64,000 nt of DNA from Chloroherpetonaceae bacterium. GTDB taxonomy: Bacteria; Bacteroidota; Chlorobiia; Chlorobiales; Thermochlorobacteraceae. Both the position numbers and the translations under genes were made by a program. The stretch lies in the NCBI GenBank assembly GCA_033763895.1, contig JANRJQ010000010.1:66146-130145 (forward strand), written 5' to 3'. This document shows, piece after piece, positions 1 through 64,000 of the stretch (its first letter is position 1; each line of letters begins with the position of its first letter). The notes under the pieces are model-generated. The model was not told where the DNA came from and ran no database searches. It worked only from the letters and a program-made list of their open reading frames with translations.

Positions 1-606
1 ACTTGGACATTACATACCTCATTGCCTCGCCCTCTCAATATCTTTGGTCCAATCTTTAATCTTGAAGAATCGGTAGGTAAAGATTATGAGCGAGGCCTGA
101 CAAAGCTAAAAACCTTGTGTGAAACGTATGTTGCAGAAAACTATCGAGGTGGGTTTGAAATTGTGGAGTTTGATTTTCCGGAACGGCTTTATGTGGTGAA
201 AAAAGGAAGCATAAAAATGACGGAGATTGAAAAATTTTATGGTGTAAATTTTTCAAAAGCAGTTGAAGAAATTAAGAAAGCCAATCTCTTAATGACGACC
301 CCGCCCACCGGTCTTTACTGGGTGTGGGATGAAGCCAAAGGAATGGTTGAAATGGCCGCAGGCTTCGGGGCGACCGGCGAAGTGAAGGGTTTGGAAACAG
401 TTAAGATTCCTGCACAAAAAGCATACAAAATTGCGTTTTATGGCCCAAGCAGCGGGACGATGAAAGCCCATTTAGCAATGGATGAATACTTTAAGGCGAA
501 GGGGTTTCAGCAAGGCTTGCCGGTAATGGAAGAATACGCCGCTGATGCCACCACCGAAAAAGACAGCACCAAATGGCTAACGAATGTGGTGTACTTTAAG
601 AAATAA
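1..606 (+). CDS. SRPBCC / GyrI-like effector-binding domain protein (5' end missing)
   Basis: The frame is open from base 1, so this is the C-terminal part of a longer gene; a TTG at 22 is only an internal codon. The visible 202 residues contain the end of a polyketide-cyclase/SRPBCC fold, with a segment reading FGPIFNLEESVGKDYERGL that closes the long C-terminal helix of that family. A GyrI-like small-molecule-binding region follows (around GLETVKIPAQKAYKIAFYG). SRPBCC-GyrI fusions of about 330 residues, usually with an N-terminal membrane helix, are common in Bacteroidota; the ligand is unknown. The gene ends at TAA 604-606 and is followed by a strong intrinsic terminator, so it is the last gene of its transcript. 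The family call is by recognition of the sequence pattern. Confidence 0.7.
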   Translation, partial: TWTLHTSLPRPLNIFGPIFNLEESVGKDYERGLTKLKTLCETYVAENYRGGFEIVEFDFPERLYVVKKGSIKMTEIEKFYGVNFSKAVEEIKKANLLMTTPPTGLYWVWDEAKGMVEMAAGFGATGEVKGLETVKIPAQKAYKIAFYGPSSGTMKAHLAMDEYFKAKGFQQGLPVMEEYAADATTEKDSTKWLTNVVYFKK

Positions 607-630
607 AAATCAACATTTCATAAAACAGAA

Positions 631-656
631 AGCGCCTCGTGGGAGGCGCTTTTTTT
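631..656 (+). terminator. Rho-independent terminator
   Basis: An 8-bp perfect stem (AGCGCCTC / GAGGCGCT) with a GTGG loop is followed by six T. It lies 25 bp after the stop of the SRPBCC/GyrI-like gene. The other strand has only a weak T-rich tail, so any role in stopping radA transcription is less certain. The remaining spacer (657-795) holds only a short reading frame without a start codon. Confidence 0.9.
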
Positions 657-795
657 ATTTTTCCAATCTTAGTTTGAATTTGCTCCTAATTTTAATTCAC
701 GAATGATTTCTTCGGCTCTTTCTTTCGATTCCCAAAACCAAAAGATTTTGATGAAAGAAAATATCTTGCTTTAATACTATATAAGTTCAATCAAT

Positions 796-2181
796 TCACT
801 TCAAAAACACATCCAAAGCCTTGCCCAAAGAGGGTGTAAAAAGCACTTCGATGCCGTACTTCTCCGACATCGATTTCCCGCTTTCCTTGTTATTCTCAGG
901 CACCACAATCCGCTCGAATCCCAGCTTTTTCGCTTCTGAAATTCGCCGTTCCAAATTCGGCACTGCCCGAAGCTCGCCCGCAAGCCCGATTTCACCAACG
1001 GCAATCGTATTCGAATCCGCCGGAATATCGCGCAGGCTTGAAACCACGGCAATAGCAACGGCCAAATCCACGGCGGGTTCATCGAGCCTCAGCCCACCCG
1101 CGATATTCAAAAACACATCCGAGCTCCACATCGGCAACCCCAGCCGCTTTTCAAGCACGGCAAGCAGGAGATAAAGCCTCCGCTGATCGAAGCCGCTCGC
1201 AATGCGCTGCGGCGCGGCATAGTTTGTTTTTGAAACGAGCGATTGAATTTCGACGAGCACCGGCCGAGAGCCTTCAACCGTTGCGGCAATCGCCGAGCCC
1301 GAAATCCCGAAGCTTCGCTCTGCCAAAAAAAGTTCAGAAGGGTTCATCACTTCAGAAAGACCTTCTTCGTTCATTTCAAACACACCGATTTCATTGGTTG
1401 AGCCAAAGCGGTTTTTCAGTGCACGAAGAATTCGGTAGCGATAATGGTTTTCTCCCTCAAACTGCAACACCGTATCAACTATATGTTCCAAAACTTTTGG
1501 CCCCGCGATGGTTCCTTCTTTAGTGATATGCCCAACAACAAAAGTGGTTTGCCCTTCACGCTTGGCATTCTGCATCAGGCGCGATGTACACTCACGCACC
1601 TGCGAGACCGAGCCCGGCGCACTTTCGAATTGGTTGGAGAAAATGGTTTGGATGGAATCGACGATGAGAATATCGGGCTTCATTCGCTGTGCGGCTTCTA
1701 AGATGAGCTCGAGTTCCGTTTCTGAAAAAAGCATCAGATTTTCTGAAGTGATCCCCATTCGTGTGGCGCGGTTTTTTACTTGATGCGCCGATTCCTCTGC
1801 TGAGACATAAAGAATTTTTTTATGCGCAAGATGCGGCACAATCTGAAGCATCAAGGTGGATTTGCCGATGCCCGGTTCACCACCAATAAGAATAATCGAG
1901 CCCGACATGATTCCGCCGCCGAGAACACGGTCAAATTCCGAGATGCCTGTGGAAAGCCGTTCTTCTTTCAATTCGCCGATCTCGCCCAATGTTTTCGGGG
2001 GTTTATAGAAGGTGGAAATCACTCCACCCGAACTTCGGCTGTTTTTGGCCGGTGCCGCCGGTTCACTCACCACCTCTTCAACCAAGGTTCCGAACTTGCC
2101 GCATTCAAAACATTTCCCTTGATACTTAATGCTCACAGCCCCACAATTGGAGCAGACATAACGCGTTTTAACTTTTGACAT
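796..2181 (-). CDS. radA: DNA repair protein RadA (Sms)
   Basis: Encodes the RecA-like, DnaB-type branch-migration ATPase that helps process recombination intermediates. The 461 residues are the usual length. A C4 zinc finger sits at the N-terminus (Cys10, Cys13, Cys24, Cys27), the Walker A motif GGEPGIGKST is at residues 100-109 (Lys107), and the RadA-specific KNRFG motif is at 256-260. The last ~150 residues form the Lon-protease-like domain (ending around GEIGLAGELRAVPNLERR). The start ATG at 2181 places the zinc finger at the expected distance from the N-terminus. It is divergently transcribed from the giant exported-protein gene at 2299, and no neighbouring gene suggests an operon. Intact, with no unusual features. 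Confidence 0.97.
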   Translation of the reverse strand: MSKVKTRYVCSNCGAVSIKYQGKCFECGKFGTLVEEVVSEPAAPAKNSRSSGGVISTFYKPPKTLGEIGELKEERLSTGISEFDRVLGGGIMSGSIILIGGEPGIGKSTLMLQIVPHLAHKKILYVSAEESAHQVKNRATRMGITSENLMLFSETELELILEAAQRMKPDILIVDSIQTIFSNQFESAPGSVSQVRECTSRLMQNAKREGQTTFVVGHITKEGTIAGPKVLEHIVDTVLQFEGENHYRYRILRALKNRFGSTNEIGVFEMNEEGLSEVMNPSELFLAERSFGISGSAIAATVEGSRPVLVEIQSLVSKTNYAAPQRIASGFDQRRLYLLLAVLEKRLGLPMWSSDVFLNIAGGLRLDEPAVDLAVAIAVVSSLRDIPADSNTIAVGEIGLAGELRAVPNLERRISEAKKLGFERIVVPENNKESGKSMSEKYGIEVLFTPSLGKALDVFLK

Positions 2182-2298
2182 ACACTTGTAAAGAGAGGGT
2201 TTTTGAATTAATTTCTAAAATACATTCAACAAAACTTTAATATAAAATACCAAGGCTCAAAGGATTCCTTGAATCATGAACCTTAATTTCCAATTCTC

Positions 2299-5200
2299 AT
2301 GAAACACTCCGTACGCCTATTCTTTGTTCTGCTGCTTTCTACCAAAATGCTTTATGCTCAATTTATTGCAACCCCACCGGTTCAAGATGGAATAATTTCT
2401 CCTTCTGAATATGGAACACACACTTCAGGTGTGAATAATGGAGGCGATGGCAATCGATGGTTTATGACTTGGGATGATACTAACCTTTACATTGGAATTA
2501 ACAATGCTAATCGCACCGAGGCGGCGGTCATTTACTTAAGTGCCAACCCGCCAACACCAATTAATTCGGGAACCGATGCCGACGGCACCATCGTTGGGCA
2601 GCTTTATGATAATACAAACTTCGCAGAGTTACAGTTTAGAGCAGACATTGCAATGTATGTGAAAAATGATTACCGCGAATACCGAACGGCCAACGGGTCT
2701 AACGGTTGGGGGCCTCAAACAACTTCTTTTGGAACTTATAATGATAATGGCAGCAATATTCGAGAATTCACCCTTCCTTGGTCGGCGATTGGCGGCAGGC
2801 CAGCATTTTTTGCGTGGTTTGGATATGTGACCACTTCGGGAGGATCCATTTATGGCGAGGTGCCCTCACAAGTTGCTGATGGTCCGATTGGAACAACTGC
2901 GCGATGGGGCTTTTATAATATTATCAATAATACCAACGATGGCACAAGTATCGCGCCCTTTTCTAGACCATCGTATGTATTTACGCTTGATACCGATATC
3001 GCCACATTTAATGCGATTTCGGTTTATGATTTCACAATGAATACCTCTGGCCGCAGCATAACGCGGGGAACAGGGAATTGGACAATTACAGGAAATTTGC
3101 TCATCAATCAAGGCACGGTTTCATTTGGAAGTACGGCATCAACCTGCAGTGTTTCAGGGAATACAACTGTTGGAAGCAACGGAACATTTACACTTTCTAC
3201 GAATTCATCTGCGGCTTTCTCAATCGAAGGTAATTTCACGGTTGAACCGAATGCCACCATTAATGGAAATTCTTCTCCATTCACTTTTACCGGAAGCAAT
3301 TCGCAAACGATAGGAGGAAGGCAATCAATTACGCTTTCAAATGTGTTTATCAATAAACCAACGGGAAGTGTAGAATTAAATTCCGGTACGAATCTCACCT
3401 TAAATGGCGCAAGTGCTGGAAATACCATACATATTAGCAATGAAGTAGGATTAAACTTGAACGGTAATCGGTTGACCATTCAAGGGTCATCAGGGACAAT
3501 TTTGGCGTCCGGTGCAACAAGTTCAACCGCGCGAACGATTTCCGGGGGTGTTGGAAGTGAAATTCGTTTCGAGGGAGTAAGAGCGCTTTCGGCAATGGAT
3601 TCAAGGACTTGGGAGTTTGGAAGCAATGTTAATCTTATTGTAAGCGAAGGGGCAAGATTTATCAACACTGCAAATTTGTTTTTAAGTCAGACTCCAACAA
3701 TTAATGGCGAGTTATCCATATCAGGTTCATCGGCAAGTATCACAGGAATAACAGCCGTCAATTATGGGCAAAATTCTAAACTTACCTTAGCAATATCAAG
3801 TTATACGGTTAATGCAGGCGATATATTTTGGCCATCAACTGCAGGCCCGCGCTCAATCGAAATTGATGTGGTATCATTCAACCTTAATGAAAGTCGTACT
3901 GTTGAGGGTACATTTACTTTTCGAAGAACATTTACAATCAATCCCGCAGTTGACTTGAGAATCAATGGAACAATCGAATTTCTAGCAGGTTCAGGCATTG
4001 GGCCTACTGTAAATGGCACTTTAACTTACGGGCCAAATTCAACTTTAAGTTTTAATAGTATATCACTTATCACTGCCCCAGAAGCGTTGAAAGTCTGGCC
4101 GGTTTCAACCAATCGTCCGAGAAATGTCTCGGTGAGCGGCTCTCAAGTTCAAGCCGCAGGACAAACGGTGGAAGGGTTGCTCACGGTTTCCAATAACTTG
4201 GCGATTACAACTTCACTCACCGTCGTTGATACCCTTCGAATCAACACCGGCGGGTTCATCTCTCTAAACTCACCAACCTATAATCTTGGCACTTCAACGC
4301 TTCACTACAACACTGGCGGTACTTATGGCAGAAATTTAGAATGGGGTACTACGAACCCACACAATGTTCGATTAAGCAACAACACCGTGCTTGATTTGGG
4401 AGCGAATTCAGGAACGGCAGTTGCAAGAACTTGCACCGGAAATCTCACCATCGATTCAGGGTCATTACTGGAGATGGCAGGTACTTTTCCAATGACGGCA
4501 GACCTGACCGTTTTCGGAAATGCGAATATTTCCGGGCAACTAAGACTTTCAAACTTGGTGGGAGGAGATTTGCGAACGGCCGGAAATCTCACAGTGAACT
4601 CAGGCGGACTATTCACCACCAATAACCGAGCACTATTTTTATTTGATGATTTTGATCAAACCCTTACCGGAAGCGGCACGCTCAATCTCGATTATCTTTT
4701 TATCAACAAAGCGGTAGGAACGGTATTTCTGGGCTCACCCCTTTCGCTCAATGCAACCGCAGGAACCGTGCTGAGCATCAGCCCCGGAACGCGGGTTGAT
4801 TTAGGGAGCCACAATTTCACGCTTGCTAATGATAACGGTGTGGTTTCTATAGGTGATGCATCCACCGCGGCAATTATTGGCTCTGCAACCACTACGGGAA
4901 ATTTCATTATCGCCGGTAACAAATCATTTACATCAAGCGACAATACACTGAGGCTTGAAGCGAATCTTCAATTGAACAGTGGCAAAACCCTTACACTCGA
5001 AAAAAATACGATTGAATTTGAGCGAGGGATAACAGGGAGCGGTGCATTGGTTGGCAACGTTGATGCAACGGTGAGAATCTTAAATAATAATGGTTTTAAT
5101 GCACCCTTTGGGATTTTGAGATTGGAAACAATTACGGAATTAAAGAGTCTTGAGGTTAATCGAGATTCACAAACAATTTTATTGGGTCAGAATATTTCGA

Positions 5201-8200
5201 TTAATGGTATTCTGACGATTAATAATGGGTTATTGGATTTGAACGGGAATAATATCAATCTCGGTACAACTGGTTTATATAATCAACCTAATTTGCAGAT
5301 TGGGGCTGTAATTAACTCTCGCTTAAACACCTTAGCTTTTGTTCAATCCGAAGCAGATTTTACGGGCGCCGTGGGAGGAACTGAACCCGGTTTTATTGGT
5401 CTTGCAATAAGTTCTTCTGAAATCTTGGGTGTTACCACATTTCGTTGGTATCCAAGTTCTCGAAAGGTTGGGAGTGGAAGTATCCGAAGGTTTTATAGCA
5501 TTCAACCTGCCAATAATGGAACATTAACAGAAGTGTTTCAAAGGTTTAGTGGGATATCAGGCACTTTTGATGAAGTGGAAGGAAATGACCCAGCTGCATT
5601 GTCTTTTTACTCTTCAAATGATATTAATTTTACTTCGTCAACGCTTCGTTCCATCTTCTTTAGCACTAACTTCGTTAAAGCAACGACCGATAATATCCCT
5701 CTAACCGCTGGAAGCCCGACATTTTTTACGCTTGCAGCTCCGGCCTATATCGATTTCACGGTGCAAGATGGCGATTGGGAAGACCCAAACACTTGGAACA
5801 ATAATCAAGTCCCTCCCGCGAATGCCTCACTCACTTTGAATAACCGAGTCAACGCTTATAACCCATCGTACTTTGTGGGTGACCTCACCTTCAACGACGG
5901 CAGCTTTCTTGACCTTGGAAACACCTCCACATTATTCCTTAAAAATGGATTTTCACTCATTAATAATGGAAGCGATACCGCGCGAATCATACCACAAACG
6001 CGAGATATTCAAAACTACCCGCGTGTGGTGATGAATGGGCTCACCACACTTAATGGAATTTTTGAATTGAGTGTGGCATCGGTTTCTGGAGAATTGTCTA
6101 TTCCTGCAAGTTCTCACTTGAAAGTATTGGATACCCTTATCCTTTCCAGAAGCGGCACTATTTCGCGAAGTGGAACCATTTCGTTTGAAGGTGTGCCGGA
6201 TTCACCGAGCGAAAAAGCGGGAATTCGTTATGAAGGGTTTGGCGCAGAGACAAAGACTGTTGGGCAAGAGTGGGTGACAGGAAATCAGGTTATTCCCATC
6301 AATCAAGTGTCGCTTGCCTATCCGAACTACATTCATACGCTTCGTATTGGCGGTGTTGGAACCTATCAAGTTCAGCTTCCGTCATCAAGTGAATATTCAT
6401 TGCGCGGTGGGTTTCAAATCGAAGAGAATACGGCGTTTATTCTTCAATCCTCTTCAACCAATAAACTCAATATCGCGCCTTATACCAACGAAATCTCAGA
6501 ACTCATCATAAATGGATCTTTAACGACCAATAACCGGACAATATTTATCAATAGTCCAAACGCCTACTTGACCAGCAGCAATCAAGTAACCCTTGGTCGC
6601 CTTCACTTGCTTCGCTCTGCGCTGTTTGTGCAAGCACCAATCCTTCGATTTACGACGCCGGGTCACAGCATTTATACACGCGATACTACCGTTTCTTCAG
6701 TGAATTACAACGGTCTTAGCGAAATTCTTTTGCAAGGAAATACCATATCGCTTCCAACGAATGCCGGAATTTTTGCGTTACAATCAACTTCCTCAAGTGC
6801 ATTGCGATTCAGAAGCACAACCCAAAAAGGGATTGTGAGATTTGATGGCGTTGGGACAATAAGAACGAGCAATCCACCTTCGGTCTCAAACGAAATCATT
6901 TTTGAGAATTCCTCTGAACTTCAATTGGAGGATGCATTAAATCTCACATCCGGCGATAACGTGTTTATTGAAGGCGGCGTAAGGCTTTTGCCGGGTTCAT
7001 TTGTGGTTGGTGATTCTTTGCACTTTCGTGGCGAGAGCAGTGAGCTGATTTATGCAACAGATGGCGGTGCTTACGGCATTGGTCGTGAATGGCCTGCTGT
7101 CAATCGCCCAAGAGTGGTTACAGCGGGGTCGGTTGGAATTACAAATTTGAATTCCAATCGGGTGGTGCGAAAGCTCACGATGCTTGGCAATGTCACTTCA
7201 ACGGCAGGTTCACCAACGCTTTTTGCTGATTCAATTTATGCGAATTCCACGCAGTTCATAAGAGCCGGAACGGCTTTTAATATTTCAGTTTCTGATAGCG
7301 GGTTATTTCAATCGTCTCGTACCGACGGGCTCAATGGACACGCAGGAACTGGGGTGACGCTCAATTTTGGAACGCTCTCCGATTTTGTATTTAATCCCAC
7401 AACCAACGGAAACTTCAACGCGGGAACATTATTCCCGACAGAGATTCGAAATCTCACCATCAATCATCAAGGCAGCGAAGGCTTTAACACCATCACCTTG
7501 AATGACTTTATACAGCTTCGCGATACCTTGCGCTTGGAGAACGGTGTCTTAAATCTGAACGATAATCTCGAGCTCGGATTACTATTTAGCTCGTTTATTC
7601 AGAATAATGGGCGATTTACGGGCGCGTTCAATTCGGGATACTTTAGAAAAATTGTACAAACAGGAGGAGGTACGCTTTCCACAGTTCAAACATTACCGGT
7701 ATATGGGCAGTTGGAGCAAGTCTTGCATTATGCAGCAGGGACTTTAGAATTAGATGTCGTTGGTTTTACAAGTCTTCAACCAACGCGGCTGCATTTAAGT
7801 GGGAAATTGGCTTTAGTGGGAGCTGCAAGTTCTGTGTGGCTTAGAAACACCGACCCCACAAGCCTAACGAGAACCGGCAATGGTTGGATTATTGGCAATA
7901 CCGCTTTTCCAACGACTTTTAGCTTTCAAAGAGATTTTGACGGAACATCAGGAACTTATATTTATCCGGTTGGTACGGCACTTTACTACAAAGGCGTCGA
8001 GATAGAATATCAAGATTTTGTTGTGGGACCCGGCGCAACGGTTGCGGTGACTTATGTCGATGTTCCTTCCGGAACCGGTGGATTAGGCTTTTTTGATAAT
8101 GGGGTTCAGATTGAAAATGTCGCGCCACATTCTTGGATTATTCAAAAATTGAATTGCGATTTGAACCGAGGGACACTACGCATATTCAATCAAGGGGTTG

Positions 8201-9015
8201 ATGGGATTGGCAATGTGCCGTTGCTTCGCTTAGCAAACAGTTCCGACGGGGGAATCACTTGGCAATCCGTTTCAGGTTCAAGCTTTACTTATTCCAATAG
8301 TGTTGATAATGGGTTTTCTCCGCCGCTTTACAATGTCACGGTTAATGATGTCAGCATTTCAAGTCTTTCGCCCAGATTCACTTATGCCGGAAATTGGGCT
8401 GATAATCCTCTGCCGGTTGAACTTGCAGAATTCACCGCAACCTCAAAAGAAATTGGAATGGTATTGAATTGGAGAACATCATCTGAAATTAATTCTCACG
8501 GGTTTACCATCTCGCGTAAACGGGTCAATGAAACTGAATGGAAAACATTGGCAAGCTATAGAACAGCCGCAGGCTTGAAAGCAAAAAATGTGTCGAATGG
8601 TGCTGCGTATCAATTCATTGATGAAAGCGATATGGCGCTTGGTGAAAAACTTGAATACCGTTTTGAGGAAACGGGGTTTGATGGTAAGCACGAGCACTTA
8701 AAGTCAATTTCAGTAGAATCCCGCTTTGATAATCAAGTTCGTGAATTCGCGCTTTCTCAAAATTATCCGAATCCATTCAACCCAACCACAACCATCCGTT
8801 ATGATTTGAAAGAGCGGGCGGATGTAACGCTTGAAGTTTATAATCTTTTGGGGCAGAAAGTGGTGATTCTTGCAAGCGGGAATCAAGCGCGGGGTCGATA
8901 CCAAGTGAATTTTAATGGCATTTCACTTTCGAGTGGAATGTATTTCTACCGCATCAGCGCAAAAGGGCAAAATGAAACATTTACTCAAGTCAAGAAGATG
9001 ATGATCATAAAGTAA
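2299..9015 (+). CDS. Giant exported beta-rich protein with type IX sorting domain
   Basis: A 2238-residue protein predicted to be exported by Sec and then moved to the surface by the type IX (Por) system. The signal peptide is MKHSVRLFFVLLLSTKMLYA. Residues ~25-215 resemble a CBM9/DOMON-like carbohydrate-binding module (opening with DGIISPSEYG, then WDDTNLYIGIN). The middle is a very long run of short Asn/Gly/Ser/Thr-rich strands of the pattern NLTI/GNLT/FINKP, as in parallel beta-helix surface proteins; a DGDWEDPNTWNNNQVPP segment near residue 1151 is a motif often found in type IX cargo. The C-terminus carries the sorting domain (LSQNYPNPFNPTTTIRYDL, then SSGMYFYRIS, ending KKMMIIK). Adhesion or polysaccharide binding is plausible; no catalytic motif was recognised. 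Confidence 0.88.
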   Translation: MKHSVRLFFVLLLSTKMLYAQFIATPPVQDGIISPSEYGTHTSGVNNGGDGNRWFMTWDDTNLYIGINNANRTEAAVIYLSANPPTPINSGTDADGTIVGQLYDNTNFAELQFRADIAMYVKNDYREYRTANGSNGWGPQTTSFGTYNDNGSNIREFTLPWSAIGGRPAFFAWFGYVTTSGGSIYGEVPSQVADGPIGTTARWGFYNIINNTNDGTSIAPFSRPSYVFTLDTDIATFNAISVYDFTMNTSGRSITRGTGNWTITGNLLINQGTVSFGSTASTCSVSGNTTVGSNGTFTLSTNSSAAFSIEGNFTVEPNATINGNSSPFTFTGSNSQTIGGRQSITLSNVFINKPTGSVELNSGTNLTLNGASAGNTIHISNEVGLNLNGNRLTIQGSSGTILASGATSSTARTISGGVGSEIRFEGVRALSAMDSRTWEFGSNVNLIVSEGARFINTANLFLSQTPTINGELSISGSSASITGITAVNYGQNSKLTLAISSYTVNAGDIFWPSTAGPRSIEIDVVSFNLNESRTVEGTFTFRRTFTINPAVDLRINGTIEFLAGSGIGPTVNGTLTYGPNSTLSFNSISLITAPEALKVWPVSTNRPRNVSVSGSQVQAAGQTVEGLLTVSNNLAITTSLTVVDTLRINTGGFISLNSPTYNLGTSTLHYNTGGTYGRNLEWGTTNPHNVRLSNNTVLDLGANSGTAVARTCTGNLTIDSGSLLEMAGTFPMTADLTVFGNANISGQLRLSNLVGGDLRTAGNLTVNSGGLFTTNNRALFLFDDFDQTLTGSGTLNLDYLFINKAVGTVFLGSPLSLNATAGTVLSISPGTRVDLGSHNFTLANDNGVVSIGDASTAAIIGSATTTGNFIIAGNKSFTSSDNTLRLEANLQLNSGKTLTLEKNTIEFERGITGSGALVGNVDATVRILNNNGFNAPFGILRLETITELKSLEVNRDSQTILLGQNISINGILTINNGLLDLNGNNINLGTTGLYNQPNLQIGAVINSRLNTLAFVQSEADFTGAVGGTEPGFIGLAISSSEILGVTTFRWYPSSRKVGSGSIRRFYSIQPANNGTLTEVFQRFSGISGTFDEVEGNDPAALSFYSSNDINFTSSTLRSIFFSTNFVKATTDNIPLTAGSPTFFTLAAPAYIDFTVQDGDWEDPNTWNNNQVPPANASLTLNNRVNAYNPSYFVGDLTFNDGSFLDLGNTSTLFLKNGFSLINNGSDTARIIPQTRDIQNYPRVVMNGLTTLNGIFELSVASVSGELSIPASSHLKVLDTLILSRSGTISRSGTISFEGVPDSPSEKAGIRYEGFGAETKTVGQEWVTGNQVIPINQVSLAYPNYIHTLRIGGVGTYQVQLPSSSEYSLRGGFQIEENTAFILQSSSTNKLNIAPYTNEISELIINGSLTTNNRTIFINSPNAYLTSSNQVTLGRLHLLRSALFVQAPILRFTTPGHSIYTRDTTVSSVNYNGLSEILLQGNTISLPTNAGIFALQSTSSSALRFRSTTQKGIVRFDGVGTIRTSNPPSVSNEIIFENSSELQLEDALNLTSGDNVFIEGGVRLLPGSFVVGDSLHFRGESSELIYATDGGAYGIGREWPAVNRPRVVTAGSVGITNLNSNRVVRKLTMLGNVTSTAGSPTLFADSIYANSTQFIRAGTAFNISVSDSGLFQSSRTDGLNGHAGTGVTLNFGTLSDFVFNPTTNGNFNAGTLFPTEIRNLTINHQGSEGFNTITLNDFIQLRDTLRLENGVLNLNDNLELGLLFSSFIQNNGRFTGAFNSGYFRKIVQTGGGTLSTVQTLPVYGQLEQVLHYAAGTLELDVVGFTSLQPTRLHLSGKLALVGAASSVWLRNTDPTSLTRTGNGWIIGNTAFPTTFSFQRDFDGTSGTYIYPVGTALYYKGVEIEYQDFVVGPGATVAVTYVDVPSGTGGLGFFDNGVQIENVAPHSWIIQKLNCDLNRGTLRIFNQGVDGIGNVPLLRLANSSDGGITWQSVSGSSFTYSNSVDNGFSPPLYNVTVNDVSISSLSPRFTYAGNWADNPLPVELAEFTATSKEIGMVLNWRTSSEINSHGFTISRKRVNETEWKTLASYRTAAGLKAKNVSNGAAYQFIDESDMALGEKLEYRFEETGFDGKHEHLKSISVESRFDNQVREFALSQNYPNPFNPTTTIRYDLKERADVTLEVYNLLGQKVVILASGNQARGRYQVNFNGISLSSGMYFYRISAKGQNETFTQVKKMMIIK

Positions 9016-9081
9016 ATTCTATTTTAATCGTCATCGGCTTGCTATAAAAAGCAGTTGATCCATAAACTCATCACAACACAA

Positions 9082-10278
9082 ATGAAATTCATCATCACCG
9101 TATTTGTTCTTTTATTGCTTACCACCACAAAAACAGGTGCTCAAGTATTGCCGCCATTGCCCATTCCCATAGGTGCCGGTTCAGCGCAGGTTTGGGGCGA
9201 TAGTATTTATGTCATTGGTGGTTCAAATAATTGGGGTGGAAACATTGTCTATCCCCGCATTTATCGCTTCAACGGAACTTCGTGGGCATATCACGATTCC
9301 ATTCCCGACAGCAACGTTTGGGATGTTGAAACGGTCATTAAAGGAAATGAAATATTCCTAATTGCCGGTTGGCCAAGCGGCCCAAGATTGACACGCAAGT
9401 ATAATCTTTCTACGAGATTGTGGACTTCTCTTGCAGCACTTCCTACATCTCAATCGTTTACTTGGGGAACAACCGCAGAAGTGATTGGAGATAGCATTTA
9501 TCTCGTCAATCCCGGAGGAAATACATATCGATATTCCATCCCCGGAAACTCTTGGACGGAGCTTCCCAATGCCGGAAGAACGGGTTCAAATGATTTAAGT
9601 TCGATTGCCTTTAACGGGGAAATGTATGTCATTGGCTTTCGAGATTCATCCTTTGTAAAATATTCTCCACAAACAGGCACTTGGTCAACCCTTGCGAAAT
9701 CTCCTTATCAAGTGGGGGCATGTGCAATGGGAATTGTCAATGAACAGATTTACTGTATCGGTGGAAATCTGAATGGCGGCACAGGAGCTTTTTACAATAC
9801 CGTGATTGCTTACAATATTCTCACAAATTCGTGGCGAACGGATTCGCTTCGCATTTCAGGAAAAAGGCACTGGATGGCACGCGCCGAATATCGCGGTGGG
9901 CTTTATGTTTTGGGAGGGATTGATTCGCTTGCAAATTCCGTCAATACAGTTGAGCAAATTATTCCTCAGGGAACATCAAGCGTTCGGAAAATCACAAACA
10001 CCTTACCAAGAAATTTTGAACTCTTGCAAAATTATCCGAATCCGTTTAACCCAAGCACCACAATTCGTTACCGAGTTGCAAGCGCGAGCGAGATTACCCT
10101 GAGTGTTTTTGATGTCTTAGGTCGCGAGGTAGCATCTCTTTTCAAAGGGTGGCAAGCAGCCGGAGAATATGGATTTGACTTTAATGCAGCCGAGCGGGGA
10201 CTTTCTTCAGGAATCTATTTTTACAGACTCATTTCAAAAGAAAGAATAGAAACGAAGAAAATGATTCTTGCGAAGTAA
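9082..10278 (+). CDS. Kelch-repeat exported protein with type IX sorting domain
   Basis: About 398 residues. The frame can be extended to a TTG at 9055, but ATG 9082 gives a clean signal peptide (MKFIITVFVLLLLTTTKTGAQ), so I chose it. The mature part shows about six Kelch-type blades, with recurring DSIYVIGG, NEIFLIAGW, GEMYVIGF, EQIYCIGGN and GGLYVLGGI, each followed by a YN/W-containing strand; this predicts a six-bladed beta-propeller. The tail LLQNYPNPFNPSTTIRYRV ... SSGIYFYRLIS is the Por secretion sorting domain. It lies 66 bp (to ATG 9082) after the giant exported protein on the same strand and may share its transcript. Ligand and function cannot be read from the sequence. Confidence 0.88.
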   Translation: MKFIITVFVLLLLTTTKTGAQVLPPLPIPIGAGSAQVWGDSIYVIGGSNNWGGNIVYPRIYRFNGTSWAYHDSIPDSNVWDVETVIKGNEIFLIAGWPSGPRLTRKYNLSTRLWTSLAALPTSQSFTWGTTAEVIGDSIYLVNPGGNTYRYSIPGNSWTELPNAGRTGSNDLSSIAFNGEMYVIGFRDSSFVKYSPQTGTWSTLAKSPYQVGACAMGIVNEQIYCIGGNLNGGTGAFYNTVIAYNILTNSWRTDSLRISGKRHWMARAEYRGGLYVLGGIDSLANSVNTVEQIIPQGTSSVRKITNTLPRNFELLQNYPNPFNPSTTIRYRVASASEITLSVFDVLGREVASLFKGWQAAGEYGFDFNAAERGLSSGIYFYRLISKERIETKKMILAK

Positions 10279-10317
10279 AGGGAAGAAATCCCGAACGGAT
10301 AACCGAGTTAACCTTGT

Positions 10318-10325
10318 TATCTTTG
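10318..10325 (+). promoter_or_regulatory. Candidate -7 box (TAnnTTTG) upstream of ispH
   Basis: TATCTTTG matches the Bacteroidota-type -7 consensus TAnnTTTG and ends 20 bp before the ispH ATG. No convincing TTTG -33 element is visible at the expected distance, so chance occurrence is possible. Confidence 0.35.
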
Positions 10326-10345
10326 TGAAATAAAATTTAAGAAGT

Positions 10346-11284
10346 ATGAAAATCACGATTGATCAACATTCGGGCTTTTGTTTTGGTGTGCAGTTTGCCA
10401 TTGAAATGGCTGAAGGTGAATTAAGTGAAAGCGGTCATCTTTATTCTTTGGGCGATATCGTTCACAATGCCGTAGAAGTTGAGCGCTTAGGAAGGATGGG
10501 GCTTAAAACCATCTCCAAGGAAGACTTTTCCAAACTTGAAAACACGAAGGTTCTGATTCGTGCCCACGGCGAACCGCCCGAAACTTATCAATACGCGATG
10601 GATCATAACATCGAACTCATCGATGCCTCTTGCCCGGTGGTGCTGAAACTTCAACGCCGCGTGAAAGATTTTTATGATAAAGGATATCAAGTGCTGATTT
10701 ATGGGAAGAAAGATCACGCGGAAATGATTGGCGTCAATGGCCAATGCCGTGGCGAAGCCATATTGATTAAATACGCAGACTTGCACGACCCCGCCGAAAT
10801 CGCACCAATCAACTTCACAAAAAAGACCGTGCTCTTCTCCCAAACCACGCAAGACACTAAAGGCTTCTATGAATTAAAGGCCAATCTCGAAAAACTTTTT
10901 GCCGAAAAAAACGCCGCGAAAAATTTCGATGCCGAAGCAACGCTCGCCGAAGCCGCAGATTTCTTAGCCAAAGATACCATCTGCCGTCAAGTCTCAAATC
11001 GCGATGAAATCCTCAAAGATTTTGCGAAAGAACACGAGGTTATCGTCTTTGTCGCCGGTAAAAAAAGCTCCAATGGAAAAGTCTTATTTGGTATCTGCAA
11101 AGAGAATAATCCCAAAACTTTTTTTGTAGAAAATGAAAATGAACTGCAATCGGCGTGGTTCGTTAATGAAACGGGTAACCCTGTAGAAACTGTGGGCATT
11201 TGCGGCGCAACCTCAACGCCAATGTGGCAGATGGAAAAAGTCAAAGAAACGATTTCCGAACGCTTTTCTCCCGTTTCAATCTGA
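10346..11284 (+). CDS. ispH: 4-hydroxy-3-methylbut-2-enyl diphosphate reductase
   Basis: Last enzyme of the MEP (non-mevalonate) isoprenoid pathway: reduces HMBPP to IPP and DMAPP using a 4Fe-4S cluster. The 312 residues cover the whole family length. Cluster-ligand cysteines are visible as Cys12 in HSGFCFGV, the Cys of DASCPVVLKL and the Cys of DTICRQVSNR. Other family signatures are the RAHGEPPE and GKKDHAEMIGVNGQC segments and the C-terminal GATSTPMWQMEKV. ATG 10346 puts Cys12 in its usual place. The gene stands alone: the Kelch gene ends 67 bp upstream, a candidate -7 box lies in between, and an intrinsic terminator follows. Confidence 0.96.
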   Translation: MKITIDQHSGFCFGVQFAIEMAEGELSESGHLYSLGDIVHNAVEVERLGRMGLKTISKEDFSKLENTKVLIRAHGEPPETYQYAMDHNIELIDASCPVVLKLQRRVKDFYDKGYQVLIYGKKDHAEMIGVNGQCRGEAILIKYADLHDPAEIAPINFTKKTVLFSQTTQDTKGFYELKANLEKLFAEKNAAKNFDAEATLAEAADFLAKDTICRQVSNRDEILKDFAKEHEVIVFVAGKKSSNGKVLFGICKENNPKTFFVENENELQSAWFVNETGNPVETVGICGATSTPMWQMEKVKETISERFSPVSI

Positions 11285-11306
11285 TTCATTTTTTTCGTGA
11301 TAAATA

Positions 11307-11339
11307 GGGTTGCAATCGTCTGCGATTTGCAGCCCTTTT
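11307..11339 (+). terminator. Rho-independent terminator of ispH
   Basis: A stem of GGGTTGCAATCG with CGATTTGCAGCCC (one bulged base, one G-U pair) encloses a TCTG loop and is followed by TTTT. It starts 22 bp after the ispH stop, before the repeat array begins. Confidence 0.75.
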
Positions 11340-11411
11340 CTATTTAAGAAACAAAAACTTCACCCCAATCAGCATTCCCAAAGAAGATTCCCTCTCAATT
11401 CAACGCATCAT

Positions 11412-11939
11412 TCAATTCCGGTCAAACTTCGCTCGAAGGTTTTTACTTCAAAATTGAAGCAAAAACATTCAACGCTGAACCTCAAAGCGTCGATTTTGAA
11501 CCACAAAGGCGCGAAATCGAAGCTTTTTGAATAAAATTTCATACCGAAAAATTGAAAAATTCGACCAAATTGGTTTGATTTTGAACCTTTTTGCTTCAGT
11601 GTTGAAGCATAAAGAGAAAAAGTTTCATGTTTTTTACTGAAAATTGAAGGTTTAAGGTCGAATATTGAATATTTGAGGTAAATGAACGAGTGTTTAAGGT
11701 GGATCATTGAGTGTTAAAGGGTGATAATTGAATGTTAGAGGTGGATGAATCAGTGTTTGAGGTAGATGAATAAGTGTTTAAGGTGGATCATTGAGTGTTA
11801 AAGAGTGATAATTGAATGTTAGAGGTGGATGAATGAGTGTTTGAGGTGGATGAATCAGAGTTTGAGGTGGATTAATGAGTGTTTAAGGGTGATGAATGAG
11901 TGTTTGAAGTGGATGATTCCACCTTTAAGGTTGGTAGAG
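11412..11939. repeat. Degenerate 21-bp tandem repeat array (about 25 units)
   Basis: This gene-free convergent spacer (ispH ends 11284, solute-binding gene ends 12027) is filled by 21-bp units. The best-preserved block, 11646-11918, has 13 units close to GAGTGTTTGAGGTGGATGAA(T). Examples are units at 11688, 11709, 11730 and so on at exact 21-bp steps to 11898. Upstream, at 11412-11645, the units are much more diverged, but a TTGAA-like pentamer recurs at 11454, 11475, 11496, 11517, then (after one 1-bp shift) 11560, 11581, 11602, 11644, 11665. Twenty-one bases is seven codons: on the minus strand the older part reads as a heptapeptide pattern like FIHLKHS. No frame is open across the whole array because several units contain stops. 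No family recognised. 11940-12026 shows nothing further. Confidence 0.9.
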
Positions 11940-12026
11940 TGAATTTGTGACAGGAAAAAATTTAGGGGGAGGGGCTTAACCGAAAGTCAATGAACTTGAA
12001 ACACAAGGCAGAACGAAGCTTGTGGT

Positions 12027-13718
12027 CTATTTGAATTCCCATTCATGCAGGTTAAAAAGCGTCATCAGCATATTCATTTTCACGCCTTTCAATTTTTTGC
12101 TGACGCCCTCCAATTCATCGAAGTAATAGAGAAATGTCCGCGGCTGCTCTTCGTGAAGTATGGCTTGGAAGCGATGCCACAGTTGCTTTTCATTTTCAGG
12201 CGTTTGTGGGAGAGCAAGTTTGGCAATAATGTCATCAAGTTCTGAATTCTGAAATGCCGATGAATTAAAGTTATTTCGTTCAAAGTCTGAGCCCCACATT
12301 ACCAATTGAAAGGGCAGCGTTTCCGCGCCAAGTCCGGCAATTGTTGCATCATATTGCCACGTGTTCTGACCTTTATTCCAAAGCACGGTTTCAACAAATT
12401 CAAGCTTGCAATCAATGCCAATGTCCTTCAGGTTTTGTTGAATAATAGTGGCGGCATAAGAGCGGCGGGCGTTTCCGGTTGGCGCAATCAGTTTGAACGA
12501 AAATGCTTTTCCTTCCTTTACAAGAATGCCGTTGCTGCCCGCTTTCCAACCTGCTTCCGCGAGCAACGCCTTGGCTTTTTGCGGGTTGAATTCATATTGA
12601 TGAAGGGTGGTATCGAGCAAATATTTGTATGCCGGTGAAAGGGAGGTATTCACAATCGTCGCGTGTTCTGCCCGCATAAACCCATCAACAATGGCTTCGC
12701 GGTTGACGGCATAAGTCATTGCTTGTCTTACTTTCTTATCGCCAAAGAAAAAATTCGGAAGAATTTTTTTTCCGTTTCGATAAGCCTCGCCATCAATTGT
12801 AAGCCAAACGATGCTATCGAAAAAGCGATTGCGAACTGAGATGACTTGAATCTCGGGAGATTCCTTTTCCAATCGTTCTGCATCTGGCGGTGCGATTCCG
12901 CCGCTTGCCATCAACACATCGGCACTTCCCGATTTCAGCGCAGTAAGCCGCGTGGTGTATTCGGGAATCACTTGAAACTCCACCCGCGAAAGCTTTGCCG
13001 GATGTGGCAATACGCTTGTTTCATTTGGTACCAAAACTAATTTCGATTGTCTATCCCACTGCATCACTTTGAACGGCCCGGCAGAAAGAATCGGAAGTTC
13101 CGATGACTTTGCTCTGAAATCGCGCGGTGCAACTGATTCATAAACATGTTTTGGAATAGGGAGTAAATCATAGAAGTGATCAAAGAAGATAGCTTCGGTG
13201 AGTTGCTTTGAAAAGCTTAGGGTGATCACGGTGTCCGAATCAATTTGAATGGATTTTTCAAAATCGATTTCACCTGTGGAAGTCCGAAGAAAATCGCCGA
13301 TGTACTGCTGGCGAGTGCTTGTGACATCGGGGTTGCCATAAAGCCTATAAGAGAAAGCCAAATCGTGCGCCGTTACTTTTTTTCCGTCGCTCCAATAAAC
13401 ATCATTTCTTAAGACGAGCGTCACTCGTTTCCCGCCTTCCGAAAATTTCCAAGAGGCGGCAAAAGCGGGTTCAAAAGTGAGCGACCCGCTCTCTTCATCA
13501 TAATTGCGATAAAAAAGAGTTGGGTAAAGAAGGTTGCAAACTTCGCGTGAAATTCCCAGTTGAATAATCAATGGATTGAGATGATCGAAATCGGTTCCAA
13601 TTGCAATTACCGCGGTTGAACGGGTTGATTCAACCCCGTGGTCTGAATTTTTTTTGCATCCCGTTAAAGATGAAAGGAAAATCAGAAATAAGGTTGCGAG
13701 CCGTGTGAATTGTTTCAA
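12027..13718 (-). CDS. ABC transporter solute-binding lipoprotein, family 5 (peptide/nickel type)
   Basis: A 563-residue extracytoplasmic binding protein of the oligopeptide/dipeptide family (SBP_bac_5). The frame extends upstream to 13832, but the TTG at 13718 begins a typical lipoprotein signal (KQFTRLATLFLIFLSSLTGC), so I place the start there. Family features include the early DHLNPLI segment, AASWKFSEGGKRVTLVLRND and YWSDGKKVTAHDLAFSYRL, the VRQAMTYAVNREAIV motif and PQKAKALLAEAGW. No permease or ATPase genes are adjacent, so it is an orphan here; the transported solute cannot be predicted. It is divergent from the TPR-kinase gene at 13885, leaving about 165 bp for two promoters. Confidence 0.9.
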   Translation of the reverse strand: MKQFTRLATLFLIFLSSLTGCKKNSDHGVESTRSTAVIAIGTDFDHLNPLIIQLGISREVCNLLYPTLFYRNYDEESGSLTFEPAFAASWKFSEGGKRVTLVLRNDVYWSDGKKVTAHDLAFSYRLYGNPDVTSTRQQYIGDFLRTSTGEIDFEKSIQIDSDTVITLSFSKQLTEAIFFDHFYDLLPIPKHVYESVAPRDFRAKSSELPILSAGPFKVMQWDRQSKLVLVPNETSVLPHPAKLSRVEFQVIPEYTTRLTALKSGSADVLMASGGIAPPDAERLEKESPEIQVISVRNRFFDSIVWLTIDGEAYRNGKKILPNFFFGDKKVRQAMTYAVNREAIVDGFMRAEHATIVNTSLSPAYKYLLDTTLHQYEFNPQKAKALLAEAGWKAGSNGILVKEGKAFSFKLIAPTGNARRSYAATIIQQNLKDIGIDCKLEFVETVLWNKGQNTWQYDATIAGLGAETLPFQLVMWGSDFERNNFNSSAFQNSELDDIIAKLALPQTPENEKQLWHRFQAILHEEQPRTFLYYFDELEGVSKKLKGVKMNMLMTLFNLHEWEFK

Positions 13719-13884
13719 GGTGGTGCAAAAATAAGTTTCGTATTGAAAGATAAATTGACAAGTGTGAAGATAATTTCTTCCCCGGCGTTCAAAAAAGAAA
13801 ACGTGTAAGATTTGAACCCATACGAAATTCAAGTCTCACAAATTTGACTAAATTATATTCAACTGCATCAAGCGTTAGAATGGA

Positions 13885-16191
13885 ATGAGTCACACAATTC
13901 CCGAAATAATTGAAGAGCCTCATCACTTTCCAAGTAATTTACTCGATCAGCTGAAAAAGCTTTTGGAGATTGCCTTAGGCATGAAGGATAAGGAAATGGC
14001 GAATGCGCTCTTCTATGCCAATCGCGCGATTACCGCGGCTGAAAAGCTATTGTATCAAAGTGCAGAAAATGAGGAAGAGGTTTTTCTCTATCAAACCTAT
14101 TTAGCCGATGCTTTGGCACTAGCCGGAAGGCTTGGTTGGCTGATTGATCGTGATGCCAAGTCCCTTTCCAGACTTTTCGAAGCAGGCCGAGTTTATGAGC
14201 GATTGGGCGAAACGAAAAAAAGAGTGCTCCTTTCCCTTGATCTTTCTACAGTCTTTCTTTCGCTTGAAGAAAATGAGGATTCAGAAAAATGGGCGACACT
14301 AAGCCAAACACTTGTTGCACAACTCCCGCAAAATGAAGAACTGGTTACTTATCTCATTCCCCTTTCTCAAATATATGCACGGTTAGGCAAGCGCGAAATC
14401 TCCTTGAATTTGCTGGGAATGGCAGTCCCTTACTGCAAGAGCGAGCAGGAGCGAAATCGCATTTGTTCAATCATGTTTTACATTCAAGCACTAATCGCCG
14501 AGAATCAAGGCACAATTGAAAAGGCGCTAGAGCATTTCAAGCAATCGTTATCACGATTTACGGTTCCTTCACCGCTTTCATGTGAAGTGAAGTTTGCACT
14601 GGGAAGATTTTATGAGCATTGCGGGGAAATCGATATTGCCGATCGTGTATTTTCGGATGTTTATGATGAATTGCAACACATTGCTTTCAATGAATCCCCC
14701 AATGACATCAAAGATCCATTCAATCTACGAGAAGCAATTATCCAATTTATGAATCAGCCTTTGGGGATAAAATCTGGAGAGGCGTTGCATTTTGAAATGC
14801 GCGGGTTCTTTTTTGGAGAGTTTAAAAATACTTTTCAGAAGCAAATTTTTCATTTGATTGGATTTCGAATCAAGAACGGTCGCAGTGAAGAGGCGATATC
14901 GCTGATCAAAGAAAGTTTGTTACACACGGCGGTGCTTTTTTCGGGGCCTATTGCGAAATCGAAACTGCTGAAATACTGGGCAACAGCGCTTCGCTCAAAA
15001 GGAGATTTTGAAGAAGCCAATCAACGATTGGAAGAGTCTCAAATTCTCTTTGAAAAGGGGTTGGAGCAAAAGTTCGCTGAGAAAGAAAAAGACTTAAAGC
15101 TTATTTATGAAATTGAATTGGCGCAAACCGAGGCCGATATCTTCAGAGTAAAAAACGAAGAATTGGCACGTGCAAATAAGGCACTTCAAGATGCGTTGCT
15201 AACCGGCGAAGACTTGAGAAATGAATATGCCTTAATTAATGAAAGCCTTCAAGATGCGCTTAAACAGGCCGAAGATGCAATGGCTGAGGCTGAAAAGCAG
15301 CGTCACTCGGCTGAAAAAGCAAACCACTTTAAAACCGAATTGCTTTCCCTTGCGGCACATGATCTCAAAAACCCGTTACAGTCTATTTTGGGATTATCAA
15401 AACTGACGCTTGATGCTCTTGAACCCAACTCTCAACACTTTTCATTTCAGAGCCGAATTTATACTTCTGCAGAACGAATGATTACAATCATCGATGATTT
15501 GCTTGCCAACGCCAGCCGAGACGCCATAAAGCTTGTCATGAAAATGACCAATTTTTCTAGGCTTGTTGAACTCATTGTTGATTCGAATCAAGAGCTTGCC
15601 AATCAAAACGAGCAAACCCTTTTACTTACAATTGAAAAAGATCTTTATCTCAATACCGATACCAGTAAACTCAGTGAAATTCTAGACAATCTGCTTTCCA
15701 ACGCAATGAAGTATTCGGATCGCAAAAAGCGAATTTGTGTTGATGTATTTCGATTTTCAAAGGAGCAAGAAGCCACTATACTCATCCCTGAAATCTTACC
15801 GCTCAATGAACTCGTTCAAGAAGTTGACCCAATTTTTTCTGATATTGAATTTGAATCCATCAATCCCTACACGCATAAAATATGTGCAGGATTTTTACCA
15901 CTTGGAAGGTATGTCTGTGTGGCAATTCGTGATGAAGGGCAGGGGCTCTCTGAGAATGATTTAGCACTTGCGTTCAAAAAATTTCAACGTCTTTCTTCGA
16001 AACCAACAAAAGGAGAATCCTCAACCGGTTTAGGATTATCGATTGTCAAGCAACTTACGGAGTTATTGGGGGGAAATTTAATTTTGAAGTCCGCCGGAAA
16101 AAATAGAGGTTGCAGTTTCCTGATTGCATTCCCTGAATCTGAACTGCAAAAAGAGAGTTTACAAATGTCCTATTACAAACCGTTGGAGTAA
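13885..16191 (+). CDS. TPR-domain sensor histidine kinase (first of tandem pair)
   Basis: A 768-residue cytoplasmic histidine kinase with no visible membrane segment. Residues 1 to ~390 are helical TPR-like repeats, followed by a coiled coil (~395-485, rich in E/A/K). The phospho-acceptor is His492 in SLAAHDLKNPLQSI. The ATP-binding domain has an N-box (LDNLLSNAMKYSD), a G1 box (IRDEGQGLS) and a G2 box (TGLGLSIVKQL). About 45 residues are inserted between the N-box strand and the G1 box, an unusual length shared with its downstream paralogue. No response regulator is adjacent, and no receiver domain is present. It ends 14 bp before the second kinase, so the two are surely co-transcribed. TPR input suggests sensing through protein partners. 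Confidence 0.92.
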   Translation: MSHTIPEIIEEPHHFPSNLLDQLKKLLEIALGMKDKEMANALFYANRAITAAEKLLYQSAENEEEVFLYQTYLADALALAGRLGWLIDRDAKSLSRLFEAGRVYERLGETKKRVLLSLDLSTVFLSLEENEDSEKWATLSQTLVAQLPQNEELVTYLIPLSQIYARLGKREISLNLLGMAVPYCKSEQERNRICSIMFYIQALIAENQGTIEKALEHFKQSLSRFTVPSPLSCEVKFALGRFYEHCGEIDIADRVFSDVYDELQHIAFNESPNDIKDPFNLREAIIQFMNQPLGIKSGEALHFEMRGFFFGEFKNTFQKQIFHLIGFRIKNGRSEEAISLIKESLLHTAVLFSGPIAKSKLLKYWATALRSKGDFEEANQRLEESQILFEKGLEQKFAEKEKDLKLIYEIELAQTEADIFRVKNEELARANKALQDALLTGEDLRNEYALINESLQDALKQAEDAMAEAEKQRHSAEKANHFKTELLSLAAHDLKNPLQSILGLSKLTLDALEPNSQHFSFQSRIYTSAERMITIIDDLLANASRDAIKLVMKMTNFSRLVELIVDSNQELANQNEQTLLLTIEKDLYLNTDTSKLSEILDNLLSNAMKYSDRKKRICVDVFRFSKEQEATILIPEILPLNELVQEVDPIFSDIEFESINPYTHKICAGFLPLGRYVCVAIRDEGQGLSENDLALAFKKFQRLSSKPTKGESSTGLGLSIVKQLTELLGGNLILKSAGKNRGCSFLIAFPESELQKESLQMSYYKPLE

Positions 16192-16205
16192 AAAGAGAAA
16201 TAGGA

Positions 16206-18134
16206 ATGAAAGAGAATAGTTTGAAGCTCCAAGAGCGTATTACAGAAACCGGAGAGAATCAGGAGCGGGTTGATTTGCTGATTGAGCTTGCGTATCAACT
16301 TCGAAACACCAATCCTGAAGAGGGGATTCGGTACTGTCATGAATCAGGGCATCTCTCGCAAAAATTAGGTTATCTCAAAGGCACTGCCGATTCGCTTCGT
16401 ACTTTGGGCGTACTTTACCGCGAGGTCAATGATTATGAAACGGCACTTACGAATTCAAAAGAAGCGTTGATTCTTTATCAACAATTGGAAGATTACAACG
16501 GTCAGGCGGCAACCTTAAATTCAATCGGAGGAATTTATTTCAGCTTAGGTGATTATGAGCGGGCACTGGGTTTTCACAGCGAAAGCCGCGCCCTCAGGAG
16601 AAGTCTTCGTGACACACTCGGCGAAGCGCGCTGTCTGATGAATATAGGGTTGATATATCTTGGGCTTCGGGAGTATGAAAGAGCGACAGCGAATTTTCTT
16701 CAAAGTTTGGAATTAAGAAAAGGGTTGGGCGATACCCGAGGCGAAGCCGCTCTGAATTTGAACTTAGGAAGAGCCTACTACCGAATCGGAAACATCGAAA
16801 AAGCCGAACAAGCGTTTCAAGACTGCTTGCTGAAAGCAGATCAAATTGACGATTTGGAATTGAAGGCGGAGTCGCTGCTGAACCTTGCAGAGATCTGCCA
16901 TAACTTGGAAAATGCGGAGAAATCGCTGCACTACCTTTCTCTCTGCTATGATATTTCTTTGGAGCTTCAAAGCACAAAGCTTCAATTGGAGGTTTGCCTT
17001 CACTTTGCTCGTTATCACTTGCAACGCCGGCAGTTGGATGAAGCTTTTCATTACCTCAAAACCGGCATTGAGTTAACACGATCCAATGAGCCTGATATCA
17101 TCATCGGTCAGTTTCACCTTTTGCTTTCCGAGTATTTTGAAATGCGTTCCGATATTGCACGTGCATTGGGGCATTTCAAAAAGTATCATGAAATCACGGA
17201 AACGACGCTCGGCGCTCAATCTGAAAAAAGAATTAAAAACCTGATGATGGAACTGGAAGTGGATGCCATTGAAAAGGAAGTTGAAATTTTTCGCTTGCGA
17301 AATGTTGAATTGGCCGAAACAAACCGAGCACTTGCCGAAGCCAATGCAATGAAAACAGAATTGCTCTCCATTGCTGCACACGACCTAAAAAATCCGCTGA
17401 CAGCCATTATCAATTTTTCTGAAATGCTGGAAAGTCTTGAATTACCTGAGAAACAGCGAAAGCAATATGCAGCCCTTATTGGTGATCTTTCTCTGCAAAT
17501 GGAACATATCATTCGAGAACTTTTACAGCAAACAGAAATCGAAGATGGAAAACTATGGCTGAACCTTCGGCCGGTGAATCTTGGGCAATTGGTGAAACTG
17601 ATGGTATTAACGAACGAACCAATTGCGACGAAAAAAAATCAAACCATTCATTGTTCACTTGCCCCAGAAGCGTTCATTGCCGGAGATGATAATCGGTTAC
17701 GTGAGATTGTCGATAATTTGCTTTCAAATGCCATTAAATACTCACCAATAGGAAAGAATATTTATATCACGGTTGAAAAAGTAAAATGGGAGATTCGCTC
17801 AACAGAAGATGCAATTCCGAAAGACCTTGAAATTTTGTTGAGAAAATCTCCCCCACCAAATGCAATCCCGTGTATTCTACTGAGTATTCGTGATGAAGGC
17901 TTAGGGCTTAGTGCCGAAGATTTGGAAAAGATCTTCAGAAAATTTCAAAGGCTTTCTGCCAAGCCAACCGCTGGAGAATCAGCAACCGGACTTGGACTTT
18001 CGATTGTGAAACAATTGGTGGAATTGCACGGCGGAAAAGTTTGGGCCAATTCTTCCGGCATCGGTGAGGGCGCAACGTTTAATGTGGTATTTCCGGAGTT
18101 AAAAACATCTTCCAATGAAGGAAAATCGGAGTAA
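16206..18134 (+). CDS. TPR-domain sensor histidine kinase (second of tandem pair)
   Basis: A 642-residue soluble histidine kinase, paralogous to the gene just upstream. The N-terminal ~330 residues are clear TPR repeats (for example LGVLYREVNDYETALTNSKE and IGGIYFSLGDYERALGF). The acceptor is His392 in SIAAHDLKNPLTAI. The N-box is VDNLLSNAIKYSPIG, G1 is IRDEGLGLS, and the region KFQRLSAKPTAGES-ATGLGLSIVKQL is almost identical to the upstream kinase. There is again an insertion of about 35 residues before G1. No receiver domain or adjacent response regulator. The cognate regulator must lie elsewhere, or the pair may act on a non-canonical target. The next gene, era, follows after 78 bp to its likely start. 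Confidence 0.92.
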   Translation: MKENSLKLQERITETGENQERVDLLIELAYQLRNTNPEEGIRYCHESGHLSQKLGYLKGTADSLRTLGVLYREVNDYETALTNSKEALILYQQLEDYNGQAATLNSIGGIYFSLGDYERALGFHSESRALRRSLRDTLGEARCLMNIGLIYLGLREYERATANFLQSLELRKGLGDTRGEAALNLNLGRAYYRIGNIEKAEQAFQDCLLKADQIDDLELKAESLLNLAEICHNLENAEKSLHYLSLCYDISLELQSTKLQLEVCLHFARYHLQRRQLDEAFHYLKTGIELTRSNEPDIIIGQFHLLLSEYFEMRSDIARALGHFKKYHEITETTLGAQSEKRIKNLMMELEVDAIEKEVEIFRLRNVELAETNRALAEANAMKTELLSIAAHDLKNPLTAIINFSEMLESLELPEKQRKQYAALIGDLSLQMEHIIRELLQQTEIEDGKLWLNLRPVNLGQLVKLMVLTNEPIATKKNQTIHCSLAPEAFIAGDDNRLREIVDNLLSNAIKYSPIGKNIYITVEKVKWEIRSTEDAIPKDLEILLRKSPPPNAIPCILLSIRDEGLGLSAEDLEKIFRKFQRLSAKPTAGESATGLGLSIVKQLVELHGGKVWANSSGIGEGATFNVVFPELKTSSNEGKSE

Positions 18135-18212
18135 AGTTCGCTATTTTGGTTAAGATGTTTTCTCGAAATGCATTGGGTTCTTGAAATGCATGTGAACCAA
18201 CCAAATATTAAT

Positions 18213-19139
18213 ATGTCAAACGAGAACACGAATTCATTTCGCTCCGGGTTCGTTTCCCTCATCGGAGAGCCTAATGCGGGGAAATCGACTTTGCTGAATG
18301 CGTTACTTGGAGAAAAGCTTTCGATTGTTACCCCAAAGCCGCAAACCACCCGAAAAAAAGTGCTTGGCATCTATAATTCAGAAGACAGTCAAATTGTACT
18401 TTTGGATACGCCCGGAATTATGAGCCCAAAATATAAACTTCACGAAGCGATGCTTGGCATCGCAGACCACGCCCGTGACGACAGTGATGCCATTCTTTTC
18501 ATTCTTGATCTTGATGCACACCTTTCTGAAAATAAACCGATCGTTCAAAATCTTGCTTTCAAGCGAATTCATCAATCGGGTAAGCCGATTATCCTGATAA
18601 TCAATAAAATTGACAAGCGCTCGCAGGAGGAGGTGTTGGTTTCAATTGGCAATCTCTCAAAAGAATTTGAATTTGCTGAGATTGTGCCGCTTTCAGCGCG
18701 TTCAGGCTTCAATATTCAAGAATTGGTTAAAGCTGTTCGTAAATATTTGCCGCAGAATGAACCACTTTATCCAACAGATATTTTAAGCGATGCACCCGAA
18801 CGGTTTTTTGTAGCGGAAATCATTCGTGAAAAAATTTTCAAACAGTTTAGTAAAGAGATTCCATATTCAGCTGAAGTTGAAGTGGAGTCGTTCAAAGAGC
18901 AGTTTGAATCGGAAGGGAGAAAAGAGCTGATTGAATGCGCAATTATCGTCGAAAGAGATTCACAAAAGGCGATCTTGATTGGCGAGGGTGGCGCAGCAAT
19001 CAAACGTGTTGGAGAAGCAGCAAGAAGAGAAATTGAACAGTTTCTTGGGCGACCGGTCTTTTTAAAACTATTTGTGAAAGTGCGTAAAGATTGGCGTGAA
19101 AACGAGCGGATGCTCAAAGGATTCGGCTACGATTCTTAA
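18213..19139 (+). CDS. era: GTPase Era
   Basis: Ribosome-associated GTPase needed for 16S rRNA maturation and 30S assembly. The GTPase domain shows G1 GEPNAGKST, the switch PQTTRKKVLGI, G3 DTPG, and G4 NKID; a type II KH domain follows at the C-terminus (GEGGAAIKRVGEAARREIEQF, quoted at its core GGAAIKRVGEAAR). An in-frame ATG at 18168 exists, but ATG 18213 gives the standard Era N-terminus, about 308 residues, so I prefer it. It overlaps nothing; its stop lies 18 bp from the stop of the convergent glycosyltransferase gene. Confidence 0.96.
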   Translation: MSNENTNSFRSGFVSLIGEPNAGKSTLLNALLGEKLSIVTPKPQTTRKKVLGIYNSEDSQIVLLDTPGIMSPKYKLHEAMLGIADHARDDSDAILFILDLDAHLSENKPIVQNLAFKRIHQSGKPIILIINKIDKRSQEEVLVSIGNLSKEFEFAEIVPLSARSGFNIQELVKAVRKYLPQNEPLYPTDILSDAPERFFVAEIIREKIFKQFSKEIPYSAEVEVESFKEQFESEGRKELIECAIIVERDSQKAILIGEGGAAIKRVGEAARREIEQFLGRPVFLKLFVKVRKDWRENERMLKGFGYDS

Positions 19140-19157
19140 ATCGCGCGTTGGCTTGAC

Positions 19158-20411
19158 TCAAGAGGCTGATGATTTCAACGCCTTTTCAAAAACTTCAGGA
19201 TAAACTTTTCGAAACACTTCTACAAAGTGATTTCCGATGGCTTCAACAGAAAATTTTTTCTCGACGGTTTCTCGCCCTCGAATGGAATAGATTTTCCTCA
19301 CTTCTGAATGATTTGTCAGTATTTCCATCTTCTCGGCCAAATCATTTACATTGTTGTTTTCAGCAAAAAGACCATTACCCTCATGTTCAATTATGACCTC
19401 AGGGCCTCCGCAGCGTGTTGAGATCACCGGTGTTCCTGAAGCCATTGCCTCTAAGAGAACAATTCCCAAACCTTCTTGATTCGAAGACAGAACAAAGAAT
19501 TGTGCGCCGCGATATAAACCCGGTAAATCTGCAAGTGGAACATCGCAACGAAATTCTACTTTATCCTTTAATCCAAAATTACTGACAAGTTGTAAAAGCG
19601 ATTCTTTCGGTGCGGATTCAGCACCGGCAATAATCAGTTTTGGAACAGAAGGAACCTTATTGCTTAAGGTATGATAGGCTTCGAGTAAAAGCGGGATATT
19701 TTTTCGCTCATCATTAAATCGGCCAACAAAAAGCAAGTAGGGGTTTTCGGTATTTTCTTTTTCTCGCATAGGGAATTTGGATAAATCAACAGGAGAAAAA
19801 GCAAGGCTAAATGGAACGGAAGAAAGGTGTGGAAATTCTTGAAGGGTGATATCCTCCGTGTATTGACTGAGAGCAAAGATATGTGAAGAATTTTTTAAGA
19901 CGATTTCTTCCTGTTCGACACAACGCGGCAACATTAGCCGATTATAAAAATACTCAGCAGGCTTCATTGTTTTCATTCGCCTTTCGCGTTCATCTCGAAT
20001 CGTTGTTGCTATCCAAGAGACATACTTTTTCCCGGATTCAACAAGAGGGAATCCAAGCATTGCCGCTCCTGTAACAAGACAAAAAATATCGAAGTCGTTA
20101 AGCGTTTCTTGCCAAAGTCTATTGGAGTCGTATCGTTGTGTTTCAATTTCAGGGAAGTATGTTCCGATTAATATTTGCTCAAGGTTATGAACAAGTCGTT
20201 CTCGTTTCCCAATTCCCTTTCCAAGATTGAAGGCATTTAAGAGTGAAACATTTAAATCCGGTTCTTTATTAAAAGGGGCATAAACCAAGACCTTCGCGTG
20301 GAATTCAGGTCTGTTATTAAGATAATTGCCAAGAAACTTCGTAAGTGTTCCTACACCTCCCGTGCGGCGAATATCTTGCGAAAGAATGGCAACACGAATT
20401 TTTTTACTCAT
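19158..20411 (-). CDS. GT4-family glycosyltransferase
   Basis: A 417-residue GT-B fold glycosyltransferase, probably acting on a nucleotide-sugar donor at the cytoplasmic face. The N-terminal domain starts with the glycine-rich loop RRTGGVGTLTKFLGNYL. The C-terminal donor domain has LLFVGRFNDERKNIPLLLEA and the family's E-x7-E motif in SSNQEGLGIVLLEAMASGTP, followed by VISTRCGGPEVI. No transmembrane segment is visible. It is the last gene of a minus-strand series: the STAS gene ends 26 bp upstream and nadE lies before that. The acceptor cannot be inferred; there is no polysaccharide cluster around it. Confidence 0.9.
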   Translation of the reverse strand: MSKKIRVAILSQDIRRTGGVGTLTKFLGNYLNNRPEFHAKVLVYAPFNKEPDLNVSLLNAFNLGKGIGKRERLVHNLEQILIGTYFPEIETQRYDSNRLWQETLNDFDIFCLVTGAAMLGFPLVESGKKYVSWIATTIRDERERRMKTMKPAEYFYNRLMLPRCVEQEEIVLKNSSHIFALSQYTEDITLQEFPHLSSVPFSLAFSPVDLSKFPMREKENTENPYLLFVGRFNDERKNIPLLLEAYHTLSNKVPSVPKLIIAGAESAPKESLLQLVSNFGLKDKVEFRCDVPLADLPGLYRGAQFFVLSSNQEGLGIVLLEAMASGTPVISTRCGGPEVIIEHEGNGLFAENNNVNDLAEKMEILTNHSEVRKIYSIRGRETVEKKFSVEAIGNHFVEVFRKVYPEVFEKALKSSAS

Positions 20412-20437
20412 TGAATACGCTTAATTCAAAGGTTTGA

Positions 20438-20764
20438 TTAAGCTGGGTTGGAAGTCTCAATGCTTAAAACTTTATCCAATTGCATTGCAACGATTGACTT
20501 TAAAACATTTTCACCCGGGCTTTCAATGACAAGCTGAGAATTTGCTTTTTGTGCACGAAGGTGAAGGCGAACCAAAAGCCCGATTCCGGAACTATTGGCA
20601 AACCAAACTTTCTTAAAGTTCAAAGTGATTTTTTTCATCCCACCGTCCAAAAGGCGAGTGAATTCATCGTCCAAAGTTCGGGTTTGTTCACCACCTAAAA
20701 ATTCTCCTGAGAGTTCAATGGTTGCCTGTCCGGCTGATTCAATGGTCTGTAAATTTAAACTCAC
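20438..20764 (-). CDS. STAS-domain protein (anti-sigma factor antagonist type)
   Basis: A 108-residue single STAS domain related to SpoIIAA/RsbV. The phosphorylatable serine lies in WFANSSGIGLLVRLH (Ser58/Ser59). The family usually has Asp directly before the serine pair (DSSG), while here it is Asn57, a noteworthy change. In characterised systems such a protein binds an anti-sigma kinase; no kinase or phosphatase of that type is adjacent. It sits between nadE (28 bp upstream) and a glycosyltransferase (26 bp downstream) in an apparent operon. The partner is unknown. Confidence 0.88.
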   Translation of the reverse strand: MSLNLQTIESAGQATIELSGEFLGGEQTRTLDDEFTRLLDGGMKKITLNFKKVWFANSSGIGLLVRLHLRAQKANSQLVIESPGENVLKSIVAMQLDKVLSIETSNPA

Positions 20765-20792
20765 GATTTGATTTGTTGACTCTTAAAAAAAA

Positions 20793-21635
20793 TCATTTTA
20801 CGGCTTGCCAATCGCGCGCATAACGAAAATCAATTCCTAATGTTCTCGACGAAACCTTCGCAATAACAGGCGCAAGCCGTTTGAATTGATTTCGCACAAT
20901 CAATTTTTTTACACGCGTTAAGAATTCTTGCTGAATCCCCGAATTCAGTATGTCCTCGTCATGAAGCCGTTCTTCAACCAACATTTTTAACAAGTAATCG
21001 ACATCCCGATAAGTAAACCCAAGCTCGGTTTCATCACTTTGCCCTTCCCAAAGGTCCGCACTTGGAATTTTAGTAATCAATTTATCCGGTATTTTTAAAT
21101 GTCTGGCAAGTGCCCAAACCTCAGTCTTATAGAGATCACCAATTGGGTTTATTGCCGAAGCCATATCGCCAAAAAGTGTTCCGTAACCCAAAAGCAATTC
21201 TGTTTTATTGCTCGTACCGATAACCAGCCGACTATCACGAGCCGAGATGTCATAGAGGGTAATCATTCGAACCCGAGCCATCGCATTGCCACGGCGCATC
21301 CGAGAAGCATCACCCTTATCAGAAAAAAAGGAATCTACAGTTGCGCTGATATCGCGAACTTCCGTTTCAACACCGGTAGCCTCTGCTAAAAGTGATGCAT
21401 CAGAGAGGCTTTCTGGGCTGCTCGTTTTATACGGCATCATTACGGCAAGTACATTTTCTGGACCCAAGGCTTTCGCGGCGAGTGTACATGAAACTGCCGA
21501 ATCAATCCCTCCTGAAAGACCCAAAACAACTTTTTGAAATCCAAACTTGCGAACCTCGTTACGAATAAATTCTAAAAGCAAGGTTTCGACGATTTCATAC
21601 CCATCATGCAAATTGGGGATTGGACTATTCTTCAT
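20793..21635 (-). CDS. nadE: NH3-dependent NAD+ synthetase
   Basis: Makes NAD+ from deamido-NAD+, ATP and ammonia. The P-loop of the PP-ATPase fold is [12 protein letters not shown]; further family motifs are [18 protein letters not shown] (ammonia and ATP site), [13 protein letters not shown] and the closing DFRYARDW. There is no N-terminal glutaminase domain, so it is the short, ammonia-using form. The frame extends seven codons upstream (21656), but ATG 21635 (MKNSPIPN) gives the usual length of about 280 residues. It heads the nadE-STAS-glycosyltransferase series, and the lipoprotein gene ending at 21720 lies 84 bp upstream on the same strand. Confidence 0.95.
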
Positions 21636-21719
21636 AAATATCATACATATAAACAATTATACTAAAAATAAACTTCGATATCCGTGTTTCAAATAAAGTT
21701 GATTAGAGAAATCTTTGAT

Positions 21720-22652
21720 TTAGTTTCTTTTTCTACCGGAGGCTCTGCCCGTTGAGTTTTCTTCTTTTTTCTCTGAGCCTCGAGCCGGTTGAGCAGGCGG
21801 TGCAGGCGTGGGTGTTGAAGGAGGTTGCGTCGCTGCGGGCGGCGGAGTTACTGGTGTGCTAATTGGATTGGGTGAAGCCTCAGGCGGTGGTGAAGTTTGT
21901 GGCGGAGTTTCAATTGGGGTTACAGGCGCAGTTCGGCGCGTTGTGCTGATATCACCTCCTAAAGGTGAAGAAGCACTTGGTGCTATGGTATTTGATGAAG
22001 GAGAAACAGCCGTTGAATCCGGAAATAAACTTGGCCATTGCACGACCATTGAGGGCGAAATTCCTTGTCCTTGCATTTGAACCAAAGTGCCGTTTGCACG
22101 GATTCCAGCCCCATTTTGGAAATTCATATAGGTTTCATTTTCTAAACGAAGGCGACCTAAAATTCGACGAAAACTTTGGCGGCGAGTGTCTTTTGTTCGG
22201 TTCTCAATAACCTCTTCATTGAGTTGACCGGAGAACAAAGAGGATTGAATGTTATCACTTTGATACCACCAAGGAATCAAATAAAAAGAGAGAAATGGTG
22301 AATTCGCGTAAATCGAAAAAGCATCGAATTCCGCACCGCTATTTGCCAATTCAGCATTCTGATTTATTTCTGAAATAATTTTTTCATAACTCGTTTTTCC
22401 TTGCCCTGTTGCCAAAAGCGGCTCCTTTAAAGCAAGCTTAGAATAAATGCCGAATTTATCTGGTGTTCCTTCATGACAAGACGAGCAATTGGAAGCGAAA
22501 GTGACTTCTTCAAAATAAAATTTCTTTGTATCAGGGTCTAATACTTCAACCTCAGGATGTGAAAGTACAGTGAAAGTTCCGCATCCACTTACCAACAAAA
22601 AAATGAGGTATGATGCGATTCCAAGACTTAAAATTTTTCTGTTAAATGTCAT
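21720..22652 (-). CDS. Lipoprotein with single CXXCH motif and Pro-rich tail
   Basis: A 310-residue protein with no recognised family. The lipoprotein signal ends at LLVSGC (Cys24). A CSSCH motif (Cys56, Cys59, His60) follows shortly after and would fit a covalently bound c-type haem, although no further cytochrome features, such as an obvious distal Met region, could be assigned. Residues ~100-200 are ordinary globular sequence. From ~205 on it is Pro/Thr/Ser/Ala-rich, and it ends in SGRKRN. The gene upstream (27 bp away, same strand) encodes another lipoprotein ending in SGRGRN. The pair is probably co-transcribed. Haem binding is inference from the motif only; a metal site or disulfide is an alternative. 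Confidence 0.75.
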   Translation of the reverse strand: MTFNRKILSLGIASYLIFLLVSGCGTFTVLSHPEVEVLDPDTKKFYFEEVTFASNCSSCHEGTPDKFGIYSKLALKEPLLATGQGKTSYEKIISEINQNAELANSGAEFDAFSIYANSPFLSFYLIPWWYQSDNIQSSLFSGQLNEEVIENRTKDTRRQSFRRILGRLRLENETYMNFQNGAGIRANGTLVQMQGQGISPSMVVQWPSLFPDSTAVSPSSNTIAPSASSPLGGDISTTRRTAPVTPIETPPQTSPPPEASPNPISTPVTPPPAATQPPSTPTPAPPAQPARGSEKKEENSTGRASGRKRN

Positions 22653-22679
22653 AGGTGATGGCTCTATTCGTTTCTTCCA

Positions 22680-23741
22680 CTAGTTTCTTCCACGGCCGCT
22701 GCTCCTTGACCCACTCGAGTTTCCTGAGCGTGTTGTTCCTGAATTTCCATTTGTGCCAGTTGGCGAAGATCTTCCTGAATTTACGGGTGGTGTATATGTA
22801 TTCCTAGGCACGGGAGAGGCTTGAGGCCTATAGTTCTCTTGTGGTATAGCATAGTTTCGAGGATTAGCACGTCTATTCTGAGGGCGTGAAATTGTGGTAC
22901 TTGTTCCAGTTGTTGTGCTACTTTGACCTAAAGGCACTGAATTAACACCGTTGTTCAGAACGCCGTTAGTTCCAGATTGATTTGTTGAGCCGTTTGTGCG
23001 ACGATTGGTGATTCCATAATTCACTGGTGCGGGTGGAACCAAATTATTTTCGCTCGAAGGTGATAACAAGTTTTGAGAATTGAAAGAACCGACGGGTGAA
23101 GACTGTGGTACTGAAACCATCGAACTTCTCATTCTTCCCATCATTCTTCGGTTAATGCCATATCCTGCGTAAGAAGGTGATTCTGAGTTGTAAGGGATTG
23201 GTCGCGGAATACCCCACCAATTCCAACCCCAAGGTGCAGCGGCTATCGGGAAACCCCACAATCCATTCCAATTCGCACCGCCGATTCCCCAATAAGGATT
23301 CCAAATACCCCAAGGGTTATTCCAAATTCCTGCAAATCCTATCGAAGGAGATGCCCAAGGGTTAATAAATGGGTCGTAAAAAGAGTTAAAGCCATAAGGA
23401 GATTGCCACCCAAAGCCGGGGGAAAAAAATCGTGAATAATTTGGTGTGAAATCATTTTCAATGATAATTGCATCCTGCATTGCTCCTGCCTCAAAGGATT
23501 CATTGGGGTCAAGCGTAATTGAATCGGTTGATGATGGTGCTGAGCGAGGGATAATGATGCGTTGGCGTTTTACCGATGTCTCTGATGGTGCCACAAATTG
23601 CGTATAGCACCCACTTAATCCAAAAAAGAAAATGGTTAAAAGGATAAGTAGAGTCGAAAACCGTAGTTCGAAGCGGCTATAATTATCTTGAGCCACTTGA
23701 AAGGGAGATAGTCTATTCGAAAAAGAATCTTGCATCGTCAT
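22680..23741 (-). CDS. Trp/Gly/Asn-rich lipoprotein with Ser/Arg/Gly tail
   Basis: A 353-residue protein of unknown function. A hydrophobic segment ending FFFGLSGC (Cys45) looks like a lipoprotein signal, preceded by an unusually long n-region of about 30 residues with no better start codon downstream. Residues ~110-180 are extremely rich in W, G, N, P and Y (for example NPWGIWNPYWGIGGANWNG), and the C-terminal half is Ser/Asn/Gly/Thr-rich, ending in SSGSRSSGRGRN. The composition suggests a surface-exposed, disordered or matrix-like protein. It lies 27 bp before the CXXCH lipoprotein gene and is divergent from the fructosamine-kinase-like gene. A similar aromatic and Ser/Arg/Gly-rich tail occurs in the Tat lipoprotein at 57477. 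Confidence 0.7.
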   Translation of the reverse strand: MTMQDSFSNRLSPFQVAQDNYSRFELRFSTLLILLTIFFFGLSGCYTQFVAPSETSVKRQRIIIPRSAPSSTDSITLDPNESFEAGAMQDAIIIENDFTPNYSRFFSPGFGWQSPYGFNSFYDPFINPWASPSIGFAGIWNNPWGIWNPYWGIGGANWNGLWGFPIAAAPWGWNWWGIPRPIPYNSESPSYAGYGINRRMMGRMRSSMVSVPQSSPVGSFNSQNLLSPSSENNLVPPAPVNYGITNRRTNGSTNQSGTNGVLNNGVNSVPLGQSSTTTGTSTTISRPQNRRANPRNYAIPQENYRPQASPVPRNTYTPPVNSGRSSPTGTNGNSGTTRSGNSSGSRSSGRGRN

Positions 23742-23871
23742 ACGTCAAACAAATAATTAAGAGCAAAGATCATTACTATTACGATTTTAATTTACTCTTA
23801 TTTGAGAAGAAAGTTCGGGCATTTTTACCCACAAAGAATCATTTCTATCAATAAAAATAACCAAAAAGGTG

Positions 23872-24753
23872 ATGATGAAGTTTACTGAGATTCAGCGAGA
23901 AATCGAAGGTTTTTTAGGTTTCGGAGAGGTTGATTTTTTGAAACTGAAAGAAGATGCAATAAGCCTCGTTTACAAAGTAAAATTTCTTTCCAAAACAATT
24001 GAGAAACAACCAATAATTGTAAAGGTTGACCTTCATGACAACGGTTCATTGGTGTCTGAAGCAAACTCGCTTATATACTTATTTGAGTTTACCAAATTAC
24101 CGGTTCCGAAGGTGATTAAAAGTAGTCAAAAAATTTTAGCGATGAGTTTTATTGCAGGGAGTACCGGCACTCAAAATGATGTATCTGCGGAAATTGATTT
24201 GGCTGTTCATCTTTCGGCGTTGCATAATCAAACCGCAACCTATTTTGGATTTGATTTTTCAACACCTTTGGGCGGTATTTCTCAAGTGAATTCGAAGGTG
24301 GATCGTTGGATTTCATTTTTTGGAGAAAATCGTCTTTTAGCCATTGCAGAGTTGGCAATTAGAACGAATCGAATTTCACTTCAAACCCTTCGCAAAATTG
24401 AAAAACTGATTGTAAAACTTGAAGAACTGATCACAGAACCCGAAAAGCCCAATTTGTTTCACGGCGATATTTGGAGCGGAAATATCATTGTTGCGGAAGG
24501 AAAAATTGCAGGCTTTATCGACCCCGCAATTTCATTTGCTCACCGAGAACTTGAACTTGCCTTAATAAACCTATTCAATACAGCAGGAAAACATTTTTGG
24601 AAAGCGTATCATGAGCGGTATCCAATTGAACAAGGCTTTTGGGAAGAGCGGTGCGAGATTTATCAACTCCATCCACTCTTGGTTCATGCGGCACTTTTCG
24701 GAGGTCACTATAGTGAGGCTGTCTCGGAACAGCTGAAACAGATTGGATTTTGA
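23872..24753 (+). CDS. Fructosamine kinase family protein
   Basis: A 293-residue small-molecule kinase of the aminoglycoside-phosphotransferase/choline-kinase fold, fructosamine-kinase branch. Known members phosphorylate ketosamines on glycated proteins or free sugars-amines for removal. The catalytic loop is NLFHGDIWSGNIIV with the base Asp; the metal-binding Asp is in AGFIDPAISFAHRELELAL, both typical of the family. Near the N-terminus VKVDLHDNGSLVSEA supplies the ATP-contacting Lys and Glu. Start choice is between GTG 23869, ATG 23872 and ATG 23875, which differ by one or two residues; the Shine-Dalgarno-like AAAAAGG lies just before. The actual substrate is not determined by sequence. Confidence 0.85.
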   Translation: MMKFTEIQREIEGFLGFGEVDFLKLKEDAISLVYKVKFLSKTIEKQPIIVKVDLHDNGSLVSEANSLIYLFEFTKLPVPKVIKSSQKILAMSFIAGSTGTQNDVSAEIDLAVHLSALHNQTATYFGFDFSTPLGGISQVNSKVDRWISFFGENRLLAIAELAIRTNRISLQTLRKIEKLIVKLEELITEPEKPNLFHGDIWSGNIIVAEGKIAGFIDPAISFAHRELELALINLFNTAGKHFWKAYHERYPIEQGFWEERCEIYQLHPLLVHAALFGGHYSEAVSEQLKQIGF

Positions 24754-24841
24754 AGATTAAGCCTCAATTGAATTTTTTTTCAAACAAGTTCAAGGCTTTC
24801 TCTTTTCATAAAGCCAACCTTCAATGCATTACTTGAAGCGG

Positions 24842-25576
24842 TTATTTCTTCTTACTTGCTTTCTTATCTTTTTCAGAACTCTTTTTTGAGGGTTTGCTTG
24901 ATTTCATTGCTTTAGCAGCATTTTTTTCATAAAATTCGCATACATCAGTAATCTTACATCCTGCACAATTCGGTGACTGAGCCTTGCATGTGTATCGCCC
25001 GTGAAGAATCAAGTAATGATGAAAATCGGCGACCATCTCCGTGGGAATACAAGCCATCAATTGCATTTCAGTTTCAAGCACATCTTTTGCCTTTGCTATT
25101 CCAATTCGATTGGAAACACGAAAAACATGCGTATCAACGGCAAGAACAGGTTTGCCAAAACAATTGGCCATTACCACATGAGCCGTTTTACGGCCAACAC
25201 CGGGTAAAGAAGTTAGTTCTTCCAACGTTTGAGGGACTTCACCGCCAAACTTTTCAACCAACGCTTGGCTCAGAGCCAAAACATTTTTTGTTTTATTGTT
25301 GAAGAAATTAACCGATTTCAAATATCCTTTCAGAACCTCCTCCGAAAGCGAAGCGATCGCGTGGGCATCGGGATATTTGGCGTAAAGCGGAGCTGTGGCA
25401 ATATTGATTCGCTTATCGGTACATTGTGCCGCGAGTACTGTAGAAACAAGCAATTGAAACGGTGTAGCGAAAAGAAGTTCGGTTTTTGGTTCGGGAAGTT
25501 CTTTCCCCAAAACCGAGGCGATTTTCAGTACTTTTTCTTTTCTTTTTTCAACTAATTGTGATTTAGTGATACCCAT
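24842..25576 (-). CDS. nth: Endonuclease III
   Basis: Base-excision repair DNA glycosylase/AP lyase for oxidised pyrimidines. The helix-hairpin-helix is LTSLPGVGRKTAHVVM with the catalytic Lys, the catalytic Asp is in AVDTHVFRVSNR, and the 4Fe-4S cluster loop is CKAQSPNCAGCKITDVC with C-x6-C-x2-C-x5-C spacing. The frame continues upstream to 25630, but ATG 25576 (MGITKSQLVEKRKEK) starts where the family does. After the cluster loop there is an extra Lys/Ser-rich tail of about 30 residues ending in KKASKKK, not part of the core enzyme and possibly an additional DNA-binding tail. It is divergent from the M20 amidohydrolase gene. Confidence 0.95.
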   Translation of the reverse strand: MGITKSQLVEKRKEKVLKIASVLGKELPEPKTELLFATPFQLLVSTVLAAQCTDKRINIATAPLYAKYPDAHAIASLSEEVLKGYLKSVNFFNNKTKNVLALSQALVEKFGGEVPQTLEELTSLPGVGRKTAHVVMANCFGKPVLAVDTHVFRVSNRIGIAKAKDVLETEMQLMACIPTEMVADFHHYLILHGRYTCKAQSPNCAGCKITDVCEFYEKNAAKAMKSSKPSKKSSEKDKKASKKK

Positions 25577-25669
25577 TTTATTGAAGAATGATTGGATAAA
25601 CCTTTTGACAAAATAAAGGTCAATCCTCATATTTAGTAATCAATCTTAAATGTCAAAATATTTGCATCA

Positions 25670-27007
25670 ATGAAAGAGACTCTTTTTTTTCTGATTGCTT
25701 TGTTCTGCCTTACGGTATCTGTCAAGGCTCAGGGGCCAACCACACAAAAGCTTGAACAAACTCAAATTTCAAGCAGTTTGCGATACGAGGATGTAGAAAA
25801 GGCCGTGTTGAGCATAGAGCCGAAAATGCTACAGTGGCGAAGAGATTTCCACGAGCATCCTGAACTTTCAAACCGAGAATTTCGAACAGCGAAAGTGGTT
25901 GCCGAACACCTCAAAAAACTTGGGCTTGAAGTGAAAACCGGTGTAGCACATACCGGTGTTGTGGCTTTGCTTAAAGGCGCTAAGCGCGGAAAAGTGGTTG
26001 CGTTACGAGCGGATTTGGATGCATTGCCCGTCAAAGAAGTAAACGACTTATCCTTCGCCTCTAAAGCGAAAGGAATTTACCGGGGGGCAGAGATTGATGT
26101 CATGCACGCTTGTGGACACGATTGTCATGTTGCAATTTTAATGGCAGTGGCTGAAGTTTTGAGCGGAATGAAAAATCAATTGAAAGGTGATGTGAAGTTT
26201 ATTTTTCAACCTTCCGAGGAAGGTGCTCCGGATGGTGAAGAAGGTGGGGCAGAATTAATGATCAAGGAAGGCGTACTCGAAAACCCAGAACCTGACGCCA
26301 TCTTCGGCTTACATGTGATGGCGGATATTGAATCTGGGAAAATCTCTTATCGCTCAGGTCCAACAATGGCAGCGGTCGATTGGTTTGACCTAACCGTGAA
26401 AGGAAAACAAACACACGGGGCGACACCTTGGACAGGAATTGACCCGATTGTGATTTCTTCGCAAATCATAATGGGGCTTCAAACGATTGAAAGCAGGCAA
26501 GTCAATGTTACGGCAGTTCCATCAATCATAACTGTTGGCAGCATACACGGCGGGCTTCGATATAATATCATTCCTGATAGCGTTCACATGATGGGAACCG
26601 TAAGAAGCTATGATGAAGAAATGCAAGAAGAGATTCACCGAAGAATTATCAACACCTCAGAGCATATTGCTCAAAGCGCCGGCGCTAAGGCTCGTGTTAC
26701 AATTCGAAAAATGTATCCGGCAACAGTGAATCATCCTGAGCTTACAGAAATTGCAGTGAAAAGCCTTGAGCGAAGGCTTGGAAAAGATAATATCGAAACG
26801 GGTCTGCTCAGAACTGGGGCTGAGGATTTTTCATTTTATCAAAAGAAGATTCCCGGGTTTTTCTATTTTTTAGGCGTTACGCCGAAAGAGAAATTAAATG
26901 GCGCCCCACAAAATCACTCTCCTTTATTTATGGTTGATGAATCTGCCTTAAAAGTGGGCGTTCAATCTCTCATTCACTTAACGATAGATTACTTAAACTC
27001 AAAGTGA
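25670..27007 (+). CDS. Exported M20D-family amidohydrolase (hippurate/IAA-amino acid hydrolase type)
   Basis: A 445-residue zinc-dependent amidohydrolase with a signal peptide (MKETLFFLIALFCLTVSVKAQ), hence periplasmic or secreted. The M20 peptidase features are WRRDFHEHPELSNREF, the metal site MHACGHDCHVAI, FQPSEEG, GLHVM, and near the end TGAEDFSFYQKKIPGFFYFLG. The dimerisation domain lies around residues 235-350. Substrates of the family are N-acyl amino acids; the real substrate is unknown. The last 9 bp overlap, tail to tail, the end of the phosphatase gene on the other strand. Confidence 0.92.
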   Translation: MKETLFFLIALFCLTVSVKAQGPTTQKLEQTQISSSLRYEDVEKAVLSIEPKMLQWRRDFHEHPELSNREFRTAKVVAEHLKKLGLEVKTGVAHTGVVALLKGAKRGKVVALRADLDALPVKEVNDLSFASKAKGIYRGAEIDVMHACGHDCHVAILMAVAEVLSGMKNQLKGDVKFIFQPSEEGAPDGEEGGAELMIKEGVLENPEPDAIFGLHVMADIESGKISYRSGPTMAAVDWFDLTVKGKQTHGATPWTGIDPIVISSQIIMGLQTIESRQVNVTAVPSIITVGSIHGGLRYNIIPDSVHMMGTVRSYDEEMQEEIHRRIINTSEHIAQSAGAKARVTIRKMYPATVNHPELTEIAVKSLERRLGKDNIETGLLRTGAEDFSFYQKKIPGFFYFLGVTPKEKLNGAPQNHSPLFMVDESALKVGVQSLIHLTIDYLNSK

Positions 27008-27733
27008 AGATTCGCAATTTGGAACTGAAATAAATTCACGGGAAGGAAGATGAACGGCAGTAAGTTTTCCAAGATCAGATCGAAAATTATAAACACAGCC
27101 GGTATCGATGGCGATAAGCCGCTCTTGAGAAACCGGTGCGGGAACAGGCGTGTGTCCACAAACAATTGTCGCCTCCCAAGCATAAGGCATTTCACCATTG
27201 ATGAATGGTGGTTTTAAATGCCGCCGCTCCCAAAGCAAATCAAATCGATTGTTATTGGTTAGGTTTTCAACAATGGTGAGGGCTGGATTTAATCCACCGT
27301 GGACAAAGAAGTAAGGCTCATTATTGATGAGTGAAGCTAAAGTGAGATGGGTACTGTTAAAAAAATCGAGATGTGTATCAGGGATCTGATTGAAGCCATT
27401 TTCACGATAGCTTTGAAGTGTTTCATTTCCTCCATTGTGATTTAGCCAATGTTCTCCGGAGTCGCTTTGTAGCCCTTCGGTGAGAAACTGCAAAAGCATT
27501 TCTTCATGATTGCCTCTTAAAAAATAGCACGGATGTTGTTGTGACAATTCAAGCAAATATTGAACAACTTCGAAAGATTTTGCACCGCGGTCGATATAGT
27601 CACCCAAAAATATCAATGGTTCATCGGGTTTTGGATCAAGGGTGTTCATCAAAGCATGAAGCGTTTTCAGGCAACCGTGGATATCTCCGATCGCATAAAG
27701 GGAATGGTATTGATTCACGATATCTCCTAACAT
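26999..27733 (-). CDS. PPP-family metallophosphoesterase (Ser/Thr phosphatase type)
   Basis: About 244 residues with the complete metal-site series of PPP phosphatases: YAIGDIHGCL, FLGDYIDRGA, FLRGNHEEM, and VCGHTPVP. It resembles bacterial PrpA/diadenosine-tetraphosphatase-like enzymes; whether it acts on phosphoproteins or nucleotides is open. ATG 27733 starts 10 residues before the first motif; an ATG at 27760 in the same frame, 13 bp after nusB, is the alternative. It follows nusB on the minus strand, probably as one transcript. Its stop overlaps the M20 gene by 9 bp. Confidence 0.9.
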   Translation of the reverse strand: MLGDIVNQYHSLYAIGDIHGCLKTLHALMNTLDPKPDEPLIFLGDYIDRGAKSFEVVQYLLELSQQHPCYFLRGNHEEMLLQFLTEGLQSDSGEHWLNHNGGNETLQSYRENGFNQIPDTHLDFFNSTHLTLASLINNEPYFFVHGGLNPALTIVENLTNNNRFDLLWERRHLKPPFINGEMPYAWEATIVCGHTPVPAPVSQERLIAIDTGCVYNFRSDLGKLTAVHLPSREFISVPNCESSL

Positions 27734-27773
27734 GTGATACGAGCGCCAGCCGTGTAACAAAATAAAGTACGCC

Positions 27774-28421
27774 TTAAGCGGACCCTTTTCGACCAGATTT
27801 CACCGTTTTCGGCGCACTTTGTTTTGGGTTACTGTTAAACCCTTGTTTCGTACCGGGCTTTCCTGTTTGCTTTATCTCGGCAGCCTGTGGAAGGATCGGT
27901 GGAGATGCAACTGGAGTCGCCGGAGGTGAAGCAGGCGGGAGGGCATCCTTTGGATGTTTTGCCGGAAGATCGACCAATCCTCGGCCGGCTTTTGTCAGCT
28001 TACCAGCAGCTTTCAATTCATTCAAGGTTGCGTCCAAAACCCCATTGATAAATTTTCCGCTTTTTTCAGTGCTAAACTTTTTCGAGATTTCTATGGCTTC
28101 GTTTATTGAAACCTTTGGTGGAACATCATCCATAAAGAGAATTTCGGAGATTGCCATTCTCATCAAGTTTTTATCAATAACCGCCATTCGGGAAAGCTCC
28201 CAATTATCGGCGTGTTTTGAAATAAAGGTATCTATTGTGGGAAGATTATTGAAAACGCCATTAATAATTTTGTAAGTGAATTCTTTTGCCTTTTCATCGG
28301 TGAGCAGTTCTTCAGGTAAAATCCCTTCTGCAACTTTTTGGATGGGTTCCTTTCGTAATTCAACCGCAAAAAGGACTTGCATAATGCATTCGCGGGCGAG
28401 GCGGCGACTAAAAGTGGACAT
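27774..28421 (-). CDS. nusB: Transcription antitermination factor NusB with long C-terminal tail
   Basis: Component of the rRNA antitermination complex. The NusB fold covers residues ~1-140: RRLARECIMQVLFAVEL at the start, WELSRMAVIDKNLMRMAISE in the centre, and PPKVSINEAIEISKKFSTE with KFINGVLDATL near the end. NusB is usually about 140 residues; this one is 215, with an extra Pro/Ala/Lys-rich low-complexity tail (for example ALPPASPPATPVASPP and ending VKSGRKGSA). The frame is clean, so the tail is not a sequencing frameshift. It lies 122 bp downstream of the Ig-like lipoprotein gene and just before the phosphatase gene. Confidence 0.94.
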   Translation of the reverse strand: MSTFSRRLARECIMQVLFAVELRKEPIQKVAEGILPEELLTDEKAKEFTYKIINGVFNNLPTIDTFISKHADNWELSRMAVIDKNLMRMAISEILFMDDVPPKVSINEAIEISKKFSTEKSGKFINGVLDATLNELKAAGKLTKAGRGLVDLPAKHPKDALPPASPPATPVASPPILPQAAEIKQTGKPGTKQGFNSNPKQSAPKTVKSGRKGSA

Positions 28422-28542
28422 AATTAAAAGAACTGGTTTATTTCAAAGTGACTTTGCTTATGCGAATCAATTATTCAAAGTTACAAATATTTCTAACGAA
28501 TTGAACGCTTATCAATAAGAAAATTCAAAGGTGTGGCCTCGA

Positions 28543-30384
28543 TCAAGGCAGTTGGAATTGAAGAGAAGGGGCGTTTGTTTTCCAACGCCTACGTATTCGA
28601 ATGCTATCTTCACCAATAACAAAAGGGGATGCTAGACGGTAAGGAGAAAGTGACCCTGAATTCCATTCAAGAGTATCGGTGCTTGTTTCAAAAGCAGAAA
28701 TAAAATATCGCCCCTCGGGAAGCCGAGGAAACACAAAGGGGGATTTCCCTAATGAATCGTTGCGTGCAGAGGCGAAAGAGTAGCGGGTACGATAGCGAAT
28801 ACCTTCTCCAATGAATTCCGCAACAATAATGCCTTCTCTCTTAGTCTTTTTGCTCTTTCCGTCCTCAGAATTATTAAAACGAGAACTTTTCAAAATTAAA
28901 CCCTCCATTTCACCAAATTCATCACTCGACGCTGTGGTAAAAAAAATGGTAAATGTGGTGTCTTGAATTGGGTTTCCTAAAACACCCAAAAGTTTTTTGC
29001 CTGATACCACCAAATTATAAGAAGCGCCGAAGGAAAATCCCTTTTTCGGGCGCAGTTCAAATCGGCTCGCGTGAATCGGGTTGATGATTAAATCTAACGG
29101 CGAGGCCGAGCGATTTTCAAAAAGTTGAACGGCGGTTTCAAGACTTTTTCGGCGAATGGGGTGAAGAAAGGAAAGAGTAATAATTCCTTCAGTGGGAGAT
29201 GGTGTAAATCGTAAAAAATTGCCTTGGCTGCTATCCGTTGGAAAAGAGGAAAGGCGAAGCGGGAGCGTATCGGCTGTAAGCGGCCGTAAAGGGGTGCTCC
29301 GAGGTTCAGGTGTTTGATAGTCTCGCGGGTCGGTTTCGAAGCTTAGGGTATCGATTTGAACCGCATCCGTTGAATCTGCTTGACGGGAAAATTGTGAAGA
29401 TTGAATCAGCGCATATTGATGGCGAGCTGGAAGCGAATCACAAAAAACTGCGATTAAATCGCTTGCTGAAGGTACGGCTGTAAAATCGAATACGCGTTTG
29501 TTTTCGCCTGTGGTTTTATCGACGATTTGTAATGACATTTTGCTCAAAAACTGCGGTTCCGGAGGGGATGAATATTGAATTAAAAGGCGGCCGTGATCTA
29601 TCGCCTTTGCCGCGCGGAATTCAGCCTTTTGAGCAAGGCTTGTTGCAAAAAGTTTGATCAATACTTTCTCGTTTCCTGTTTTAACATTGAGAGAGGGTAG
29701 GCCAAATGGTTCATCGGGTTCGAGTCTGCGATTTTGGTTTTTATCTTCAAAGGAGAAAAGCAAATAATTTCCTTCTTGAAGATAACTTAGCTCGAAACCA
29801 CCGAGTTCATCCGTTTGAGCAATGTAATCCGGTGTTTGTGAATTCAGAGATAGGGTATCAAGGTTTAATAAACTATCAGCCACAAATGCAAACACTGTTG
29901 CACCTTTAAGCCTTCGATTGTTCACTCCAAAAACCGTTCCTGAAATTTTTCCAGAGTCAATGACGGCACCCGTTGAAAAGGCAAAAGTGAATGATTTCGG
30001 AATCGGATTTCCACGAAAATCTTTGAGCGCATTGGTAACAGTGTAGGTATAAGTCCGGTTTGGTTTGAGGGGTTCTTCAAAAATGATTTCTACTTCTTTT
30101 CCACTCCACACAATTTCGTATTCAGAAACCGTTGGTGCGAATACAAGTGCCGATTGGAGCGATGAGCGATTCATATACTTATCAAATTCTATGGTAATTC
30201 GATCGCCCTTAAAATAAACGGTTCCGGAATCCGGTTTTACCGTAAGTACCTTTGGGGGTGTGGTATCGCCCGGGCCACCACTTGGGGCCTGATCAAATGC
30301 ACAGCTACTCCATTGTGCCACTCCAACAATAAGTGTTAATAGGAAAGTAAGTGTGTATGAAAATCGTGTTCTCTTTTTTGGCAC
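28543..30384 (-). CDS. Lipoprotein with N-terminal Ig-like (Big_5) domain
   Basis: A 613-residue exported protein. The signal sequence ends in VAQWSSC, a lipobox, followed by the sequence SGGPGDTTPPKVLTVKPDSG that typically opens the bacterial Ig-like Big_5 domain in Bacteroidota and Chlorobi. This domain runs to about residue 140 (ending KSFTFAFSTGAVID). A carboxypeptidase-regulatory-like segment follows (KISGTVFGVNNRRLKGATVFA ... LLFSFEDKNQNRRLEPDEP). A second Big_5-like stretch lies at ~385-485. Such proteins are widespread but of unknown function, likely outer-membrane attached. It is divergent from the small ORF/comM side. Confidence 0.85.
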   Translation of the reverse strand: MPKKRTRFSYTLTFLLTLIVGVAQWSSCAFDQAPSGGPGDTTPPKVLTVKPDSGTVYFKGDRITIEFDKYMNRSSLQSALVFAPTVSEYEIVWSGKEVEIIFEEPLKPNRTYTYTVTNALKDFRGNPIPKSFTFAFSTGAVIDSGKISGTVFGVNNRRLKGATVFAFVADSLLNLDTLSLNSQTPDYIAQTDELGGFELSYLQEGNYLLFSFEDKNQNRRLEPDEPFGLPSLNVKTGNEKVLIKLFATSLAQKAEFRAAKAIDHGRLLIQYSSPPEPQFLSKMSLQIVDKTTGENKRVFDFTAVPSASDLIAVFCDSLPARHQYALIQSSQFSRQADSTDAVQIDTLSFETDPRDYQTPEPRSTPLRPLTADTLPLRLSSFPTDSSQGNFLRFTPSPTEGIITLSFLHPIRRKSLETAVQLFENRSASPLDLIINPIHASRFELRPKKGFSFGASYNLVVSGKKLLGVLGNPIQDTTFTIFFTTASSDEFGEMEGLILKSSRFNNSEDGKSKKTKREGIIVAEFIGEGIRYRTRYSFASARNDSLGKSPFVFPRLPEGRYFISAFETSTDTLEWNSGSLSPYRLASPFVIGEDSIRIRRRWKTNAPSLQFQLP

Positions 30385-30467
30385 AAGTGACCCTTAAACC
30401 AGATAATTGATTAAGCTTATTTGAATGCAAAAAAACTTCAAACGAAAACGAAAGGGAAATAAAGGAA

Positions 30468-30563
30468 ATGCGAAAAAAATCATTCACCCGTGTTCATCTT
30501 CCTAAAGATAGAGTAACGGCGAAAATTATGTGTGGTCGATTGGTCGGCTTTTTTTATCTTTAG
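30468..30563 (+). CDS. Candidate small ORF (31 residues) upstream of comM
   Basis: ATG 30468 opens a 31-codon frame encoding a basic peptide (MRKKSFTRVHLPKDR..., ending GRLVGFFYL). AAAGGAA directly before the ATG could be a ribosome binding site, although the spacing is short. The ORF stop overlaps a small hairpin with a T-run (30535-30555), and a stronger terminator follows at 30575-30610. It thus looks like a self-contained mini transcription unit in the divergent spacer. No family is recognised. It may be a leader peptide for comM, a real small protein, or chance. Confidence 0.35.
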   Translation: MRKKSFTRVHLPKDRVTAKIMCGRLVGFFYL

Positions 30564-30574
30564 AGCGATTGAAA

Positions 30575-30610
30575 AAAGGAGTGCCTTAAACTGCGCTCCT
30601 TTATTTTTTT
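30575..30610 (+). terminator. Rho-independent terminator between the small ORF and comM
   Basis: A 10-bp stem (AAAGGAGTGC / GCGCTCCTTT, one G-U pair) with an 8-base loop is followed by ATTTTTTT on the plus strand. The A-run before it gives a U-run on the minus strand too. It sits 45 bp before the comM ATG, where no annotated gene ends, so it either terminates the small ORF or acts as an attenuator. Confidence 0.75.
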
Positions 30611-30654
30611 GTCGAATTTTTTCGTAAGGTCAAATATCGAAGAACGGGTCAAAT

Positions 30655-32223
30655 ATGCTCTCACAGCTTTATTCCGCCGCTGTTCAAGGGGTGGATGCGT
30701 TAAAGATTGAAGTTGAAACCAATTTGGATAATGCGGTTCCAATGTTTGTGGTTGTCGGTTTACCCGATAGTGCCATTAAGGAAAGTAGGGAGCGAGTTTT
30801 AACCGCGTTGAAAAATGCAGGGTTTGCAATCCCTCCAAAAAAAATCACTGTGAATTTAGCGCCTGCAGATGTTCGTAAAGAGGGAACGGCTTTTGATTTA
30901 CCCATTGCAATGGGCATTTTGGCTTGCACAGGTGTGATTGAAACGGAAAGTTTACGCAAAACACTCATCTTAGGAGAATTGGCTTTGGATGGGGCTTTGC
31001 GTCCGGTTTCAGGGGTACTACCAATGGCAATTATGGCTTCTAAAGAAGGTCTCACTTCGGTCATTTTACCAAAGGAGAATGCCCGTGAAGCGGCCGTTGT
31101 TGGGGCAATGGGAAAAGAGATAAAGATATTTGGCGTTGGCTCGCTTGCAGAGTCTGTTGAGGTTTTGAATAAACTTTCAACCGAGCCGGAGTCGCTTAGG
31201 CCAGAGGAAGTTCGTTCAAATGAAGTGTTTCGAAATGTCGCGCATTACTCGGTTGATTTTGCCGATATCAAAGGGCAAGCTGAGGCGAAGAAAGCAATGG
31301 AAATTGCAGCAGCCGGTGGGCATAATATTCTTTTGATAGGGCCGCCGGGAAGCGGGAAGACAATGCTCTCAAAGGCGTTGGTTGGAATTTTACCGCCGAT
31401 GCTTTTTGAAGAGGCACTTGAAACGACAAAAATTTATTCAGTAGCTGGGTTATTACCCGGAAATACAGCGCTTGTTACGGCACGCCCGTTTCGAAGCCCA
31501 CATCATACTTCGAGCAGTGTTGCGCTGATTGGTGGTGGAAACTTGGCAAAGCCCGGGGAAGTAAGCCTTGCCAATAATGGCGTTCTTTTTTTAGACGAAT
31601 TGCCAGAGTTTTCTCGGACGACGCTTGAAGTAATGCGTCAGCCCTTGGAAGATCGAGAAGTAACGATTTCACGAGCGGCGATTTCACTGCGTTATCCGGC
31701 GAGGTTTATGCTTGTGGCAGCAATGAATCCAAGCCCCGCAGGCGCGTTAAAAGACGACAGTGGGAACTTAACAGCGTCTCCGCAGCAGATTCAGCGGTAT
31801 CTCTCGCGAATTTCGGGGCCTCTACTTGATCGAATTGATATTCATATTGATGTGCCTAAAGTGGAACATCAAGAATTGCTTTCAAAAAATTTGGCTGAAG
31901 ATTCGATTTCGGTAAGAGCTCGGGTCATTGAAGCTCGCGAAATTCAACAACGGCGGTTTATAAATCATCGTGAACAAGGGATTTTTTCAAATGCGCAAAT
32001 GGATGCAAAACTTATTCGTGAGTTTTGCAAACTTGATGAGAAATCGGAGCAGAAATTACTTGAAAGTATGAAACGATTGAATCTCTCCGCTCGTGCGCAT
32101 GACCGAATCTTAAAAGTTAGCCGAACAATTGCCGATTTGGATAAATCGGAATCAATCAGCATTAAACATTTGGCGCAAGCCATTCAATATCGAAGCCTTG
32201 ATCGTGAGTTTTGGAATTCTTAA
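30655..32223 (+). CDS. comM: YifB/ComM-family Mg-chelatase-like AAA+ ATPase
   Basis: A 522-residue hexameric helicase of the ComM family; in Vibrio and other bacteria ComM promotes branch migration during natural transformation. The N-terminal ~170 residues form the Lon-like domain (VVGLPDSAIKESRERV, then PADVRKEGTAFDLPIAMG). Walker A GPPGSGKT is at 229-236, Walker B GVLFLDELPEF follows, and the Mg-chelatase sensor regions include FMLVAAMNPSP and RISGPLLDRIDIHIDVP. The family's zinc-binding Cys motif after NPSP is absent here (the sequence reads AGALKDDSGNLTASP), which occurs in some members. It is followed after 24 bp by the GH2-like gene. Confidence 0.93.
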   Translation: MLSQLYSAAVQGVDALKIEVETNLDNAVPMFVVVGLPDSAIKESRERVLTALKNAGFAIPPKKITVNLAPADVRKEGTAFDLPIAMGILACTGVIETESLRKTLILGELALDGALRPVSGVLPMAIMASKEGLTSVILPKENAREAAVVGAMGKEIKIFGVGSLAESVEVLNKLSTEPESLRPEEVRSNEVFRNVAHYSVDFADIKGQAEAKKAMEIAAAGGHNILLIGPPGSGKTMLSKALVGILPPMLFEEALETTKIYSVAGLLPGNTALVTARPFRSPHHTSSSVALIGGGNLAKPGEVSLANNGVLFLDELPEFSRTTLEVMRQPLEDREVTISRAAISLRYPARFMLVAAMNPSPAGALKDDSGNLTASPQQIQRYLSRISGPLLDRIDIHIDVPKVEHQELLSKNLAEDSISVRARVIEAREIQQRRFINHREQGIFSNAQMDAKLIREFCKLDEKSEQKLLESMKRLNLSARAHDRILKVSRTIADLDKSESISIKHLAQAIQYRSLDREFWNS

Positions 32224-32247
32224 GGAAAACCATAAGGTTCTTTCGCT

Positions 32248-34995
32248 TTGCGATCTGGGAAATTTCACACTTTAAGTATTAATCAAGTGTTTCAAATTCA
32301 AAAGAAAATTCAAAAAGGATTTACGAACACCTTCAATCTTCCAATTTTGAATAAGATTGCATTCAGAACGAATTGCGTTCTTTTTTTTGCATTCCTTTTT
32401 TCATTTGGTTCGTTAAGAGCACAGGAAGTCACTTTTTACGAAAATCCTGCGCTCCAAGGAGCGTTCAGGCAAGGTGGGGGCGTGTATTTCCCACTGTCTT
32501 CCAAGCAACCAAAAATCAACTTGAATGGAAGTTGGCAGGTGATTTTTCAAAATGGAAAATCAGAATCAGTTTCGGTTCCATCGTCAGTTCACGGTAAGGA
32601 GATTCTAAAATTTCAGCGCGAATTCGATTTACCGCGATGGGCAGAGGGAAAAGAGATTTCGCTTGTCTCTGAAGGAATTTCGAATCAATGCGAAATCTTT
32701 ATCAATGATCAGTTTATTCGGCTTCATGTAGGAAGCGGATCCCCTTTTCAATTGGTGATTCCGGCCGAGTATCTCCGATTTGGTGAAAAGAATTTGATTT
32801 CAATCACGGTTGACCCTAATCTTTACATTGATGGTTCAAGCATTCCGACGAGAGCCGAAGCTTATGACTATAAAAATTTCACCGGCATTTTTCGTGATAT
32901 TTATTTCACCATCAAACCTGAAATTCATTTCGAAGAAACCAAGATTATAACGGAATCTTTGGCGAGAGCTGCAGATAGTTCTATCTCTGCCTTGATTTCA
33001 GTTTCCACAAAAATAAAGTCGTTACCTCTTCAAAAAACTTCGCTTGATAACGATTCATTACGAAATGCAAAGTGTGTACTCTCGTTGTCGGTTTTTCAGA
33101 ATGATACACTCACGATTGTACGTTATCCTAAATTGATGACTTTTCAGTTGGCAGGAGATCGAATTTTTGCGGAATCGTTCTCGCTTACAGTCCCCTCCGT
33201 GAAACCTTGGAGACCAGAGTCGCCGAATTTGTATAGAGTGATTTTTGAATTACGAACCGAAGCCGGATTATTATTGGATGAAGCCGTTGTTTCTTTTGGA
33301 TTTAGAAAGATAGAAGTCAACAATGGGCGATTTTGCTTGAATTCAGAGCCGTTTCAATTGAAAGGGGTGACGGTTGCAGAACTAGACGAAACCGCGGGAA
33401 TATCGCTCTCCCGACAAATGATCTTGCGAGATGCACAAAGCGTAAAAACCTTAGGCGCAAATGCCGTTCGGTTCAGAAGAATTCCGGGGCCGGAGTGGCT
33501 TTCTTTGTGTGATAGTTTAGGGATATTTGTTTTGCTCGATTTTCCTGTAGATCGTGTTCCTTCACCTATACTTTCAACAAAACGCTTTTTAGAAAATGCG
33601 GTTGCTTATCAACGGCAAATTATCGCTGCGACACAACTTCATCCTTCAATTTTTGCTTACGGATTTGGAAGTGGGCTGGATCTTTCAGACCCAAAGTCGG
33701 CAGTTTATCTCGATTTTCTCAAAACGGCTTTTTCTCAACAAACCCGCGGGTTGTGCTTTTTTACGCCAAAAGAATTTGTCCCCGGAGATGATTTTTATCG
33801 AAAGGTCGATTTTCTTGGGTTGGGCATTTTTGAAGGAACCTTAAGCGAATTTGAAGAAAAGCTTCGTAAAGCAAGAGCCACGTTACCTGAGCCGATTCCT
33901 TTGGTGATAACAGAATATGGCACCCTCACTGAGCCTGATAACCATAACGGATACAGCGATACTCGCTCATTAGAGTATCAAGCAAAGTATGTGCTTGACC
34001 GGTATAAAGTAATTGCCGCGAAATCGCTTACGGAAACAGATGCCCCACCGCCGCTTGCCGGAAGTTTTTTTCAAACACTCTATGATTATCCCGTAGAGAT
34101 TGAATTGCTTTCTACTGCAGAACATTCAAATCCCTCACTACTTACAATGGGGCTTTTAACCAGCGCTCGAGAAAAGAAAGATGCCTTTCAAACCGTGAAG
34201 TTACTTTATGCTTCAGAGCGTGTTTATAATCCTCCAATCGGCAGTGCCGAAGAGGATTTCTCACCCTCGCTCATCATCACCAGCATTGTTCTAACCCTGA
34301 TTTTGATTTATCTCCTGAATTCAAACAAAAGAATTCGGGAAAATCTCCCTCGTTCACTAACGCGGCCATTCAGCTTGTATATGGATATACGGGATATGCG
34401 CATCTATAATTTTGACCCGATTGTTCTGAATGCCATTTTAGGGATGATTTGGTCTTCAAATCTCATTGCCATTCTTTATAGTGCACGATTGAGCCCGATA
34501 ACAGAATTTTGGCTTGGGCACATTTTTGGTAATGGTACTTTGAAAACTATTGTTAATGCCTTTATTCTTAATCCAATCCTTGGCGTTGTGGTTTTGGGGC
34601 TTTGCCTTTATTTATTCACATTTTTAATTGTTTATCTCATTCTATTCATTTTTTGGGTGATGGGAAAAACGCGCGTCAAATTTGTTCAAATTTCAAATTT
34701 GCTCACTTGGTCTTGCGGGCCGTGGTTCACCCTTGTATTTGCATCTGCTTTTATCGACCGGTTGGAGAGTAAGTTTTTCATTTTTACTGTATTGGCAATT
34801 TCGGCTGTCTTTTTTATCCTTTCTTGGATAAGGATTTTTAAGGGACTCTCAGTGATAACTGAAATAAGTAAAACAAAAATTTATATTGTCGGCCTTTTGC
34901 TTTTGGCATTTGTGATTGGTATTCCCGCATATACATTTAATAACAACCGCCAAACAACCGTTTATTTTAAATACTGGCAAAAAGAAAAGCCATAA
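32248..34995 (+). CDS. GH2-like protein fused to a C-terminal membrane domain (probable pseudoenzyme)
   Basis: Up to 915 residues from TTG 32248; a TTG at 32347 would give a better signal peptide (KIAFRTNCVLFFAFLFSFGS). Residues ~90-220 resemble the GH2 sugar-binding jelly roll, ~230-365 the Ig-like domain (with SLTVPSVKPWRPESPNLY), and ~370-620 a TIM barrel (GVTVAELDE, then HPSIFAYGFGSGLDL). The expected nucleophile Glu is present in LVITEYGT (Glu556). At the acid/base position the usual NE pair is replaced by Ser475-Gly476, so normal retaining hydrolysis looks impossible. From residue ~672 there are about six hydrophobic helices resembling a Yip1-like membrane domain. The barrel should therefore lie outside the membrane. 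Lies between comM and smc. Confidence 0.8.
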   Translation: MRSGKFHTLSINQVFQIQKKIQKGFTNTFNLPILNKIAFRTNCVLFFAFLFSFGSLRAQEVTFYENPALQGAFRQGGGVYFPLSSKQPKINLNGSWQVIFQNGKSESVSVPSSVHGKEILKFQREFDLPRWAEGKEISLVSEGISNQCEIFINDQFIRLHVGSGSPFQLVIPAEYLRFGEKNLISITVDPNLYIDGSSIPTRAEAYDYKNFTGIFRDIYFTIKPEIHFEETKIITESLARAADSSISALISVSTKIKSLPLQKTSLDNDSLRNAKCVLSLSVFQNDTLTIVRYPKLMTFQLAGDRIFAESFSLTVPSVKPWRPESPNLYRVIFELRTEAGLLLDEAVVSFGFRKIEVNNGRFCLNSEPFQLKGVTVAELDETAGISLSRQMILRDAQSVKTLGANAVRFRRIPGPEWLSLCDSLGIFVLLDFPVDRVPSPILSTKRFLENAVAYQRQIIAATQLHPSIFAYGFGSGLDLSDPKSAVYLDFLKTAFSQQTRGLCFFTPKEFVPGDDFYRKVDFLGLGIFEGTLSEFEEKLRKARATLPEPIPLVITEYGTLTEPDNHNGYSDTRSLEYQAKYVLDRYKVIAAKSLTETDAPPPLAGSFFQTLYDYPVEIELLSTAEHSNPSLLTMGLLTSAREKKDAFQTVKLLYASERVYNPPIGSAEEDFSPSLIITSIVLTLILIYLLNSNKRIRENLPRSLTRPFSLYMDIRDMRIYNFDPIVLNAILGMIWSSNLIAILYSARLSPITEFWLGHIFGNGTLKTIVNAFILNPILGVVVLGLCLYLFTFLIVYLILFIFWVMGKTRVKFVQISNLLTWSCGPWFTLVFASAFIDRLESKFFIFTVLAISAVFFILSWIRIFKGLSVITEISKTKIYIVGLLLLAFVIGIPAYTFNNNRQTTVYFKYWQKEKP

Positions 34996-35075
34996 GATGC
35001 CGTGAGGCGAATGTAGAAATTAGCCAAAAGGCGACGGAACAAATATTGAGTTTAATGTAAATCCAAAAAGAAAGA

Positions 35076-38000
35076 ATGTACCTTTCGAAATTAGAAGTTT
35101 TCGGTTTCAAGAGTTTTGCGCAACGGATAAATCTTCGCTTTGATAGCGGGCTTACAGCCATCGTAGGTCCGAATGGATGTGGAAAAACAAACATTGTCGA
35201 TGCCATTCGTTGGGCACTTGGAGAGCAAAAGTCTTCGGTGCTTCGTTCTGAAAAAATGGAAAATGTAATTTTTAATGGAACTAAGGCTCGAAAGCCTCTT
35301 GGGATGTCTGAAGTAACGATTACCATCGAAAACACCAAAAAGATTTTGCCCTCTGAATACACCGAGGTTGCGATTACGCGCAGACTCTATCGAAATGGCG
35401 ATAGCGAGTATCTTCTCAATAAGGTTCCTTGCCGATTGAAAGATATTCAAAACCTCTTTGTCGATACCGGAATGGGAAGCGATGCTTATTCAGTGATTGA
35501 ACTGAAGATGATCGAACAGATTCTTTCAGAAAACGCCAGTGAAAGACGAAAGTTATTCGAAGAAGCTGCGGGAATATCGAAATACAAACAGAGACGCAAG
35601 CAAACTTTCAGCAAACTTGAAACCACTTCTCAAGATCTTGCTCGCGTGAAGGATATCGTAATAGAAGTTGAAAAGAAAGTAGGGAGCCTTGAGCGTCAGG
35701 CAAAAAAAGCGGAACAGGCAAAAAGTATTCGCGTTGAACTCCGCGGCCTCGAGATTGATGTTGCAGAAAGAACTCTATTTGACCTTACGAAAAAAAAGGC
35801 ACCACTTCAACTTTCATTAAATGACGAGGAACGAAAACATACCGAACTGACGGGGTTACTTGCCGAGCTTGATAAAGAAGCCGGCGAAAAATCTGTTGCC
35901 GTTTCTGATAGAGAAAAGGAATTGAGCGCACTTCAAAAGGAACTTCAGTATAAGCAAGAACTTGTGGTTCAAACCGAGAAGCAAATGCTTGAAAATGAAA
36001 CCAGACGGAAGTCGATTTCTGAATTGGTTGCGCGTTCCGAAAAAGAAAGTGCGTTTTTTAGAGAGCGTATATCACAAATTCTTGAGGAGCGCGAAAAGTT
36101 GAATTTGATTCTTGAGGAAAAATCAATTGAGCGAAATGAAGCCAAAGCTGCCCTCGAAAAAATGCAGGCAGAGTATCAGGAGCAAGGTCAGGCCCTGCGC
36201 GAAAGTCGGTCATTGCTGGAATCGACGAGAACTCATCGACAAAGAATTGCAAATGAAATTTCGAAGTTGAAATTGGAGTCTCAAACATTTGAAAACAGAA
36301 TTGAAAGTTTTGAAACTCAAATTGCAAGGCAAGCAGAGCGAAAAGCATTTTTACAATCACAACTCGACTCCCGCGCAAGCGAAGTGAACGCCCTTGAAAC
36401 CCGCCTCGCAGAAGCGAAACTTGGGCTTGCCTCGGCTGAAGAAGAACTCAGCAATGCAATTGTAACTCGCCAATCACTTGAAAAGGAAATCGCTCAAAAA
36501 AAAGAGCAACTCTTGCAAGTGCGAGCCGACTACAATTCAAAAAATGCGCGCATTGAGTTTCTTCGATCGTTGCTTGAAAGTTATGAAGGGCTTCCCGAGG
36601 GAGTGAAGTTTCTTGACAAACAGGTGCTGAACGGCAATGATCGTAAATATGGCTTGGGAACGCTCTCCGATTTAATTTCGACGGATGAGGCTTATGCAAT
36701 GGCTGTGAATGCAGCACTTGGTGAAGCACAGAATTATTATGTTTCACGCTCTTTGCCAGAGGCCCTTGCTGCAATTTCAGAGTTAAAATCTTCTTCGAAG
36801 GGGAAATTGACATTTATCGTTTTGGATCAAATCGGTGATGTCCCCGCCCTTCAGATTCCGGAAGGATTCACGAGTATCGAAAGTTTGATTCGTTCAAAAA
36901 ATGAAATTCGCCCACTGCTTCGGCTCTTGCTAACAAATATGGTGCTTGCGGAGTCGCTGACGGCCGCCCAAGAAGCGGCAAAATCGCAACCCGGATTCAC
37001 CTATTGCACACCCGAGGGTGAGCGATTTGCTGCAAATGGTGTGATACGAGGCGGAAGCTTTTTGGCAACGGAGGGAATTCGTATCGGTAAACGCGAAGAA
37101 ATGGAGCGGTTGGTTTCTGAGAAGTTGCGCCTTGAAGGTGAACTGACAGAATTAAAATCTCAAATCGAAGATCGCTCGAGGCGGTTGGAATCAACAACAC
37201 TGATTTTATTTGAACAAAAAGTGCGCGTTGCCAATCAAAGCTTGAATGAAATTGAAAAAAAACTCTCTCAAATACACTTCGAGCAAAAATCTTACAAAGA
37301 TGAAATTACATTAATACAAACCAGCGAAGCTGCAGACAGAGCTGAATCCGAAAAACTGGCCATCCGCTTAGCTGAAATTGAACCGGTACTTCGTGGAAAA
37401 GAAAAAGAAGAAGCCGAAGAAACCGAAAAACTAAATATTGCTCTTGAATCCTTGACTGCTGAAGAGCGTGAAATCGAACTTGCCTCCGAAAAGGTTCAAC
37501 GACAAAATATTCAAGTTAAAGAAGCGGAGTATGAAGTAGAGCGAATTAGAACTGCATTGAATCAAAACGCTCAAGATGAAAAAAATTCAGAGCGGCAAAT
37601 TGAGCGTGCCAAGAGCGATATCCAAAACGCCAATGAAGAAGCTTTTCGTCTTTCAAGCGAACTTGAAACAATGACCAAAAATTTAGATTTGCTTACAACG
37701 GAGCGCAGCACTTTACGGCTACGCTTTGATGAGTTAGAAAAGGGCTACAGTCAGATGAAAGGGGAATTAACTCAAGCGGAATCAAAATTGCGTGAAGTTT
37801 CAAGAAGCCGAGAAGTGCTTACGCAAATCACATTAACCCTTCAAAAAGAATTGATGCAAATTAATCTTCAGGAAGAAAATCTAAAGCAAACCATCAAAAA
37901 TGAATATGAACTTGAGCTTGAATTGAAAGAGTTTCCTGAAGAAGAAAGTGAAACGGCACAAGCAAGCAAAACTGAAAAGGCAGAACGCGTTCAAACATTA

Positions 38001-38630
38001 AAAAATAAACTTCGCTCGTTGGGCGGTGTCAATGAATTGGCGCTTGAAGAATATGAAAAAGAAAAAGAACGATTCGAGTTTTTATCAACCCAACAAAATG
38101 ACCTTTTGACGGCCGAAAAGGATTTGCGTCAAACTATCGATGAAATCAACAAAACAGCCGTAGATCAATTCGATAAAACCTTTACCCAAATCCGAAGCAA
38201 TTTTGTAGGCATTTTTCGTGAGCTCTTCAATGAGGGTGACGAGGCTGATTTGGTCTTGCAAGAATCAGATGACCCACTTGAAGCAAGTATCGAAATCATT
38301 GCCAAGCCCAAGGGGAAACGCCCCCAAGCAATAACCTTGCTTTCCGGCGGTGAAAAGACTTTAACTGCCACGGCTTTGCTTTTTGCCATTTATCTCGTGA
38401 AGCCTTCGCCATTTTGTATTCTCGACGAAGTGGATGCCCCGCTTGACGATGCTAACATTGATCGATTTGTGAAGCTCATTAAGAAATTTGCCAAAGAGAC
38501 CCAATTCATAATGGTCACACACAACAAGCGGACAATGGAAGCCGCCGGCGTTCTCTATGGCGTTACAATGGAAGAGGAAGGGGTTTCAAAACTTGTGGCA
38601 GCAAGGTTTAATGATTTTCATCAAAATTAA
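35076..38630 (+). CDS. smc: Chromosome segregation protein SMC
   Basis: A 1184-residue condensin ATPase that compacts and segregates the chromosome with ScpA/ScpB. The N-terminal head has Walker A GPNGCGKTN (31-39) directly after FKSFAQRINLRFDSGL. Two long coiled coils flank the hinge (about residues 510-640, with a YGLGTLSDLISTDEAYAMAVN region at its start). The C-terminal head has the ABC signature LLSGGEKTLTATALLFAI and Walker B FCILDEVDAPLDDANI. Full family length with no frameshift. It sits 80 bp after the GH2-like gene and 20 bp before the HAD phosphatase gene. scpA and scpB are not in the window. Confidence 0.97.
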   Translation: MYLSKLEVFGFKSFAQRINLRFDSGLTAIVGPNGCGKTNIVDAIRWALGEQKSSVLRSEKMENVIFNGTKARKPLGMSEVTITIENTKKILPSEYTEVAITRRLYRNGDSEYLLNKVPCRLKDIQNLFVDTGMGSDAYSVIELKMIEQILSENASERRKLFEEAAGISKYKQRRKQTFSKLETTSQDLARVKDIVIEVEKKVGSLERQAKKAEQAKSIRVELRGLEIDVAERTLFDLTKKKAPLQLSLNDEERKHTELTGLLAELDKEAGEKSVAVSDREKELSALQKELQYKQELVVQTEKQMLENETRRKSISELVARSEKESAFFRERISQILEEREKLNLILEEKSIERNEAKAALEKMQAEYQEQGQALRESRSLLESTRTHRQRIANEISKLKLESQTFENRIESFETQIARQAERKAFLQSQLDSRASEVNALETRLAEAKLGLASAEEELSNAIVTRQSLEKEIAQKKEQLLQVRADYNSKNARIEFLRSLLESYEGLPEGVKFLDKQVLNGNDRKYGLGTLSDLISTDEAYAMAVNAALGEAQNYYVSRSLPEALAAISELKSSSKGKLTFIVLDQIGDVPALQIPEGFTSIESLIRSKNEIRPLLRLLLTNMVLAESLTAAQEAAKSQPGFTYCTPEGERFAANGVIRGGSFLATEGIRIGKREEMERLVSEKLRLEGELTELKSQIEDRSRRLESTTLILFEQKVRVANQSLNEIEKKLSQIHFEQKSYKDEITLIQTSEAADRAESEKLAIRLAEIEPVLRGKEKEEAEETEKLNIALESLTAEEREIELASEKVQRQNIQVKEAEYEVERIRTALNQNAQDEKNSERQIERAKSDIQNANEEAFRLSSELETMTKNLDLLTTERSTLRLRFDELEKGYSQMKGELTQAESKLREVSRSREVLTQITLTLQKELMQINLQEENLKQTIKNEYELELELKEFPEEESETAQASKTEKAERVQTLKNKLRSLGGVNELALEEYEKEKERFEFLSTQQNDLLTAEKDLRQTIDEINKTAVDQFDKTFTQIRSNFVGIFRELFNEGDEADLVLQESDDPLEASIEIIAKPKGKRPQAITLLSGGEKTLTATALLFAIYLVKPSPFCILDEVDAPLDDANIDRFVKLIKKFAKETQFIMVTHNKRTMEAAGVLYGVTMEEEGVSKLVAARFNDFHQN

Positions 38631-38650
38631 TTTTTAAGGAATAGAAACAG

Positions 38651-39349
38651 GTGAAGTATAAAAAACTTTTGCTCTTTGATATTGATGGTACTCTTATCAA
38701 AGTTGAAGGCAGCAGCCGAACAGCCTTGATTCAATCGCTTCGAAATGTTTTTGGAACTGAAGGCAACGCGGCAACGCACAATCTTGCCGGAAAAATGGAT
38801 GGCGGAATCATACGGGAAATTTTGAGTGATGCTGGTTTCTCGAAGGATGAAATTGAAATGAAATTTCATGAAGTGAAGCGGCAGTACATTGATACTTTCA
38901 AGCAAAAAGCGGTTCGTGAAGATATTCGAGTACTCCCCGGCGTCGAATCACTTTTGAAACACTTGCACACGAATGGCGATATATTAATTGCCCTGCTCAC
39001 CGGTAATTTTGAAGAATCTGGAAGGCATAAATTGCATTTACCCGGGCTGAATCATTTCTTCAGTTTTGGAGCTTTTGCCGATGACGCCGAGCGTCGCCCC
39101 GAGCTCGTCCCACATGCACGAAAGCGTGCAAAAGAAAAGACGGGAATCGATTTCGATGACCGCGATGTCATTATTATTGGCGATACCGAGCACGATATTA
39201 CTTGTGCCCTTTCCAACGGTATCCGCGTGATGGCCGTTGCAACGGGCGCTTATTCATTTGAGCAACTCCAATCTTATCAACCGACTATCACGGTAGAAAA
39301 TCTTTCAAATACCGAAGCCATTTCTAGATTTCTTCTTAACGGGCATTAA
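38651..39349 (+). CDS. HAD-superfamily phosphatase (phosphoglycolate-phosphatase-like)
   Basis: A 232-residue HAD hydrolase starting at GTG 38651, 20 bp after smc, with AGGAATAG as a weak ribosome binding site. Motif I is LLLFDIDGTLIKV (nucleophile and acid Asp), motif II IALLTGNFEESG, and motif IV VIIIGDTEHDITCA; a helical C1-type cap lies between motifs I and II. The C-terminus GIRVMAVATGAYSFEQLQ matches the Gph/phosphoglycolate phosphatase-like branch, but substrate preference cannot be read from this. Probably the last gene of the comM-GH2-smc series. Confidence 0.88.
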   Translation: MKYKKLLLFDIDGTLIKVEGSSRTALIQSLRNVFGTEGNAATHNLAGKMDGGIIREILSDAGFSKDEIEMKFHEVKRQYIDTFKQKAVREDIRVLPGVESLLKHLHTNGDILIALLTGNFEESGRHKLHLPGLNHFFSFGAFADDAERRPELVPHARKRAKEKTGIDFDDRDVIIIGDTEHDITCALSNGIRVMAVATGAYSFEQLQSYQPTITVENLSNTEAISRFLLNGH

Positions 39350-39382
39350 TTCAAAATCCCTCTTCTTTTTTTTGATTTTCAA

Positions 39383-39402
39383 AATGACACGTTTGTGTTA
39401 TT
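39383..39402. promoter_or_regulatory. Candidate operator: 7-6-7 inverted repeat
   Basis: AATGACA-N6-TGTTATT, an imperfect palindrome (one mismatch) with the geometry of a CRP/FNR-family site. It lies 103 bp before the giant IPT/FG-GAP gene. A perfect version occurs at 50993-51012. Confidence 0.4.
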
Positions 39403-39505
39403 GCCATCGGCATAGTTTTGTCGTAACTAAGCACCTATTCTTGAAAAAGGATTCAAAATTTTTGTCTTTACCAAAACATCCAATAAGCTTCTTTTATCAT
39501 TCTAT

Positions 39506-42500
39506 ATGAAAAGATTGTTATTGACCCTAATCCTGCTTTTTGTTACTTCGTCAATTTTCGCACAAGCGCCAAGCATTACATCGTTTTCGCCTGCAACAGG
39601 AGCAGTTGGCACAGCGATTACAATTAACGGAGCAAATTTCAGCACGACTGCCGATTCAAATCGCGTCTTTATTGGCGGTGTAAGAGCCGCAGTAACCGCC
39701 GCATCAGCAACTTCTCTTACCGTAACTGTGCCACAAGGCGCCGTTTCTGGAAAACCGTCACTCTCATTGCGAGGCTTTTCGGTTCAAGGAGCAACATCAT
39801 TTCAAGTGACTTATAGCGGAGCGGGAATTTTTGACCGCGGTTCATTTCCTTTTGAAACGCTCACGGAAGTTGGAACCTCAGCGTATGATGTTGCCACCGG
39901 CGATTTCGATGCCGATGGGAAACCCGATGCGGCGGTTGTTAATTACGGCAGCAACACAGTGTCAATTCTTGTAAATCTTACGGCAGCCAATGCTTCAGTT
40001 CCTGTTTACGATCGAACCCTTGATTTATCAACCGGCACGAACAGCAATCCAAGAACAATCGAAACCGCCGACATCGATGGCGATGGCAGGCTTGATCTTG
40101 TTGTAGGATGTGCAGGTTATATCGCGGTTTTTAGAAACACCACAACTGCTGCCGGTAACCCAACCTTTGCAGCAAGAGTTGAACTTTCTACCCCAAGCGG
40201 AAGCGCAGCATATACCAACCGAGATTTGGAAATTGGAGATCTTGATGGTGATGGTAAGCTTGATATAGCCTCGGCGACTTATGGCGAAAATGCAAGAGCC
40301 AATGTCGAACTCTTTCGAAACCAGTCAACTGTAGGTGCTATTTCTTTTTCCACAAGAGAACGCTTGACTTCCGGAGATCCGGCGATTACTTGGGGAATAG
40401 CAATTTCTGATCTTGATGGGGATGGAAAAAAAGATGTAGCGCTTTCAGTGGATTATAATTCAACAAGCAGCTTGATTCGTGTTTACCGAAACACCAATAA
40501 CGCGGGAACATTGTTGGCTTCAAACTTTCAATCGCCGGTTAATATTACAGTAGGTGGCTTTCCGCGCGATATTGAGTTTGGCTTTATCGATACCGATACT
40601 CGCCCTGATTTGGTTATTTATAACGGTTCAGGAACCATTCAAGTGGCCAAAAATACCGGCTCAAGCGGAACAGTCTCATTTGCAACGCCAATCAGTTTAC
40701 CGGCCTTAGCTGGCGGTTACAGAATGATTGTGCAAGACATTGATGGCGATAGCAAAGAAGATGTTTTAGTGAGCTACTATTCAGAAACCGAAACAAGTAC
40801 GCTCGCCGTTTTCAAAAACATTCATTCAAGCACAACCCTTAGCACTGCCGGATTTGAAAGCCCGCTTTCGTTTAGTGTTGGGAAAACACCCTACGGTTTT
40901 GCAATCGGTGATATCAATCTTGATTCAAAACCCGATTTGCTAGTTGCCAATCTTTCAATTGGAAACATCACAACAGTTTTGGGCAGAATGGGAACGGCAT
41001 CGCCGGTTGTGACATCCTTTTCACCCGCAAATGGAAGGATCGGCTCAAGTCTTACGATTTCGGGAAGCGGATTTAGTTCGACTTTGGCACAAAACATAGT
41101 ATTGATTGGTGGGCGAAGAGCAACAATAACTTCAGCGAATGCAACCAATCTTACCGTAACTGTTCCAAGCGGCGCAGTGTCATCACCGGTGAGTGTAACC
41201 GTTGGCGGAATAACGGCGATTTCAGCCCGTCCGTTTGCAATCACCTTTGCAGATAGCGGTACCCTGAATGCAATTGGCTTTTCATCTCGCCAAACTTATG
41301 GCTCCGGTGTCAATGCTTACAATATTGCGAAAGGTGATTTTAACAACGATGGAAAAATTGATTTAGCGATTGCCAATTACTCGGCCAATCGCGTTGAAAT
41401 TTACATCAACCAAGAAACCGGAGTATCGCTGACTCAGAATTCATTTGCTGCACCAATCACATTAAACACCGGTACAAGCAGCAATCCACGCTCGCTTGCA
41501 GTGGGCGATTTCGATGCCGATGGATTTTTGGATGTTGCTGCAGGATGTGCAAACACGATTGCCGTCTTCAGGAATACCACCATTGGCTCGAATACTTCTT
41601 TTGGAACGGCACTTCAACTCTCTACACCATCAGGCAGTGCGGCATATACGAATCAAGACTTAGAAGTCGGTGATATCGATGGTGATGGCATGCTTGATAT
41701 TGCTTCTGCGACCTATGGAGGTAATTCACGCGCGAATGCAGAGCTTTTCCAAAACACCTCCTCACCCGGTGTCATCGGGTTTGGGGATATGGTGAGAGTA
41801 ACAAGCGGAGATAATGTAATTACTTATGGTATTGCAATTGGCGACGCCGATGGTGATGGAAAAAACGATATCGCTTTAGGATTAGACTATAATGGTGTAT
41901 CAAGTTTGGTGAGGGTTTATCGGAACATCAATCCTGTTGGTGCGTTATTAGCCACTAACTTTGAAACACCAGTTAACATCACGCTCGGTGGAAGGCCATT
42001 TGATATCGAATTTGGATTTCTTGATACCGATAATCGAATCGATTTAGCGGCTGTCGATTTCAATGGCTCATTAAGAGTCATGCGAAATACCGGTTCAGCG
42101 GAAAATGTGGCCTTTCAAACGCCAATAACTTATTCTATTCCAAACGGGGGATACAATTTAGAAATTGCTGATCTTGATGGCGATACAAAACCTGACTTTG
42201 TTCTCACGAATTCTGTCACCAATGCTTCTTCAACAATAACTTTAGTGAAGAACCAAACCACGACCGGTTCATTTAATGCGAATTCATTTGCCGTTGTTTC
42301 ATCGCCGGCTGCTGGGGTTGGACCTCTGGGAGTAACGGTCGGTGACTTCAATGGTGATGGTAAGCCCGATGTCGCAGTTTCCAATTACAACTCCACCGGT
42401 GGTGGTTCATTTACCGTTTTTCAAAACCGCTCAGGTATAGTTTCTCCTACGATTTCATCTTTCTCGAGTGCTTCTGCAACCGTCGGCGCAAGTGTAACCA

Positions 42501-45500
42501 TCAACGGCAGCGGGTTTAGCGCAACACAAGCCAATAACATTGTTTACTTAGGACCGGTTCAAGGAACGGTTACGGCGTCAACGGCAAATTCAGTCACATT
42601 TACCGTTCCTGCTTCTGCCGTTTCATCACAAGTAACCGTGATTACCAATGGATTGGCGGTTACATCAGCTGCAGTGCTCAGTGTTACTTATTCAGGCGGT
42701 GCTTCTGTCAATCAAGGATCATTCTTCGTTCGCAATTCCTACTCTGCTGGCAATAGCCCTGTTGTCACAGCTGCAGGAGATTTTAATAACGACGGCAAGC
42801 CCGATGTTGTGGTTGTGAATCAAAGTGATAACAACGCCGTGGTGTATGTCAATAACTCAGCCAATCAAACGCTTGGTTCTTCGTCGTTTCAACAAGCAGT
42901 TGCATTAGGAACAGGAACAAATTCATCACCAAGATCTGTAGCGGTTGGAGACCTCGATAACGACGGTAAATTGGATGTCGTGGTAGGAAGCGTTGGAAAA
43001 GTAACGGCGTATCGAAACACCACAAGCGGCACGACAATTACTTTTGCCGTTGGAATTGATTTAACACACGCCAATGCCGATAACCCCGGGTCAAGTTTAG
43101 CGATTGACATCGGCGATATCGACGGCGATGGGAAAAAGGATATCGCTGTTGCAAGTTATGGCAGCAACTCACGCGGAAATATCGAAGTGTTTCAAAACCT
43201 TTCTGAATCCGGTTCACTGACCTTCACAGATTATATCAGAATTGCTTCACCATTCGCCGCATATAGTTACGGTGTTGCAATTGCCGATTTCGATAACGAT
43301 GGAAAAAATGATCTTGTCCAATCGTTGGATTTTGCTTCATCGAATTCGCGCGTTTATTTCTACCGCAATACGGGAACACCCGGTTCTATTACACCATCAA
43401 ATTTCAATACCAGTGTACTTGATTTGGTTACAGGCGGCACTTTAAGAAGTTTAGCCGTCGGATATTTGGATAATGACGCCAATTTGGATGTGGTGGTTGC
43501 CAATAACACGGGAACCCTGCTTGCCTTAAGAAATACAAGTACGAGCGGAACAATTGCTTTTGCCACTGCAGTCGCTTACAATGCTGGCGCAAATACAAAC
43601 TTTGTAGCCATTGGCGATTTAAATGGCGACGGTCGAGCCGATCTAATCTCTGCCAACCGCACAACGCCTTCGTTGATTTACTACCCTAATCAAATGACAA
43701 CGGCGGGTGCGTTCAATTCCAATTCCTTCACAACCGTTGGGCTAACAAGTGGAAGTTTCCCGCAGTCCCCGGTCATCACTGACTTCGACGCCGATGGAAA
43801 ACCCGATATTCTTTTTATTAATAACGAAACAACATCCGGCACATTTAGTGTCATTAGAAATAATATCGGGGAATTTGGCGTGACCTCCGTTTCTCCAAGC
43901 GGCGGTCAGCCGAATGCCGCAGTAACCATCAACGGGTTTAATTTTAGCGGCAGCCCTGTGGTTCGCTTCGGCACCACGCAAAGCGCAGTGAACAATAGCA
44001 CTTCAAGTATTATTACGACCAGTGTGCCGGCTTCGCTTTCACCGGGGAAATATTTACTCACAGTTCAAATTGGCGATTTAACTCGCCCTGCGCCGGATTC
44101 GTTTACCGTGTTTGCACCCGTGCCAAGCATAACTTCATTTTCTCCCTTAAGTGCAGATACAGGCGCAGTGGTGACAATAACCGGCGTAAACTTCAGAACA
44201 ACAACTGCTGAAAACACAGTGTACTTCGGGGGTGTCCGCGCAAGCGTATTGACTGCGAGTGCAACACAACTAACCGTTCGGGTTCCAAAAGGTGCACAGT
44301 ACGCGCCTATTTCAGTCACGACTTTAGGTTCTACGGCGCGTTCGAATTTATCTTTTACTCCCACATATCGCGGACCAAGCGGAGTAACAAGTTTTTCCGA
44401 CGCTTTTAATGTTTCAACAAGCAGCACCGATAACGTTCAACTTTCTACCGGCAACGCCACGCCCCGTGGCATTGTGACAGGCGACTTGGATAATGACGGT
44501 AAACTTGATTTGGTAGTAGCCAATAACACGGCTTCCGGCGGAATCTCTGTTTTCAGAAATACTTCAACCAGCGGCAGTATCGGAAGTGGAACATTTGCTT
44601 CGGTCATTACCCTTTCTTCGGGTTCGTTCAACCCGACTTCCATTGATATCGGCGATGTCGATAACGACGGAAAACTTGATATCATTGCCGGATGCGACTC
44701 CGCCACAACCACAACCAATTCCGCAGTTTTAGTTTTTAGAAACACGACTTCGACAGCGGGGAGTATTAGTTATGCTTCACCATTCATTATCACTGTAAGG
44801 CCGATTGTCTCCATTCGCCCAATTCGCAGCGTCAAACTTGGCGATATCGATAATGATGGCCGATTGGACATTGTCTTTGGCGGACAAAGCACCGCTCAAA
44901 GCGTAGGCGTTATCAAAAACAATAGTTCATCTGGCGTGCTTTCATTTGAAACGCCCATTGCTTTTGCTGTAACAAACATTACTGAAAGTATCGCAATCGG
45001 GGATATTGACGGTGATGGAAAAAATGATATTGTATCAACCAATTCACAGAATATCGAAGTGTTGAGAAATATCGGCGTTGCAAATACAATTAACGCAAGC
45101 ACCTACGCAAATTCATTAGTTATCGGGAATTCTGCTGCTAATTTTTCAGCTGTCTCGCTTGCCGATTTGAATAACGACGGCCTGCTTGATTTGTTTTATA
45201 CCGCCGCAGGTTCGTCAGCAAATTCGATTGTTTCTTATCGAGCTAATCAAAGTGTAATTGGTAGTATCAGTTTTGGAGCCGCGACATCGGTGTTCACTAC
45301 TTCTTCTTCTCGCTATGCCTATGCCCTTGGCGCAGGAGATTTGGATGGTGATGGAAAAGCAGACTTGATAGCGACAAATCAAGCATCATCGACAGTTTCT
45401 CAATTGAACCTATTCCGCAACACCACAAATTCATCAACCATCTTAACGACTTTTGGCGCAACCCTAAATACCTCGACCGCTTCAGCTACCCCACAAGGTG

Positions 45501-48500
45501 TTGCTCTTGGCGATTTTGATAACGACGGCCGCTCGGACATTGCAATGGTCAATAACACCGGTTCAGGAACATTCAATGTGTTTGTTTTAAGAAATCTCGT
45601 GCAAACTTCGATCACAGGGTTTCGGTCACTTTCAGGCTCTGAGATTACAAGCGCGCCGATTGGTAGATCCATCAACATCACAGGGCGTTTCTTTTCAAGT
45701 TTCCCGGACTCAAATCTCGTAAGATTCGGAAATGATACCGCACAAGTTCTTGAAGCTTCATCAACACAATTAACCGTTCGGATTCCCGGCAGAACACTGC
45801 AAGTAGGAAATATTGTTGGGGTAAGTGTAAAAATTTCCGGGGTTACATACAATTCCACTTCCAACTTTACGATAAGTGCCCCACAAGTCTTGATTACTTC
45901 TTTTACGCCAAGCAGTGGAGGAAGAGGTCAATCGGTTCAAATCTCGGGTCAAGATTTCAGCCCGGTTCCATCAGAGAATTCAGTACGATTTGGAAGTGTC
46001 GATGCGGTTGTCACTTCTTCTACCGATTCTCAAATTAATACTACCGTTCCAAGCGGGCTTACACCAAGCACCAATGTGACGATTAGCGTTGCCGTTCGTG
46101 GTGGAACACGGGTTAATGCTTCAACACAATTTTCCGTTCTTCAGCCTGTGCCAATTATTGCTTCATTCACACCTGTTACAGCAAATCCGGGTCAAAGCAT
46201 TACAATTCGAGGGAGCAATTTTTCAACAACAGCGTCTCAGAATCGAATCTCATTTGGTGGCGTTTCTGCCGCTGCAACATCAGTTCAAGGCGATACAACC
46301 CTAATTGTCACGGTGCCAACAGGAGCCACTTATGCACCTTTGACGTTGAATGTCAATAACAACTTGATGGCGCAGTCTTCGCAAAAGTTTATTCCCAAAT
46401 TTGCTACGGTAGGTTCAATTCGCGCATCTGCTTTTGCGAATCGAACGGACATTTCATCCGTGAATACCAGTATTAATTTAGAAAGTGTTGATATTGATGG
46501 AGATGGGGCGAATGATATAGTTAACTCTCCGGCACAAACGTTTATCAATGCTGTTAGAAACACTTCAAGCAGTAACACAATTTCCTTTGCCACCAGAAAT
46601 CAAATCAGCGGTGGAAGTTTTACGAGAGGCTTAGGTTATGGCGATTTGAACGGTGATGGAAAAGTCGATTTTGCAACCGGCGATTTCGGTGCAAGCCGTG
46701 TGAATGTCTATGTCAATCAATCGACTACAGGTTCATTCAGTTTTGGAACCTCATTTATTTTAACTCTTCCTACAAACGGCTTTTCTCAAAGTGTGAAAAT
46801 CGCGGATGTCGATGGCGATGGCCGATTCGATATCATCGCAGGCACAAATTTAGGATTAAGCATTTTCAGAAATCTTGGCGGATCTTTGAGTGCAAGTTCT
46901 TTTACACGTACAGATATTTCAAGCACAAACGATGGGAATTATCCTTATATCGAAGTCGGTGACTTTAGTAACGATGGAAAACCCGATGTGATTCGCTTGC
47001 TTCCACAAACAAATGCTTTTTCGATCTTTACCAATACATCAATTTCAGGAGCCCCTTCTTTTTCTTCACCGGCAACTGTTACAGTAAACCCCGGATTACA
47101 AGGGTGGGATGTTGATGCGGCAGATTTTGATCGTGATGGAAAATTAGATTTGGCTGTAACGAAATCGACGGGTAATGCAATATTGATTTACCGAAATACA
47201 CATACTTCCGGAAACTTAACAGCCTCTTCATTGACCTATACCACAGCACCATTCTTCTCCGGCGCTGGCGTAAGCTCCGTTGCCATTGGTGATATTGATG
47301 GTGACGGTTGGGTGGATATTGCCGGGGTAAATTCAACTTCATCAATATCGATTTTCAAAAATCTTTGGGCAACTGCAACATCAGAACCTTTCTTCTCAAA
47401 TGCCGTAACGGTTCCGATTTCAATATCAAGTGCAGACTTTCCAATTTCCTTAACTGATTTCAATGGAGACGGTAAACCGGAATTGATTTACCCCAATGGA
47501 AACAGTGGTATTATTTCAATACTAAGAAACGATGTTCAACCTCCAGTTCCACCTACAATTACTTCCTTTACACCTACTAGCGCCGCCGAAGGCGATGCGG
47601 TAACGATTACCGGAGCAAATTTTGACACAAACCCAGAAGGGAATACTGTACGCTTTGGGAGTATTGCTGCAAGCCTCAATACCAATTCCGTTACATCAAC
47701 TTCTCTTCAAGCCTTCGTTCCGGCAGGTCTTACAGTGGGTTCAAAGGTTAGAATCAGTGTTCAAACCATTGATGGTTCAGTATCTTCTATAGATAGCATG
47801 ACCGTCTTGCAAGCCGATTTCCGTCCCATCGTTTCAATCAATACACCAACAAGCATATCAACCACATCTGCTGTTGTGAGCGGTACGGTCAATCCAAGAG
47901 GAAGGTCAACGACCTATCGGTTCCAATATGATACATCATCAACGTTTGAAACCGCTTTTTCTACTTCCCAAATTAATGCCGGCTCTGGCAGCTCTAATGT
48001 TAGCACAGGAAATGTTTCTTTAACCGGACTGCTTTCAGGTCAAACCTATTTTGTGAGGTTATCCGCTACCAATAGCGAAGGAACTCGGGTTAGCTCAACG
48101 CAGACTTTTACAACCCAAGCGTTGCCAATCGTTCAAACGCTTGCAGCGACGAATGTGTCAGGCACATCAGCTACGCTTCGCGGCTCAGTCAATGCACGAG
48201 GCATTTCAACAAATGTTACCTTCTCTTGGGGTACCAATCAGTTTTCACTTTCAAACACGACATCAACACAAGTTGTATCGTCGAATTCGGATCAAACGGT
48301 GACTGCAACCATAAATATCTCAAATCCCGATCTAACCTATTATTATCGAATTAATGCGAGTAATGTCAATGGGTCAGTTAACGGTAGTACCCTAAGTTTT
48401 GTACCTCTTGCTACTTTCCCTCGTCCGACTTCTCCAACCGATTTCGCCTCTAATCAAGGTCCGGAGGTCACTTTCCAATGGTCAGGTTTCAGTAACGATG

Positions 48501-50146
48501 CACAATCTTATCAATTGGAATTAGCAACACAAGAGTTTTCTGGTGAAAGTGATAACCCAACCACTTTCCGGCGATTTTCAGGCATTACAGTCAATAGTTT
48601 TAAGGTCTTTGGTCTTCCTTCAAATACCACAATCTTTTGGAGGGTTAGAGGTCTTCAAACTGGAGGATCAAATACTTACTCACTCTGGTCAAGTTCTTCA
48701 ACAAGTTTTCCAAATACGAGATTTAGTACCAACTTTAGTTATTCATCGCTTTTGTCGATTTCATCTTCAACCGATACCCGAACGGAAGAGCTGACTTTTA
48801 CCTCATCCGGATCACCAAATCCTGAAGACTATCGATTGTTTAGCATTCCGGGTGGCGATAAATCAGTTTCGATTATTGGCGGAAAACAAGGGGTGACGTG
48901 GAGAACCTTTGCCGATAATGGTGCAGATAACAATTTCTTGGTTGAACTCAATGGAGAAAACGACATCTTTGTTACAGGTCAAGGATACTGGTTATTAAGT
49001 ACACGCCTTATCACGATTCCTTACAATACCTTGGGTCAAATCAGTGGCTTTCAACGGGTATTGCCTCGGAATTCCGCATCATCTTCAGAGTTTAGAATTG
49101 TTCTCAATCGAAATACTTGGACAATCATCTCTAACCCCTACCTAAGTGATATCAATTGGTCCGGTGTTGTAAGTGCAAATTCACTCCCTGCAAATGCTGT
49201 GATTTGGGAGTTTAACAACGGCACTTGGAGCCAAGCAACTACGATGAAACCTTTCCGTGCTTATTACTACCGAGCTTCCACAAGTCCGACAAGTGAAGAG
49301 CCAACCCTAAGACTACCAACCTCGCTCATTTCTTCAGGGACATTGGCAACCTTAGGTGAAGGCAACTTGGAAAGTCAAACTCAGAATAGCAATTCGCTTT
49401 ATGATTGGAGAGTGAAAATCTCAATGAAGTCTTCGTCATATACTGATGGCGATAACTACATTGGTATCAGCAAAGCTGCATCCGATAAATTTGATGAACT
49501 TGATACTTACAAGCCGCCGATTCTTGCAAATCAAACAGCCATCGTCTTCAACCGTAAAAATTGGGATGAAAATTACACCCTATTCAGTGGTGATATTCGC
49601 GAGTCCATCGGTAACGGTCAAGTTTGGGAAATGACCGCTTATCATACCAAGCTTACCCGTTCTTCGCTTGAGTTTGAAAATATCCATCAGATTCCTGAGC
49701 AATACGATGTCAAACTGATTAATGTAAAGAACGGAAATGAAGTTATCGACCTTCGCAATAAGTCTAGCTATTCATATATGGCTGCAAATCGTGAAATGCC
49801 GTTCAAAGTAATTGTCGGAGAAAAAGCTTTTGTCGAATCTGAATTGAAACGAATCTTGCCAACGAATTATTCGCTTTCGCAAAACTTCCCGAATCCATTT
49901 AACCCATCAACAAGCATTGCCTATGCCTTGCCTTCGCAAAGCAGAGTTTCACTTGAAGTCTATGATCTCTTAGGGCGTAAGGTTGCCATATTGGTCAATG
50001 GTATTCAAAATGCAGGCTCATACACCGTCGGGTTTAATGCGTCAAACCTTGCCAGTGGAATGTATATTTACCGAATCTCGGCCAATCCAATTGGTGTTGA
50101 AAGCAGCCCATTTTCTGAAACCAAAAAAATGGTTTTAATCAAATAA
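39506..50146 (+). CDS. Giant IPT / FG-GAP repeat surface protein with type IX sorting domain
   Basis: A 3546-residue exported protein. The signal peptide is MKRLLLTLILLFVTSSIFAQ. Nine IPT/TIG domains start near residues 21, 498, 978, 1455, 1537, 2033, 2126, 2213 and 2681 (pattern SITSFSPxxGxxGxxxTIxGxxF). Between them lie blocks of ~390 residues made of FG-GAP/VCBS repeats with the calcium-loop pattern DxDxDGxxD (for example GDFDADGKPDAAVVNYG), about seven per block, predicting five beta-propellers. Residues ~2772-2970 carry two fibronectin-III-like domains, and a third strand-rich module follows. The tail has LSQNFPNPFNPSTSIAYAL and SGMYIYRIS, the Por sorting domain. Probably a calcium-dependent adhesin. 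It stands alone between the HAD gene and the LPP20-like cluster. Confidence 0.93.
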   Translation: MKRLLLTLILLFVTSSIFAQAPSITSFSPATGAVGTAITINGANFSTTADSNRVFIGGVRAAVTAASATSLTVTVPQGAVSGKPSLSLRGFSVQGATSFQVTYSGAGIFDRGSFPFETLTEVGTSAYDVATGDFDADGKPDAAVVNYGSNTVSILVNLTAANASVPVYDRTLDLSTGTNSNPRTIETADIDGDGRLDLVVGCAGYIAVFRNTTTAAGNPTFAARVELSTPSGSAAYTNRDLEIGDLDGDGKLDIASATYGENARANVELFRNQSTVGAISFSTRERLTSGDPAITWGIAISDLDGDGKKDVALSVDYNSTSSLIRVYRNTNNAGTLLASNFQSPVNITVGGFPRDIEFGFIDTDTRPDLVIYNGSGTIQVAKNTGSSGTVSFATPISLPALAGGYRMIVQDIDGDSKEDVLVSYYSETETSTLAVFKNIHSSTTLSTAGFESPLSFSVGKTPYGFAIGDINLDSKPDLLVANLSIGNITTVLGRMGTASPVVTSFSPANGRIGSSLTISGSGFSSTLAQNIVLIGGRRATITSANATNLTVTVPSGAVSSPVSVTVGGITAISARPFAITFADSGTLNAIGFSSRQTYGSGVNAYNIAKGDFNNDGKIDLAIANYSANRVEIYINQETGVSLTQNSFAAPITLNTGTSSNPRSLAVGDFDADGFLDVAAGCANTIAVFRNTTIGSNTSFGTALQLSTPSGSAAYTNQDLEVGDIDGDGMLDIASATYGGNSRANAELFQNTSSPGVIGFGDMVRVTSGDNVITYGIAIGDADGDGKNDIALGLDYNGVSSLVRVYRNINPVGALLATNFETPVNITLGGRPFDIEFGFLDTDNRIDLAAVDFNGSLRVMRNTGSAENVAFQTPITYSIPNGGYNLEIADLDGDTKPDFVLTNSVTNASSTITLVKNQTTTGSFNANSFAVVSSPAAGVGPLGVTVGDFNGDGKPDVAVSNYNSTGGGSFTVFQNRSGIVSPTISSFSSASATVGASVTINGSGFSATQANNIVYLGPVQGTVTASTANSVTFTVPASAVSSQVTVITNGLAVTSAAVLSVTYSGGASVNQGSFFVRNSYSAGNSPVVTAAGDFNNDGKPDVVVVNQSDNNAVVYVNNSANQTLGSSSFQQAVALGTGTNSSPRSVAVGDLDNDGKLDVVVGSVGKVTAYRNTTSGTTITFAVGIDLTHANADNPGSSLAIDIGDIDGDGKKDIAVASYGSNSRGNIEVFQNLSESGSLTFTDYIRIASPFAAYSYGVAIADFDNDGKNDLVQSLDFASSNSRVYFYRNTGTPGSITPSNFNTSVLDLVTGGTLRSLAVGYLDNDANLDVVVANNTGTLLALRNTSTSGTIAFATAVAYNAGANTNFVAIGDLNGDGRADLISANRTTPSLIYYPNQMTTAGAFNSNSFTTVGLTSGSFPQSPVITDFDADGKPDILFINNETTSGTFSVIRNNIGEFGVTSVSPSGGQPNAAVTINGFNFSGSPVVRFGTTQSAVNNSTSSIITTSVPASLSPGKYLLTVQIGDLTRPAPDSFTVFAPVPSITSFSPLSADTGAVVTITGVNFRTTTAENTVYFGGVRASVLTASATQLTVRVPKGAQYAPISVTTLGSTARSNLSFTPTYRGPSGVTSFSDAFNVSTSSTDNVQLSTGNATPRGIVTGDLDNDGKLDLVVANNTASGGISVFRNTSTSGSIGSGTFASVITLSSGSFNPTSIDIGDVDNDGKLDIIAGCDSATTTTNSAVLVFRNTTSTAGSISYASPFIITVRPIVSIRPIRSVKLGDIDNDGRLDIVFGGQSTAQSVGVIKNNSSSGVLSFETPIAFAVTNITESIAIGDIDGDGKNDIVSTNSQNIEVLRNIGVANTINASTYANSLVIGNSAANFSAVSLADLNNDGLLDLFYTAAGSSANSIVSYRANQSVIGSISFGAATSVFTTSSSRYAYALGAGDLDGDGKADLIATNQASSTVSQLNLFRNTTNSSTILTTFGATLNTSTASATPQGVALGDFDNDGRSDIAMVNNTGSGTFNVFVLRNLVQTSITGFRSLSGSEITSAPIGRSINITGRFFSSFPDSNLVRFGNDTAQVLEASSTQLTVRIPGRTLQVGNIVGVSVKISGVTYNSTSNFTISAPQVLITSFTPSSGGRGQSVQISGQDFSPVPSENSVRFGSVDAVVTSSTDSQINTTVPSGLTPSTNVTISVAVRGGTRVNASTQFSVLQPVPIIASFTPVTANPGQSITIRGSNFSTTASQNRISFGGVSAAATSVQGDTTLIVTVPTGATYAPLTLNVNNNLMAQSSQKFIPKFATVGSIRASAFANRTDISSVNTSINLESVDIDGDGANDIVNSPAQTFINAVRNTSSSNTISFATRNQISGGSFTRGLGYGDLNGDGKVDFATGDFGASRVNVYVNQSTTGSFSFGTSFILTLPTNGFSQSVKIADVDGDGRFDIIAGTNLGLSIFRNLGGSLSASSFTRTDISSTNDGNYPYIEVGDFSNDGKPDVIRLLPQTNAFSIFTNTSISGAPSFSSPATVTVNPGLQGWDVDAADFDRDGKLDLAVTKSTGNAILIYRNTHTSGNLTASSLTYTTAPFFSGAGVSSVAIGDIDGDGWVDIAGVNSTSSISIFKNLWATATSEPFFSNAVTVPISISSADFPISLTDFNGDGKPELIYPNGNSGIISILRNDVQPPVPPTITSFTPTSAAEGDAVTITGANFDTNPEGNTVRFGSIAASLNTNSVTSTSLQAFVPAGLTVGSKVRISVQTIDGSVSSIDSMTVLQADFRPIVSINTPTSISTTSAVVSGTVNPRGRSTTYRFQYDTSSTFETAFSTSQINAGSGSSNVSTGNVSLTGLLSGQTYFVRLSATNSEGTRVSSTQTFTTQALPIVQTLAATNVSGTSATLRGSVNARGISTNVTFSWGTNQFSLSNTTSTQVVSSNSDQTVTATINISNPDLTYYYRINASNVNGSVNGSTLSFVPLATFPRPTSPTDFASNQGPEVTFQWSGFSNDAQSYQLELATQEFSGESDNPTTFRRFSGITVNSFKVFGLPSNTTIFWRVRGLQTGGSNTYSLWSSSSTSFPNTRFSTNFSYSSLLSISSSTDTRTEELTFTSSGSPNPEDYRLFSIPGGDKSVSIIGGKQGVTWRTFADNGADNNFLVELNGENDIFVTGQGYWLLSTRLITIPYNTLGQISGFQRVLPRNSASSSEFRIVLNRNTWTIISNPYLSDINWSGVVSANSLPANAVIWEFNNGTWSQATTMKPFRAYYYRASTSPTSEEPTLRLPTSLISSGTLATLGEGNLESQTQNSNSLYDWRVKISMKSSSYTDGDNYIGISKAASDKFDELDTYKPPILANQTAIVFNRKNWDENYTLFSGDIRESIGNGQVWEMTAYHTKLTRSSLEFENIHQIPEQYDVKLINVKNGNEVIDLRNKSSYSYMAANREMPFKVIVGEKAFVESELKRILPTNYSLSQNFPNPFNPSTSIAYALPSQSRVSLEVYDLLGRKVAILVNGIQNAGSYTVGFNASNLASGMYIYRISANPIGVESSPFSETKKMVLIK

Positions 50147-50228
50147 AAATTAAAGCACTAAATTCAAACAGTTTTGCAAAAGTTAATTCCTCTTGCGAAA
50201 TTCTTTGATTCAAAACAAAGGAGAAAAA

Positions 50229-50942
50229 ATGATTAATAACATCCGTAACCGAATTCGCATCTTTTCTATGCTCTTGCTCTTCTGCATGAGTCTTATTTCA
50301 ATTGATTGCGCCATTTTTGGTGCCTTAGAAGTTATGGCACAATTGGGCGGTAAGAAAAAAACAACCCAAACACCTTCACAAACTCAAACACCTTCAACAT
50401 CAAACCCAAAACCAGAGAGCCAATTTCAAAACCAATCAAGCGCGGGATTCAGAGGTGTTACTGAAAATGTTTCTGTTTCAGGTGGCGAATCAGTGACTAT
50501 CAGTAATGTAAACACCGGCGAAAATCCGGATTATGTCGTTATTCGATACAATATCCCTTCATCGAACTCTGACCAAGAATATGAAATCAATGCCTATCAA
50601 TTAAGCGGTCCTCCTGACTCGAATCCTGATCGAAGAAAGCTTGACTATGTTCGCGGTACAGGAACCGGGCTTTTTGCTAGCTACGGAGCAGAGCGTGTAA
50701 TTGCTTGGAATTTGAGAGCGGATACCTCTTCTAATAGTCGAGCAAGAGAGTATTATCAAAGAAACAACCGCTTTTATGTTCAAATTACTGCCGAGGAAGC
50801 AGGCGGAGGCGGCTTTTTCTCAACCGTTCTCTTTTTAGGTCTTATTGGCGGGGCAGTGGCTTGGTTTATCGGCGGTCAAGATAAAGACCAATCGGTTCCA
50901 ACAATTCCGGCTCCGAGTGGAACTCGACCCCCAACATTGTAA
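50229..50942 (+). CDS. Exported protein of unknown function with C-terminal hydrophobic segment
   Basis: About 237 residues. The frame extends to a TTG at 50193, but ATG 50229 follows a good ribosome binding site (AAAGGAG) and begins a signal sequence (INNIRNRIRIFSMLLLFCMS). The mature part has a Gln/Thr/Pro/Ser-rich linker (~40-70), a strand-rich globular domain (~75-195, with YVVIRYNIPSSNSDQEYEINAY), and a glycine-rich transmembrane segment near the C-terminus (FFSTVLFLGLIGGAVAWFIG) followed by a short polar tail. No family recognised. It lies 82 bp after the giant propeller-protein gene and upstream of two LPP20-like genes. Confidence 0.75.
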   Translation: MINNIRNRIRIFSMLLLFCMSLISIDCAIFGALEVMAQLGGKKKTTQTPSQTQTPSTSNPKPESQFQNQSSAGFRGVTENVSVSGGESVTISNVNTGENPDYVVIRYNIPSSNSDQEYEINAYQLSGPPDSNPDRRKLDYVRGTGTGLFASYGAERVIAWNLRADTSSNSRAREYYQRNNRFYVQITAEEAGGGGFFSTVLFLGLIGGAVAWFIGGQDKDQSVPTIPAPSGTRPPTL

Positions 50943-50992
50943 GGTGTGATTTGAAACAACACTTGTGGCTTACCTTGAAACAAACCCGAGAA

Positions 50993-51012
50993 AATGACAC
51001 AATTATGTCATT
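50993..51012. promoter_or_regulatory. Candidate operator: perfect 7-6-7 palindrome
   Basis: AATGACA-CAATTA-TGTCATT is a perfect inverted repeat with 6-bp spacer, the size and layout of CRP/FNR-family operators. It lies 150 bp before the lipoprotein gene at 51163; the near-copy at 39383-39402 precedes the giant IPT/FG-GAP gene. The regulator is not identified. Confidence 0.45.
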
Positions 51013-51162
51013 GGAAGGCTAAATATGATGTTTTATATTAGCTCGTCTAAACTTCACAAGCCGAAAAGCGTAGGAGTTTTTCGTTGAGTCTCTTAAGATC
51101 ATCAACAGCAGTTCTTTCCAAATAATAATCAGTCTAACAATCCTAATTGGAGGTTTTTTTAT

Positions 51163-51777
51163 ATGCGTAATTTACTTTCTTTATTTATGGCTTTGCTTCT
51201 CTTGGTCGTTACCACAGGCTGCGGTGGCGGCGGTGCTGCAACAACCAAAACTTCAGGTGAATCTGAGGGTGATGATAATGTAGAAGTGAATACTCCGCTT
51301 ACAGAGTACAATAATCTCGCCGGTGAGTATGAAAAAGATGGTGCAGTCGTTGTCGTTGGTGTCGGTGAAGGCTTAAAAGAAAGCATCGCTTATACCAGTG
51401 CCCAAACACGTGCAGCCGGTCAATTGGCAGTTAAATATGAACAACGCGTTGAAACGGTTCGTAAAGATATGCAAGAACAATTAAGCTCAAATGTTCAAGG
51501 TGGAACACCCGAGCTTAATGAATACTTTAGCAATGTAGTAAAGGTAAAATCTAAGCAAACCTTGCAAGGCGCCAAAGTCTTTAAGACCAAAACACTTTTC
51601 AGCAAGAAGAAAGGGATGTACACCGTCTATATGGTTTACGGTATCGACCCGAAAGCTGTCGCAACCTCTATCGTTTCAGAAGCCAAGGCTCAACCGCAAT
51701 TGTATGCGCGTTTCCGTGCAACTCAAGCCTTCAAAGAACTTGAGCAGGATATGGAGTCAATGGATCAGCCCAAATAA
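51163..51777 (+). CDS. LPP20-like lipoprotein
   Basis: A 204-residue lipoprotein: signal MRNLLSLFMALLLLVVTTGC with the modified Cys20, followed by a Gly-rich linker. The ribosome binding site GGAGG lies 9 bp before the ATG and is the strongest in the window. The body starts VVVVGVGEGLKESIAYTSAQ and continues with alternating helix and strand to MYTVYMVYGIDPK, which resembles the LPP20 fold of small outer-membrane lipoproteins (a GVG-loop followed by an Ala-rich helix). It has its own terminator, and a candidate operator lies upstream. The gene at 51866 encodes a second protein with an LPP20-like region, so these probably act together at the envelope. Confidence 0.75.
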   Translation: MRNLLSLFMALLLLVVTTGCGGGGAATTKTSGESEGDDNVEVNTPLTEYNNLAGEYEKDGAVVVVGVGEGLKESIAYTSAQTRAAGQLAVKYEQRVETVRKDMQEQLSSNVQGGTPELNEYFSNVVKVKSKQTLQGAKVFKTKTLFSKKKGMYTVYMVYGIDPKAVATSIVSEAKAQPQLYARFRATQAFKELEQDMESMDQPK

Positions 51778-51801
51778 ATCTGGTTTGACATTTTTATTGA
51801 A

Positions 51802-51827
51802 AGGGGAAGCACGGTCTTCCCCTTTTT
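51802..51827 (+). terminator. Rho-independent terminator
   Basis: An 8-bp stem AGGGGAAG / CTTCCCCT with a six-base loop (51802-51823) runs into TTTTT. It starts 24 bp after the stop of the LPP20-like gene and separates it from the gene at 51866. Confidence 0.88.
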
Positions 51828-51865
51828 ATCTTTCGCCAACTGATTTTCTTTATATCAAAATTGAT

Positions 51866-52834
51866 ATGAAAAAAAAGCTACTCCTCTGTATTGCCATAGT
51901 AACATTTATTCCTCAAGTAATTTTAGGACAAACCTCCTATCCAAAGTGGTTTTTATATCCCGGCAAATATCCTGAATTTCATAATGGTTATACTTTTGGA
52001 AAAAGTGATGCATCTGTGGATGCAGAGCGTACTTATTGTGTTTTCAAGAAATGTATTCTCGATGGTACTCTTACCGTATTTTTACGCGAAGATGGATACC
52101 CCGATTTAAGAGATAGCGACTATCATTATTACTTTGATCAAGAAGAACTCGATGCTATAACCGGCAAAATGATTTTCCAAGATGGGTTTGTGACCAATGT
52201 GCTTCGCCGTGAAATCATTGGAATTTATTCGCTCGATCAGATAAGTTTACCCGATGAAGCAAAAGAAGTGGTGAGTTTGCAAACACTTCCGATGCCTGAA
52301 TGGGTTCAGCGCGATGTTTGGGAAGATGGTGGCTATATTTACGGGGTAGGCAGATTTCAAACCTCAGGAAACTTAAATGATGCGTGGAAAACTACCGAAG
52401 AAAGAGCCATTTTTGGAATCTTAAACTTTACTGGCGTAAAATTTTTTGTGAGTAGGTTTCAAGAGGAAACCGGGAGAAGTGAAGAAGTCAATCAACAGGT
52501 TCAAGCCTATAAACTCAGATTCAGAGTCAATGACATTGAAATCGTTGAACGGTGGTTGAACTTAGAAACACAGTCATCTTTTGTTTTAGCACGAATTAAA
52601 CGGGTAAATATTCTTACTCCGGCAACTGCACCAAAAGCTCAGACTAAACAACTTCCGAAGCAAAACACAGCACCGGGAAAACCCGCTTCAACTGGTAACT
52701 TTCAAGAAACTGCAAGACAAGAGACAAGTGAAAAAAAAGAATCAAAATCAACATTACCTGAGGCAGATACCACTAAAAAAAAATCTGTGAAGCCAACTGC
52801 AAAAAAATCTACAAAGAAAATTCAGCCTAAATGA
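51866..52834 (+). CDS. Exported LPP20-like protein with Lys-rich tail
   Basis: A 322-residue protein. The frame extends upstream to 51704, overlapping the previous gene and its terminator, but ATG 51866 begins a signal peptide (MKKKLLLCIAIVTFIPQVILG), so the start is placed there. Two related segments are visible: YPKWFLYPGKYPEFHNGYTFG near the N-terminus (quoted core PKWFLYPGKYPEF) and PEWVQRDVWEDGGYIYGVG in the middle, the latter typical of LPP20-type domains. The C-terminal ~70 residues are Lys/Thr/Pro-rich, ending KKSTKKIQPK. Function unknown; envelope location inferred. It is tail-to-tail with the amylase gene. Confidence 0.78.
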   Translation: MKKKLLLCIAIVTFIPQVILGQTSYPKWFLYPGKYPEFHNGYTFGKSDASVDAERTYCVFKKCILDGTLTVFLREDGYPDLRDSDYHYYFDQEELDAITGKMIFQDGFVTNVLRREIIGIYSLDQISLPDEAKEVVSLQTLPMPEWVQRDVWEDGGYIYGVGRFQTSGNLNDAWKTTEERAIFGILNFTGVKFFVSRFQEETGRSEEVNQQVQAYKLRFRVNDIEIVERWLNLETQSSFVLARIKRVNILTPATAPKAQTKQLPKQNTAPGKPASTGNFQETARQETSEKKESKSTLPEADTTKKKSVKPTAKKSTKKIQPK

Positions 52835-52897
52835 TAAGACTGAGGATGGTAAGAAATAAATCAAGCAAGTTCTCTCACTCGTTAAGTGAAAACCATC

Positions 52898-54304
52898 TTA
52901 CCGGTAATGAAAGATTCGAAACTCATATTCTTCAAGATTGAGCTTTAAATTTCCATCCTTGGTTGGTAATATTCTTTCAGGCGTAAAAGCATCGTGCAAC
53001 TCCTTTTCAGGGTCTAATCGCACAAATCCAGAAAATGGACGATTGGTTACATTAATAATTACAACCATTTTATCTTTTCCTTCTTCGCGCAAAAAAGCAT
53101 ACACGGTTTCATCAGAAGATGTTTTAACGCGTGTCATTTTTCCACTTGAAAGTGAAGGATGTTTTTTCCTTAAAGTCGCAAGCGTTTTATAGAAATTTGT
53201 AAACTCCTCAGAAAGTGCCGTATTCCACAAGATCGGAGCTTTTTCAAAAAGACTTAACTTGCGAGCATTAAGTACCTCATCCCCATTATAAAACAATGGG
53301 ACGCTTCGTATACTTTCCGCTCCGCCTACTGTAAACACCAAAACACCGGCGGCTTTAATGGCATCTTTATTATGGAAAACCTCCATTAAGGTTCCATCTT
53401 CCAACTGTTTGTCATGATTGGTCATAAACCGAAGACGTAAAGACCCCTTTGGAAATAGTTTTGACTCTGACTCAAAAAGTTTATCGAAATATGCCGGTTG
53501 TTCTTTTCCGCTAAAAACTTTCTTTATTGCCTCGTAAAGATTCCAAGAATATGAAATATTAAACCCACTAAGGTGTAATTCGGGAGTTGTTCCTTCCGCA
53601 AGCGCACAAAAATCGGAGCGAACTGCGCGAATCGATTCAAATGCAGTTTTCCAAAAATCGAAGGGAACCATTTCTGCGACATCGCAGCGATACCCATCAA
53701 TTCCAAACTCTTTAACCCAATAAAGCATTGCTTCCGCCATATAAGTTCGTAACTCAGGCATAGAATAGTCTAATGCCGCTACATCGCTCCAATCTTGCAT
53801 TGGAGGAATTATTGAGCCCGAACTGTCTCTTTTATAATACTCCGGATGGGATTTCATAAGAACATGATCCCACGAGGTGTGATTCCCAACCCAATCAAGC
53901 ATCACGCGAAGCCCAAGTTGATGCGCTTCTTGAACAAAAATTTTGAAATCTGCTTTTGTCCCGAGATCAGGTGAAATTTCATAGTAATCTTTCACTGAGT
54001 AAGGGCTTCCGACACTTCCTTTGCGTTTAATTTCTCCAATCGGGTGAATCGGCATAAGCCATATTACCGTAACACCCATCTCTTTAATCTGAAGAAGTTT
54101 TTGGGTAAGTGAAGAGATGTTTCCCGCAGGCGTGAAGTCTCGAATGAAAATTTCATAAATAACCGCATTCTTAATCCAATCTGGCGGAGTAGGTGCAGTT
54201 TCATTAGAGAGTGCTTTAGGAGATTTGGCATAACCTCTGAAAAAAAACAAGAGCGTTCCTATAAAAGCAACAAAAAGAATAAGTAGAACAAAAAAAAGTT
54301 TCAT
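52898..54304 (-). CDS. Membrane-anchored alpha-amylase family (GH13) hydrolase
   Basis: A 468-residue GH13 enzyme acting on alpha-glucans or maltodextrins outside the cytoplasm. The N-terminus is one hydrophobic segment (LFFVLLILFVAFIGTLLFFF), a likely uncleaved anchor. The four conserved regions are present: MLDWVGNHTS (region I), GYRCDVAEM (region II, nucleophile Asp), FCALAEGTTPE (region III, acid/base Glu) and FMTNHDKQ (region IV, His-Asp). A short C-terminal beta domain follows (VIINVTNRPFSGFVRL). No sugar-transport or other glycan genes are adjacent. It is divergent from waaA with 86 bp between; a TTGCA-N5-TGCAA inverted repeat (54333-54347) lies in that spacer. Confidence 0.92.
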   Translation of the reverse strand: MKLFFVLLILFVAFIGTLLFFFRGYAKSPKALSNETAPTPPDWIKNAVIYEIFIRDFTPAGNISSLTQKLLQIKEMGVTVIWLMPIHPIGEIKRKGSVGSPYSVKDYYEISPDLGTKADFKIFVQEAHQLGLRVMLDWVGNHTSWDHVLMKSHPEYYKRDSSGSIIPPMQDWSDVAALDYSMPELRTYMAEAMLYWVKEFGIDGYRCDVAEMVPFDFWKTAFESIRAVRSDFCALAEGTTPELHLSGFNISYSWNLYEAIKKVFSGKEQPAYFDKLFESESKLFPKGSLRLRFMTNHDKQLEDGTLMEVFHNKDAIKAAGVLVFTVGGAESIRSVPLFYNGDEVLNARKLSLFEKAPILWNTALSEEFTNFYKTLATLRKKHPSLSSGKMTRVKTSSDETVYAFLREEGKDKMVVIINVTNRPFSGFVRLDPEKELHDAFTPERILPTKDGNLKLNLEEYEFRIFHYR

Positions 54305-54390
54305 TGAAAGAGCGTTTCAAACTAAGTTGTTATTGCACATATTGCAAAAAGATAAATTAAACTACGAACAACTTAGACCATAACAAACCG

Positions 54391-55764
54391 TTGATCCGTT
54401 CCGTTGCCTTTATCGCCTACAATCTTCTTTTTCCACTTTTCAGGCTGATAGTCCGAATTCTTGCCTTGTATTCCCCAAAAATTAATAATAGTCTTTCTGC
54501 ACGTGAACATCTCTTTGAATCGTTGGAAAAAAAATTGTTGGCGTTTAGAAATCAAACCAACAAAAATCTTCCGACAATTTGGTTTCACGCAGCTTCTGTC
54601 GGCGAATTCGAACAAGCAAGACCGATTATCGAAAAGTTAAAAGAAACCGACGAATTCCTTCTCGTCATCACCTTCTTTTCACCGTCAGGTTATGAAGCGA
54701 GAAAGAATTACCCCGATGCAATCGTTTGCTACTTACCCGAGGATTCTATCTTAAACGCAAAGCGATTTATTGACATCATTAAGCCGGAAATAGCGGTATT
54801 TATGCGCTACGATGTTTGGTTTAATCATCTTTTTTATGCAAAAAAAAGCGGTGCAAAAACCTGTCTGCTTGCCGCGACCTTAAACCCGGAAGGCTATTAC
54901 TTTAAACCTATTCTTAAACATTTTTACAAGGCACTATTTGATATGTTTGATGTCATTGGTACATCGTCAGAAAGCGACTATCAAGCATTTCATTCCTATC
55001 AATTTTCAGATGAGAAAATTTCTCTAACAGGAGATCCAAGAATCGATCAAGTCATTATTCGCTCACAAAAGAACGATCAAAAAAAATTTCAATTTGAATC
55101 ATTTTTCCTTAAGCGATGGGTTTTTGTTGCAGGGAGCACTTGGCCGAAAGATGAAGCGTTCATTTTGGAAGCAGTGGCAAAAAATCTCTCAAAACTTGAA
55201 GAAAAAAAATTTTCATTGATAATCGTCCCTCATGAAATCAATGCGTTGAAAATTAACGAGCTATTAAAAAAATGCCGTCAAAAAGGGCTCACACCAAAAT
55301 TGATTTCTCAGCTCAATACAATAGGGGAGGAAGGATTCTCAGAAGGACAGACCGCCGCTAATGTATTAATAATAGATGAAATTGGTTATCTCTTTGAACT
55401 CTACGCTTTAGCTAAAGCCGCTTATGTGGGAGGAGGTTTTGGTGTTCATATTCATAATATTCTCGAGCCTGCGGTTTATGGAATTCCGGTGATTTGGGGA
55501 AAAAAATGTCACAAAGCGCACGAGGCCGGTATTCTTGAAAAAATCGGAGGAGGCGTTCGGCTTTCTGAATATGAAACCGCGTTACTGCTTTTTGAGAAGT
55601 CTTTGCTATCTCTGGTCGCAAATGAAGAAGAGCGGATATCAATGGGAAAAAATGGGCGAGAATATGTGTTCTCTCAATTCGGTGCCGCCGAAAGAAGTGC
55701 AAAAATTATTCAAAGTTTTTTGAGGGACTTCAAAAGCAAGAAACGGTACAATCCACCATACTGA
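54391..55764 (+). CDS. waaA: 3-deoxy-D-manno-octulosonic acid transferase
   Basis: Adds Kdo to lipid A precursors at the inner membrane. The 457 residues begin at TTG 54391 with a hydrophobic anchor (SVAFIAYNLLFPLFRLIVRI); no ATG lies near. The family's catalytic-region motif is WFHAASVGEFEQARPIIEKL. Further signatures are FMRYDVWFNHLFYAKKSGAK, FVAGSTWPKDEA, and GGGFGVHIHNILEPAVYGIP, the CMP-Kdo-binding part. Presence of this gene implies a Kdo-containing LPS and a Gram-negative outer membrane. The gene upstream, amylase, is divergent; carB follows 48 bp downstream. Confidence 0.93.
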   Translation: MIRSVAFIAYNLLFPLFRLIVRILALYSPKINNSLSAREHLFESLEKKLLAFRNQTNKNLPTIWFHAASVGEFEQARPIIEKLKETDEFLLVITFFSPSGYEARKNYPDAIVCYLPEDSILNAKRFIDIIKPEIAVFMRYDVWFNHLFYAKKSGAKTCLLAATLNPEGYYFKPILKHFYKALFDMFDVIGTSSESDYQAFHSYQFSDEKISLTGDPRIDQVIIRSQKNDQKKFQFESFFLKRWVFVAGSTWPKDEAFILEAVAKNLSKLEEKKFSLIIVPHEINALKINELLKKCRQKGLTPKLISQLNTIGEEGFSEGQTAANVLIIDEIGYLFELYALAKAAYVGGGFGVHIHNILEPAVYGIPVIWGKKCHKAHEAGILEKIGGGVRLSEYETALLLFEKSLLSLVANEEERISMGKNGREYVFSQFGAAERSAKIIQSFLRDFKSKKRYNPPY

Positions 55765-55773
55765 AAAATTATG

Positions 55774-55781
55774 TAACTTTG
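55774..55781 (+). promoter_or_regulatory. Candidate -7 box (TAnnTTTG) upstream of carB
   Basis: TAACTTTG fits the Bacteroidota -7 consensus and lies 31 bp before the carB ATG. A TTTG -33 element is not evident. The spacing to the start is plausible for a short leader. Confidence 0.35.
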
Positions 55782-55812
55782 CATCCATCATTTCAATTCG
55801 ACCTGATTCATA

Positions 55813-57288
55813 ATGCCCAAGCGTAAAGACATCAAAAAAATACTTGTTATCGGTGCTGGTCCAATCGTAATTGGTCAGGCCTGTGAATTCGATTATTCAG
55901 GAACTCAAGCCTGCCGTGCGTTAAAAGACGAGGGTTACACTGTAATTCTTGTTAATTCGAACCCCGCTACAATCATGACAGATTTAGAGGTGGCAGATAA
56001 AACTTACATCGAGCCAATTACGCCGGAGTACGTGGAAAAAATTATTAAGCTCGAAAAGCCGGATGCGCTTTTGCCAACAATGGGTGGGCAAACTGCTCTA
56101 AATGTTGCAGTAAACTTAGCTGAATCAGGCGTCTTGGAAAGAAACGGTGTTGAACTGATAGGGGCTAAACTAAAGGCAATTAGAAAAGCAGAGAATCGAG
56201 AACGCTTTGCCGAGGCAATGAAAAAGCTCGGGCTCGAAGTGGCACGAGGGTTTTTTATACGCTCTGAAGATGAAGCAAAAGATGCATTTGATAAACTAGG
56301 ACTCCCAATTGTCGTTAGACCTTCATTTACACTTGGAGGCACCGGCGGCGGCATCGCTGAAACCGAAGAAGAGTATTTTGATATCATTCGTCGAGGTCTT
56401 TCTGCAAGCGCCATTGGTGAAGTCTTGGTCGAAGAATCAATTGTCGGATGGAAAGAATTTGAACTTGAAGTTATTCGAGATTTAGCCGATAATGTCATTA
56501 TTGTTTGCTCCATCGAAAATTTCGATCCGATGGGCGTTCATACCGGAGATTCCATTACCGTTGCGCCTGCTCAAACCCTTACAGATAGGCAATATCAAGC
56601 TCTTCGCGATGCCGCCATTCGTATCATTCGAGAAATCGGCGTCGAAACAGGTGGCTCAAATATTCAATTTGCGATCAATCCAGAGAATGGAAGAATGATC
56701 GTAATTGAAATGAACCCGCGTGTTTCAAGAAGTTCCGCTTTGGCCTCGAAAGCAACGGGTTTCCCGATTGCGAAAGTCGCTGCAAAACTTGCTGTAGGTT
56801 TTACACTTGATGAAATTAAAAACGATATCACAAAAACTACCCCCGCAAGTTTTGAACCCACAATCGATTACTGTGTCGTGAAAGTGCCACGATGGGATTT
56901 TGAAAAATTTAAGAATGTAGATGATGTTCTCGGAGTTCAAATGAAATCAGTTGGCGAAGCAATGGCCTTTGGAAGAAATTTTCGAGAGGCCATTCAAAAG
57001 GCGCTTAGGTCACTCGAAATTGGCCGTGCAGGATTTGGTGCTGACGGAAAAGATCGAATTAATATTTTTGGACTTACTGAGGCCCAAAAAGCAGAAGAAA
57101 AACAATCATTGTTGCAAAAAATTAAAAAACCAACTTCCGATAGAATCTTCTTCATTCGTTTAGCCCTTCTTTCAGGAGCCTCGATTGAAGAAATTTATTC
57201 TACAACAAAAATTGACCGTTGGTTTCTTCACAACTTGAAACAAATTACAGATATGGAACTTGAATTGCGTGCTTTAGCGGTTTCCTAA
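55813..57288 (+). CDS. carB: Carbamoyl-phosphate synthase large subunit, N-terminal half (split carB)
   Basis: Supplies carbamoyl phosphate for pyrimidine and arginine synthesis. The 491 residues cover only the carboxyphosphate half of the roughly 1070-residue CarB: preATP-grasp ([20 protein letters not shown]), ATP-grasp ([32 protein letters not shown]) and the start of the oligomerisation domain ([20 protein letters not shown]). The frame ends with TAA and no carbamate-synthesising C-terminal half follows; the next gene is unrelated. Split CarB is known in Aquifex aeolicus and Methanocaldococcus jannaschii, so this is probably natural. The missing half must be encoded elsewhere in the genome. 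No frameshift remnant of it is visible downstream (57289-57476). Confidence 0.95.
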
Positions 57289-57476
57289 AGTAAATTTTCA
57301 TCAAGGGGGAGAAAAATACAATTGAAATCTCAGAAAAGTCCCCTAACTTTTTATTTCGCTTTTCGTCTATTCCAATTAAGTCTATTTCTCTTAACATCAT
57401 TCAATTTGTATCAGTTAATGGAAATGATGTTCAATAGCGAAAGAGTCGTCGTTGAAAAATCCAAGAAATAAAAGGC

Positions 57477-58901
57477 ATGCAAAATAATTCATCCGAAAAC
57501 GGCTCAAAAAGTAAAGTTCATTTCACGAATCCAATGCAACCAATTCAAAAAAATTCTACTTTTGGCGCGGCTTGGTGGGAAGAGTCAATTTCAAGAAGAA
57601 GTGCCCTACAACGCACATTAAGTATTGGCGCAATTCTTGCCCTTGCTGGAATCTCACAAGGATGCGACGAAGAAGGTGAACCCGATTCCCTTGATTTGCA
57701 AAGAAGCGAAGGGTGGAATTTTGGCGCAACTGATAAAAAACTCTCATTCCCCAATCAAGTGAATGAAGATAGCAGCGCGAGCACGGAATGGAAAAAATTT
57801 GTTTCTCCCGCAGCCCTACTTAAAGTTTATGAACCTAAAAACACAAAGTGGTTACCCTATTTTGTCCCCACTTTGGTTCAGTCTCTTTCCTCTGATTCGC
57901 TTAGAAATGAAATGGCACTAAATTTTACGCTTGCAATGAATACCGCGTACAGTCGTGGGCTTGGAATGCGTGAAATGATTAAACGAAGTGAGTCACCTGA
58001 AAAGAATATTTATGTGGTTGACCTTTCCGGTGCCGAAACCGTCGCTTTTGCCGCTGCTTTAGCTGATGTGGTGGATGTCGTGCCGACATTCGATAATTTC
58101 CCTCACCCTTTAGGTGTTGTACCCTCTCATAAAGTGTTATCGGCAATGCTGTATTATGCTGCTGAAATTGAGAAAAAGAAATCGTCCCGCCCTGAAAATG
58201 CTCCGGCTTTATTCTTACTTGATAGCGATAGACTTCTGCCTTATATCGATGATGGAAATGTGTTTGATAATCGCTACACTGCCAAAGTGCCTACTTCTGC
58301 GAATCTAAAATCTTTAGGCATTTCGGGAATTCTATACCTTTCGCCTGATGAAAGTAGAAACGAAGAATTGGATGATTTAAATGATGAATTTGCTTCTTAC
58401 AAAGATGAAAATCTTTCTGTCGCAATGCTTCATCTCTCCGACTTTAAACCCCTTGAAAATGAGCCCGCCACAGCAAGTTTGAATGGATCTACATCAAAAA
58501 ATCAAGCTGTTGCAGAAAATTTACCGGCTTCACTTCCGAATGGAGCAGGAGCAGCCGCTCCGGTTTACTATTATGGTGGTGGCGGTTCTTCATTCCCTTG
58601 GTTTTTTCTTTGGTATTCGATGATGCGACCTTCGCCGATGTTTTATCCAGCGTGGAGCCCATCTTACTATGCGCCGATGAATAGCCCTCGGACTTTAACT
58701 CGCCCAAACTATCAACCGGTTCGCAGGCCAACAGTGTTCTCTTCTCGAAGTGTCGGAGGAAAATCTGGAATTGGTAAAACCAAACCAAGCGGTTTCGGTC
58801 GTGTATCACAACGAAGCGGAAACACCAGATATTCCAGAGCAATGTCTTCAAGTCGTAGAAGTGGCTCTTGGGGAAGAAGTGGCGGATGGTTCTCATCTTG
58901 A
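57477..58901 (+). CDS. Putative Tat-exported lipoprotein with aromatic/Ser-Arg-Gly-rich tail
   Basis: A 474-residue protein with no recognised family. A twin-arginine signal is visible, ISRRSALQRTLSIGAILALA (Arg40-Arg41), ending in the lipobox SQGC (Cys63), followed by Asp. A start at ATG 57534 would shorten the long n-region. Residues ~75-330 look globular, with conserved-looking stretches such as IYVVDLSGAETVAFAAALAD and FDNFPHPLGVVPSHKVL. The last ~120 residues are rich in Tyr, Pro, Trp, then Ser, Arg and Gly (ending GRSGGWFSS), resembling the tail of the lipoprotein at 22680. Tat use suggests folding in the cytoplasm before export. The nearest upstream gene is carB (188 bp). Confidence 0.75.
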   Translation: MQNNSSENGSKSKVHFTNPMQPIQKNSTFGAAWWEESISRRSALQRTLSIGAILALAGISQGCDEEGEPDSLDLQRSEGWNFGATDKKLSFPNQVNEDSSASTEWKKFVSPAALLKVYEPKNTKWLPYFVPTLVQSLSSDSLRNEMALNFTLAMNTAYSRGLGMREMIKRSESPEKNIYVVDLSGAETVAFAAALADVVDVVPTFDNFPHPLGVVPSHKVLSAMLYYAAEIEKKKSSRPENAPALFLLDSDRLLPYIDDGNVFDNRYTAKVPTSANLKSLGISGILYLSPDESRNEELDDLNDEFASYKDENLSVAMLHLSDFKPLENEPATASLNGSTSKNQAVAENLPASLPNGAGAAAPVYYYGGGGSSFPWFFLWYSMMRPSPMFYPAWSPSYYAPMNSPRTLTRPNYQPVRRPTVFSSRSVGGKSGIGKTKPSGFGRVSQRSGNTRYSRAMSSSRRSGSWGRSGGWFSS

Positions 58902-58998
58902 TTTGAGGTTTTTTTCAGAAAAAAGAAACAGTAAATTCCATTTTTAGAGAATTTCAGGAGTATGTCGCTTCATCGATTTATTCACCCAAACTTAATCT

Positions 58999-60789
58999 AT
59001 GGCTTCACGAATTTTATTCGAAAACCTGCAAGCATTGAATTCAACTTCACTTTGCCGCAGTTCGCTTTTAATCATTCTATTGTTTCTGTTTTCATGTGGA
59101 AGCACAAAGGAAGTTTCAGAAGTAAAAAACATTCAAACCGAAGCTGATGAAACGTTCACCGAGCGTAATCGGGAAAAGGCTTTGCAACTCTTCGTTTCAG
59201 GGGCACTCTTTGACGCCAAAGAACAGTACTCTCAAGCGGTTTTAGAATATCAAGACGCGCTTCGCTTTGCTCCTGATGAACCTGCAATCTATTTCGCACT
59301 CGCAAAATCATATCGCGCACTCAGCAAATTTGAACAAGCACAAGCGCATATCAATAAAGCCATTCAATTTGATCCTTCTCAAAAATGGTATTATGAATTA
59401 GCGGGTCAAATTGCATTCGAACATCAAGAATTTGCACGCGCAGCCGAATTTTTTGAATCCTTCTCCAAAAAAGATCCCTCAAATAGCAATGCCCTTTATA
59501 TGCTTGCCGCTGCTTACACAGCCGATGAAAAGTATGAAATGGCACTCGAAGTTTATGATCAGTACATTCTTACTTTCGGCTTGGAGCTCGATGTGCTTTA
59601 CAAAAAGCTTTTGCTCCAAGTTCAAATTAAAAGACTTCCTGAAGCGATTATTACCGTTCAGGAAATGAGAATGATGGATCCTGATAATGAAGAATTGCTT
59701 TATACACAAGGCGATTTACTCACCAAATTATCTCGGTTTGATGAAGCAATTACAATTTTCAAAGAGTTGCTCGCCAAAAACCCGAAAGATGTTCGTGCAA
59801 TGGTATCGCTTTCTGAAACCTTTATTCAAAGAAAAGATTGGAAAAATTTTGAAGAGCTTGTCCAAACGATGTTTTCTAATCGCGAGTTAAATCAAGAAGA
59901 TAAACTCAATATTGGTCAGCTTTATCTTGAACGTGCTGCTAAAGACAGTACAATGTTGAAACCGGCTGAAATTGTGATTACTCGCCTTCAAAAAGATTTT
60001 CCTAAAGAATGGAAACCGTTTTGGTTTTTGGGAGTTGTGTTTATGGAAAATCATAAATACGATAAGGCCATTGATCAATTCAAACAATTAATCGTGCTAA
60101 ACCCGTTGTGGCAGCCGGGTTGGGAAAATTTAGGAATTGCGTATCTGAGTAATAATGATGCTCAAAATGCCATAAAAACATTTCAATCCGCACTTAAGAA
60201 ATTAACTTCTTCCGGTTCAAGACTGCGTGCGCTCTTAGGGCTTTCATACAGTCAAGCAAGTCAAGACGATGAAACGGTTCAAACCATCGAAGAAGTCGTC
60301 AATCGTCCTGTCGATCTTGATGAACCAATGCTCTTTCAATGTTATACAGTTTTGGGCATGACTTATGATAAACTTCGACGCTATCCTGAAAGCGAAAAGT
60401 ACTATGAAGAAGCCCTTAAGCTTCGCCCCGAAGATGCCTTGGTGCTCAATAATCTCGCGTATTCACTTTCGGAACGCGATCAGCAGCTGGAGCGAGCATT
60501 AGAAATGGCAAAGATCGCTGTTGAAAAAGACAGCACCAATGGCGCCTATCTTGATACCTATGGATGGGTTTACTATAAATTGGGTCGATATAAGGAAGCG
60601 TTAGTTTGGATAGATAAAGCCGTTAAGGCTGGTAGAGAAAGTGCTGCGGTTCTCGAGCATTTGGGAGATGTCTATTATAAATTGGGTGATAAAGTAAAAG
60701 CATTGGAAAATTGGAAAAAGGCATTTTCCTTGAACCAAAGCAATAAAGCGCTGGAAAACAAGTTAAACGCGCTTAAAATGTCGCCTTAA
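58999..60789 (+). CDS. TPR-repeat lipoprotein
   Basis: A 596-residue protein with a lipoprotein signal ending LLFLFSC (Cys33). The rest is built from about twelve TPR-like 34-residue helical repeats, clear in YSQAVLEYQDALRFAPDEP, YDKAIDQFKQLIVLNPLW, YPESEKYYEEALKLRPED and YKEALVWIDKAVKAGRES. It resembles the large TPR lipoproteins of Bacteroidota that act as assembly or docking factors at the outer membrane; the exact role is unknown. ATG 58999 was chosen because the signal peptide follows directly. It lies 97 bp after the Tat lipoprotein gene and 69 bp before the BchC-like gene. Confidence 0.87.
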   Translation: MASRILFENLQALNSTSLCRSSLLIILLFLFSCGSTKEVSEVKNIQTEADETFTERNREKALQLFVSGALFDAKEQYSQAVLEYQDALRFAPDEPAIYFALAKSYRALSKFEQAQAHINKAIQFDPSQKWYYELAGQIAFEHQEFARAAEFFESFSKKDPSNSNALYMLAAAYTADEKYEMALEVYDQYILTFGLELDVLYKKLLLQVQIKRLPEAIITVQEMRMMDPDNEELLYTQGDLLTKLSRFDEAITIFKELLAKNPKDVRAMVSLSETFIQRKDWKNFEELVQTMFSNRELNQEDKLNIGQLYLERAAKDSTMLKPAEIVITRLQKDFPKEWKPFWFLGVVFMENHKYDKAIDQFKQLIVLNPLWQPGWENLGIAYLSNNDAQNAIKTFQSALKKLTSSGSRLRALLGLSYSQASQDDETVQTIEEVVNRPVDLDEPMLFQCYTVLGMTYDKLRRYPESEKYYEEALKLRPEDALVLNNLAYSLSERDQQLERALEMAKIAVEKDSTNGAYLDTYGWVYYKLGRYKEALVWIDKAVKAGRESAAVLEHLGDVYYKLGDKVKALENWKKAFSLNQSNKALENKLNALKMSP

Positions 60790-60858
60790 CTTTTATTTCA
60801 ATCTTGCTTCGTACTTTCTTATTGATCGAATTTTAAGTCATCCATAGTGGTGATCCGT

Positions 60859-61818
60859 ATGCCAAAAGCAATTTTATACCCCAAGCTCAGCCGAATTATT
60901 TTAGAAGAATTGGAATTAGTCCCACTCGGTAAGAATCATATCAGGGTTCGGACAATTGCAACCTCTGCCGCACCGGGGGTTGAAAGACTTCTCCTTACAG
61001 GCAAATCAATTACGAGAAAAGAATTTCGATTTCCGGTTGTTACCGGTTCGGAACTTATTGGAGAAATTATTGAATGTGGTGAAGATGTTAATGAATTTCA
61101 GAATGGAGACTATGTTTTTCTCTGGAAAACAGAAGGTTATAAAAATTCAAAGTTTCCGGTCATTACACCGATTTTTGGTTGTCAATGCGCCGAGGTGATT
61201 GCATCAACTCAAAATGTGGTGAAGTTGCTGCGAACACCAAAGCCGGAAGATATTCTTATCGGCTTATTGGCCTTCGCAATTTCAGCCTCGGAAATTATTC
61301 CTCATACTGCAGAACAAGAAATATTGATACTCGGGTTGGGCTCTGTGGGGCTTATGATGACGGATTATCTAAATCACTTAAACTTAAAAAAAATTGATGC
61401 TGCAGAGAAGTTTATCAATCGTGGCAGTCTCTCCAAAGCTCGTCAAATTGCATTAGACTTAACAGATTTCCCAGAATCCTATTTTGGGAAGTACGATTTA
61501 ATTATCGAAGCCTCCGGCCGTTTGTTATTGGTTGAAGAATCAATGAAATATTTGAAAACCCGCGGCAAGGTTTTGCTTCTTGGTAATTATGACATCATGA
61601 AGCTTGACTATCGCTTAATGCAAGAAAAAGAACCAAGTCTTATCTTAACTCACATCCCTTCAAAACATCACTATGAGTTGGCTTCAACTTTGATCGGAGA
61701 AGGGATTATCTCTGTAGAACGATTCATGACCTCCGTTCTTTCGGCATACGACCCCGAAAATTCACTTGAAATCGCGTTGAATCGGCATACTGAAATTAAA
61801 ACCCTCATAACTTGGTAG
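60859..61818 (+). CDS. BchC-like dehydrogenase (medium-chain dehydrogenase family)
   Basis: A 319-residue oxidoreductase. GTG codons at 60847/60850 precede, but ATG 60859 is the likely start. Family resemblance to bacteriochlorophyllide a dehydrogenase BchC appears at several places: GVERLLLTGKSITRKEF (compare the GTERLLWTG region), the following FPVVTGSELIGEI, the nucleotide-binding ILGLGSVGLM, YDLIIEASGRLLLVEESMKY, and the C-terminal IKTLITW (compare LKMILDW). The catalytic zinc ligands of classical alcohol dehydrogenases are not evident. BchC would belong to bacteriochlorophyll synthesis. The alternative is another 'GTE' type dehydrogenase of unknown substrate. No bch genes are adjacent, so the function is only likely. 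Confidence 0.55.
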   Translation: MPKAILYPKLSRIILEELELVPLGKNHIRVRTIATSAAPGVERLLLTGKSITRKEFRFPVVTGSELIGEIIECGEDVNEFQNGDYVFLWKTEGYKNSKFPVITPIFGCQCAEVIASTQNVVKLLRTPKPEDILIGLLAFAISASEIIPHTAEQEILILGLGSVGLMMTDYLNHLNLKKIDAAEKFINRGSLSKARQIALDLTDFPESYFGKYDLIIEASGRLLLVEESMKYLKTRGKVLLLGNYDIMKLDYRLMQEKEPSLILTHIPSKHHYELASTLIGEGIISVERFMTSVLSAYDPENSLEIALNRHTEIKTLITW

Positions 61819-61887
61819 AAACATTTCAAGGGATAAAGAAAATTTTTGAATTATTCTGAAAAGAACTAAATTTATAGTCTTAAAGAA

Positions 61888-61909
61888 AGCACCGTTGAGG
61901 TGTTTTTTT
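61888..61909 (+). terminator. Terminator-like hairpin directly before tRNA-Ser
   Basis: A 6-bp stem (AGCACC / GGTGTT with a G-U pair), loop GTTGA, runs into seven T and ends 12 bp before the tRNA. It may end the BchC-like transcript, but it leaves almost no room for a tRNA promoter. Confidence 0.6.
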
Positions 61910-61921
61910 ATTTGTTTTTCT

Positions 61922-62015
61922 GGAGAGATGGCCGAGTGGCTTAAGGCGTCGGTTTGCTAAACCGATGTAGTATCGTAAGGTGCTACCGGGGGTTCGAATC
62001 CCCCTCTCTCCGCCA
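61922..62015 (+). tRNA. tRNA-Ser (anticodon GCU)
   Basis: A 94-base tRNA including an encoded 3' CCA (62013-62015). The acceptor arms GGAGAGA (61922-61928) and TCTCTCC (62005-62011) pair perfectly, with discriminator G. The D-arm is GGCCGAGTGGCTTAAGGCG-like, the anticodon stem TCGGT/ACCGA encloses loop TTGCTAA with anticodon GCT at 61956-61958, a long variable arm (class II) follows, and the T-arm contains GGTTCGAATCC. The long variable arm and the GCT anticodon identify it as tRNA-Ser reading AGC/AGU codons. Confidence 0.97.
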
Positions 62016-62095
62016 TTACGCAGTTATTTCGCCATCATCGATCCCAATATGATTGGCATCATCAAATTCCAAAGTGTTTCACCAAGCGCGTCATT

Positions 62096-63061
62096 ATGGC
62101 AAAAAAATCATCTTCACAAAAGCCAACTTTGAAAGTGACGAGCAAAAAATCACCTGCCCCAAAAAGGAATCAACTGAGAACCTCAGAGCGCGAGTATCAG
62201 GCTCACTCAAAAGAGAATTTGGAGAAAGAAGGGTTTCAACAGTTGCCTATTTCAACGATTCAAAAGATTGAAGTAACAAAAAGTGAACCAATTGAAAGAG
62301 ATGCCGACTTTCCCGCTGATATCAATCCCTCTAATATCATTTTCCAAAATAATGGAAATGCTGAAACATCAACTTTAGTTGAGCAAGTAGAAACAGAGGA
62401 GCTTGAAGAGACAATTGAACTTCCAAAAGAAGTGATTGAAATTCAAAAAGAAGCTGAAAAAGAAAAACCGAGTTCAAGAGAGGAAGATTATGCGCTTATC
62501 GACCTTACTCGAGGCGAAGATGACTTTAAGCGGAATCAGTCATACAAAAGACTTTTAAATAAATACCGTAGTCCCATTTATAACCTCATTCTAAAAATTG
62601 TTCACGACCCCAATGAAGTTGAAGATTTGGTTCAAGAAACTTTTTCAAAAGCATTTAATTCTCTTGCAAATTTTAACAAAGAATTTGCTTTCTCAACTTG
62701 GCTATATCGAATCGCAACCAATAGCAGTATCGATTTTTTACGAAAAAGAAGGTTAAAAACATTTTCAATTGATAATCCTATCAAAACGAAAGATGATGAA
62801 TACACAATGGAAATTCCGGATTCATCCTCAGAGCCCGGAAGAAATGTGATTCAAGGACAGCGAGACGCACTAGTTCGAGAAGCCATAAAGCAATTGCCTG
62901 AAAAATATAGAAAGGTGATTGAGATGAGGCATCTCTCTGAGCGTACTTATGAAGAAATCGCGGAAGACCAAAACCTTCCACTGGGCACAGTAAAGGCGCA
63001 TATTTTTAGAGCACGCGAAATGCTTTACAAGTCTCTTCGAGATAAACTTCGAAACTATTAA
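62096..63061 (+). CDS. ECF-type RNA polymerase sigma factor with long N-terminal extension
   Basis: A 321-residue sigma-70 family protein. Region 2 begins near residue 155 (LNKYRSPIYNLILKIVHDP, VEDLVQETFSKAFNSL, FAFSTWLYRIATNSSIDFLR) and region 4 near 265 (AIKQLPEKYRKVIEMRHLSE, ERTYEEIAEDQNLPLGTVKA, then HIFRAREMLY). There is no region 3, as expected for extracytoplasmic-function (ECF) sigma factors. ECF proteins are usually 170-220 residues; here ~150 extra residues precede region 2, Lys/Ser-rich at first, then Glu-rich (VEQVETEELEETIELPKEV). ATG 62096 is the only plausible early start. No anti-sigma gene is adjacent: the tRNA lies upstream and an asparaginase-type gene downstream, after a terminator. 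Confidence 0.92.
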   Translation: MAKKSSSQKPTLKVTSKKSPAPKRNQLRTSEREYQAHSKENLEKEGFQQLPISTIQKIEVTKSEPIERDADFPADINPSNIIFQNNGNAETSTLVEQVETEELEETIELPKEVIEIQKEAEKEKPSSREEDYALIDLTRGEDDFKRNQSYKRLLNKYRSPIYNLILKIVHDPNEVEDLVQETFSKAFNSLANFNKEFAFSTWLYRIATNSSIDFLRKRRLKTFSIDNPIKTKDDEYTMEIPDSSSEPGRNVIQGQRDALVREAIKQLPEKYRKVIEMRHLSERTYEEIAEDQNLPLGTVKAHIFRAREMLYKSLRDKLRNY

Positions 63062-63069
63062 CCATACAG

Positions 63070-63091
63070 GGGCGGCATTCGCCCTTTTTTT
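63070..63091 (+). terminator. Rho-independent terminator after the sigma factor
   Basis: A stem GGGCG / CGCCC with loop GCATT (63070-63084) is followed by seven T. It starts 8 bp after the sigma factor stop and ends before the ATG at 63110. Confidence 0.85.
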
Positions 63092-63109
63092 ATCGAATCA
63101 ATAAATTTT

Positions 63110-64000
63110 ATGGATAAGAAACTTTATTGGGTTTTATTGACATGTTTTGGTATTTCCTTTTTTTGGTCTTGTAAAAAAAATGAAACTTTCGAAGAAAAGG
63201 CCACCACGAAATCAACCGTACAAAAGTCAATGAATGCAAAGCCGAAGTATGCACTTGCCATCCACGGGGGAGCGGGGACGATTACCCGCGCACTCATGAC
63301 CCCTGAAATGGAAAAAGCATATCGCGAGTCACTTGAAAAAGCGTTGAAGAAAGGTGCCTCGATATTGGAAAGTGGTGGAGCAGCCCTTGATGCGGTTGAG
63401 GCAGTTGTCATGCTTTTAGAAGATGATTCTTTGTTTAATGCGGGAAAAGGTGCGGTGTTCACACATGAAGGGAAAAATGAACTTGATGCCGCGATAATGA
63501 ATGGAGAAAACTTGGCCGCCGGATCAGTTGCCGGAGTTCGTCATATTAAGAATCCTATTGCGCTTGCCCGTAAAGTAATGGAGAAATCAGAACATGTGAT
63601 GATGGTTGGTGAGGGTGCGGAAACGTTTGCTTGGGAACTGGGATTTGAGAAAATGCCGGAGTCTTATTTTTACACAGAGCAAAGGTGGAAATCCCTTCAA
63701 AAAATTAAAGCAGAAGAAATCACTTCCGCAAAAGAAAAGCACGGCACCGTTGGTGCGGTGGCATTGGATCAAAACGGAAATTTAGCAGCGGCAACTTCAA
63801 CCGGGGGAATGACGAATAAGCGATATGGTCGAGTCGGGGATGCACCAATAATTGGCGCGGGAACTTATGCGAACAATCAATCATGCGCAATTTCTGCAAC
63901 AGGATGGGGTGAGTATTTTATCCGAGTTGGGGTTGCTAAAGAGATTGAAGCCGCAATTCGCTTTAAGGGTTTGGCTGTGGATGAGGCTTCAAGATTGGCG
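63110..64000 (+). CDS. Isoaspartyl peptidase / L-asparaginase lipoprotein (3' end cut by window)
   Basis: The first 297 residues of an N-terminal-nucleophile hydrolase related to plant-type asparaginase and isoaspartyl peptidase (EcAIII). The signal ends FFWSC (Cys21), a lipobox, so the enzyme is exported. Family features include AIHGGAGTITRALM, LEDDSLFNAGKGAVFT, and the autocleavage site HGTVGAVALD with the nucleophile Thr213; AATSTGGMTNKRYGRVGDAP follows. The precursor is cleaved before the threonine to give two subunits. It probably hydrolyses isoaspartyl dipeptides or asparagine in the periplasm. The start ATG lies 18 bp after the sigma factor terminator; the frame is open to the end of the window. 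Confidence 0.92.
   Translation, partial: MDKKLYWVLLTCFGISFFWSCKKNETFEEKATTKSTVQKSMNAKPKYALAIHGGAGTITRALMTPEMEKAYRESLEKALKKGASILESGGAALDAVEAVVMLLEDDSLFNAGKGAVFTHEGKNELDAAIMNGENLAAGSVAGVRHIKNPIALARKVMEKSEHVMMVGEGAETFAWELGFEKMPESYFYTEQRWKSLQKIKAEEITSAKEKHGTVGAVALDQNGNLAAATSTGGMTNKRYGRVGDAPIIGAGTYANNQSCAISATGWGEYFIRVGVAKEIEAAIRFKGLAVDEASRLA

Follow-up and report, generated by a model that had tools for sequence, protein, structure and literature searches.

A 21-bp phased array in a Chloroherpetonaceae genome as a possible orphan copy of a gene-array element of Bacteroidota chromosomes

What kind of sequence fills the spacer between ispH and a convergent solute-binding protein gene in a Chloroherpetonaceae bacterium, where about half a kilobase keeps a 21-bp period? 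The original prediction, made from the letters alone, offered three ideas: the fossil of a heptad-repeat gene, a curved-DNA or protein-binding array, or a self-expanding satellite. We followed them up in the window (the whole 64,000-nucleotide stretch of DNA), in the remainder of the 3.55 Mb genome and in other genomes of the phylum. The host shares its family with Candidatus Thermochlorobacteriaceae GBChlB and had no congener among the relatives searched. The array in the window is referred to here as array W.

Results

Structure of array W

The predicted 21-bp phased array at 11412-11939 was confirmed by both TRF and autocorrelation, with about 24 units against the about 25 originally counted. 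Units in register run from about 11431 to 11934 (11410-11430 is possibly one more), and the only 1-bp slip lies near 11525-11566, where it had been placed. At 11672-11916 TRF found period 21 (11.7 copies) together with a higher-order period of 84 (88% matches). Autocorrelation at lag 21 was 0.714 (z 14) in the right half and 0.446 (z 5.2) in the left half (11412-11645), where a peak had been anticipated; the latter value was matched by no lag of 3-69 in 1000 shuffles. Multiples of 7 were likewise elevated. The register print showed the units to be contiguous, without spacers, and a CRISPR array, with its diverse spacers, was set aside on that ground. Pfam matches on either side (Table 1) confirmed the setting as a convergent spacer, with ispH on the plus and the SBP_bac_5 gene on the minus strand. 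Conservation of this neighbourhood was not found in relatives. Elsewhere in the window, at 62414-62453, we noted a two-copy tandem repeat of 21 bp, ATTGAAATTCAAAAAGAAGTG.

Twenty-one base pairs had been read as two helical turns, and rightly so, because AA/TT steps in array W showed one strong peak, at 10.5 bp, and their power at 10-11 bp exceeded that of every sampled 528-bp window of the same genome. With regard to dyad symmetry, the left half differed from column-permuted arrays (z 3.0, p 0.01). The right half was weak at period 21 (z 1.6, p 0.07) and gave z 3.5 when taken as 84-bp units. The 99-codon minus-strand frame that had been pointed out does exist, without a Pfam match; it is partly expected, since 21 is a multiple of 3 and a single unit without stops is enough to keep the frame open throughout the array. 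No database match tying array W to a known family, which the original prediction had named as grounds for refutation, turned up.

Table 1 Features of the array W locus and sister arrays of the same genome
Feature	Position	Strand	Evidence or sequence
ispH (LytB), flanking gene, outside the element	10346..11284	+	Pfam LYTB 1.2e-77
ispH intrinsic terminator, between ispH and array W	11306..11345	+	GGGTTGCAATCG-TCTG-CGATTTGCAGCCC-TTTTCTATTT
Older, diverged half of W; 1-bp slip near 11525-11566	11431..11645	-	Autocorrelation, dyad test, register print
Self-complementary units in older half	11431..11645	-	e.g. CTTCAAAATTGAAG, GCTTCAGTGTTGAAGC
Younger half of W, 84-bp higher-order repeat	11646..11915	-	TRF, autocorrelation, register print, leave-one-out profile
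Younger-half consensus, head orientation	11646..11915	-	TCCACCTCAAACACTCATTCA
G-rich end box, candidate degenerate copy	11907..11935	+	15/27 fixed bases, expected end and strand
Palindrome inside degenerate end box	11921-11931		ACCTTTAAGGT
Family 5 extracellular solute-binding protein gene, flanking, outside the element	12027..13832	-	Pfam SBP_bac_5 8.5e-67
Array A	C10:851k (L083)
Array B	C4:883k (L098)
Array C	C14:270k (L109)
Array D	C7:335k (L110)

Sister arrays and their common framework

Used as a direct DNA query, array W matched only itself in its own genome and nothing in 40 relatives, an empty search that we attribute to sequence not being the conserved feature. The proposed consensus search succeeded only in another form: a spaced pattern (TTGAA every 21 bases) and a profile recovered four further intergenic arrays of the same genome (A-D), making five of one family, together with one array in the relative G003. 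Over the 70 units of arrays A-D and W, the fixed positions are T1, A4, T7, A11, T14 and A17, a framework that is its own reverse complement, and all five arrays have this register and palindromic framework in common. Within the host genome the profile model scored well at W and A-D only, in a search of the best 150 of 981 candidate places, so that weak further arrays may escape it. Because W had been in the training set of this first model, a leave-one-out profile was built from arrays A-D alone; it gave W a score of 36.6, whereas the highest score across both strands of 400 kb of other sequence was -27.3. The units of arrays C and D can be paired one to one, with three more in D. The body of array B is oriented opposite to that of array A while their end boxes share one orientation, as though the body had been inverted, and the gene beside array C (L109:1878-2492), Crp-type regulator-like, is split across two or three frames.

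A G-rich box (family form AAGTGGGAGGGGGTACTTCCGAAGTGGGG) lies at the distal end of arrays A-D and of arrays in G094, G098 and G200, and all matches of at least 20/27 in the 1.9 Mb searched fall at array ends. The copy in array W is weak by score, its 15/27 standing beside an 800-bp null mean of 14.3. It would be unrecognisable alone, and its tentative assignment rests on position and on the resemblance of units -1 and 0 to those of the sister arrays.

A small protein family beside phased arrays

Array A lies 3' of a gene for a 159-aa protein. In G003, a different genus, the array has the same position beside a partial copy of this gene (71% identical), and phased arrays of differing sequence also stand 3' of homologues in G002 and at other places in the host genome. 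Of the 394 genomes and 170 genera of the phylum searched with a three-sequence profile, 30 and 21, respectively, contain the protein family. Its members are about 155 aa long and mostly acidic (median pI 5.3), with the conserved core LTPxERxxxxKMxDK...FV and DT...GSEAY..AL..Y. Pfam, NCBIfam, PHROGs, PADLOC and the PDB gave no meaningful match, and no DNA-binding domain was recognised in the family proteins. The best PDB match (E 6e-4) covers a short piece of a helical-repeat protein; the remaining weak matches are helical as well, from which our guess is that the fold may be all-helical.

The family genes are chromosomal and lie amid unrelated ordinary genes. Phage and viral-contig collections contained no relatives, and plasmid collections only one, a gammaproteobacterial megaplasmid gene without an array. 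This member, on plasmid pTs417 of Ca. Thiodictyon syntrophicum (L178:2914-3381), is 38% identical, lacks a phased array in the 263 bp on its 3' side, and was perhaps transferred from a Bacteroidota/Chlorobi neighbour. One genome, G346, carries five paralogous family genes (L152, L179-L182), several of them just downstream of T9SS sorting-tail genes; near the family overall, T9SS-tail genes show a modest excess only.

To quantify the association, 53 gene records were scored, reduced to 49 distinct genes after dropping repeats (L194, L198 and two in L196), and arrays were sought within 600 bp of each gene at z above 4, with periods of 18-66 allowed. A significant array lay 3' of the gene in 34 of the 49 and 5' in three, while 12 had none on either side within that distance. 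The best periods were all 21, 42, 43, 44, 63 or 64 bp. Background non-coding arrays number about one or two per 400-464 kb, as estimated from sampled stretches: 464 kb of the host genome yielded A and W only, 400 kb of G098 two weak arrays, and 400 kb of G009 one weak array. Array sequence varies among genera, phase and dyad symmetry recur, and the G-rich box is common to several genera. A separate intergenic 21-bp array, TTGAAATCCCTTTCCCCCGGG, occurs at L104:1610-1760 in a Chlorobiaceae genome (G015) without a detected family gene, possibly as an independent case.

An intrinsic terminator was found within 130 bp of the stop codon in 20 of the 34 genes (1.1 expected), so that the message would usually end ahead of the array; L083 and L160, at least, among these 20 have a terminator-like hairpin within the array proper. 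When tested against column-permuted arrays, in which period and composition are preserved, 22 of the 36 arrays of the family showed dyad symmetry at p <=0.05 (median z 2.6). Five control arrays (four coding heptads) gave dyad z below 0.7; heptad-coding arrays of the relatives G001, G003 and G007 served here. Among dyad mismatches, G-U (211) was not favoured over A-C (218), and RNA-strand structure was set aside as the source of the symmetry for lack of this bias. Both strands fold equally well as RNA, although the folding z-score is not specific by itself, two controls being low too. Dyads without G-U bias, together with equal folding of the strands, make the symmetry look like a property of double-stranded DNA. 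The 10.5-bp harmonic leads the AA/TT spectrum in just 14 of the 36 arrays.

The full element thus consists of a gene of about 155 codons, often an intrinsic terminator, and then about 0.15-0.6 kb of units phased at 21-22 bp, which are most often dyad-symmetric and in several genera end in a conserved G-rich box. Neither near array W nor anywhere in the 64-kb window was a gene of this family or its relic found, so we call W an orphan array and not a full element.

Discussion

A proposed orphan protein-binding lattice

Our preferred reading takes array W for a partly decayed orphan copy of this two-part element of Bacteroidota chromosomes, the Chlorobi side included, and for what is probably a helically phased protein-binding lattice. 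We give this a little less than even odds (about 0.45). Among the three ideas first put forward, a curved-DNA or protein-binding array agrees best with the 10.5-bp AA/TT phase, the dyads and the recurrence beside one protein family. The array would work as double-stranded DNA; gently curved, it would present two-fold symmetric candidate sites in a row, all facing alike, on which the neighbouring protein, or a partner, may load cooperatively, by analogy with iterons and centromere-like arrays. Protein and array sequence would drift while phase and symmetry stay, and orphan arrays could be either extra sites for the same protein (serving auto-regulation, chromosome organisation or anchoring) or remnants of lost copies.

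Arrays of that kind (parS, parC, iterons) are found mostly on plasmids or near origins and work with known Rep or Par proteins. They resemble the present family in being helically phased rows of sites, here putative, beside a binding-protein gene, but the family is chromosomal, its protein is acidic and it carries no name. The acidity of the protein and its lack of a recognised DNA-binding domain count against a lattice, as do the weak right-half dyads of array W, the 12 arrayless genes among 49 and the minority of arrays in which 10.5 bp leads.

On a wider scale, and still more tentatively, these observations may describe a widespread new two-part system of Bacteroidota: a small acidic protein would co-diverge with a phased palindrome lattice beside its gene, the lattice ending in a G-rich box and orphan lattices acting as further sites for chromosome anchoring, silencing or self-control. 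Our search of the open-access literature found no description of such a gene-array element. A nameless protein family tied to arrays in 37 of 49 genes, with sequence changing while two-turn phase and symmetry recur, would be an unusual form of conservation. Many of the 21-bp repeats without a name in genomes of Bacteroidota could be accounted for by the element, and it offers a direct experimental handle, since one purified protein and one array could reveal whether it is a DNA lattice.

Alternative explanations and known systems

The alternative that survives best, unlikely as we consider it, is a minisatellite within a miniature mobile element, whose arrays would have spread as functionless repeats with the gene as cargo or as a chance neighbour. 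BrickBuilt of Porphyromonas gingivalis, an intergenic minisatellite/MITE with 23-nt repeats and terminal inverted repeats (PMC4596501), is the closest described repeat. It is like the W family in that its short-unit intergenic arrays occur within one phylum, number several per genome, vary in copy number and have distinct end segments (a leader and a tail), and it too is found near T9SS-tail genes. The dispersal of intergenic copies with an end box in common, the unit-by-unit agreement of arrays C and D and the higher-order repeats of 84 and 42 bp are consistent with such an origin. However, BrickBuilt units are 23 nt and of one sequence, with no linked protein family described, whereas the W family has mostly 21-bp units with dyad symmetry, varies in sequence and lies beside one protein gene; the 23-nt unit is absent from array W, whose TRF periods are 21 and 84. 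Cargo or chance would not predict that arrays of differing sequence are linked to the same protein family in many genera. Neither terminal inverted repeats nor target duplications were noticed on informal inspection, and the protein family's absence from phages and viral contigs, and near absence from plasmids, likewise argues against mobility.

It is also conceivable, if improbable, that array W is a neutral satellite which slippage or unequal exchange enlarged in a tolerant gap, its phase an accident of the seed unit. The lineage-specific homogenisation of the right half beside a decayed left half would fit, and the W copy itself gives no sign of selection. The self-expanding satellite of the original prediction keeps only its growth component, visible in the 84-bp higher-order repeats of the right half; it leaves unexplained why one register and framework are kept at five loci and why 21-22 bp recurs among arrays unrelated in sequence.

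Quite improbable is an RNA element, in which transcription of the array would supply the protein with repeated small RNAs as partners, after the manner of type III toxin-antitoxin systems or the guides of TIGR-Tas. In type III systems (ToxIN, CptIN) the repeats precede the toxin gene, are about 34-48 nt long and act as RNA. The layout of a small protein gene with short tandem repeats and a terminator between them is shared, and the family arrays fold well as RNA, but they follow the gene, have 21-bp units and are equally symmetric on both strands, and the family protein matched neither ToxN, CptN or TenpN nor other known toxin families in Pfam, NCBIfam and PADLOC. TIGR-Tas likewise pairs a single protein with an array downstream of the Tas gene, in which half-units alternate and some variants are palindromic (PMC12045711). 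The family differs in that a Pfam scan of 40 proteins found no Nop domain, HNH and RuvC domains were also not found, and the arrays are without box C/D motifs (box C in just 4 of 539 units), their units repeating instead of carrying diverse spacers. Both systems thus share the protein-plus-array layout and fail on the defining features tested; Rfam gave no match, and the terminator that usually separates gene and array also speaks against an RNA element.

Finally, a fossil heptad-repeat (coiled-coil) gene is extremely improbable despite the 99-codon frame and the apparent coding heptad arrays of three relatives, as the fixed positions span two codon phases in palindromic arrangement, stop codons interrupt most frames of arrays A and B, whose open frames run oppositely relative to the end box, Pfam gave no match, and coding 21-bp arrays are without dyads. 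Those TTGAA-phased 21-bp arrays, in L099 (G001:C32), L100-L102 (G003) and L103 (G007), read as coiled-coil heptads such as DEMKDFK, and two of the G003 arrays sit at contig ends.
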